From the NCBI GenBank assembly GCA_017537745.1, contig JAFYKF010000008.1, positions 1-33,414 of the forward strand: DNA of 33,414 bases. Direction: 5' to 3'. A program made the translations under genes and the position numbers. This document shows positions 1 to 33,414 of the stretch, piece after piece (position 1 is the first letter of the stretch; every line of letters starts with the position of its first letter). Under the pieces are notes generated by a model. That model saw only the letters and a list, made by a program, of their open reading frames with translations, did not search any database and was not told where the DNA came from. Source of the stretch: Candidatus Saccharimonadota bacterium (lineage in GTDB: Bacteria; Patescibacteriota; Saccharimonadia; Saccharimonadales; Saccharimonadaceae).

Positions 1-374
1 CGTGTCTCAGTCCCAGTCTGGATGATCATCTTCTCAAACCATCTAACGATCGTCGACTTGGTAGGCCATTACCCTACCAACTATCTAATCGTACGCAGGC
101 CAGTCCCAAACCGCTCGAAAGCTTTAATCCGAAGATCATATGCGGTATTAGCTAATCTTTCGACTAGTTATCCCTCAGTTTGGGGTCCGTTCCCACGCGT
201 TACTCAGCCGTCCGCCGCTCGTCAGCAGGGTTCCACTGTACTCTCGAATTCAACCTCACGCATAATAGCCCTGAGTGTCAAGAGCACGGTGGAACCCCCT
301 GTTACCGCTCGACTTGCATGTATTAGGCACGCCGCCAGCATTCAACCTGAGCCAGGAACAAACTCTCCAGTAAA
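1..374 (-). rRNA. rrs: 16S ribosomal RNA, 5' portion (partial at window edge)
   Basis: This is the 5' third of a small-subunit rRNA gene read on the minus strand and cut by the window start. The complement contains the helix at E. coli position ~320 (ACTGGGACTGAGACACG), and the start region reads AGAGTTTGTTCCTGGCTCAG, followed by the usual GCGGCGTGCCTAATACATG block. The mature 5' end is placed about 8 nt before AGAGTTTG, near 374, by analogy with E. coli. The sequence has the look of Saccharibacteria, but this was judged by eye. The universal 27F priming site has one mismatch (T instead of A at primer position 9). Confidence 0.96.
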
Positions 375-446
375 GATTCTGAATTCATTCTTATTCAGAG
401 ATCTGTATGAAAATTTGAAAACTCAAATTAAAAAAACTGACGATGA

Positions 447-472
447 AATAAAAAACGAAGTTTGAACTTCAT
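447..472 (-). terminator. terminator-like hairpin in the rRNA leader
   Basis: A GAAGTT/AACTTC hairpin (57-62 and 65-70 of the 400s block) is followed on the minus strand by GTTTTTT, and on the plus strand by CATTTTT. It lies between the rRNA promoter and the 16S 5' end. It could be an attenuator bypassed by rRNA antitermination, a processing stem, or chance in an AT-rich leader. The stem is short. Confidence 0.3.
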
Positions 473-560
473 TTTTAATTTAATTGCACAACTAAATTGT
501 TAAACTTCTGCTAATTGCTACAAAATATCTATTAAGTCTCGCAGCTTTAGACTAAGTATG

Positions 561-589
561 ATTTTAGCGCACTTTAGCCTTTTTGTCAA
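561..589 (-). promoter_or_regulatory. sigma-70 promoter of the 16S rRNA gene
   Basis: On the minus strand a perfect -35 TTGACA (584-589) is separated by exactly 17 nt from a TAAAAT -10 (561-566). The expected start is near 554, giving a leader of about 180 nt before mature 16S. An A-rich stretch directly upstream of the -35 (CAAAAAAAGTA) could serve as an UP element. It is the strongest promoter of this orientation upstream of 16S. Confidence 0.85.
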
Positions 590-684
590 TACTTTTTTTG
601 AAAAATCTTTCGATTTTTCGGCAAAAAGTATTGGAGCGTCCCAAGGGGCTATCAATACTTTTTTTGAAAAATCTTTCGATTTTT
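586..684. repeat. 33-bp direct repeat pair flanking the rRNA promoter
   Basis: An exact 33-bp sequence occurs at 586-618 and again at 652-684, with a 66-bp period. Each copy carries the hairpin GAAAAATC/GATTTTTC. The first copy can also form an outer stem CAATACTTTTT (587-597) with AAAAAGTATTG (623-633). Copy 1 supplies the -35 and A-tract of the rRNA promoter. Copy 2 overlaps the last codons and the TGA stop of the neighbouring surface protein gene and keeps a degenerate TTGATA -35. This suggests a local duplication of the promoter upstream region. Confidence 0.85.
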
Positions 685-1938
685 ACGGTTTTTGGCGATT
701 AGTCTTTTGATGAATTCGTCAGGCCAGAAGAGCCAAGCTATCGCAATACCGTTGATTATTAAGATTGCAGTGAGCCACCAAGGAAAGACCGGTGCGCTGT
801 TTTCTTCGCTGGTAGCAGTCGGTTGACCGGTGTTCGGAGTGGTGATATGCGGGGTAGCTGTATTATTATCAGCTATAACGATGATATCTTCCCTGTTTTC
901 GAGGTCGTCAAGATTATCATCGGTGGGAGACGTGATATTGTTAATGGGTTCTGGTCCTGATGCAGGTTCCGGGTTGAGTTCTGGCTCAGTATCAGAGGTA
1001 GGTTCCTGATTTGGTTCTGGATCGGGATCAGATGTAGGTTCTGGATTTGGTTCTAGCTCTGGATCAGGGGCAGGCTCTGTACTAGGTTCAGATTCGGGCT
1101 CTGTTTCAGATGTCAGCTGATCTTCGGCTGTCGCCAGAGTTCCATCTTCAGTAAATGGTACAAATTGCTGTCTATAATCTTCAGTAAATACAAAACGGCA
1201 TTCCATACCTTCCCTGTAATTTGGGTCGCTGAGACAGCTGCTGTAATTGTATACTCCGTGCGTGCGCAATCCGCCCACCATATTGCTAAAGTAGACTGCG
1301 CCATCAGTATTGGCCCCTAGATTAGCGTTACTTGATATGGTGAAATCTATCTCTGTTCTCTCAGGGTATGCAATGTAGCCATCTCGTTCTATATTGTACG
1401 AGAAGATTTCGTGCGTATCTGGTGGTAGCTCACCCGATAAGATTTCATCTACATAGTCTGGAACATAGTGCTCACGTGCTGGATCAAACCAAGAATTACT
1501 GTAGTATCTATCGACCGCATCACCTTGTAGCCAAACAAAATAAAGTTCATTTAGGTTTTGCGACGCAACATCGTGCCCCATGGCCACAGCCCAGCCATCT
1601 TTCCCCTGATAGAGGAACTTCGCTGCTCCGGTAGAAGGGTTGATACTAGTCAGCCAAATCCTAGTACTATTGAACCGGTCAAGAAGTTGGTATCTGGTGC
1701 GGTCTTCCCCGCCATCCATATGTTCATAGTAATATTGTTCCTTACAGGAAGCATCTTCGCCGCAGAGTGCATTTCGTGCTGCTTCCGCTTCGATGCCGTA
1801 TTCAATAATATCTTGAATGGTCCAGTACTGTAGGCCATTTTCAAGTGTACCTGTGGCGTGGGCGGATGGCGACACTAGACCTGTTAGGAATACGGTTGAT
1901 ATTAGTGCGGTTGATACCGCTAGTGGTATTTTTGCCAT
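652..1938 (-). CDS. secreted, membrane-anchored stalked surface protein
   Basis: A 428-residue protein of unrecognised family. Residues 1-28 form a signal peptide (basic start, hydrophobic core, AHA-type cleavage site). An ectodomain of about 240 residues follows, rich in aromatic and acidic residues, with four cysteines in two pairs (near 38/45 and 235/247) that could form disulfides. Next is a Pro/Glu/Asp/Ser/Thr low-complexity stalk with repeated PEP motifs (about 275-330). A C-terminal membrane helix (about 385-405) and a Lys/Arg-rich tail end the protein. This is the layout of a surface protein held by its C-terminus, without an LPXTG motif. The start is supported by an AAGGAG ribosome binding site 7 nt upstream and its own promoter. 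The last codons lie in a duplicated 33-bp sequence. A role in contact with a host cell is only an inference. Confidence 0.85.
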   Translation of the reverse strand: MAKIPLAVSTALISTVFLTGLVSPSAHATGTLENGLQYWTIQDIIEYGIEAEAARNALCGEDASCKEQYYYEHMDGGEDRTRYQLLDRFNSTRIWLTSINPSTGAAKFLYQGKDGWAVAMGHDVASQNLNELYFVWLQGDAVDRYYSNSWFDPAREHYVPDYVDEILSGELPPDTHEIFSYNIERDGYIAYPERTEIDFTISSNANLGANTDGAVYFSNMVGGLRTHGVYNYSSCLSDPNYREGMECRFVFTEDYRQQFVPFTEDGTLATAEDQLTSETEPESEPSTEPAPDPELEPNPEPTSDPDPEPNQEPTSDTEPELNPEPASGPEPINNITSPTDDNLDDLENREDIIVIADNNTATPHITTPNTGQPTATSEENSAPVFPWWLTAILIINGIAIAWLFWPDEFIKRLIAKNRKNRKIFQKKY

Positions 1939-1971
1939 AAAACTCCTTTTTGATTAAAAATTTTATGGCGG

Positions 1972-2001
1972 AGTATAGTCATAAGCTAGAGAGAATGTCA
2001 A
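1972..2001 (-). promoter_or_regulatory. promoter of the stalked surface protein gene
   Basis: On the minus strand TTGACA (1996-2001) and TATACT (1972-1977) are 18 nt apart. Transcription would start near 1965, leaving a ~27-nt leader with an AAGGAG Shine-Dalgarno sequence (1943-1948). Confidence 0.8.
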
Positions 2002-2089
2002 CCCCCCACTAGATTTTTTGGAAGCATAAACAATATCACCTCTGAAATTATCTAAAAGACGCTATTGCTAAGATTTGTTAATAAACTTA

Positions 2090-4729
2090 TTATTTAGAAC
2101 TTTTAGCAGATTCTTCGTTGGTCGATTCTCCGGAGTCGTCTTCAGGAAGAACGATACCAATAGAGGCAACAGTATCACCTTCGCTCATTTTCATGATGCG
2201 AACACCCTGAGTGGCGCGACCGAGAGTTGGGATTTCCTTCATCGCAACACGGATGGCTTGGCCTTTGGTAGACATCATAATTACCTCTTTGGCTAATGGA
2301 TCTAAAGTGTGAACAGCTACGATTGGACCGGTCTTGGCGGTAACAGAGGCGACTTTGATGCCGACGCCACCACGCTTATGGGGTGGGAAGTTGGAGACAA
2401 GACAGGCTTTGCCATAACCATTTGCTGAAACAGCAATAAGTTTTTGGTCTGGATCGGTGATAACATCCATACCGACGATTTCATCTTTTGGACGGAGACG
2501 CATACCTCTTACGCCCATTGCGGAACGACCCATGGCGCGGACCTCTTTTTCATTGAATCTGGTCGCTTGGCCAGCAGAGGTGCTAATTACGATATCGTTC
2601 TCGCCGGTGGTTTCTTTAACCCAGCGGAGTTCGTCACCGGTATCTAGTTTGATAGCGATGAGGCCGTTAGAGCGGACATTGAAGAAATCTTTGGTGGCAG
2701 ATTTCTTGATGGTTCCCTTCTTAGTGGCCATAAAGAGGTAGCCGTTACCGTCGGCATCACCTTGTTTGATGATAGCGGTGATTTTTTCTTCTGGATGCAT
2801 ATTGAGCATATTAACAGCGGCAGTACCCTTAGCAGATAGAGAGGCTTGCGGAACTTCGTAGGCTTTCATGCGGAATAATCTACCCTGATTAGTGAAGAAT
2901 AACAGATAATCATGAGAGGAAGCAGTCAAGATTTGAGCAATCATGTCTTCTTCCTTAGTGGTCATGCCACGCTTGCCTTTACCACCTCTGTTTTGCTTAC
3001 GGAAATCAGCCTGAGGAACGCGTTTCATATAATTCTCAGAGGTGAGTAAGATGACACTCTCTTCTTCCGGGATAAGCTCTTCTTCAGAGAATTTACCGAC
3101 TTCGTGATTGATAATCTTAGAGCGGCGTTCATCACCGTATTTCTCTTTGAGAGCAAGAAGCTCTTCCTTGATGACACGAAGAATTTCTTTCTCGTCAGCA
3201 AGAATGGCCTCTAATTTCTTGATTAGCTCGTGAAGTTCTTTCAATTCTTCTTCGATTTTGTCACGTTCGAGCCCTTGGAGACGGCGAAGTTGCATCTGTA
3301 AGATAGCGTTGGCCTGAATCTCGGAGAGACCAAACTTAGTCATGAGCTGCTTATCGGCGTCGTCATAAGAGGCGCGGATGACTTTGATAACCTCATCGAT
3401 GTTGTCGAGGGCAATCTTTAAACCTTCCAAGATATGGGCACGTTCTTTGGCCTTACGGAGATCGAACTCTGTGCGGCGACGCACCACTATCTGGCGGTGT
3501 TTTACAAATTCACTTAAAATCTCTTTGAGACCGAGGACACGAGGCTGAATGCCATCAATGAGCGCTAGGATATTGTAATGGAATGATGTCTGTAAATCGG
3601 TCAATTTATAGAGTTGGTTTAAAATCTTCTTGGGAAAAGCGTCTTTTTTAAGTTCGACAACAACGCGAGTCTTACCTCGGGCGGATTCGTTGCGGGCATC
3701 AGAGATAGAGGTGATTTTTTTGTTGAGAACGAGGTCGCGAACTTTTTCAATAAAGCCCTCTTTTGATACACCGTAAGGCATCTCTGTTACAACGATGTTG
3801 TAGCGGCCGTTTTTGCGCTCTTCGATATTGGTGACAGCGCGAATAGTGACCGAGCCCTTACCCGTGGCATAGGCCTCTTTCATCGGAGCGCCACCGTAAA
3901 CTTCGGCACCGGTTGGGAAATCTGGCCCCTTAACATGTTGCATGAGGCCATCTAGAGTAATCTCTGGATCGTCGATGAGGGCCACTGTGGCATCTACGAG
4001 TTCACCGAGGTTATGTGGCGGGATATTAGTCGCCATACCGACAGCGATACCCATCTGGCCGTTTAGGAGAATGTTCGGAAGGGCGGCTGGAAGGACAACT
4101 GGTTCCTTCTCTGAGCCATCGAAGTTATCACGAAAATCTACAGTTTCCTTCTCGATGTCGGCTAGGAGTTCGGCACCGATTTTATCCATACGGGCCTCGG
4201 TATAACGGGAGGCGGCTGGTTCATCGCCATCGGCAGAACCGAAGTTACCTTGGCCTTCTACGAGGGTGTAGCGCATCTTCCAAGGTTGAGCGAGGTTGAC
4301 CATAGCGTCATAAATAGAGGAGTCGCCATGCGGGTGATACTTACCCATGACTTCACCGACGATACGGGCGGATTTCACGGTAGGATGAGGGGCTTTCCAG
4401 CCGTTTTTGTTCATAGCGTATAATATACGGCGGTTGACCGGTTTCAAACCATCACGGACATCTGGGAGAGCGCGGTCGATGATAACAGACATGGAGTACT
4501 TCAGGAAGTAGTCTTCCATGGTGTGCTCGACCGGCTTATACTCAAGACCTTCAGATATGCCTTCTTCGGAGCCGGGGTCCTGTCCAAATGCCTCTTCCTC
4601 GGGCCGCTCCGGGGCGCTCGCCCAAGTCTTAGGCCCTTCGGAAGAGGCATTTCGGCCACCCCGGTTGGCACCACCAGAAGGTATTTCTTCTGATTTTTTA
4701 TTCAAATCTTTCGTTTTGTCGTCTTCCAT
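2090..4729 (-). CDS. gyrA: DNA gyrase subunit A
   Basis: Type IIA topoisomerase subunit that breaks and rejoins DNA; with GyrB it introduces negative supercoils. The protein is 879 residues, close to the usual length. The breakage-reunion domain is complete: [13 protein letters not shown] (about 86-98), the quinolone region [11 protein letters not shown] with Ser137 and Asp141 at the positions usually mutated in resistance, and the catalytic tyrosine in ASRYTEARM (Tyr176). A GyrA-box-like QNRGGKG near residue 600 and beta-pinwheel repeats support GyrA rather than ParC. Unusual is a ~65-residue acidic N-terminal extension before the conserved [11 protein letters not shown]. Part of it is encoded by a GC-rich palindromic element. 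It starts 15 bp after the gyrB stop, so the two genes form one operon. No second type IIA pair is in the window. Confidence 0.97.
4586..4652. repeat. palindromic element inside the gyrA coding region
   Basis: Perfect 13-bp inverted repeats AAATGCCTCTTCC (4586-4598) and GGAAGAGGCATTT (4640-4652) enclose inner arms GGGCC (4601-4605) and GGCCC (4632-4636). The core is markedly GC-rich compared with the rest of gyrA. It encodes part of the non-conserved N-terminal extension, including [11 protein letters not shown] related core, read in the same frame, lies in miaA. Confidence 0.75.
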
Positions 4730-4744
4730 CTCTCATCTCCTTCC

Positions 4745-6727
4745 TTAAAAGTCTAGATCGTCTAAGTTAACTGAGGCGGCGCCGGCTTGGATGAAATTTT
4801 TACGAAGTTCGACCTGGTCTCCCATTAGCTTCGTAAAGACTGCGTCAGCTTTTTCGGCATCTTCGACATGGACTTTAACCAAGATGCGATTCTCTGGATC
4901 CAGGGTGGTTTCCCAGAGCTGTTTGGCGTCCATTTCGCCAAGACCTTTGAAACGTTGCTGTGCAGTGTAGCCAGCTTGCTTAAATCTCTCTTGAGATTCG
5001 TCGATTTTGGTGCCAGCTTTCTTGCGTTCTTCGATTTTTTCGGTAAGCTTCTTCTCAAGAGCCACTTCGTCATAGAGGTAATCAATCTTGCGGGTATTGC
5101 CAGTACCTTTAATGAGGCCAAATAGAGGTGGTTTAGCTAAGTAAACGTGGCCGGCAGCAATCACATCTGGCATATAGCGGAAGAAGAAAGTCATGAGAAG
5201 AGTCGCAATGTGAAGACCATCGACGTCGGCATCGGTCATGAAGATGATTTTATCATATCTGAGACCGTCGAGGTTAAATTGATCGCCAATACCAACACCG
5301 AGACCTTTAATCAGAGAGACTAGTTCTTGGTTAGCAAGCATCTTGTCGAGGCGTGCGCGCTCGGTATTGAGAACTTTACCTCTTAGTGGTAAGATAGCTT
5401 GAATTTGTGGGTTGCGGCCCTCTTTGGCGGAACCAGCGGCGGAGTTACCCTCTACGATGAAGAGTTCACATTCGGAGCGGTCACGAGAGGAACAGTCGGC
5501 AAGCTTACTTGGGAGATTGAGACCTTCGAAGGCGCCTTTCCTAATAACGTTATCTCTGGCGGCACGAGCAGCCTTGCGGGCACGAGCGGCGAGAGTGGCT
5601 TTAGAGACAATCTTTTTGGCAATCGCAGGGTTTTCTTCTAGGTAGTAACCAAAATATTCGGTCATAACCTTATCAACATAGCCACGCACCTCTGGATTCC
5701 CTAATTTATTCTTGGTTTGGCCTTCGAATTGTGGATCAGGGAGCTTGACTAGAATTACAGCGGTAAGGCCCTCTTTAATGTCGTCGCCAGTGAGGTTTTC
5801 TTCTTTCTCTTTTAAGAGGCCGTTTTTACGGGCATAATCGTTGATTACACGATTGAGGCCAGTACGGAAGCCAACTACATGCATACCGCCATCAGGGGTC
5901 AAGACGTTGTTAGCGAATGGCTTCAAGGTTTCGGCATAGGTATCGTTGTATTGGAGAGCGATTTCTACGCCGGTGTCGTTAACCTGTTTTTCAACATAGA
6001 AGATATCGTCCGACAGGACTTCCTTCCCTTGGTTGAGGCGTTTGACATAACTCTTGATGCCGCCTTCGAAATAGAAGGACTCTTTAGCGCCAGTGCGTTC
6101 ATCCATTACGGTGATCAAAATACCTTTTGTAAGATAGGCTTGGTGGCGGGCATAATTTGAGACCCATGTATAATCAAAAGTGGTGGTCTCTTTAAAGATG
6201 GTTGGATCTGGGTAGAAAGTAATAGAGGTGCCGTGTTCGCGTGGGGAGCCTTTTGAGACTTGGAGTTCCATAGTGGGCTTACCGGTGTCAAACTCAATAT
6301 GGTGGGTTTTACCTTCCCTATAAACTTCGGCGGTCATTTTGGTGGAGAGGGCGTTCACAACAGATGAACCGACGCCATGAAGACCAGATGATACCTTATA
6401 GCCACCGTCGCCGAATTTACCACCAGCGTGGAGGACGGTTAATACTGTCTCAAGGGTGGATTTTTTGGTCTTGGGGTGGATATCTACCGGAATACCGCGA
6501 CCATTATCATCTACTCTGACACCGCCATCCTCGAGGATGGTAATATCAATTTTATTAGCGTAGCCGGCGATAGCCTCATCGATAGAGTTGTCGGCAATCT
6601 CTTTGATTAAATGATGTAGACCATCATAACCTGTAGAGCCAATGTACATACCTGGTCTTAGGCGGACCGGCTCTAACCCCTCTAGCACCCGAATTTCGGA
6701 CGAATCATAAGCTTCCTTAGCGGACAT
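4745..6727 (-). CDS. gyrB: DNA gyrase subunit B
   Basis: ATPase subunit of gyrase, 660 residues, normal for a GyrB without the large enterobacterial insertion. The GHKL ATPase is seen in DNSIDEA, DNGRGIPV and the lid segment GLHGVGSSVVNALS. The TOPRIM domain is seen in the FIVEGNSAAGSA loop (about 410-425) and the metal-binding MTDADVDG (about 500). A typical C-terminal QRFKGLGEMDAKQLWETT follows. The start is supported by GAGGT 8 nt upstream of ATG and by a strong promoter. It is first in a gyrB-gyrA operon, the reverse strand counterpart of the common gyrB-gyrA order. Confidence 0.98.
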   Translation of the reverse strand: MSAKEAYDSSEIRVLEGLEPVRLRPGMYIGSTGYDGLHHLIKEIADNSIDEAIAGYANKIDITILEDGGVRVDDNGRGIPVDIHPKTKKSTLETVLTVLHAGGKFGDGGYKVSSGLHGVGSSVVNALSTKMTAEVYREGKTHHIEFDTGKPTMELQVSKGSPREHGTSITFYPDPTIFKETTTFDYTWVSNYARHQAYLTKGILITVMDERTGAKESFYFEGGIKSYVKRLNQGKEVLSDDIFYVEKQVNDTGVEIALQYNDTYAETLKPFANNVLTPDGGMHVVGFRTGLNRVINDYARKNGLLKEKEENLTGDDIKEGLTAVILVKLPDPQFEGQTKNKLGNPEVRGYVDKVMTEYFGYYLEENPAIAKKIVSKATLAARARKAARAARDNVIRKGAFEGLNLPSKLADCSSRDRSECELFIVEGNSAAGSAKEGRNPQIQAILPLRGKVLNTERARLDKMLANQELVSLIKGLGVGIGDQFNLDGLRYDKIIFMTDADVDGLHIATLLMTFFFRYMPDVIAAGHVYLAKPPLFGLIKGTGNTRKIDYLYDEVALEKKLTEKIEERKKAGTKIDESQERFKQAGYTAQQRFKGLGEMDAKQLWETTLDPENRILVKVHVEDAEKADAVFTKLMGDQVELRKNFIQAGAASVNLDDLDF

Positions 6728-6757
6728 TTTGATACCTCATCTTAAATATACCTCTCT

Positions 6758-6786
6758 ATTATACACCTTATATAACCAAAAATCAA
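6758..6786 (-). promoter_or_regulatory. gyrB-gyrA promoter
   Basis: On the minus strand TTGATT (6781-6786) is 17 nt from a perfect TATAAT (6758-6763). Start is expected near 6751, giving a ~24-nt leader before the gyrB ATG. Confidence 0.85.
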
Positions 6787-6790
6787 GTGT

Positions 6791-6872
6791 ATGACGGGTC
6801 CTGCCGGATCTTCTCCTCCCCCGCTTCGCTATGGCTTAGCTGGGGCCCCTAGGTTTGTTGCCCGTCTGGATT
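6791..6872. repeat. hairpin-prone GC-rich element across the secretion ATPase stop codon
   Basis: A GC-rich stretch with terminal inverted repeats GACGGG/CCCGTC (6792-6797 and 6867-6872), an internal GGGGCCCC palindrome and CCCC/GGGG arms spans the end of the ATPase gene and most of the spacer before gyrB. On the minus strand its core (CCCCAGC, then AGCGAAGCGGGGG) loosely resembles the core of the miaA palindromic element (CCCCAGCGAACG). It may be a third, diverged member of that family or an intergenic hairpin acting as a terminator. It has no T-tract. Confidence 0.4.
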
Positions 6873-8177
6873 ATTTTTGTTTAACCAGGCGTCCAAAAAT
6901 CCTTCCTGAGGCTCTTCAGAGCCCTCAGAAGGGGCTTCTGGACTTGGAGACGGGTCTTCAGGCGTTTTGAGCTCATGAGCGCTCCAGCGGTCCTGTATTT
7001 CCTTTTCAACCTCAGCACGAGTTTTGGCATATTTGGTAGCAGAGTATACCTTGAGAGATTCCATCAGCTCTTCGTTTGGTTCGCCCATCGGGGCTGGGAG
7101 ACCCATTGTAAAGGGGGCGGATGGCATATCAAACATCATAACTTTCGCCACAGCAGCGAAGTTTGGTGTCTTGGTGAGATCTTCGGCGTTAAAGGTTGGC
7201 GAGAAGGCTTTAGCCATCAATTCGGCATCTGTAATACCGATACGACCGCAGATGATGGTACCGACGTTACCAAGTAGCGCTTCCCTAATTTTCTCGGTGA
7301 GCTGAGTCATAAACTGGTTGGCAACAATGAGGTTAAGACGATACTTACGAGCCTCAGAGAGGATTGATTCAAAGCTATCTGTTGCGAAGTTCTGAAACTC
7401 GTCTACGTAGAGACAGAAATCTTTACGCTCATCCTCTGGGATATCCTGGCGGCTCATAGCGGCTTGCTGGAATTTCATGACGAAAATCATACCAAGAAGG
7501 TTGGCATTGATGTCGCCGAGACGACCCTTAGAGAGGTTGACGAGGAAAATTTTCTTGTTATCCATGATTTCGCGAATATTAAACCCTGATTTAATCTGGC
7601 CGAGGGTGTTGCGCATGATGGTGTTAGCGATGAAAGGACCCCACTTAGAGGCAAACCAGGTGGTAACTTCGCCGGCGTCGTTAGATTTTTGTGAAGCTGG
7701 GAACTCTTTAGTCCAGTAGTCAAAGACAGCTTTATCAGTGACATATTTTAGCTTAGATTTGACGAACTCAGGGTCAGTAAAGCATTGAGGGATATCGATA
7801 AAGGTGGCGCCGGCTGGGTCGGACATTAAGAGGAGGGCAGCGTTCCTAAACATATGCTGACCACGTGGGCCAAAGAAACCTTGGTTATTTGGGTCGAAGA
7901 GTGACTGGAGCATGCTAATTCCCTCTTGAACGATGAAGTCTTTTTGGTCATCATTGGTGAATTCGAACATGTTCATTCCCACCGGATGCTCGATGTCGGC
8001 TGGGTCAAAATAGATAACATCATCAATACGCTCCTCTGGCACGCGCTTAAGGAGTGCCTCTACAGCATCACCGTGCGGATCGATAAAGGCGAAGCCGCGG
8101 CCGTCGCACATATCCTGAAAAGCAAGGTTTTCGAGGAAGACGGACTTACCCATACCGGTTTGGCCGATGATGTACAT
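6849..8177 (-). CDS. type IV secretion/conjugation-type ATPase, C-terminal part (frameshifted from upstream part)
   Basis: This frame holds the motor domain of a VirD4/TraG-TraD or HerA-like ATPase: Walker A GQTGMGKS at its start, FIDPHGD, a Walker B LYVDEF followed by QNFATDSFESILSEARKY (typical of TraG/TraD C-terminal regions), and a ANQFMTQL segment. The tail is Pro/Glu/Ser-rich. The first ATG here has no ribosome binding site and sits inside the conserved DRRRHMYIIGQTG motif. Reading this frame upstream gives RRKDRRRHM, so it is the continuation of the upstream frame after a -1 shift near 8199-8203. Restoring one base would give one protein of about 858 residues. Family membership is inferred from motifs; the substrate is unknown. 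Confidence 0.85.
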   Translation of the reverse strand: MYIIGQTGMGKSVFLENLAFQDMCDGRGFAFIDPHGDAVEALLKRVPEERIDDVIYFDPADIEHPVGMNMFEFTNDDQKDFIVQEGISMLQSLFDPNNQGFFGPRGQHMFRNAALLLMSDPAGATFIDIPQCFTDPEFVKSKLKYVTDKAVFDYWTKEFPASQKSNDAGEVTTWFASKWGPFIANTIMRNTLGQIKSGFNIREIMDNKKIFLVNLSKGRLGDINANLLGMIFVMKFQQAAMSRQDIPEDERKDFCLYVDEFQNFATDSFESILSEARKYRLNLIVANQFMTQLTEKIREALLGNVGTIICGRIGITDAELMAKAFSPTFNAEDLTKTPNFAAVAKVMMFDMPSAPFTMGLPAPMGEPNEELMESLKVYSATKYAKTRAEVEKEIQDRWSAHELKTPEDPSPSPEAPSEGSEEPQEGFLDAWLNKNNPDGQQT

Positions 8178-9424
8178 ATGACGACGGCGATCTTTTCGCC
8201 GAGGTAAATAGCTTTCTTATTGCCACGATATTCGTTGGTGCCGAGGAATAGACCCTCTGTCATGAGTTTGGCTGGGCCGTCAACCTGTTTGACAAGCTGG
8301 CGCTCAACACTGGTAGTAGGTATCGCATTCTGCTCCGGTAGATGATAAATAGAAGCCATTTCGACACTATTTAGGATGTTTTTATGTAGCTTTGTCGGGA
8401 AGAAACGAAAAGTATAATCTGTACAGAGTTTTTTGGTATCTTTAAGCATATTGACCTGGAAACCGTTAAATTGAGTGGTGTCAAACTGTGAAAAAGCGCT
8501 AATAACACCGCCTAAAATCGCATCTGAGCGGGCTTTGTCTTCGGAGCTTGCCACAATGCGGATTAGGGTTTCAAACGCAGGATAGCGCATCTTAGAATTG
8601 ATGGCATTGATTTTATCTTGATCGATGTTGTTAATCTGTTTGATTTCTTCTTTTTTCTCATGCATTTCTGGCACTTCGAAAGGGGCGCGGATAACATCGA
8701 TGACTGTTTGCCCAATTCCGGCACCACCGATAGTCTTTTTGGTTTCTTTACCAGATTGGATTAGTTTGATTTGGGATTTGCCGGCTTCGGACCAACTTTT
8801 GTGAGCAGGACGGAACAAAATTTGTACAGCTGCACCTTCGTTTTTGTTCAGGTTAGTGATTGCGTTTAGAATCGCCATGGAGGCATCACGCTTAGTATCT
8901 TCGTAAGTAGCGATAGGCAGATAGTAATCTTTAGATAGGTTTAATTCGGCACCAGAGATGGTGCTAGTGTCTATGCTGCCCTCAAAGATGTTTTCTTCGT
9001 CCTTCTCCTCAAGACGGGCTGTTGGATAGGCGGACTGGACGGCCTGTTTAACTACCTCTGTTAATTTGGCTGGCACTACGGCGTAATAATGGATAAAGCC
9101 ATTCGCAGCGATAATTTCAAAGGAAAAATGTTGTTGCCCATAGAGGCGGGCCTTGCGCCCTTTGGTGATTGTGGAAGCAAGAATGGAGTACATGGTCTGA
9201 GTTTTAGAGATTGCTTCGCTTGCAATATCGCGCTCATCGCGACTGCTACCAGCACTAACGTCATCAGTGGAGGGTGGCAAATGGATTAGGAGTGGCTTCA
9301 TCTTAAGACTGCGTTCGTATTTTTTGGCTTTTTTGAGTTTTCTAAGATGTGCGGCAGCAAAAAGCGAAATAATCAAGATGACCGCAGAGGCGACGATAAT
9401 TGCTACCACCCAAGGTTCCATCAT
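8060..9424 (-). CDS. type IV secretion/conjugation-type ATPase, N-terminal part (frame broken near 8200)
   Basis: The protein begins with a single N-terminal membrane helix (about residues 5-26), then a basic stretch and a ~380-residue mixed alpha/beta region of the kind found ahead of the ATPase domain in CPR TraD/VirB4-like proteins. Homology should stop at YRGNKKAIYL; the following residues (GEKIAVV and onward to the stop at 8060) are an out-of-frame read of the ATPase coding strand. A 6-bp hairpin CGGCGA/TCGCCG sits exactly at the break, which could favour a real indel or a sequencing error. Translation is coupled to the upstream gene: its TGA stop overlaps the ATG (ATGA). Confidence 0.8.
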   Translation of the reverse strand: MMEPWVVAIIVASAVILIISLFAAAHLRKLKKAKKYERSLKMKPLLIHLPPSTDDVSAGSSRDERDIASEAISKTQTMYSILASTITKGRKARLYGQQHFSFEIIAANGFIHYYAVVPAKLTEVVKQAVQSAYPTARLEEKDEENIFEGSIDTSTISGAELNLSKDYYLPIATYEDTKRDASMAILNAITNLNKNEGAAVQILFRPAHKSWSEAGKSQIKLIQSGKETKKTIGGAGIGQTVIDVIRAPFEVPEMHEKKEEIKQINNIDQDKINAINSKMRYPAFETLIRIVASSEDKARSDAILGGVISAFSQFDTTQFNGFQVNMLKDTKKLCTDYTFRFFPTKLHKNILNSVEMASIYHLPEQNAIPTTSVERQLVKQVDGPAKLMTEGLFLGTNEYRGNKKAIYLGEKIAVVICTSSAKPVWVSPSSSKTLLFRICATAAASPLSIRTVML

Positions 9425-9834
9425 TTTGATTCACCCCCGTTGACGGCTGCCCTGAGGGCCTGATAATTATCCAAGCCGGCTTTTGCGTTACCTTCTTTAA
9501 AGAGGTCTTCTATTTCGCCGACTGCTTTTTTTGCGGTTTCATCAATTCCTTCTTTTTTCGGTGCGATATCTGTAGGATCGAAGACAAGTTTTGGTTCCTG
9601 TTCATCTGTTTTGGCTGGGGCGCTAGTTGGTGCCTCGGTGATTTCGAATGCCTCTTCCTCTGGTGGCATAAGTGGCGTTTCTTCGCTATCCGGATTAGAG
9701 GCGATGGTCGCATTGATTGCTTCCCCACCCATCTTCGACTGGTCGTGCTGAGGTTCTGGCATCCAATTCTCTGGCATTGGAGCGCCGATATCGGGAGTTT
9801 CTCCAGGGGTTTTTGGTTGTACTCTATTATCCAT
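9421..9834 (-). CDS. acidic, Pro-rich hypothetical protein of the secretion-ATPase operon
   Basis: A 137-residue protein with no recognised fold. The first 100 residues are rich in Pro, Glu, Asp and Ala and look disordered. A short, more ordered C-terminal helix (about 105-135, EIEDLFKEGNAKAGLDNYQALRA split by charged residues) follows. It has no signal peptide or membrane helix. It overlaps the ATPase start by ATGA, so the two products are probably made in fixed ratio and may interact. A TAAAAT -10 with a TGA extension lies only 6 nt before the ATG and no Shine-Dalgarno sequence is visible, suggesting a leaderless start. Confidence 0.8.
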   Translation of the reverse strand: MDNRVQPKTPGETPDIGAPMPENWMPEPQHDQSKMGGEAINATIASNPDSEETPLMPPEEEAFEITEAPTSAPAKTDEQEPKLVFDPTDIAPKKEGIDETAKKAVGEIEDLFKEGNAKAGLDNYQALRAAVNGGESK

Positions 9835-9840
9835 ATGCTT

Positions 9841-9849
9841 ATTTTATCA
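9841..9849 (-). promoter_or_regulatory. extended -10 promoter giving a leaderless start for the 9421-9834 gene
   Basis: The minus strand reads TGATAAAAT and then 6 nt to ATG. The expected transcription start falls on or next to the A of the start codon. No clear -35 is visible. Confidence 0.5.
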
Positions 9850-9852
9850 CAC

Positions 9853-10206
9853 TTACATTCGTTTTGCTACTAAAAATTCAGCTAAAAATAGAAAAGTTAG
9901 GATGAGCGCCATTGTCCAGAGGTTAATTGCGCCAAATGAGCGAGCCATAAGGACCATAATTGGGCCAAACGCGAGTACTGCAGAATAGAGGTAATCTTTG
10001 CCAACTAAAGTGGTCTTTTTAAAGGCGAGGCGATAAAAAGCCATCAAGCCGAGCGTGATGGCACCAAAGAGTGAAACATACAATGTTGTAAAAAATAATA
10101 AAACACCGAAAGGACCAATTTCCGTCGGTGATGTTACGTTTAGCATCAATGTTAAAGCTGCGAGTCCGATGATGCTGATTGTGATGATAATGCGGTTATG
10201 CTTCAT
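9853..10206 (-). CDS. small polytopic membrane protein
   Basis: A 117-residue protein with about four hydrophobic segments (near 6-25, 34-58, 75-95 and 95-112) joined by short loops, and a basic loop FKKTTLVGKD in the middle. No known family is recognised. It precedes the acidic protein and the secretion ATPase by 18 bp and so may be part of that membrane machinery. A TATAAT with TG extension stands 6 nt before the ATG and there is no Shine-Dalgarno sequence, pointing to a leaderless transcript. A longer transcript could also arrive from the structured region upstream. Confidence 0.75.
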   Translation of the reverse strand: MKHNRIIITISIIGLAALTLMLNVTSPTEIGPFGVLLFFTTLYVSLFGAITLGLMAFYRLAFKKTTLVGKDYLYSAVLAFGPIMVLMARSFGAINLWTMALILTFLFLAEFLVAKRM

Positions 10207-10212
10207 AGCTTC

Positions 10213-10221
10213 ATTATATCA
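10213..10221 (-). promoter_or_regulatory. extended -10 promoter, leaderless start of the small membrane protein gene
   Basis: The minus strand reads TGATATAAT, then 6 nt, then ATG. Start of transcription is predicted at the start codon. Confidence 0.55.
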
Positions 10222-10229
10222 CACTTTCT

Positions 10230-10606
10230 GATTTTGCCCCCAAGTATTATTGTGGGGGAAGGCGAAGTGGGTTATCTGGCACTATATAAATCAACTATTG
10301 GCCACAACCCTGCTTCGCGTTTCCCTTTTGACCGCTTCACGCTAGGTGAAGCATAGGTCCTTATTACTTATAATCTTTCGTTCTGTTTTTGTCGTTTTTG
10401 TGTTATGAGAAGGTGCTAGCGAAAGATTTAGTAATGCGCTCAACGCGACTTTGTTTCGCGGAGCTCTAGGTAATTCCTATTAATTGTAATTTATGGCTAG
10501 AAATTACCTTTTCGCCCGCCAAACTCTACGTGCGTTTTTGTTTTTTCTTTTGATTTTTCATGTTAATGTCCTTTTGTTTTTAGTTTTTGTCTTAGTCATC
10601 TCGACT
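10230..10606 (-). ncRNA. candidate structured RNA or long structured leader (six consecutive hairpins)
   Basis: This gene-free stretch can fold into a row of separate stems. They are GGTAATT/AATTACC (10469-10475 with 10502-10508); CGCG plus GCTC/GAGC arms (10438-10464); a 15-bp stem of AATCTTTCG/CGAAAGATT extended by ATTACT/AGTAAT (10363-10380 with 10420-10435); GACC-GCTTCAC/GTGAAGC-GGTC (10330-10359); GCGAAG-GGGTT-TGGC with GCCA-AACCC-CTTCGC (10262-10318); and CCCCCA/TGGGGG (10237-10258). A promoter lies directly upstream on the minus strand. It does not match RNase P, tmRNA, SRP or any riboswitch I recognise. It may be a free RNA or the leader of the downstream membrane-protein operon. The strand is inferred from the promoter only. 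Confidence 0.5.
10526..10561 (-). CDS. possible 11-codon Lys/Arg-rich leader peptide
   Basis: MKNQKKKQKRT is preceded by AAAGGA at a good 7-nt spacing and lies at the start of the structured transcript. Another tiny open frame (10558-10599, MTKTKTKNKRTLT) ends on it with an ATGA overlap but has no ribosome binding site. The content is what AT-rich DNA would give by chance, so the evidence is the spacing and the position only. If real it could couple translation to folding of the hairpins downstream. Confidence 0.25.
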   Translation of the reverse strand: MKNQKKKQKRT

Positions 10607-10612
10607 ACTTTC

Positions 10613-10641
10613 ATATTAGCATAAGTCTGATAAAAAAGCAA
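10613..10641 (-). promoter_or_regulatory. promoter of the structured RNA region
   Basis: On the minus strand TTGCTT (10636-10641) is 17 nt from TAATAT (10613-10618), which carries a TGC extension. Start is expected near 10606. Confidence 0.55.
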
Positions 10642-10654
10642 TAGTTTTGATCAA

Positions 10655-10777
10655 CTATTTTAATGTATTTTTTACAACATATGCCCCTATTCCCCTCTGT
10701 TCTAATAATTTATTCAAATTGTTGTATTTTTTACAATATAACATGCATTTTGGACAGAAATTTGTTTTGTTTTTCAT
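10655..10777 (-). CDS. possible 40-residue Cys-containing small protein
   Basis: The open frame begins MKNKTNFCPKCMLYCKKY and has a CPxC motif plus a third cysteine, a lysine-rich middle and a hydrophobic end, which is reminiscent of a small zinc-binding knuckle. No Shine-Dalgarno sequence or convincing promoter is seen, and base composition is as AT-rich as the surrounding spacer. It could be a decayed gene or chance. Confidence 0.2.
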   Translation of the reverse strand: MKNKTNFCPKCMLYCKKYNNLNKLLEQRGIGAYVVKNTLK

Positions 10778-10847
10778 AATAAACGATGCATTTTTGTGGT
10801 TTTTTGTTGGCCGTGATTTGCGCCGCCGTGTAGTATTTAACGTTCCG

Positions 10848-10876
10848 TGGTCTGGCCGTGGAACGGTCAGACCACA
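10848..10876 (+). other. near-perfect 13-bp hairpin
   Basis: GTGGTCTGGCCGT and ACGGTCAGACCAC enclose a 3-nt loop. As plus-strand RNA the single mismatch becomes a G-U pair, whereas as minus-strand RNA it is an A-C mismatch, so the structure fits a plus-strand transcript better. No T-tract follows. Confidence 0.5.
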
Positions 10877-10888
10877 GTCAGTCGTTTT

Positions 10889-11028
10889 GGAATATAAATT
10901 GGATAAATGGCGTATCCATTTTAATACATTTGGCAGTATTCTTCTCAAACGAACAAGTTCGTTTGAGTACGAAACTGCCTATGTATTAAAAATAAGCCTG
11001 GCGGCTTATTTTATCCAATTTATATTCC
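10889..11028. repeat. cloverleaf-like palindromic element next to tmRNA
   Basis: A perfect 19-bp inverted repeat (10889-10907 with 11010-11028) encloses three further stems: AAATGG/CCATTT (10905-10921), a long arm with ATACAT/ATGTAT, GGCAGT/ACTGCC and a perfect 11-bp tip CTCAAACGAAC/GTTCGTTTGAG (about 10924-10987), and AATAAGCC/GGCTTATT (10991-11010). The last doubles as the tmRNA terminator. No target-site duplication or transposase is seen. It could be a miniature mobile element or a converging-transcript terminator structure. Confidence 0.65.
10987..11013 (-). terminator. tmRNA terminator (bidirectional)
   Basis: On the minus strand AAAATAAGCC, loop GCCA, GGCTTATTTTT. The A-tail and T-tail make it work in both directions. 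It lies about 33 nt after the tmRNA CCA end. Confidence 0.7.
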
Positions 11029-11045
11029 CCCTAAATCTTATTCCG

Positions 11046-11399
11046 TGGTGGAGCTGCCGGATACTGCCTCCGGGTCCGAATTGCCACATGGATTTGAATC
11101 TACGTGCATAGTTTCCTGTTTCGTCTTGGCGGATATTGTTAGCTGCAGAAAACAAAACTAACAAATGCCATAGCCAATTTTCGTACTACCACTCGCTACT
11201 TTGACAGTCTTATTTCCGTTATATGATAATTTGCATTCTACGGAACCTCAAATACAAACCAGCCTACAAATAATTAGGCATAAGCAGGCATGTATGCAAC
11301 ATGCGCTACATTAGTGTTTTCAGCACTTATTTAATACTTACGGTATTCAATCGGCACGCATCAAATCTGTTAACGATCCGTCTAAGCTTTGTCAGCCCC
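11046..11399 (-). ncRNA. ssrA: transfer-messenger RNA (tmRNA)
   Basis: tmRNA rescues ribosomes stalled on broken mRNAs and tags the unfinished protein for degradation. The gene begins GGGGCTGACAAAGC and ends CAGCTCCACCA; GGGGCTG pairs with CAGCTCC to form the alanine acceptor stem, and CCA is encoded. The message-like part starts at GCT (11322-11324) and encodes AENTNVAHVAYMPAYA before a TAA stop (11274-11276). The T-arm position holds CCGGA/TCCGG with a 7-nt loop GGCAGTA instead of the usual TTCRANY loop. A TTCAAAT motif occurs in a separate hairpin about 40 nt further upstream. Length (about 354 nt) is typical. It is flanked by a TATAAT promoter and a terminator. Confidence 0.93.
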
Positions 11400-11409
11400 A
11401 ACTGGTTTT

Positions 11410-11438
11410 ATTATATCATAATTGCTTAAGATAAACAA
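11410..11438 (-). promoter_or_regulatory. tmRNA promoter
   Basis: On the minus strand TTGTTT (11433-11438) is 17 nt from a perfect TATAAT (11410-11415), with TGA just before it. Start is expected a few nucleotides before the mature 5' end at 11399. Confidence 0.75.
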
Positions 11439-11449
11439 GGAGAAATTCA

Positions 11450-11494
11450 GATAAAAGAAAGAAGGTCGGCTAACTGCGAGGAAACCGACCTTCT
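11450..11494 (-). terminator. intrinsic terminator of the candidate small RNA
   Basis: A perfect 10-bp GC-containing stem (AGAAGGTCGG/CCGACCTTCT) with a 15-nt loop, followed on the minus strand by TTCTTTTAT. The plus-strand side lacks a good T-tract. Confidence 0.7.
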
Positions 11495-11568
11495 TATAAG
11501 TAGAGTGTGGAGTTATTTTGGCTATATTTTTGTTTTGACCTTTTGAATAATTTTTTTATTCAAAAGCT
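11450..11568 (-). ncRNA. candidate small RNA (~118 nt) between a consensus promoter and a terminator
   Basis: A consensus promoter predicts a start near 11568. The first nucleotides form a hairpin CTTTTGAATAA/TTATTCAAAAG (11540-11566). About 45 nt of unstructured A/C-rich sequence follows, including AACTCCACACTC. The transcript ends in a strong terminator AGAAGGTCGG/CCGACCTTCT (11460-11469 with 11485-11494) followed by TTCTTTT. There is no ATG-initiated frame of note. It may be an independent sRNA, or an attenuated distal promoter for tmRNA, which lies 50 nt beyond. The AACTCC stretch is complementary to GGAGTT at several ribosome binding sites in this window, which is only suggestive. Confidence 0.55.
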
Positions 11569-11574
11569 ACCTCT

Positions 11575-11603
11575 ATTATAGCGCGCGAAAATGCTCATGT
11601 CAA
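11575..11603 (-). promoter_or_regulatory. perfect-consensus sigma-70 promoter
   Basis: On the minus strand TTGACA (11598-11603), 17 nt, TATAAT (11575-11580). The stretch upstream of the -35 (GCAAAAAAGTATTGACA) nearly matches the upstream region of the 16S rRNA promoter. This suggests a highly active, possibly co-regulated, stable-RNA promoter. Confidence 0.85.
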
Positions 11604-11756
11604 TACTTTTTTGCAACTTTTTTGTACAATTTTCGCGAAGTTTTCCACAAGTAGCCATTGTTTTCCACAAGTAGATTTTTACATGAATTTTAAAAATAAA
11701 TTAAAAAAATGCTATTTTTGCTTAAGTTTTTTCGCTTCTGATAAATGGGTGTGGGG

Positions 11757-11785
11757 TTGCACTTTTTTATGGTATATGCTATCAG
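11757..11785 (+). promoter_or_regulatory. promoter of comM, predicted leaderless
   Basis: TTGCAC (11757-11762), 17 nt, TATCAG (11780-11785) with a TGC extension, then 7 nt to the ATG at 11793. No Shine-Dalgarno sequence is present. Confidence 0.5.
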
Positions 11786-11792
11786 AGTGCGC

Positions 11793-13307
11793 ATGATAAG
11801 TAAAATTTTTTCAGCAATACCATATGGCTTCGGTGGTAAAATGGTCGAGGTCGAGGGGGACATGAATAGGGGGCTTCCTGCTTTTAATATTGTAGGGATG
11901 GCAAACAAAACAATAAACGAGGCAAAAGAGCGGGTGCGCAGCGCAATAGTAAATTCGAGTTTTTCGTTCCCCGATCGTAAAGTAACAATTAATCTTGCAC
12001 CGGCAGATTTGTTAAAAGATGGGTCATATTTAGATTTACCAATCGCACTAGCCGTGATGTTGGTTTCGGGCCAGCTCATAAAGGCCGATGTTGAAAAACG
12101 TCTTTTTGTGGGTGAACTAGCATTGGATGGAAAGCTCCGTCCAGTTAAAGGTATCATCAACATCCTCGAGGTAGCAAAAGAGGCTGGGATGCAAGAAGTA
12201 TATTTGCCCATCAAAAATTTAGCCCAAGCCTCGCTAGTAAAAGGTATCACTATCTACGGCGTAAATACACTCCAAGATTTATTTCTGGCGCTCAAAAAAC
12301 AGCTTGTTTTGCGTAGCGCGAATGAAATTATTGGTGACCAAGATTCGGACAAAAATAAGTTAGTTGGGCCAATTTTGGACCATGTTAGGGGACAAAAGAC
12401 AGCCAAGCGTGCTATGGAAATTGCAATAGCTGGACACCATAATATTTTGATTTCTGGGCCACCAGGAGCTGGAAAAACATTATTGGCACGAGCAGCGGCG
12501 AACTTATTGCCAACTTTATCACCGGAGGAAAAGGTAGCAATAACTAAAGTGTATTCGCTGGCCGGAATGACAACAGATATAATAATCGAGAATCGTCCGT
12601 TTAGAAGTCCACACCATACAGCAAGCGCGACTTCTATTATTGGCGGCGGGGCGGCAGCTATTCCAGGAGAGATTTCATTAGCACATAAGGGTGTGTTGTT
12701 CTTAGATGAGTTGCCAGAATTTCAAAGATCCGTGCTGGAAGCGTTGAGACAACCACTAGAGGACAGATTAATTACTATTTCGCGGGCAAATCGAAAGAGC
12801 GCTTATCCAGCAGATTTTATGCTAATTGCGACCATGAATCCTTGCCCTTGCGGTTATTTGGGCGACCCGACACACGAATGCAAATGCACCGAGCAACAGA
12901 TTCAAAATTACCAGAAAAAACTATCGGGGCCGCTACTAGACCGAATTGATATGTATATAAGTGTAGAAAGGGTTGAGAACGTGGATTTAAGAAAAGAGTT
13001 ACCGGACTCGTCGAATGAACATTTGGCTACCAAAGAGGCTATCAAAAGAGCAATTCTAAGACAACAAGCAAGATACCAGCGTGACGGATTCTTTAATGCT
13101 TCCCTGTCGTCATTCGAGGTATCTCAGAAACTAAAGATGGAGCCGGCAGCAGAAACGCTGTTGGCGGATGCCTCCGAAAGGCTTAATTTATCGGCAAGAG
13201 CGTATTTTAAAGCGATTAAGGTAGCACAGACAATCGCGGATTTGGAAGGAGCGTCAGTAATCAGCGCTAGCTATTTGGCTGAAGCGTTAACCTATCGCAA
13301 AAGGTAA
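11793..13307 (+). CDS. comM: ComM/YifB family AAA+ ATPase (Mg-chelatase-like)
   Basis: ComM is a hexameric AAA+ helicase that drives branch migration during integration of transformed DNA. The 504-residue protein has the N-terminal ring-opening-like domain (GLPAFNIVGMANKTINEAKERV, about 28-50 in spaced form), Walker A GPPGAGKT, HHTASATSIIGGG, Walker B VLFLDE, a Cys-rich CPCGYLGDPTHECKC segment and the Mg-chelatase C-terminal domain (LSARAYFKAIKVAQTIADL). The start at ATG 11793 (MISKIFSAIPYGF) fits family N-termini; an in-frame ATG at 11745 is further upstream but precedes the predicted promoter -10. The gene fits the natural competence shown or inferred for Saccharibacteria. It is monocistronic; infC downstream has its own promoter. 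Confidence 0.93.
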   Translation: MISKIFSAIPYGFGGKMVEVEGDMNRGLPAFNIVGMANKTINEAKERVRSAIVNSSFSFPDRKVTINLAPADLLKDGSYLDLPIALAVMLVSGQLIKADVEKRLFVGELALDGKLRPVKGIINILEVAKEAGMQEVYLPIKNLAQASLVKGITIYGVNTLQDLFLALKKQLVLRSANEIIGDQDSDKNKLVGPILDHVRGQKTAKRAMEIAIAGHHNILISGPPGAGKTLLARAAANLLPTLSPEEKVAITKVYSLAGMTTDIIIENRPFRSPHHTASATSIIGGGAAAIPGEISLAHKGVLFLDELPEFQRSVLEALRQPLEDRLITISRANRKSAYPADFMLIATMNPCPCGYLGDPTHECKCTEQQIQNYQKKLSGPLLDRIDMYISVERVENVDLRKELPDSSNEHLATKEAIKRAILRQQARYQRDGFFNASLSSFEVSQKLKMEPAAETLLADASERLNLSARAYFKAIKVAQTIADLEGASVISASYLAEALTYRKR

Positions 13308-13315
13308 ATTATCTC

Positions 13316-13344
13316 TTGCATTTTGGAGTGATGTTTGGTATAAT
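13316..13344 (+). promoter_or_regulatory. promoter of the infC-rpmI-rplT-rpmB operon
   Basis: TTGCAT (13316-13321), 17 nt, TATAAT (13339-13344). Start is expected near 13351, leaving about 30 nt of leader with a GAAAGGA ribosome binding site before the infC start. Confidence 0.85.
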
Positions 13345-13379
13345 TGTGACAGGTTAATTCAAGAGAAGAAAGGACTACT

Positions 13380-13898
13380 ATCAAAAACTCATCACACACC
13401 CGGCTAAACTCAGAGATTCGTTATCCGGAGGTACGCGTTATTGGAGAGAGTGGTGAGCAGCTTGGCATTATGTCGAGCAAAGAGGCCCAGATTCTTGCGA
13501 GGCAACAGGGAGTGGACTTAGTGGAGATTGCCGCTAATGCCAATCCGCCGGTCGTTAAAATTATTGATTGGGGTAAATTCCAATATCAAAAAATGAAAGA
13601 AGAGGCAAAAAACCGCAAAAAAGCGCGTGAAAAACAGTCAGATTTGAAACAAATGAAGATTGGCCTCAAAATTTCAGATAACGACCTTAACATTAAAGTT
13701 CGCAAAATGCGTGAATTTGTCGATGATGGCGACAGAGTGAAGATTATGATTGTACTTCGCGGTCGCGAGATGGCGCACAAAGAGCTCGGACAAGAACTAT
13801 TGAATAAAGTCCTGGGGCTAATGGGTGACGACATTGTATCAGAAGGCAAAACACAGTGGAGCGGACGCAACCTGTCGGTACAGGTACGAAAGAAGTAA
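13380..13898 (+). CDS. infC: translation initiation factor IF-3 (ATC start codon)
   Basis: IF-3 binds the 30S subunit, checks initiator tRNA and start codons and prevents premature subunit joining. The conserved N-terminal domain (RLNSEIRYPEVRVIGESGEQLGIMSS split across residues 8-33) lies upstream of the first ATG (13470), so translation must begin earlier. The only start candidate with a ribosome binding site is ATC at 13380, 5 nt after GAAAGGACT. Non-AUG starts (AUU, AUC, AUA) are a known feature of infC and allow IF-3 to repress its own synthesis. The product is 172 residues, a usual length, with the C-terminal DDGDRVKIMIVLRGRE region intact. It leads an operon with L35, L20 and L28. Confidence 0.93.
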   Translation: MKNSSHTRLNSEIRYPEVRVIGESGEQLGIMSSKEAQILARQQGVDLVEIAANANPPVVKIIDWGKFQYQKMKEEAKNRKKAREKQSDLKQMKIGLKISDNDLNIKVRKMREFVDDGDRVKIMIVLRGREMAHKELGQELLNKVLGLMGDDIVSEGKTQWSGRNLSVQVRKK

Positions 13899-13962
13899 TT
13901 TCCTACTTCCTAGGCCTCCGATTGCACATTTAATACTAACTTTAAACTAAAGGAAAACCTAT

Positions 13963-14157
13963 ATGCCAAAACTAAAGACGCATAAAGGCACCGCAAAACG
14001 CATCAAAATTACCGGCAGTGGTAAAATTACGCGTGAGCGCGCCTACGGGAATCACATTCTCGCCAAAAAATCTAAAGCTAGGAAGCGCAATATGAAAACT
14101 TCCGCTTCTGTGAGTGGGAAAATTAAGAAAAATATTAAGACTGCATTAGGGGTTTAA
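13963..14157 (+). CDS. rpmI: 50S ribosomal protein L35
   Basis: A 64-residue, strongly basic protein with the L35 signature: [22 protein letters not shown] at the start in family order and a KKSKARKRN segment in the middle. Length matches the family. The ribosome binding site AAAGGA lies 10 nt upstream. The 64-bp spacer after infC is the only larger gap in this operon and could carry the L20 autoregulatory site, but no clear structure stands out. Confidence 0.97.
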
Positions 14158-14159
14158 TT

Positions 14160-14507
14160 ATGAGAGTAAAACGTGGCGTGGCCGCAATGGCCAAACATAA
14201 GAAGACTTTGAAAGCTGCCAAGGGCATGCAACATGCACGCACTCGTAGTTTTCGTTTGGGTAAACAAGGCGTAATTAAAGCTCTTCGCTATAGTTATCGC
14301 GATCGCAGAAATCGCAAGCGCGATCTCCGTGCAATTTGGATTACCCGCATCAATAATGCTTCAAGAGAACTTGGTCTTTCCTACTCGCAATTAATTGCTG
14401 GCATGAAGGCTAAGAATATCAATCTTGATCGCAAAGTTTTAGCTGATCTTGCCGTAAATAATCCTGAAGCATTCAAAGCAATCGTAAATACTGTGAAGGA
14501 GAAATAA
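14160..14507 (+). CDS. rplT: 50S ribosomal protein L20
   Basis: A 115-residue basic protein that binds 23S rRNA early in 50S assembly. Seen are the N-terminal MRVKRGV, the [30 protein letters not shown] helix region and the [17 protein letters not shown] core, in the family order. It begins 2 nt after the rpmI stop, so translation is probably coupled. The ribosome binding site (AGGGG) is weak, in line with coupling. Confidence 0.97.
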
Positions 14508-14508
14508 G

Positions 14509-14727
14509 ATGGCGGTTTGTGAAATATCTGGAAAAGGTAAAATGTATGGCCATAATGTTTCATTCTCTCAGAGACATACTCGTAAGGTGTTTAAACCAAA
14601 TGTATCAAAGAGGACTTTGATTATTAATGGCCAAAAAGTAAAATGCAATGTTTCGACTCATGCACTTAGGACTTTGAAGAAGAAGGGCCTAATTGAGTCA
14701 CCAAAAGCTAAAGCAGCAAAGAAATAA
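14509..14727 (+). CDS. rpmB: 50S ribosomal protein L28
   Basis: A 72-residue protein with the L28 start CEISGKGKMYGHNVSFSQRHTRK in family order, then KVFKPNV and a VSTHALRTLKKKGL end. The bacterial Cys-pair zinc ribbon is reduced to single cysteines (CEIS and KCN). It begins one base after the rplT stop, with AAGGAG inside the rplT end. Placement directly behind rpmI-rplT is not the arrangement of model bacteria, where rpmB pairs with rpmG. Confidence 0.93.
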   Translation: MAVCEISGKGKMYGHNVSFSQRHTRKVFKPNVSKRTLIINGQKVKCNVSTHALRTLKKKGLIESPKAKAAKK

Positions 14728-14744
14728 GTATTTATTACAACAAA

Positions 14745-14769
14745 GAACTACCTAACGGGGTAGTTTTTT
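14745..14769 (+). terminator. terminator of the infC operon
   Basis: AACTACC, loop TAACGG, GGTAGTT and a run of T. It stands 18 bp after the rpmB stop. Confidence 0.85.
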
Positions 14770-14805
14770 GTTATTAGTAGTGTTGCATTTTTTACAATTT
14801 CAACC

Positions 14806-14834
14806 AAAAAACTGGCGGTTTGGGCCAGTTTTTT
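14806..14834 (-). terminator. RNase P RNA terminator (bidirectional)
   Basis: AAAAAACTGGC and GCCAGTTTTTT form a stem with A and T tails on both sides, so it can end the minus-strand rnpB transcript and any read-through from rpmB. Confidence 0.8.
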
Positions 14835-14837
14835 GAT

Positions 14838-15182
14838 AAGTGAGCCATCTGTAAGCCGGGTTCTGTGTCCATGACGAATCATGGATGGCAATCATCTATC
14901 TAGATACTATATTGCTATAGCATTCAAGCGGTGAGCGTGCATCTTCGAGTAGAAGTATCTAGCACTCCTTGCAACAGGTAGGGTTTGCCCTTGCATTATA
15001 TCACTATAATACACTGTGAGCTTTTACCTCACTCTTTTCACCCTTACTGGCTAGGCCAGCGGTATATGTTTCTGTGGTACTTTCCCTATCCTTACGGACG
15101 GTCGCTGTTAGCGACTACCTTACTCTGTGTTGCCCGGACTTTCCTCTTGGAACTATTCCAAGCGATTGCCTTTCAGGCTCCC
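14838..15182 (-). ncRNA. rnpB: RNase P RNA
   Basis: The catalytic RNA that trims tRNA and tmRNA 5' leaders. On the minus strand the 5' part has GAGGAAAGTCCGGGC (P4 strand and J3/4) and the 3' part ACAGAACCCGGCTTACAG, the universal core blocks. The ends GGGAGCC and GGCTC pair to form P1. The length of about 345 nt suits a bacterial type A RNA. It is bordered by a promoter inside the end of rimK and a terminator before rpmB. Confidence 0.95.
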
Positions 15183-15186
15183 TTAT

Positions 15187-15215
15187 ATTATACCACAAAA
15201 TGCCTTAAGCGCCAA
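15187..15215 (-). promoter_or_regulatory. rnpB promoter
   Basis: On the minus strand TTGGCG, 17 nt, then TATAAT (15187-15192) within TGGTATAAT. It overlaps the last codons of rimK. Start is expected at about 15181. Confidence 0.8.
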
Positions 15216-16113
15216 CCCTATCTTTGCCGTTGCGGCGTGGAGCATTAAGCTCAATATATTCAATCATCTTAGAGGCGACATCTTTGCCGGTAACTTTCTC
15301 AATGCCAAATCCTGGAGAAGCGTTCACCTCAAGCACAAGTGGACCACGAGCCGAGCGCATAATATCTACACCACAGATGTGGAGCCCCATAGCGCGAGCA
15401 GCTTTCAAGGCGATCTTTTTCTCATCGGCAGTTAGCTTAATTGGGGTGCCCTGACCACCTTGGTGAAGATTGGAACGAAAATCGTCATCCAATGATTCCC
15501 TTTGCATGGAGGCAACAACTTGGCTTCCCACGACGAAAGCACGAATGTCAGTACCGGCAGATTCTTTAATGAATTCCTGCAATAGAATGTTGGTACCATC
15601 TTCGTTGTATAGATAGAAAGCCTGGAGTGCAGATTTGGCAGCTTTTCTGGTATCGGCGAGAATTACACCGTTACCGTGGGTGCCGGTCGCAAGTTTGATG
15701 ATAACTGGTAGACCGATCTGTTCAAGCAAATCATCAATATCCGAAGTATTGCGTGAAACAAGAGTTTTTGGCGTATCAACGTCGTATTTTGCCAAAATCT
15801 GAGCGGCACGCAATTTGTCACGAGCACGAGTGATAGCTACAGATGGAGCAGAGGTCCAAACACCTTGCATCTCAAACTGTCGCACCACGGCACAGCCATA
15901 GCGAGTCATGTTGTTGGAGATACGAGGTAAAATAGCGTCGAATTTTTCCAATTTTTCACCATCGTAATAAACATCTGGGTGCTTATCATCGAGAGAAAGA
16001 TAACAATTCTTATATTTTATAACCTTAACATCGTGCCCACGCTTCTTGGCCTCTTCGACGAGACGCTTGGTGGAATAATTCCCTGGCCCATTAGATAAAA
16101 TAGCTAATTTCAT
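15205..16113 (-). CDS. rimK: RimK-type ATP-grasp glutamate ligase
   Basis: RimK adds glutamate residues to the C-terminus of ribosomal protein S6. The 302-residue protein has the N-terminal pre-ATP-grasp fold (MKLAILSNGPGNYSTKRLVEEA as separate parts), the phosphate-binding KLATGTHGNGVIL loop (about 143-155), QEFIKESAGTDIRAFVVG, and the metal-binding LVLEVNASPGFGIEKVTG near residue 265. Length and motifs match RimK rather than the larger ATP-grasp ligases. It follows the RimB-type protease by 3 bp, the pairing seen for RimB-RimK in other bacteria. The exact substrate in this organism is inferred. Confidence 0.9.
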   Translation of the reverse strand: MKLAILSNGPGNYSTKRLVEEAKKRGHDVKVIKYKNCYLSLDDKHPDVYYDGEKLEKFDAILPRISNNMTRYGCAVVRQFEMQGVWTSAPSVAITRARDKLRAAQILAKYDVDTPKTLVSRNTSDIDDLLEQIGLPVIIKLATGTHGNGVILADTRKAAKSALQAFYLYNEDGTNILLQEFIKESAGTDIRAFVVGSQVVASMQRESLDDDFRSNLHQGGQGTPIKLTADEKKIALKAARAMGLHICGVDIMRSARGPLVLEVNASPGFGIEKVTGKDVASKMIEYIELNAPRRNGKDRVGA

Positions 16114-16116
16114 ATA

Positions 16117-16620
16117 CTATTCTCCTTTCTTTTTTAAATACTTGCGATGAAATTTGTAAGGGTCTTCTTGTAATTCTTGATTTAAATGTGGGGTGTGCGG
16201 ATTAGATTGGTGTTTAACCGATGACTTCGAAACATCAACTAGGAAGTTTTCGCTTAAAGTGTGGCGACCGATAAGAACTGGGAAGTTATTGCGAGAACGG
16301 TTAGCAAGAGTAAAAGTTGTAACAAAAGTCGCGCCGCCTAATGTTAGCGGTAATTTTACGCGATAACGTATCTGTTCGTCTCCATGAGAAGAACGAACAG
16401 TTTTTACCATGTAGTCCGTAGACTCTAATTTTTCGCCAGTATAAAATGGCGAGTCTTTATCAAAAAGGACAAACGACAACGTGCCATCTTTATTCATATC
16501 TATATTGGAAGCCCAAATAGATGAAGTATCGGCACCAGTGTCAATCTTCGCTGGAATATCTTTCACTCCATTAATCTCTACGTATTCCGTAGAACCAATG
16601 ACGATTAGTTTCTTTGTCAT
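16117..16620 (-). CDS. rimB: RimB-type retropepsin-like protease
   Basis: An aspartic protease of the retropepsin fold (formerly called ATP-dependent zinc protease). In other bacteria RimB trims the glutamate tails that RimK adds. The active site is seen in AKIDTGADTSSIWAS (Asp-Thr-Gly near residue 28-30), followed by the FPVLIGRHTLSENFLVD region that supports the fold. The product is 167 residues. The start is set at ATG 16620 (MTKKLIVIGS) because the longer frame would overlap the upstream gene and begin with unrelated residues. A TATAAT overlaps the preceding gene's end 7 nt before this ATG. It sits 3 bp ahead of rimK. Confidence 0.88.
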   Translation of the reverse strand: MTKKLIVIGSTEYVEINGVKDIPAKIDTGADTSSIWASNIDMNKDGTLSFVLFDKDSPFYTGEKLESTDYMVKTVRSSHGDEQIRYRVKLPLTLGGATFVTTFTLANRSRNNFPVLIGRHTLSENFLVDVSKSSVKHQSNPHTPHLNQELQEDPYKFHRKYLKKKGE

Positions 16621-16627
16621 GCTTATA

Positions 16628-16636
16628 ATTATATCA
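16628..16636 (-). promoter_or_regulatory. extended -10 overlapping a stop codon, leaderless start of rimB
   Basis: The minus strand reads TGATATAAT; the TGA is the stop codon of the Nudix/RNase H gene. Seven nucleotides later is the rimB ATG. No Shine-Dalgarno sequence is present. Confidence 0.55.
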
Positions 16637-17476
16637 TTTTTTGAGAATATTATCAATTGCCTCGTTAGCTTCGTGGTCGGCAATTTGATTCTCTGATCTG
16701 GGGATATGGGTGAATGAGACAGATTCAAAGCTCTCAAGTAATTTTTCAATTGAATTGTAGATTGGAATAATATCTTGATTCTTTACGGTAAATATACCAG
16801 TCAACTGATTTACAACCATCAGACTATCAGAGATAAAGCGAGCTGATTTGATGCCAAGCCTAAGAGCATGTTCAATACCGTTTCTCATAGCATAGTATTC
16901 GGCAACTCTGGAGGTAGCAAAACCGATAAACTCACCACCCTGTTCAATTACATGACCATCCGTATCCACAATCTGGTAACCAATACCAGAAGGACCTGGG
17001 TTACCCCTGGAAGCACCATCCACATAGACAACTACCGAGCTGGCGGTACTTCGAGGCGAAATGCGACCAGGTGTCATTTCGGTAATTTCCAAAACTGACG
17101 TACTAGATTCGTTTAGATGCTCATTTAAATTAGTAAAATCTTTAATAAATTTGTAGGCAGTGTATCTGTCGCATGGTTCTGGCTTGGCGTCTTCATCAAT
17201 ATTCACTTCATATATAATATATAGGTTGCTTAGCCGGCTGGAACCTTCGAGCGCTAGAAAAGTAATAACATCTTTAATCTTAATGGAGGTGGCAGTAAGA
17301 CCGACATATTCTGATAAGAGGCGGACACAAGCTTCTTCGGGCTGTTCACCAAAATTAATTTTACCAGTAGGAAGTTCCCAAAAAACCGGGGCCTCGCTTC
17401 GACCACGGCTGCGCTTCAAAATCAGAGTCCCCTCACTTGTTTTGATGATTCCTACTACTCTGATTCTTTGTTTCAT
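16634..17476 (-). CDS. Nudix-like domain fused to ribonuclease HI
   Basis: The 280-residue protein joins two domains. Residues about 1-125 are Nudix-like (VVGIIKTSEGTLILKRS, FWELPTGKINFGEQPEEA). The Nudix box keeps the first Gly and Glu and the final EYVGL, but the catalytic REUXEE core reads RLLSEY, so hydrolase activity is doubtful. Residues about 145-280 are RNase HI with all four acidic residues: YVDGASRGNPG (Asp), AEYYAM (Glu), FISDSLMVV (Asp) and QIADHEANEAI (Asp). RNase H cuts RNA in RNA-DNA hybrids. The start MKQRIRVVG is chosen because AAGGTGGG lies 3-4 nt upstream; the longer frame has no ribosome binding site. That ribosome binding site can be hidden by pairing in the leader. The last codon overlaps the rimB promoter. 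Confidence 0.88.
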   Translation of the reverse strand: MKQRIRVVGIIKTSEGTLILKRSRGRSEAPVFWELPTGKINFGEQPEEACVRLLSEYVGLTATSIKIKDVITFLALEGSSRLSNLYIIYEVNIDEDAKPEPCDRYTAYKFIKDFTNLNEHLNESSTSVLEITEMTPGRISPRSTASSVVVYVDGASRGNPGPSGIGYQIVDTDGHVIEQGGEFIGFATSRVAEYYAMRNGIEHALRLGIKSARFISDSLMVVNQLTGIFTVKNQDIIPIYNSIEKLLESFESVSFTHIPRSENQIADHEANEAIDNILKK

Positions 17477-17618
17477 TGCCCACCTTTGGTGCCCTGCCAG
17501 CCTGTTTTCCCCGTAATATATACAAGGTGGGTAAAATCTTATGCGATACATCCACGGATGTAAGCCACGAAATCCCTAAAACATGATTATTCAGGAAAAT
17601 CATGTTGCCGGTAGGGCT
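17477..17618 (-). promoter_or_regulatory. structured leader that can sequester the ribosome binding site
   Basis: The ~140-nt leader contains a stem CCCTA/TAGGG (17575-17579 with 17612-17616) around a hairpin CATGATT/AATCATG (17582-17588 with 17598-17604), then a tight hairpin TACATCC/GGATGTA (17547-17562). After that, on the minus strand, CCCACCTT (17524-17531) is perfectly complementary to the Shine-Dalgarno sequence AAGGTGGG (17479-17486). This is the arrangement of a translation-off switch. It matches no riboswitch class I recognise. It could respond to a ligand, a protein or temperature. Confidence 0.55.
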
Positions 17619-17624
17619 AATTTA

Positions 17625-17633
17625 ATTATACCA
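17625..17633 (-). promoter_or_regulatory. promoter of the Nudix/RNase H leader
   Basis: A perfect TATAAT (17625-17630) within TGGTATAAT on the minus strand; start is expected near 17618. No good -35 is visible. Confidence 0.6.
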
Positions 17634-17656
17634 TATAGAGGAAAATATTGGTTAAA

Positions 17657-18301
17657 TTAATGCCCTACGATAAGATAGAAGAAATTAAGGATGCCGTTCA
17701 TGCCATTAACCATCAGTGAAGAAAGGAATTCACCAAAGATTAATATTAATATATATACTAGGACTACGCCGTAACCTTCAAGAGTGGAAAGAAATTGGCG
17801 AACCGCGTCTGGGGAAATTGCATAAAGTACGCGCGAACCATCGAGAGGAGGAATTGGGATTAGATTGAAAATCATAAAACCGAGATTAATATATACTAGC
17901 TCGATAAAAACAAATTTCCATAATTCTCCGCCGTAGCCATAGATAAGCCCACTAAAATGACCAATAAGGAAGGCGATAAATGCTAACAAAAAGTTAGTTA
18001 AGGGTCCAGCAATCGCAGTAAGTGCCATTCCCCACTCTTTGCCTTTGAGATTATGGGAGTTGATTGGTACCGGCTTGGCGCCGCCAAAGACTGGAGCGTG
18101 GAGTAAATATAATACTACGGGAACCAGAATCGACATAACTGGATCGATGTGCTTAAGAGGGTTAAAGGTAAGACGGCCGGCATCTTTGGCGGTGCGATCG
18201 CCTAGCCAATAGGCGACCAAACCATGCGAGAGTTCGTGCATGATAACAGAGACCACCACAATGATCAATACTGCAATCAGTTTTCCGAAGTCAAAGGCCA
18301 T
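17657..18301 (-). CDS. site-2 protease family (M50) intramembrane metalloprotease
   Basis: A 214-residue polytopic protein. The zinc-binding HELSH (about residues 22-26) lies in the first long hydrophobic stretch, and NLIPIPPLDGSRVL (about 166-179) supplies the third ligand, as in M50B proteases of the compact type. There is no PDZ domain. Such enzymes cut membrane-bound substrates, often anti-sigma factors, but no substrate is visible here. It starts on TAATG with the preceding gene (stop and start share an A), so they are translationally coupled. Confidence 0.9.
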   Translation of the reverse strand: MAFDFGKLIAVLIIVVVSVIMHELSHGLVAYWLGDRTAKDAGRLTFNPLKHIDPVMSILVPVVLYLLHAPVFGGAKPVPINSHNLKGKEWGMALTAIAGPLTNFLLAFIAFLIGHFSGLIYGYGGELWKFVFIELVYINLGFMIFNLIPIPPLDGSRVLYAISPDAVRQFLSTLEGYGVVLVYILILIFGEFLSSLMVNGMNGILNFFYLIVGH

Positions 18302-18747
18302 TAGGTAAGCACCACCACTTCTTTAGTAGCGGGCAGACTGTCGAGAGATTTAACCTTGAGACGCTTTTCGGTACGAGCAGTAAGCTTTAGTTCGGAAACC
18401 ATGCCGTCGATGTTCCCCATTGCGATGATAAGTTTTGGTTCAAGCTCGCGAACGGCGCGAACAGAAGAAGTACAAAGAATATCTGCAACGAGGTCATCGA
18501 GGTTTTCCTCAATGCCACCGATAACCCCAATGTGGATGCCGTTTATTTCTACATCATAGATTGTTTTGCCAGATTCGGTAGCGACACCTCGAATGGTAGC
18601 ATCGCCGATTTCGGCTTCACAAGGACCTTCAATTTTGCCAACTGCAAGATTGGCGTCGATGTTGCCATCGGCTATATTAAACTTTATCGCGCCTTTTTTC
18701 GTGATAATCGTAATTTCGTCTTGGTTCTTACTTTCAATCTCAAACAT
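18301..18747 (-). CDS. small metallo-beta-lactamase-like protein without metal ligands
   Basis: A 148-residue, mostly beta protein. The sections NGIHIGVIGGIEENLDDLV and ELEPKLIIAMGNID resemble the second half of UPF0173-type MBL-fold hydrolases, but no HxHxDH motif is present. It is therefore probably a non-catalytic relative; this call is tentative. An AAAGGAG ribosome binding site lies 6 nt before the ATG. It sits between a regulator (9 bp) and the site-2 protease (overlap of one base), suggesting one transcription unit. Confidence 0.6.
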   Translation of the reverse strand: MFEIESKNQDEITIITKKGAIKFNIADGNIDANLAVGKIEGPCEAEIGDATIRGVATESGKTIYDVEINGIHIGVIGGIEENLDDLVADILCTSSVRAVRELEPKLIIAMGNIDGMVSELKLTARTEKRLKVKSLDSLPATKEVVVLT

Positions 18748-18756
18748 TTTGCTCCT

Positions 18757-19359
18757 TTATTTTATTATTTCTTCTGGGTCGACAATTTCGGATATTTCCA
18801 TTTCGAAGATATCCTCTAGGAAACGGTCTTTAACGCTTTTTCGGTAAGTAAAATCATCTACCGACATGATGACATAATTAATGGGTTTGCCTTGTTTTTT
18901 CTCAATTACTTCGGCCCAACGGGTGAGCTTTTTGGTTTTGTCATTGCCAATAATGAGGAGATCGACACCTTCTTGGCCTGGCAGACGATTGGTGACGATA
19001 AGACCGTGGAGGTATTTTTTGACGGGGCGAATATATTCGTCCCACGTGGATTCGTGCACATCTTTGTCGCGAGATGAATCAATTTTTTTGCTAAAAATGT
19101 CAATTAGTGGGCGCGTAAATGGATGTTTGGTATTGGCTGAATAATATACTTTGTTGTCGAAAGTCTCGTTTTTGATAATGCCGATACTTTCGAGATTTAG
19201 TAATTCCCTACGAACCGAGTTGATTTGCTCGTCAATCACGCGAGTCATTTCACGCACGTAAAAAGATTTTTCTGGACTTTCGAAAAATAGTTTTAGAAGC
19301 TTTGCTCGAGTCTTGCTGCCGAACAATTTTTCTATTGGTGTACTATTTTCTTTTACCAT
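18757..19359 (-). CDS. winged-helix transcriptional regulator with C-terminal nucleotidyltransferase-like domain
   Basis: A 200-residue protein. Residues about 8-80 form a winged helix (LFGSKTRAKLLKLFF, FYVREMTRVIDEQINSVRRELLNLESIG). The C-terminal half (VDLLIIGNDKTKKL, then INYVIMSVDDFTYRKSVKDRF) resembles the MNT-type nucleotidyltransferase fold fused to such regulators in archaea and CPR bacteria, but lacks the GSxxxG motif, so it is probably inactive as an enzyme. The start MVKENSTPIEK is preferred over an upstream in-frame ATG. A TACAAT with TGC extension is 9 nt upstream and no Shine-Dalgarno sequence is seen. The 5' end overlaps miaA by 17 bp. Confidence 0.75.
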   Translation of the reverse strand: MVKENSTPIEKLFGSKTRAKLLKLFFESPEKSFYVREMTRVIDEQINSVRRELLNLESIGIIKNETFDNKVYYSANTKHPFTRPLIDIFSKKIDSSRDKDVHESTWDEYIRPVKKYLHGLIVTNRLPGQEGVDLLIIGNDKTKKLTRWAEVIEKKQGKPINYVIMSVDDFTYRKSVKDRFLEDIFEMEISEIVDPEEIIK

Positions 19360-20260
19360 TATGTATACATTGTAGCACAAATGGATAAATTTTTGCAAGC
19401 TCGAGCCAAGTGATGTTTGAGTTGCGTTTAAACCATGTAAGTTGGCGCTTAGCTAAGTGCCAGTCTTCATAAAAACATTTTTCTTTGGCTTGTTCTAACG
19501 TAAGCTCGCCCGTTAAATATTGATATGCATATTCATAAACGTCTGATTTCATGGCCTGATTATCCCAGCCGTACTTTTGAACTAATTTTTTAGTTTCGGC
19601 GAAAAGTTCTGGGCTGAACATTTGGTCAATTCTCTGCTTTAGCCTGGTACGGAGTATATCTGTTTCGGTTTTGATGCCAATTATTAAATAGTTGCCTTTT
19701 ACAGCGATGCGGTCTGAACAACTTTTTTGTTCAATGTCGCCAATTTTATGCCCAGTAGGGCCTTTAAATTTATAATCGTATATTAAAGCATCGATGTATA
19801 ACCCCGTGCCGCCAACAATCATCGGAATTTTGTTGCGCGCTTTAATGTCTTTGATTTTTTGTTCGGCGTAACGTTTCCAGTCGGCCACAGTAAAGCGTTC
19901 ACCAGGCTCAACTAAATCCAATCCGTAATGCGGAATGCCGTCCATTTCCTCTTTGGTGGGTTTGGCAGTACCAATATCCATGCCTTTATAAATCGCGCGA
20001 GAGTCGGCAGAAATGATTTCGCCACCTATGGCTTTGGCGATTTTGATGCCGACTCCGGTTTTGCCAGAGCCGGTAGGACCTAAGATAATTATTGTAGGAA
20101 TATCAAAAATGGCTTTTTCGGAGCTTTGGACTTTCTCATTGCCATTTTTACAACGTTCAGTCAGGTGCTCGTTCCCTATTCGCTCACTTCGTTCGCTGGG
20201 GTCACTCGCACGCTGTGACGTTGATAAAAATGGCATTCGAAAATCTGGTCTAAATCTCAT
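19343..20260 (-). CDS. miaA: tRNA dimethylallyltransferase, with N-terminal insertion
   Basis: MiaA adds a dimethylallyl group to A37 of tRNAs reading UNN codons. Seen are the P-loop ILGPTGSGKTGVGIKIA, the ISADSRAIYKGMDIGTAKP block, IPHYGLDLVEPGE, MIVGGTGLYIDALI and a C-terminal LAKRQLTWFKRN. The protein is 305 residues, but about 50 come before the P-loop strand where the family has about 5. Most of this extension (SERSERIGNEHLTER and flanks) is encoded by a palindromic element. The start at 20260 has a good GAGGAG ribosome binding site and no later in-frame ATG exists before the P-loop, so the element is probably translated. The middle insertion region is shorter than in E. coli. Confidence 0.93.
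   Translation of the reverse strand: MRFRPDFRMPFLSTSQRASDPSERSERIGNEHLTERCKNGNEKVQSSEKAIFDIPTIIILGPTGSGKTGVGIKIAKAIGGEIISADSRAIYKGMDIGTAKPTKEEMDGIPHYGLDLVEPGERFTVADWKRYAEQKIKDIKARNKIPMIVGGTGLYIDALIYDYKFKGPTGHKIGDIEQKSCSDRIAVKGNYLIIGIKTETDILRTRLKQRIDQMFSPELFAETKKLVQKYGWDNQAMKSDVYEYAYQYLTGELTLEQAKEKCFYEDWHLAKRQLTWFKRNSNITWLELAKIYPFVLQCIHNGKRK
20140..20235. repeat. palindromic element inside the miaA coding region (96 bp)
   Basis: Arms TGCCATTTTTACAACGT (20140-20156) and ACGTTGATAAAAATGGCA (20218-20235) are inverted copies differing by one extra base. The span is 96 bp, a multiple of three, and is read through in frame. Its core on the minus strand (GCGAGTGACCCCAGCGAACG) is related to that of the gyrA element (GCGAGCGCCCCGGAGCG), and both are read in the same frame (ASDPSER and ASAPER). 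Confidence 0.75.
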
Positions 20261-20287
20261 TTATGCTCCTCAAAACCATTTTTGATA

Positions 20288-22069
20288 CTATTTTAATTCT
20301 TTTAGATAGTCGGCGAGCTTGGTGAGTTTGACTTTTTCTTCTTTATCGCGCAAGCGAACAGAGACTTCGTTTGCTTCAGCGTCTTTAGGACCAACCACAA
20401 GGATTGCTGGAATTTTCATATCAGTGGCACGCTTGATTTTCTTACCAAGAGAATCGGCGGATTCGTCTACGGTGTACCGAAGTTCATTATATTTTAGTGG
20501 TTTGTCTAAAACAATTTTATCCAAAATGCCAGTGACTTTTGCGACATAGTCACTAATCTGATCGTTCACCGTAACGACGCGGACTTGCTCTGGCGCGCAC
20601 CAGAATGGGAACCAGCCGCCAGTGTGCTCAATAAAGACACTTAGGAAGCGCTCGATGGAACCAAGCGTGGCATGGTGAAGCATGACTGGGCGTTCTTTTT
20701 CGCCTTTTTCATTGGTAAATTCTAGCCCAAAACGCTCTGGCATTACGAAATCCAACTGAATAGTAGCGAGCTGATGCTCGCGACCAATGGCGTCCTCTGC
20801 CATGAAGTCAATTTTTGGTCCATAGAAGGCAGCTTCACCCTCTTGTTCGAAATAATCTAGACCGTTATCAATGGCAGCTTGCTTGATTTGACTTTGAGCC
20901 ATTTCCCAGAGCTTCTTGTCACCTAGATATTTATCTTCGTCAGAACGATAAGAGAGGCGGGCGCGGAGTTTTTGCATACCAACAGTTGTGTATAGTTCTT
21001 TGACGATAGCAACAAGACGCGCAACTTCTTCTTTGATCTGATCTTTGCGGCAGAAAACGTGCGAATCATCTTGGGTGAGTGAGCGAACACGAGAAAGACC
21101 ACCGAGCTCACCAGTTTTTTCATCACGATAATCGGTAGTAGCTTCCATGTAACGAACCGGCATCTCTTTATACGTGCGGGGCCTGGAAGCAAAAATTTGA
21201 GTATGATGTGGGCAGTTCATTGGTTTCATGGCGAAATCTTCGCCGTTAACCTGAGAATGAACCATGAACAATTCGTCACCAAACTTGGCATAATGCCCAG
21301 AAGTTTTGTAGAGATCAGTCTTGGTAATGTGCGGGGTCCAAACCTTTTTGAATCCTTCCCTGCCGCGGAGGCTCAAGGAATAGTTCGCCATCAGTTCGCG
21401 AAGTTCGGTACCGCGCGGAGTAAAGAGTGGGAGACCGGCACCGACAAGGTCGCTAAAGCAGAATAAATCTAGCTCTTTACCGAGTTTGCGGTGGTCACGA
21501 GCCTTGGCCTCTTCTTGACGTTTCAAGTATTCATTAAGTTCTTCTTCGGTTGGGAATGCAACACCGTAAATACGAGTAAGCATTGGGCGTTTTTCATCGC
21601 CACGCCAATAGGCGCCAGCGACACGAACAAGCTTGAATGGGCCAACTTCGGAGAGGTCGTTCAAATGCGGGCCTTTACAAAGGTCGGTAAAGACATCACC
21701 CATGTCGTAAAAAGTTATCTTATCGCCCTCTGGTAGTTCTTCGATTAATTCTATTTTATAGTCTTGGCCGTGGTCACGAGCCCAGTTTAAAGCTTCGTCC
21801 TTGGTGGCTTCGCGCTTCTCCATTTTTAGTTTACGAGCAATGAGGCCACGCATTTTCTTCTCAATTTTGGCGAGATCGGCGTCGCTAATTTTGGCATCAC
21901 CGAAATCAATATCGTAGTAGAAGCCATTTTCGATGGCAGGGCCAATACCAAATTTAGCTGTAGGATAAAGCTCTGTCACGGCAGCAGCGAGCACGTGGCT
22001 TAAGGTGTGCCGCATTTTTTCTAAATTGTCTTGGGGGTTAATTTTAGCATCCTTCGCGGGAGTTTTCAT
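20288..22069 (-). CDS. thrS: threonyl-tRNA synthetase lacking the TGS domain
   Basis: Charges tRNA-Thr. The 593-residue protein starts directly at the editing domain (MRHTLSHVLAAAV with the HxxxH pair, then CKGPHLND), so the ~60-residue N-terminal TGS domain of most bacterial ThrRS is absent. The class II catalytic core is complete: motif 2 (VRYMEATTDYRDEKTGELGGLSRVR in parts), the zinc ligands MNCPHHTQIF, motif 3 (LGSIERFLSVFIEH) and the anticodon-binding C-terminus (VRVVTVNDQ, KIPAILVVGPKDAEANEV). The start is supported by AAAGGA 5-6 nt upstream. Its promoter is separate; no T-box or operator hairpin is seen in the short leader. tRNA-Thr(CGT) is present elsewhere in the window. Confidence 0.97.
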   Translation of the reverse strand: MKTPAKDAKINPQDNLEKMRHTLSHVLAAAVTELYPTAKFGIGPAIENGFYYDIDFGDAKISDADLAKIEKKMRGLIARKLKMEKREATKDEALNWARDHGQDYKIELIEELPEGDKITFYDMGDVFTDLCKGPHLNDLSEVGPFKLVRVAGAYWRGDEKRPMLTRIYGVAFPTEEELNEYLKRQEEAKARDHRKLGKELDLFCFSDLVGAGLPLFTPRGTELRELMANYSLSLRGREGFKKVWTPHITKTDLYKTSGHYAKFGDELFMVHSQVNGEDFAMKPMNCPHHTQIFASRPRTYKEMPVRYMEATTDYRDEKTGELGGLSRVRSLTQDDSHVFCRKDQIKEEVARLVAIVKELYTTVGMQKLRARLSYRSDEDKYLGDKKLWEMAQSQIKQAAIDNGLDYFEQEGEAAFYGPKIDFMAEDAIGREHQLATIQLDFVMPERFGLEFTNEKGEKERPVMLHHATLGSIERFLSVFIEHTGGWFPFWCAPEQVRVVTVNDQISDYVAKVTGILDKIVLDKPLKYNELRYTVDESADSLGKKIKRATDMKIPAILVVGPKDAEANEVSVRLRDKEEKVKLTKLADYLKELK

Positions 22070-22094
22070 CTTTATCCTTTCTTTTACTCATAAT

Positions 22095-22103
22095 ATTATA
22101 ACA
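22095..22103 (-). promoter_or_regulatory. thrS promoter -10
   Basis: TATAAT with a TGT extension on the minus strand (22095-22100), about 26 nt before the thrS ATG. No convincing -35. Confidence 0.5.
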
Positions 22104-22187
22104 TATTTTTGCCTAATTTGGGGGTATGGTTTTTGCGTCCAATCTATAAAACCTGCACGAACCTACTAGCTTTCACTACGGATGTAG

Positions 22188-22213
22188 TAAAATTCTTAAA
22201 GTTATAAAATTCT
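22188..22213. repeat. tandem 9-bp direct repeat upstream of the racemase-like gene
   Basis: TAAAATTCT at 22188-22196 and 22205-22213, 17 bp apart, next to a hairpin ACTAC/GTAGT (22175-22188). They lie in the leader of the plus-strand gene and could be an operator. The region also has CCTGCAC and GTGCCAGG arms that can pair around it. Confidence 0.35.
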
Positions 22214-22259
22214 CGATGGTGCCAGGTGTTAGAATCGGTTTTAGCGGAGGAGAAAGGTT

Positions 22260-22325
22260 ATGAAGCAACTAAATGTTAAAAATTGTGGTTTTCGATGGTG
22301 GCTGCGGTGGCGAGTTATTTGCAGA
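22260..22325 (+). CDS. short frame overlapping the racemase-like start (probable original start of that gene)
   Basis: A strong GGAGGAG ribosome binding site is ideally placed (7 nt) for ATG 22260, which opens a frame beginning MKQLNVKNCGF. Removing one A from the AAAAA run near 22278-22282 would turn this into MKQLNVKIVVFDGG and join it to the main reading frame. As it stands the frame runs 22 codons and stops. This may be a one-base error or indel, or a regulatory overlap. Confidence 0.4.
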
Positions 22326-22929
22326 TAGATTAGCATCTGAACTCCCAGTGGTCGAAATTATTAAGGTAATCGATCGGTGTAGCGCCGAGACAATCCTTGC
22401 ACAACCAAGGAAGGCGCGTATTGCTGCCGAGAATGCTTTGCGCCCATACTTAGGCCAGGTCGATTTGATTATCTTCGCAAATTACCTCCTTTCGATCACA
22501 AGCCTCAACTATTTTCGCAAAAAATATAAAGCCCAGAAATTTATAGGATTCACTCTTAAATCTAAGCGAATGATTGTTGAGAAAGCAACTTTAATTTTAA
22601 CCACCACTGCCACAACAAAAAACCTCGCCTTCTTCACACTGGCTCATCGAATAAAGGCTAAAACTATTTGCTTGGATAGCTGGCCTTTGAAGATAGACAG
22701 CGGCGAACTTACCAAAGATAATATAGGAAATGCTCTAGGATCTATTCTTGGCAAGCTTCGTGACTTTTCTCCCGAGCAAATTTTGTTAATGTGTGGACAA
22801 TTTACTGAGTTTATACCAGAATTCCGTAAAGTATTTGGGCACAATGTAAGGATTATTGATAGTTTTGATGATACAATACGGGATGCTTATCGCGCCCTGC
22901 AAATTCGCGGAGTGCCTAAACCAAAATAA
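22273..22929 (+). CDS. glutamate racemase-like protein lacking one catalytic cysteine
   Basis: A 218-residue protein with the layout of the Asp/Glu racemase family. VVFDGGCGGELFADRLASELP aligns with the MurI start FDSGVGG, LILTTTATTKN with LATxATVxS, and ILLMCGQFTEF with VLGCTHYPL. The first catalytic cysteine (ACNT in MurI) is replaced: the segment reads IIFANYLLS. The second cysteine is kept (MCGQ), while the following His-Tyr-Pro is lost. A racemase needs both cysteines, so this may be a non-racemising relative. The ATG here follows a TAA and is 20 nt from the ribosome binding site, suggesting the true start is 22260 with a frame break in an A-run. It is monocistronic, with a terminator. 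Confidence 0.75.
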   Translation: MLKIVVFDGGCGGELFADRLASELPVVEIIKVIDRCSAETILAQPRKARIAAENALRPYLGQVDLIIFANYLLSITSLNYFRKKYKAQKFIGFTLKSKRMIVEKATLILTTTATTKNLAFFTLAHRIKAKTICLDSWPLKIDSGELTKDNIGNALGSILGKLRDFSPEQILLMCGQFTEFIPEFRKVFGHNVRIIDSFDDTIRDAYRALQIRGVPKPK

Positions 22930-22930
22930 A

Positions 22931-22949
22931 GACCCGGAGGGTCTTTTTT
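22931..22949 (+). terminator. terminator of the racemase-like gene
   Basis: GACCC, loop GGA, GGGTC then TTTTTT directly after the stop codon. Confidence 0.85.
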
Positions 22950-22953
22950 GATA

Positions 22954-23030
22954 TGGTGGGTCGCAAGAGGCTCGAACTCCTGACCTCCTCGGTGTAAACG
23001 AGGCGCTCTAGCCAACTGAGCTAGCGACCC
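22954..23030 (-). tRNA. tRNA-Val (anticodon TAC)
   Basis: On the minus strand GGGTCGC pairs with GCGACCC, the D-arm is AGCTCAGTTGGCTAGAGC, the anticodon stem CCTCG/CGAGG holds loop TTTACAC (anticodon TAC), and the T-loop is TTCGAGC. CCA is encoded. It has its own TGGTATAAT promoter immediately upstream. Confidence 0.97.
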
Positions 23031-23039
23031 AACATTATT

Positions 23040-23048
23040 ATTATACCA
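23040..23048 (-). promoter_or_regulatory. tRNA-Val promoter -10
   Basis: TGGTATAAT on the minus strand (TATAAT at 23040-23045), 9 nt before the mature tRNA. Confidence 0.65.
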
Positions 23049-23095
23049 CGGATAGGGAGTTTTGAATAGTATAAAAAATTTGTTCAGCTTTTTAT

Positions 23096-23611
23096 CTATA
23101 AATTGTTGAGTGCGTCGGAAATTTTAGTGTCGAAGGCTTCGCGAACTTTAATAGCGACAGTACCGGCTTCGGTTTTTAGATTGTTAAAAGCCTCCGATAT
23201 CGCGTCGTTATCTTCCGAAAGATATACATCTTTAAAGCTTTGCCATTTAACAATATATTCATTAATAATATTTTTTATTTCTTCAGTCTTGGTAGTATCT
23301 GCGAGAGTAATAAGATTATTAATATAGGTATCAATTCCCTCTTCGTTGATTTCGGCTGGAACATCTTTTAAAATGTTTTTTGCATTTTGATTAAAATTTG
23401 TTTTTTCAGAAATAGCGGTGCCAAGATTAGAAAGTAATCCGGTGGTTTCTTTTTCGTAGTCTTCGCGCCCGGTTTGAACACCTTTATTATATGCTGCGTT
23501 AACGCCGAAAAATGTTGCTATTGCAACGCCAATAACTAGAACTATTATTATAATCCAACGTAATATTGAATTTGATTTGATTATGAAGTTTCTCTTTTTT
23601 GCTTTGCTCAT
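23096..23611 (-). CDS. single-pass membrane protein with helical outer domain
   Basis: A 171-residue protein of unknown family. A basic N-terminus (SKAKKRNFIIKS) precedes one membrane helix (about residues 17-40), then a ~130-residue, Asn/Asp/Glu/Thr-rich helical region that may form coiled coils outside the cell. No cysteines or catalytic motifs stand out. ATG 23611 (MSKAKKRN) is preferred because GAAAGGA lies 7 nt upstream; an in-frame ATG 10 codons earlier would overlap the preceding gene's stop. It follows the DUF3152 gene by 14 bp, so it is probably co-expressed with that protease. Confidence 0.75.
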   Translation of the reverse strand: MSKAKKRNFIIKSNSILRWIIIIVLVIGVAIATFFGVNAAYNKGVQTGREDYEKETTGLLSNLGTAISEKTNFNQNAKNILKDVPAEINEEGIDTYINNLITLADTTKTEEIKNIINEYIVKWQSFKDVYLSEDNDAISEAFNNLKTEAGTVAIKVREAFDTKISDALNNL

Positions 23612-23625
23612 TTGATTCCTTTCTT

Positions 23626-24360
23626 TTATCTTAGCGTCCAAAGCTCAAAATCGAGAGGCCAGGCATTAAAGCTATCGCAGCCGCGAAGGCCAGTGGATTG
23701 TTGCAACATAATTGGAGCGGGACCACCCGCATCGCAACCTTCTATGTGGCTGTAGTGGCCGAGCCAATGCCCCATTTCGTGGTTCACTACCATGTGTTGA
23801 TAGTCGCGAGCACTCATGCCACCGGCACGAGAGGCGTCGGTACCTTCACGCCAACGGACATCATTAATGATTACTTGGTTGGCCCAGGTAGTACAGGATA
23901 GTTCACTACTACAGCCAGCTGTAATACCAAGACTAGCCGGGTCTGACAGAATAACATTGACGTCTTGGCCGCTACTTACCTCAACAAATTTAAGTCCTGC
24001 ACGCACCCAGCCTCTAGAATCATTTAGCGTCTCGGCAACCTTGGCTTTGAAATCGCTAAAATCTGCTACGACGTCACCCCAGACAAGAGTTTTATAATAG
24101 ATGACCTTAACACCATCTACCATGTGACCAGTGGCGTCGGCGGTGCTAGCAGTATTGGTGCCACCACTATATACATATACCGGCTCTGGCCAACGTTCGA
24201 AATCTGTGGGGGTTGGAATAGAGATTGGCTCAGATGTAAGCTGCTTTAGCAATTCGTCTTTTTCTGTATCGGCACCAAAATTGAGAGCTTTTACAGTAGC
24301 CACACTAGCTAAAGCAACAGTGGTTGCTACTATTAATAAAAGACTCTTCACCGATTTCAT
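23626..24360 (-). CDS. DUF3152-type secreted zincin metalloprotease
   Basis: A 244-residue exported protein. The N-terminus is a signal peptide (about 1-25, KSLLLIVATTVALASVATVKA). The C-terminal half has NHEMGHWLGHYSH (HExxH zinc site) followed by IEGC, GGPAPIMLQQSTGLRGC and a WP motif, the pattern of the DUF3152 family, which is known mainly from Actinobacteria. Four conserved cysteines (CSSELSC and the two above) suggest disulfides. Since Saccharibacteria live on Actinobacteria, transfer from a host lineage is a reasonable inference. The start overlaps the end of the DUF362 gene (TAA then ATG, no gap), so translation is coupled. Confidence 0.88.
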   Translation of the reverse strand: MKSVKSLLLIVATTVALASVATVKALNFGADTEKDELLKQLTSEPISIPTPTDFERWPEPVYVYSGGTNTASTADATGHMVDGVKVIYYKTLVWGDVVADFSDFKAKVAETLNDSRGWVRAGLKFVEVSSGQDVNVILSDPASLGITAGCSSELSCTTWANQVIINDVRWREGTDASRAGGMSARDYQHMVVNHEMGHWLGHYSHIEGCDAGGPAPIMLQQSTGLRGCDSFNAWPLDFELWTLR

Positions 24361-25260
24361 TTAAACCTCAACTAATTCATACTCACGAGAACCGAGACCA
24401 AGTGATTCAGCATATGGGAGTATTTCGCGTCCTAATCGTGAATCGATGCGCTTTTGGAGTTTTTTGGCACCTTTGTCATCGCTAGCCCAAATCATATCAA
24501 TGAAGGCTTGGTCGTTGGCAACTGGATCGAGCGAAGCGACGATACCAAGGTCATCCATTACTGGGTTACCTTGATGCGCATCGCAGTCGCAGTCTAGAGA
24601 CAAGGCATTCATGACAGTAATATATATTATTGGCTTATTGTTCTCTTTGAGATAATCTGCTACAGCAGTAGCAGCTTCGGCCATAGATTCGATAAAGTCA
24701 ATTTGTTCGTGTTTGTCCTTCCAACATTCGTCTGGGTCGGCGGTGTGACCGGCAGAATGGATATAAGCCTTACCATTGCGGGAAGCAATGCCAATGGATT
24801 GGTTTTTGAGATTAGCACCGAAGCCGCCCATAATGTGGCCTTTGCCGTGAGCGAGATTTACAATGCTGTCGTAGTTGGCGAAGTTCTTGCCAACTAGGTC
24901 GTATTCTAGATGCTTGCCGTTTTTGACTGGGATTTTGAATTCACCGTCGGCATCCATAATATCTACTGGAGCGAAGCTAGTGAAACCATGCTTTTCTGCT
25001 ACTTTGATGTGGTCCTCGGCGGTGGTGCGGGCCCCAGGGTAGGCGGTATTACACTCAATAATTGTGCCATTTAAAGATTTAACAAAAGGGCCGATTAGAT
25101 CCGCTTTGAGGTAACCTTTGGCGCCATCTTCACCGGTGCTAACCTTAACGCCGACTTTGGCGGTGCCACCCTTGGTGACATCTACGCCAAGTGCTTCGTA
25201 AACTTTTTCTAACCCCTCTGGGCTGATTGATTTAGTAAAGTAGACTTTTGATTTTGCCAT
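24361..25260 (-). CDS. DUF362 domain protein
   Basis: A 299-residue protein of the DUF362 family, which often accompanies iron-sulfur or ferredoxin-like domains. The blocks KVGVKVSTGE, IIECNTAYPGARTTAEDH, ANYDSIVNLAHGKGHIMGGFGANLKNQSIG, and CDCDAHQGNPVMDDLGIVASLDPVANDQA are in family order. No ferredoxin CxxCxxC motif is present; the CDCD pair is the only cysteine cluster. Function is not known. GAGGAG 7 nt upstream supports the start. It leads the pair with the DUF3152 protease. Confidence 0.87.
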   Translation of the reverse strand: MAKSKVYFTKSISPEGLEKVYEALGVDVTKGGTAKVGVKVSTGEDGAKGYLKADLIGPFVKSLNGTIIECNTAYPGARTTAEDHIKVAEKHGFTSFAPVDIMDADGEFKIPVKNGKHLEYDLVGKNFANYDSIVNLAHGKGHIMGGFGANLKNQSIGIASRNGKAYIHSAGHTADPDECWKDKHEQIDFIESMAEAATAVADYLKENNKPIIYITVMNALSLDCDCDAHQGNPVMDDLGIVASLDPVANDQAFIDMIWASDDKGAKKLQKRIDSRLGREILPYAESLGLGSREYELVEV

Positions 25261-25316
25261 GAAAAACTCCTCTTTGATATAATGATACCAAAAATCAGCA
25301 GATTATTCTAGATATA

Positions 25317-26942
25317 CTACTTCTTGATGACTTTTTTGGTGACGTCGAATTTTTCCATGTAGAGGCCGAGCATGAGCCGGGTTTGAGCATAAAAGGCAGC
25401 TAACGATTGATACAGAATGGATGTAATCGGCATTAGTATCCACTGGAGTAACATAAAAACCACTCTTCCCTTGCGGTATTTGGCGGGGCGGGGCGGGAGC
25501 ATGCGAAAAGAAATTAAAACCGTAACGATAAGCCCAACCATGGCAACAGTTTCAACGATACTAACGATGTTTGGTAAATTATAGCCGACCATAGTATGGG
25601 CAGAGGCATTCATAATCATCGGTACCCAGCCACCGGCGGTAATGATTGGCGCCATAATAGCAAGCATGACATGGCCATCGAGCAATCGCCAGAACTTGGG
25701 AAATAGTTTCAAAAATGGAACCGGGCGCTTGTCGCGCGAAGTAAACAAACGTACACCAACATAGGCAACATCGGAAGCGCCATAATCCCAACGACGAACC
25801 TGGACGAATTGGGCTTTGACTGTTTGCCAAAAAGTTTCGCCGATAACGGCATCTTGGTAAATTGGAATACGAACTGGCAGAACTTTATAATCACCATTAA
25901 AGAAAAAGAGTGAACGCCAATATTGATGGCCGTCTTCTACGATAGTACGCCTACTCCAAAAGCCCATGGCTTCTAGAGCTTGGAGAGGCTGTGAATGACT
26001 GGCAAAATTTCTCAGTGCGTGAGGTCGCATGGTGGAAATCACATTGAAAAATGAATTTGAAACGGCGATAACTCTGCTGGGGGCAGGAGCATCCCAGATA
26101 TTGTTCATGAAGAGTGAAACTGGCTGGTAGCTCAGGTGTTGACGGTCCCAGTGAGTAATAAATTCATAGGCGACACTATCGAGGTATTTTTCGTGCATGC
26201 GATTATCGCTATCTAATGAGGTGACGATGACATTCTCGACTGGAATGTGTTTGTTTTTAACATAGCTTGCAACGTAATTCCCTGCGTAGGTTAGATTGGG
26301 ACCTTTGCCAATCACTTCATTGGGCATATCCGCAGGATGCTTAACTAGCAAAAAATCTCTAAAAACACCTTTGAATTTTATGTGAAGCATTTTGGCGGTA
26401 TTTTCCATAGCTTCACCGCCACGTTCTTCATATGCTAAAGTCATAATGATGTGGTCGTTTGGAAAAGTAGTATTTGCAACCGCCTCAATAGATGGGATGA
26501 GGACGTCGGCGGATTCATTGTAAGCAGTGATGATAACCGCGTGATAAATTTTGTCTGACTTTGGATATTCGCCCGGCATAGCAGCCATAAGTTTAAGGTT
26601 TTCAATATGTTCTTCAAAGTGATAGCTTTTGTTGTCGTCGTCGCGAGCGCGTTCGTAGGAATCGTGGGGGGTTTTTAAATCTTCCATACGCCGGCGCCAA
26701 TCTACACGCATGGCGCGCTTGATGACCGCATAGCCTTGGACAGTACGATAAGCTACACCAATTGCTTTAACTAATGTGCTAGCTATCAAGATAAAAAGAT
26801 AAATGGCGCCAAGCACCGGATCAAGCCAAGAAAGTATGAACAGCAAAATAATTGCGCCGTAACTGATGGCGCCAGGAAGGATTTCGAAAAAACGGTAGAG
26901 TGGTTTTCGTTTTCCTTGGGGGATTTCGAGATTTCTTCGCAT
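25317..26942 (-). CDS. membrane glycosyltransferase family 2
   Basis: A 541-residue processive-type GT2 enzyme. Two N-terminal membrane helices (about 20-70) precede the catalytic domain with IITAYNESADV (nucleotide-binding start), VTSLDSDNR (DxD-type), IVEDGHQYWR (acceptor-side ED) and QVRRWDYGA (QxxRW-like), then three or four C-terminal helices. This pattern fits synthesis and export of a surface polysaccharide or glycolipid; the sugar is unknown. ATG 26942 (MRRNLEIPQ) is chosen because AGAAGG lies 9 nt upstream; an earlier in-frame ATG would overlap the previous gene. It is the third gene of an envelope operon. Confidence 0.88.
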   Translation of the reverse strand: MRRNLEIPQGKRKPLYRFFEILPGAISYGAIILLFILSWLDPVLGAIYLFILIASTLVKAIGVAYRTVQGYAVIKRAMRVDWRRRMEDLKTPHDSYERARDDDNKSYHFEEHIENLKLMAAMPGEYPKSDKIYHAVIITAYNESADVLIPSIEAVANTTFPNDHIIMTLAYEERGGEAMENTAKMLHIKFKGVFRDFLLVKHPADMPNEVIGKGPNLTYAGNYVASYVKNKHIPVENVIVTSLDSDNRMHEKYLDSVAYEFITHWDRQHLSYQPVSLFMNNIWDAPAPSRVIAVSNSFFNVISTMRPHALRNFASHSQPLQALEAMGFWSRRTIVEDGHQYWRSLFFFNGDYKVLPVRIPIYQDAVIGETFWQTVKAQFVQVRRWDYGASDVAYVGVRLFTSRDKRPVPFLKLFPKFWRLLDGHVMLAIMAPIITAGGWVPMIMNASAHTMVGYNLPNIVSIVETVAMVGLIVTVLISFRMLPPRPAKYRKGRVVFMLLQWILMPITSILYQSLAAFYAQTRLMLGLYMEKFDVTKKVIKK

Positions 26943-26961
26943 GGGTGTAGCCTTCTTAAAA

Positions 26962-27324
26962 CTAACCTTCTTTAAGTAGACGGACCAATACGATAAACGC
27001 ACCGACAATTAAAACCGTGGTAGTAATGAGAAAAAACTTAGTCATGCCGGCGCCACGTTTGCGATAGATACGAATTGCAATAAAATCATGCAAAATGCCA
27101 AGGACGATGGCGAGCAACGGAAAAGCTAGCATTTCGGTCCAGGTGCCATCACGGTAGCCACCAATATCACCATAGCCAGTTTTGATAACGGCGGCGCTAG
27201 GGTTTAATTTGATGATGCTAAAAATAAAGAGTGCTAGCCCGGCTGCAATATTGAGGAGCATCAAAACAAACATTAGGCGTTCTTCTTTGTAGATTTTTTT
27301 GATGTCTTCGGGGAAATTTTTCAT
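26962..27324 (-). CDS. small membrane protein of the envelope operon
   Basis: A 120-residue protein with three hydrophobic segments (about 18-38, 66-86 and 96-114), a cytoplasm-like N-terminus (NFPEDIKKIYKEER) and a glycine-rich loop (TGYGDIGGYRDGTW). No family is recognised. It overlaps the HdeD-like gene by ATGA and is followed by the glycosyltransferase after 19 bp, so the three are one operon. It may help the glycosyltransferase. Confidence 0.8.
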   Translation of the reverse strand: MKNFPEDIKKIYKEERLMFVLMLLNIAAGLALFIFSIIKLNPSAAVIKTGYGDIGGYRDGTWTEMLAFPLLAIVLGILHDFIAIRIYRKRGAGMTKFFLITTTVLIVGAFIVLVRLLKEG

Positions 27325-27914
27325 ACGTCTTTTTTAGTTAATTTCTCGACTACAGTGTTGACTTGCTGGATAAACATGATGTCGCCAACAATACCAACGA
27401 TACCGGCAATGATCATCATCCAACCGATGACGGTGCCTACATCATTAAAGGTGACGAAGACACCGAGTACTAGAATGATAAGTGCCAGGATTAGAACGTA
27501 TCTCCAAATGCTGATGCCAGCGGTGTGAAGTTTTAAGGCGGTATTCATACGTACGAGCGCTTCATAAATCATGAAAATGCCAATAATAGTGCGGAAAATA
27601 TCAACAATACCTGCACCAATAACGAGAGCAGCAACACCAATAAGTGCAGAAACGACACCCATCAGGAGGTTGTTATTAAAGAAATCGTTTTGACCTTTTT
27701 CAATGAAGTAATTGATGATTTGAAAAGCACCTTTGACAATAAAGAATATACCGACAACATAGGCAACGACCTTAATCATGACTTCTGGCCAAGCTACAAA
27801 TAAAATACCTAGGATTAGAATAGCGAGCGATTCGATGATGGCGCTCCAGGCTGACTTTTTAATTTCGCCGCCAACTTGTTCGACGGGACGCTTAATAATT
27901 TCCACCTTTGACAT
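27321..27914 (-). CDS. HdeD/DUF308 family membrane protein
   Basis: A 197-residue protein with six hydrophobic segments arranged as three hairpin repeats (for example ILILGILFVAWPEVMIKVVAYVVGIFFIVKGAFQI in parts), the pattern of the HdeD-type acid-resistance and DUF308 families. The link to acid resistance is from E. coli only. AAGGAG at 7 nt before ATG and a TGC-extended TATAAT (27936-27941) mark the operon start. It overlaps the next gene by ATGA. Confidence 0.85.
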   Translation of the reverse strand: MSKVEIIKRPVEQVGGEIKKSAWSAIIESLAILILGILFVAWPEVMIKVVAYVVGIFFIVKGAFQIINYFIEKGQNDFFNNNLLMGVVSALIGVAALVIGAGIVDIFRTIIGIFMIYEALVRMNTALKLHTAGISIWRYVLILALIILVLGVFVTFNDVGTVIGWMMIIAGIVGIVGDIMFIQQVNTVVEKLTKKDV

Positions 27915-27935
27915 GTTTTCTCCTTAGCTATATTT

Positions 27936-27944
27936 ATTATAGCA
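27936..27944 (-). promoter_or_regulatory. promoter of the HdeD-like/glycosyltransferase operon
   Basis: TGCTATAAT on the minus strand; leader about 15 nt with AAGGAG. It stands back to back with the tRNA-Thr promoter. Confidence 0.6.
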
Positions 27945-27950
27945 CAAATA

Positions 27951-27959
27951 TGATATAAT
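27951..27959 (+). promoter_or_regulatory. tRNA-Thr promoter -10
   Basis: TGATATAAT on the plus strand, 9 nt before the mature tRNA 5' end. Confidence 0.6.
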
Positions 27960-27968
27960 TATAACATT

Positions 27969-28044
27969 GCCGTTGTAGCTCAGTTGGTAGAGCAGCTCAT
28001 TCGTAACGAGCAGGTCACAGGTTCAAACCCTGCCAACGGCTCCA
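27969..28044 (+). tRNA. tRNA-Thr (anticodon CGT)
   Basis: GCCGTTG pairs with CAACGGC; the D-arm is AGCTCAGTTGGTAGAGC; the anticodon loop TTCGTAA gives CGT and reads ACG; the T-loop is TTCAAAC; CCA is encoded. The anticodon stem has one A-C mismatch next to the loop. A run of eight T follows the CCA and may end transcription. It converges on rel. Confidence 0.95.
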
Positions 28045-28050
28045 TTTTTT

Positions 28051-29484
28051 TTAGGAATTATTATTACTGTTGAGGCGATGGAGGAGCTTTTGGCGAGCGT
28101 GGTGGGTGAAGATCTTGCCAAGCCAGGATGATTTAGGCGTTTGATTTTTAGAAGTGAGGATTTCGACAATATCACCTTGTTCGAGTTTTTTGTTGAGATT
28201 GCTCATTTTGCCGTTGATTTTGACACCCACTACGTGGTCGCCGATTTCGGAATGGAGACGATAGGCAAAATCTAGTGGCAAGGCGCCATTTGGAAGGTCG
28301 ATAATATCGCCTTTGGGAGTGTAAACAAAAATCTTGTCTGCAAAAAGGTTGAGTTTGAGTTTTTTAAGGTCGACTTTTTTGCCTTCGCGAAGTTTGGCGG
28401 CAGTCATCTGAAGCTCAGTAATCCAAAGAAGATTAGTGGGGAGATGCTCAATCTTCCCTTTTTTGTAGTTCTCGGTGAGTTTTTGCTCGTTGTAATAAAA
28501 GCTGGCGGCAAGACCGCGTTCGGCGTATTCGTGCATTTCTTTAGTGCGGATTTGAAATTCAACCACGCGTTTATCTTTAGTGATAATGGTAGTGTGAAGC
28601 GACTGGTAACCATTTTGCTTTGGCATGGCGATGTAATCTTTGATGCGACCATTCATGGGGGTGTAGAGTGAGTGGATAACACCTAGAGCCAAATAACAAT
28701 CCGTGACGTCTTCTACGATGATGCGGAGAGCGATAAGGTCGTAGATTTCATTGATGTTTTGGTCGTGCTTGGCGAGTTTTTTGTGAAGTGAGTAAACTGA
28801 CTTCACGCGACCAGAGATTTCGCAAGAGATTTTTTCTTTTTTGAGAGCTTCAATAACTTCGGCTTCGATTTTCTTGAGGGATTTTTCGGCAGATTTGTTA
28901 TATTTTTCAATCATGTTTTTTAGTTCTTCAAAACGGCGGGGGTCAACATATTTAAAGGAGAGGTCGGCGAGCTCGACGCGGAGGCGCCCCATGTTGAGGC
29001 GGTCGGCAAGAGGAGCAAAAACTTCTAGAGTTTCTTTGGCGATTTTCTTCTGTTTGTCTGGCGGGAGAGCGGAGAGAGTGCGGATATTGTGGAGACGGTC
29101 GGCAAGTTTGATGATTAGGACGCGGATATCATCGCCGAGAGCAATCATGAGCCTCAGAAAATTGTCTTTGGTTTCTGGGAGGTAGGTGTCGATATCGCGC
29201 ATACCGTTACGAGCGGTGGAAAGTTTGGTAACGCCGTCAACGAGGAAGGCGACGGATTCGCCGAATTCTTTTTTGATATCACTCAGAGATAGTTTGGTAT
29301 CTTCAACGGTATCATGAAGAATTCCGGCGATAATGGTATCTTCGTCCATTCCCCATTCCTCGAGGATTTTTTTGACAGCCAATGGGTGGATGATATAGGG
29401 TTCGCCAGTTTTTCTAAATTGACCCTCGTGGGCCTTTTTGGCCATTGCGACGGCTTTTTCAACGCGATTCTCTGTGGTTGCCAT
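28051..29484 (-). CDS. rel: Rel family (p)ppGpp synthetase/hydrolase, C-terminally short
   Basis: The enzyme makes and degrades the alarmone (p)ppGpp. The HD hydrolase domain is intact (HPLAVKKILEEWG, ILHDTVEDT). The synthetase domain has YDLIALRIIVEDVTDCY and RIKDYIAMPKQNGYQSLHT; RxKD is the form found in two-way Rel enzymes. A TGS domain (IFVYTPKGDIIDLPNGALPLDFAYRLH) follows. The protein ends soon after TGS at 477 residues, while typical Rel has about 720 with helical, zinc-finger and ACT domains. The start is placed at ATG 29484 (MATTENRVEKAV); the longer upstream frame reads parB DNA out of frame. A TATAAT is 6 nt before this ATG and overlaps the parB stop, predicting a leaderless mRNA. 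Confidence 0.94.
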   Translation of the reverse strand: MATTENRVEKAVAMAKKAHEGQFRKTGEPYIIHPLAVKKILEEWGMDEDTIIAGILHDTVEDTKLSLSDIKKEFGESVAFLVDGVTKLSTARNGMRDIDTYLPETKDNFLRLMIALGDDIRVLIIKLADRLHNIRTLSALPPDKQKKIAKETLEVFAPLADRLNMGRLRVELADLSFKYVDPRRFEELKNMIEKYNKSAEKSLKKIEAEVIEALKKEKISCEISGRVKSVYSLHKKLAKHDQNINEIYDLIALRIIVEDVTDCYLALGVIHSLYTPMNGRIKDYIAMPKQNGYQSLHTTIITKDKRVVEFQIRTKEMHEYAERGLAASFYYNEQKLTENYKKGKIEHLPTNLLWITELQMTAAKLREGKKVDLKKLKLNLFADKIFVYTPKGDIIDLPNGALPLDFAYRLHSEIGDHVVGVKINGKMSNLNKKLEQGDIVEILTSKNQTPKSSWLGKIFTHHARQKLLHRLNSNNNS

Positions 29485-29490
29485 AGATAT

Positions 29491-29499
29491 ATTATAGCA
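29491..29499 (-). promoter_or_regulatory. extended -10 overlapping the parB stop, leaderless start of rel
   Basis: The minus strand reads TGCTATAAT; the TAA inside is the parB stop codon. The rel ATG follows after 6 nt, without a Shine-Dalgarno sequence. Confidence 0.6.
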
Positions 29500-30346
29500 A
29501 AGATTTGATGAGAGATTTGAGTTCTTCTTGAGATTTGCACTTAAAAGTAAGTGAGCGATTTTTGATGACCACGGATGGAACTTTGTACTTTTGAGAAAGG
29601 GCGTCTTCATCTTGATGGTAGGCGCGAGCCTTGATGAGCGAGGCGGAGGATTTTTTGCTGTTGTCTTGAAAATAGCGTTCGACTCTTCTCGAAGTCCAGC
29701 CTTCATTGATGATTTTGGGGAGGACTTTCTTGATTTCCTTTTCATTACGCGAGACAAGTGGGCGCATGACACCTTCGGTGAGTTTCTCTTTGACCATGAT
29801 TTTCTTGACGTCTTCGGGAAGGTTGAGGAGGCGGAGCGTGTTATTGATTGAAGTTTCGGATTTGCCGACTTTGGCGGCGATATCTTCGGGAGTGAGGTTG
29901 AATTGGTTTTTGAGCTTGGCATAGGCTGTGGCAAGCTCGATGGCATTCAAGTCTTCACGTTGGGCGTTTTCGATGATGGAAAGTTCGAGACGATTTTGGC
30001 TGTCTAGAGTGCGGATGATGGCTGGGATTTTGGTAAGGCCGGCAATTTTAGATGCACGCCAACGGCGTTCGCCGGCGACGATTTTGTATTTGCCATCTTC
30101 TCTAGTGACGACGATGGGCTGAAGTACGCCGTGTTCTTTAATGGATGCGGCGAGAGCCTCGATGGCGTCTTTATCGAACTCGCGACGAGGCTGTTCTTCG
30201 TCTGGGTAGATGTCGCTGAGTTTTAATTGTTTGAGCTCGGAGCTGGTTTTATCTTCTTTGGCGGTGAGGTCAAATTCTTCATCGACGAGGTCGGTTGGAA
30301 TAAGCGATTCAAAACCGCGGCCGAGGCCTTTTATTGCTGCTGTCAT
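29492..30346 (-). CDS. parB: chromosome partitioning protein ParB
   Basis: ParB loads on parS sites and forms a sliding CTP-dependent clamp. The 284-residue protein begins with the typical GLGRGFESLIP, then has the N-terminal CTPase domain (EQPRREFD, GVLQPIVV, GERRWRASKIAGL, ENAQREDLNAIE) and a helix-turn-helix region (TPEDIAAKVGKSETSINNTLRLL). The C-terminal dimerisation part is short. It overlaps parA by ATGA. No full parS consensus was seen in the window. Confidence 0.96.
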   Translation of the reverse strand: MTAAIKGLGRGFESLIPTDLVDEEFDLTAKEDKTSSELKQLKLSDIYPDEEQPRREFDKDAIEALAASIKEHGVLQPIVVTREDGKYKIVAGERRWRASKIAGLTKIPAIIRTLDSQNRLELSIIENAQREDLNAIELATAYAKLKNQFNLTPEDIAAKVGKSETSINNTLRLLNLPEDVKKIMVKEKLTEGVMRPLVSRNEKEIKKVLPKIINEGWTSRRVERYFQDNSKKSSASLIKARAYHQDEDALSQKYKVPSVVIKNRSLTFKCKSQEELKSLIKSLL

Positions 30347-31119
30347 TTAGTTCTTCCCTCCAATTCTTTAGTAAATTCTTTGTAGGCTTTGGCGCCTTTG
30401 CTAAACTTGTCGTATGCGCCGACCGGAACCCCATGAGATGGTGCTTCGGCGAGGCGGACGTTGCGCGGGATGGTGGTCTTGAAAGTTAGGTCCTTGAAAT
30501 ATTTTTGGATTTCTTTGAAAACCTGAGACGAGAGACTAGTGCGTTTGTCATACATGGTGGCGACAACACCGAGGAGCTTGAGATTTGGGTTGGCTTGCTT
30601 CATGACAAGCTTCATGGACTCTAGTAGCTGGGCGACACCTTCTAGGGCGTAAAATTCGGTTTGGACTGGCAAGAGGAGGTAGTCGCTAGCAATCATGCCG
30701 TTCACGGTAAGGAGCGAGAGAGACGGTGGGAGGTCGATTATGATGTAGTCATATTCTTCCCTAACGGTATTAATGACGTCGCGAAGGCGAGTGAATTTTT
30801 TGGTTTGGCTGGTGATTTCGACTTCGGCGTTGGCGAGCTCTGGAGTGGCGGGGGCAAGATCAAAACCTTTGTATTTGGTGGGGCGAATGACCTCTTTCAT
30901 ACTAGCGGTATTCATGATGGCCTCGGTCATGGTGAAGCCAAGGGCCTTAATGTCGTTTTTATCAATACCTAGACCAGAGGTGGCATTGCCTTGAGGGTCA
31001 AAATCAATGAGAAGAGTGCGCTTCTTATCTTTGGCGAGATAATAGCTAAGATTAACAGCAGTGGTAGTCTTGCCGACACCGCCCTTTTGGTTAGTAATAC
31101 ATATTACCTTCGCACTCAT
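30343..31119 (-). CDS. parA: chromosome partitioning ATPase ParA/Soj
   Basis: A deviant Walker A ATPase that works with ParB in chromosome segregation. The 258-residue protein has ITNQKGGVGKTTTAVNLSYYL at the start (split by family blocks), LLIDFDPQGNATSGLG, and IIIDLPPSLSLLTVNG. The short form without an N-terminal helix-turn-helix is the chromosomal type. ATG 31119 (MSAKVICIT) is preferred; two in-frame ATGs lie 3 and 7 codons upstream, one inside the promoter. TGGTATAAT is 9 nt before this ATG and there is no Shine-Dalgarno sequence. Confidence 0.96.
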   Translation of the reverse strand: MSAKVICITNQKGGVGKTTTAVNLSYYLAKDKKRTLLIDFDPQGNATSGLGIDKNDIKALGFTMTEAIMNTASMKEVIRPTKYKGFDLAPATPELANAEVEITSQTKKFTRLRDVINTVREEYDYIIIDLPPSLSLLTVNGMIASDYLLLPVQTEFYALEGVAQLLESMKLVMKQANPNLKLLGVVATMYDKRTSLSSQVFKEIQKYFKDLTFKTTIPRNVRLAEAPSHGVPVGAYDKFSKGAKAYKEFTKELEGRTK

Positions 31120-31128
31120 GATATACAT

Positions 31129-31137
31129 ATTATACCA
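31129..31137 (-). promoter_or_regulatory. parA promoter -10, near-leaderless
   Basis: TGGTATAAT on the minus strand (TATAAT 31129-31134), 9 nt before the parA ATG. Confidence 0.55.
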
Positions 31138-31210
31138 CAAAAAGCGGAAGCGTGAAGGGAGTTTAGCGATTGGTGGTTTTAAGATTCGGTGTGGTTATAT
31201 GACTGCGGTG

Positions 31211-33271
31211 TTAATTTAGCTGCCACTGAGCGTAGAGGTAGATTGTTTCACCTGGCTGTGCTAAATCATAGATTCGATCACCTGGTTGATACCATGTGCC
31301 ATAGCCGTTCGGGTCGGTGTTCCAGCCGATGAATGTGTAACCTGTTCGAGTGTAATAATTTGGGTAAATAGTATTATTATTTGTATGCGGTAGAACCCAT
31401 TGACTATTCATATATCCACTACCACCATTGGCGTTGTAATCGACGTAATATCCATTATATAAGTAGGCATCAAAAGTGCTGCCACTGATGGGGAAATCGG
31501 TTTCCCCACTAGCTAGATAATTGTAATATTGTTGAATTAAAGCTATTGCATTCTCCTCGCCATAGAAATCGTAAGGCCGTAAGACTCCATCACCGAGATC
31601 GTACACAAAATACCATCTTGCTTCAGAATAGTATTGATCGTACCCTGTTGGTATACTGTATTCGCCGTCTTTTCTAACTACTGGACAGGAGATATCTGGC
31701 GTCGAACCTTCTAGCTCTTCGCCATAATACGGGTAAAGTCGGGCATAAAAACCATAATCATAGTCTTCGATCGGTTCTTCATAGGCCGTCATCATGAATG
31801 TTAAGGTGCTACCTCCGAATGTAAACTCGCTTGTTCCGGCCACAGTTGGTATGTCGTCCCAGTTCTCTGGCTCAATATATTCTACACGGCCGTAGGATTC
31901 GTAGTACCCCTCCGCTATGCCAACATAGGCGGCAGTAAGAGCGTAGTCTACCACAACTTTAATCTGTTTGGCGCCCGGAATAGTGATGGTTTGATAGTTG
32001 CGGTAATTACCCCACTCGTCATAATCTTCATAATACATTTCGTATGGATGGGGTTCTATTTGGTTCCCCTCGTCATCAAGGTTTTCACTTTTTACAAAAT
32101 TGCAAACCGTGGTTTCGGTTGTTTCTATACCTTCTGGCTCCGTATTATAGAGCGGGTAGATCTTGGCGTAGACGCCGTAGTCATAATCCTCTACTGGTTC
32201 ATCCCATGATTCAAGGAATATAGTGATTGTGTCGCCATCGAATTCGTATGTCTCTGCACCAGCAGCATTATAACCTACATAGAGCTCTTCATATTCATCT
32301 GGCCAATAATCGCCGTTCCAATCGACGCTTCCCTTATACACGTAGATATAGTCTGAGCTATTGTCGCCGCTTAAGCCATATTTAATTTCTACCCTAATCC
32401 CATCGGCGCCAGGGATAGTAACTACTTGGTCTAAGCTTAATATTTCTCGGTCCGTATCATCGTCGTAGTATATCGGCGAGTATGGCCCGTTTTGAGTGCC
32501 GTCATCGTTGAGGTTAGAAGTTTTTGCAATAGTATGTGGCTGTTCGGTAGTGTAGACTTTGCGACACTTGCCACCCACATAAGCAATTTCGCAGGATTGG
32601 CCATAGGTGACGGTATTTACTTCCTTGGTGTCAGCCTCATCGAAATAGTGGCCGTTGCCATGATAATTAACGGTAATGTCGTCGCCAATTACGTTTGGTA
32701 CGGCAATGTAGTTAATAGTGACTCCAGTATAATGGCCATATTCTAGGTCTGGAGTAACATAGGCTCCATAATAAAGTGTAGTTTCGTCATTGGCTTCAGT
32801 GGCGCTTGAACCAGATACTTTAACTACCATAGCATCTTTCTCTGCAGTAGGGAGACCACGGAAGATAGTTTCTTCTTGGCTGGTTGGTTCTGTCAAGGCG
32901 ATGCCCCAAGTATTGTCTGTGAGAGCTTGAGAATAGGTGGTTTCTAACATATTAATGGCAAGATCATCACTGTCGTTAATAAGTTTAGTATCGTCACCGT
33001 CTACGTAGGCCATTAGAGTATAACCTTTATCGGTAGCAGTGGTTACTGTAACTTTGCTTTCACCTACCCCAAAGACTGCTTCATCTTCCATTTCGATATC
33101 AATGGAAGTAATGTTTTCTGTAGTAACGGTAAGTGTATCATCCCCCAAGGCTTCAACATTGTTGGTCATATGTTTGTTGTTAAACGCAAGAAAACCAAAG
33201 ACTGTGACAAAGATTAAGACAAATAGTCCAGCTAGTCTAGGTGCCAAATGGCGTTTGGTGCTAAGCTTCAT
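31211..33271 (-). CDS. large surface protein with C-terminal InlB-type B-repeat
   Basis: A 686-residue exported protein from ATG 33271 (MKLSTKRHLAPRL). A hydrophobic signal or anchor segment (RLAGLFVLIFVTVFGFLAF) lies at about 10-30. The mature part is acidic and rich in Tyr, Asp, Glu and Thr. Two repeated modules each contain TITIPGA-like or TIPGADGIRVEIKYGL, an ETYEF/TSEFTF strand and EPIEDYDYG or EPVEDYDYG (twice each), likely beta-sandwich repeats. The last 80 residues are a Listeria-Bacteroides (InlB B-) repeat with YNANGGSG, RTGYTFIGWNTDPNGYG and LYAQW. There is no C-terminal anchor, so it may be held by the N-terminal helix. The frame stays open upstream to the window edge, and a TTG at 33328 could be an earlier start. 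A role in host adhesion is inference. Confidence 0.8.
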   Translation of the reverse strand: MKLSTKRHLAPRLAGLFVLIFVTVFGFLAFNNKHMTNNVEALGDDTLTVTTENITSIDIEMEDEAVFGVGESKVTVTTATDKGYTLMAYVDGDDTKLINDSDDLAINMLETTYSQALTDNTWGIALTEPTSQEETIFRGLPTAEKDAMVVKVSGSSATEANDETTLYYGAYVTPDLEYGHYTGVTINYIAVPNVIGDDITVNYHGNGHYFDEADTKEVNTVTYGQSCEIAYVGGKCRKVYTTEQPHTIAKTSNLNDDGTQNGPYSPIYYDDDTDREILSLDQVVTIPGADGIRVEIKYGLSGDNSSDYIYVYKGSVDWNGDYWPDEYEELYVGYNAAGAETYEFDGDTITIFLESWDEPVEDYDYGVYAKIYPLYNTEPEGIETTETTVCNFVKSENLDDEGNQIEPHPYEMYYEDYDEWGNYRNYQTITIPGAKQIKVVVDYALTAAYVGIAEGYYESYGRVEYIEPENWDDIPTVAGTSEFTFGGSTLTFMMTAYEEPIEDYDYGFYARLYPYYGEELEGSTPDISCPVVRKDGEYSIPTGYDQYYSEARWYFVYDLGDGVLRPYDFYGEENAIALIQQYYNYLASGETDFPISGSTFDAYLYNGYYVDYNANGGSGYMNSQWVLPHTNNNTIYPNYYTRTGYTFIGWNTDPNGYGTWYQPGDRIYDLAQPGETIYLYAQWQLN

Positions 33272-33414
33272 TGAAGTATAGCTAGAAAAGCCATTGACTT
33301 GGCTTTGTTTTTTACGGCGCTTAATCAAAAGAATAGCAACTGCAACTATGGCAAGTAAGATCGCCAGGCTAGCAACTGTTATGATTAATGTGTTGGTGTT
33401 ACTAAGAGCATCAC
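33272..33414 (-). other. open frame with membrane-anchor-like segment at window edge
   Basis: Upstream of the surface protein the same frame continues without a stop to the end of the window and encodes a hydrophobic helix (TLIITVASLAILLAIVAVA) followed by KRRKK. This is what the C-terminal anchor of an upstream surface protein looks like. A small hairpin AGCCA/TGGCT followed by TTTTC (near 33285-33302) would suit a terminator. Either a stop was lost by an indel in the AAAAAA run after CGT, or the two proteins are fused. Confidence 0.4.

Follow-up and report, generated by a model that had tools for sequence, protein, structure and literature searches.

Genetic organization of the locus

The minus strand of the window (the whole 33,414-nt stretch of DNA analysed) includes a structured RNA locus of about 370 nt, adjoined on one side by a gene for a membrane protein (9853-10206) and the gene for a T4SS ATPase (6849-9424), and on the other by a tmRNA (11046-11399). 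The features of the locus are listed in Table 1. The T4SS ATPase is encoded here by two overlapping ORFs, and by one frame of approximately 820-1140 amino acids in relatives; the split is a frameshift or an assembly error. The tmRNA was detected with Rfam (87.5 bits) and missed by ARAGORN; it also precedes the RNA in the genera g1, g32 and g42. A long imperfect inverted repeat (GAATATAAATTGGATAAA...) occupies nucleotides 10890-11030, between the tmRNA and the RNA.

Table 1. Coordinates of the features identified in and around the RNA locus.
Feature	Position	Strand	Remarks
Extended -10 (TGTGATATAAT) and start codon of the next gene	10204..10223	-	Six bases between -10 and ATG; leader variable in 97 homologues
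3' hairpin CCCCCA...UUGGGGG	10237..10258	-	From sequence; lacks a U-run
Structured RNA	10237..10607	-	Runs from near the transcription start as far as the 3' hairpin; most genomes of the genus have a homologue; covariation, Rfam-negative
H6/H7 composite stem	10256..10325	-	H7 consists of two helices, double changes in 7/9 pairs; H6 from fold and inspection only
H5 hairpin GCUUCAC/GUGAAGC	10334..10352	-	Flanked by conserved AAGGAC and GGUCAA; 99.1% of cells paired, double changes in 5/8 pairs
H4, two-part stem	10363..10435	-	Double changes in 14/14 pairs
H1	10514-10523 with 10454-10464 (arm 10454..10523)	-	Encloses H2; double changes in 9/9 pairs
H2	10498-10509 with 10468-10479	-	Inside H1; double changes in 5/12 pairs
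Antisense segment CUAGCCAUAAAUUAC	10486..10500	-	Mostly H2 apical loop; complements infA mRNA from -7 across the start codon
Micro-ORF MKNQKKKQKRT*	10526..10561	-	SD AAAAGGA at 10569-10575; stop just before H1
5' hairpin AGUCGAGAUGACU	10594..10606	-	From sequence; recurs in homologues
Promoter TTGCTT-17-TGCTAATAT (TAATAT), TGC before -10 (extended -10)	10613..10641	-	Architecture present in homologues
Partial palindrome GTTGTA-n5-TACATT	10662..10678	-	Upstream of the promoter; possible regulator site
Second palindrome copy TTGTAAAAAATACAA	10722-10736

The folding energy of the minus strand between 10225 and 10625 is -99.9 kcal/mol, compared to -71.8 kcal/mol (sd 5.6) for shuffled sequences (z = -5.0). 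No family of Rfam 15 matched the segment or 14 homologous loci at gathering or relaxed thresholds, and a search of both strands at E ≤ 5 gave nothing but chance matches outside the segment; RNase P, tmRNA, tRNAs and 16S were detected elsewhere in the window by the same approach. These results, together with the double changes found in homologues, confirm the preliminary description of an unrecognised multi-hairpin RNA, which had proposed an Rfam search and a test for covarying base pairs. As judged from its sequence and conservation, nucleotides 10237-10641 of the minus strand encode a real, conserved and independently promoted structured RNA that is new to Rfam. Its putative 5' end, placed from the -10 box at about 10607, lies beyond the stems.

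As no SRP RNA was detected in the genome, the possibility that the locus encodes a disguised SRP RNA was considered; this was rejected, as the RNA has no match to RF00169 or RF01854 and lacks the domain IV motif. None of 119 genomes of the order had an RF00169 match above the cut-off (there was one weak match), and RF01854 was absent in the genome of the window, where none of the ORFs was seen to carry the SRP-GTPase motif DTAGR. This genome and the order may either lack an SRP pathway or have one that is highly diverged.

Conserved secondary structure

Compensatory changes were found in all seven major helices tested. For the 5' half, 67 aligned matches, which include several weak extra ones, mostly on the opposite strand, had 94.6% of cells paired and double changes in 28 of 35 pairs; the covariation score was 0.343 as opposed to 0.036-0.081 when the partners were slid. 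This alignment was fitted to the structure and so favours it, and the MAFFT alignment A1 agrees with it. The 3' half was 98.5% paired, with double changes in 12 of 17 pairs. The number of pairs with double changes in the two halves is far above that in the slid controls.

The apical loop of H2 is invariant while the H2 stem covaries, and this loop, rather than any of the stems, is the most informative feature of the RNA. Pairing within the RNA between the loop and GUAAUUU of H2 was rejected as a general feature: g32 carries compensatory changes in the H2 stem and keeps the loop unchanged. A second conserved loop motif, UAGYACMUU, is located in H4 (approximately 10409-10420); no target for it was found.

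Complementarity to the infA translation start

The segment CUAGCCAUAAAUUAC is a perfect complement of GUAAUUUAUGGCUAG, the sequence at the 5' end and over the start codon of the mRNA of infA, the gene for IF-1. The H2 loop GCCAUAAAUUACA together with CUA from the stem permits 15 bp with infA, and the infA start is the one full complement of the loop in the genome outside its own gene. The two genes are separate, that of the RNA being on contig C7 and infA on contig C8. The infA start region consists of TATAAT, GAACTG and then GTAATTTATGGCTAGTC; judging by its distance from the -10, the G of GTAATTTATGGCTAGTC is presumably the first base of the mRNA or lies just after it, and the resulting leader has seven bases and is SD-less. 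The duplex was calculated at -22.2 kcal/mol, with the loop and the infA 5' end mostly unpaired.

The exact 15-mer is present in 122 of 295 genomes of the family, belonging to 5 of 61 genera, typically in two copies, one in the RNA and one in infA; the reversed 15-mer, used as control, does not occur in the 295 genomes. Positions -7 to +10 of infA are identical in 59 of the 61 species of the genus and -8 to -12 vary freely, while a control, the short-leader gene beside the RNA, is variable at the same positions. Both sites are present in 53 genomes; in 46 of these all 15 positions form Watson-Crick pairs, and the others pair by G-U or compensation, with a single mismatch in total.

The exceptions show how loop and target change together. 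In G178, a T to C change in infA is accompanied by an A to G change in the loop, so that GTAATCT is matched by AGATTAC. In G477, the other exception in the genus, the loop carries a different sequence, and drift in infA has altered the site's first base as well as codon 3, a correlated loss. In G334, of genus g160, infA reads GTAGTTTATGGCTAA and the loop UUAUCCAUAAACUAC: A to G and G to A changes in infA are mirrored by U to C and C to U in the loop, and one mismatch remains. Single loop variants in four genomes of the genus (G030, G024, G315 and G476) and in two of g42 (G227 and G354) all keep the pairing through G-U. The infA gene of g32 retains the site despite some 20 extra residues immediately after it, and that of g42 has a longer complementarity with the RNA. 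The apparent lack of the loop in G208 and G250 is explained by their assemblies, in which the syntenic T4SS gene is missing. Most of the genomes were assembled from metagenomes and they share common ancestry, so these counts are not numbers of independent events, and the clean compensations are few (G178 and G334). The pairing of the RNA with infA is strongly supported by these sequence patterns, and we infer that it takes place in cells.

The G-U pairs and the position of the complementarity also bear on the idea that a DNA-binding protein recognizes the same 15-bp site at both genes, the two copies evolving together. Complementary single strands do form one duplex site and there is a palindrome upstream of the RNA promoter, but the site is itself non-palindromic, always antisense, and situated within the loop of a hairpin and over a start codon, and the persistence of G-U pairing in loop variants without a change in infA is not predicted for a DNA site, which makes this the least credible explanation.

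Promoter, upstream palindrome and micro-ORF

The promoter proposed in the preliminary description was found exactly at 10613-10641. The architecture TTG-N16-18-TKnTA is present in all of 138 homologues, with 3.0 expected in shuffled sequences; a strict generic promoter scan did not call the promoter. The sequence GTTGTA-n4-6-TAYA occurs in 102 of the 138 homologues (0.9 in shuffles). Because in most cases it precedes the -35 by a constant 21-23 bp, regulated transcription of the RNA is plausible. Sites of the form TTGTA-n4-7-TACAA number only six in the genome, and a palindrome of the GTTGTA...TACAAC type is also found just downstream of infA (G000:C8:90277).

The tiny SD-preceded, Lys-rich frame noted previously proved to be real: 91 of 116 distinct sequences of the genus have an SD-led AUG with a stop within 32 nt of the UUUC of H2, as opposed to 13.5 in shuffles. 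The frame varies from about 2 to 18 codons, ends just ahead of H1 and, in 53 sequences of the genus, has its stop at one fixed distance. The stop codon is UAA in 61 cases, UAG in 30 and UGA in none (the UGA share in the genome is 14.4%). The last residue is P in 42, T in 24 and K in 19; Pro and Thr thus amount to 46% and 26% of the micro-ORFs, compared to 2.5% and 1.7% in the genome. In E. coli, a C-terminal Pro, and one Thr motif, before the stop have been reported to stall termination (PMC7246954). As regards a stall-type leader peptide, the position of the frame and the Pro/Thr-stop are strongly enriched in the genus and absent in g32, where the micro-ORF is at chance level (4/22); because of this absence the micro-ORF cannot be essential.

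Distribution

Of 60 relatives searched by blastn, 34 have the RNA, and nearly all of these 34 belong to the same genus. Searching 295 genomes of the order with a covariance model of the 5' half (R1) gave 50 with the RNA, from genera g1, g32 and g42, and a model of the 3' domain (R2) placed it at the same position in g28, g38, g160 and g166 and, weakly, in several more genera. The infA complementarity is absent in most genera reached by R2. Among the syntenic RNAs of other genera, only those of g149 and g160 had an infA complement significant against shuffles; that of G339 was borderline (p about 0.03 among 18 tests). In g166 the RNA is kept without an infA match, and its infA leader differs. 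Since the 3' domain is found in more genera, mostly without infA complementarity, the RNA is, as far as these models reach, older or broader than the infA loop, and the infA arm seems to be a module belonging to a single lineage. As g166 and further genera have the RNA or its 3' domain without an infA match, pairing with infA is probably not its sole or original role.

Among the matches listed for the 19-mer of the loop, all were from Candidatus Saccharibacteria, many of them from ruminant guts, apart from one other bacterial record. Two IMG/VR contigs contain the 19-mer without RNA-like upstream sequence; they were taken as chance matches, and viral carriage was rejected.

Possible function

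Three hallmarks of a trans-encoded antisense sRNA can be read from the sequence: a separate gene, a conserved complementarity to a translation start that coevolves with it, and a promoter architecture of its own. We favor, with a probability of about 0.6, the interpretation that the RNA acts in trans as an antisense RNA against infA, masking its start codon and lowering IF-1. The H1/H2 arm would present the loop, a 15-bp duplex would form over the infA 5' end, leader and start codon, and the covered AUG would be blocked for initiation, resulting in less IF-1. Repression is the simplest outcome to expect of a duplex over the AUG in an mRNA whose leader has seven bases and no SD. The micro-ORF would be translated, with slow termination at the Pro/Thr-stop beside H1, and in most species of the genus the ribosome ending on it could tune the antisense arm. 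We infer expression of the RNA, repression and gating by the micro-ORF from these arrangements. A further, tentative extension, which we regard as possible yet doubtful, is that of a translation homeostat in which ribosomes stalled at the Pro/Thr-stop report translation capacity and set the strength of the shut-off of infA; IF-1 would then be kept constant by an RNA instead of a protein.

The main rival to repression is that the RNA activates or protects infA, shielding its near-leaderless 5' end from decay or delivering ribosomes to it. The complementarity starts approximately where the mRNA should, -7 to -1 being invariant and -8 and beyond free, and the RNA carries an SD and a micro-ORF, all of which would suit such a role. 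However, the AUG itself lies within the pairing, there is no trans-SD near the paired AUG, and pairing of sRNAs over the AUG usually prevents initiation; we consider activation or protection rather unlikely.

The relationship could also be reversed, the infA mRNA being a signal that opens the RNA and alters its real output, either T4SS read-through or a function of the 3' domain. The RNA adjoins the same membrane-protein and T4SS genes, and the 3' domain is conserved more widely than the infA loop, but a separate -10 immediately precedes the ATG of the next gene, and neither a terminator-like site nor a U-run was seen; this reading is quite improbable. The preliminary description had left the choice between a free structured RNA, which stands, and a large leader of the secretion-ATPase operon, which is not favored. 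A cis-acting leader or riboswitch of the T4SS operon would agree with the synteny with the membrane-protein and T4SS genes, conserved in g1, g32, g42 and others, but it is highly improbable given the separate promoter-like -10 of the gene, the 3' hairpin without a U-run (a U-run follows it in only 3 of 87 homologues) and a loop that matches a remote gene, infA. No terminator-like site was found, and, given the conserved synteny, read-through effects into the T4SS gene are possible.

Comparison with known systems

Like trans-encoded sRNAs that mask start codons, the RNA has its own promoter and a conserved loop against the translation start of a remote mRNA. It differs from them in its length (about 370 nt), its several covarying domains, the SD-led micro-ORF beside the seed arm, and the single invariant, perfect 15-nt match to an essential initiation-factor gene. 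It shares with the kissing-loop antisense RNAs of plasmids a hairpin loop with all of the sequence that recognizes a translation start, but those are encoded in cis, opposite their targets, whereas the RNA and infA are on separate contigs and match over only about 15 nt. An SD-led micro-ORF with Pro/Thr before a stop located beside a helix recalls the stall leader peptides of the erm/tna type; in contrast to these, the micro-ORF varies in peptide and length, is absent in the sister genus and, as far as seen, controls no downstream gene. The tmRNA is also structured, has a short reading frame and is a genome neighbour, but the RNA has no Rfam tmRNA match and the genuine tmRNA is located some 400 bp upstream of it.

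Among the papers listed in literature searches, none dealt with antisense control of infA, with an RNA regulator of IF-1 of such a type, or with sRNAs of Saccharibacteria, a group of minute parasitic bacteria of the gut for which, to our knowledge, very few regulatory RNAs have been described. The sequences themselves supply the material for an experiment, namely the naturally compensated pairs (G178, g160) and the natural loss (G477). A Pro/Thr-stop micro-ORF beside an antisense arm would be a new coupling of ribosome state to an sRNA and, if the proposed interpretation is true, an essential, near-universal initiation factor would be under direct antisense control in Saccharibacteria.
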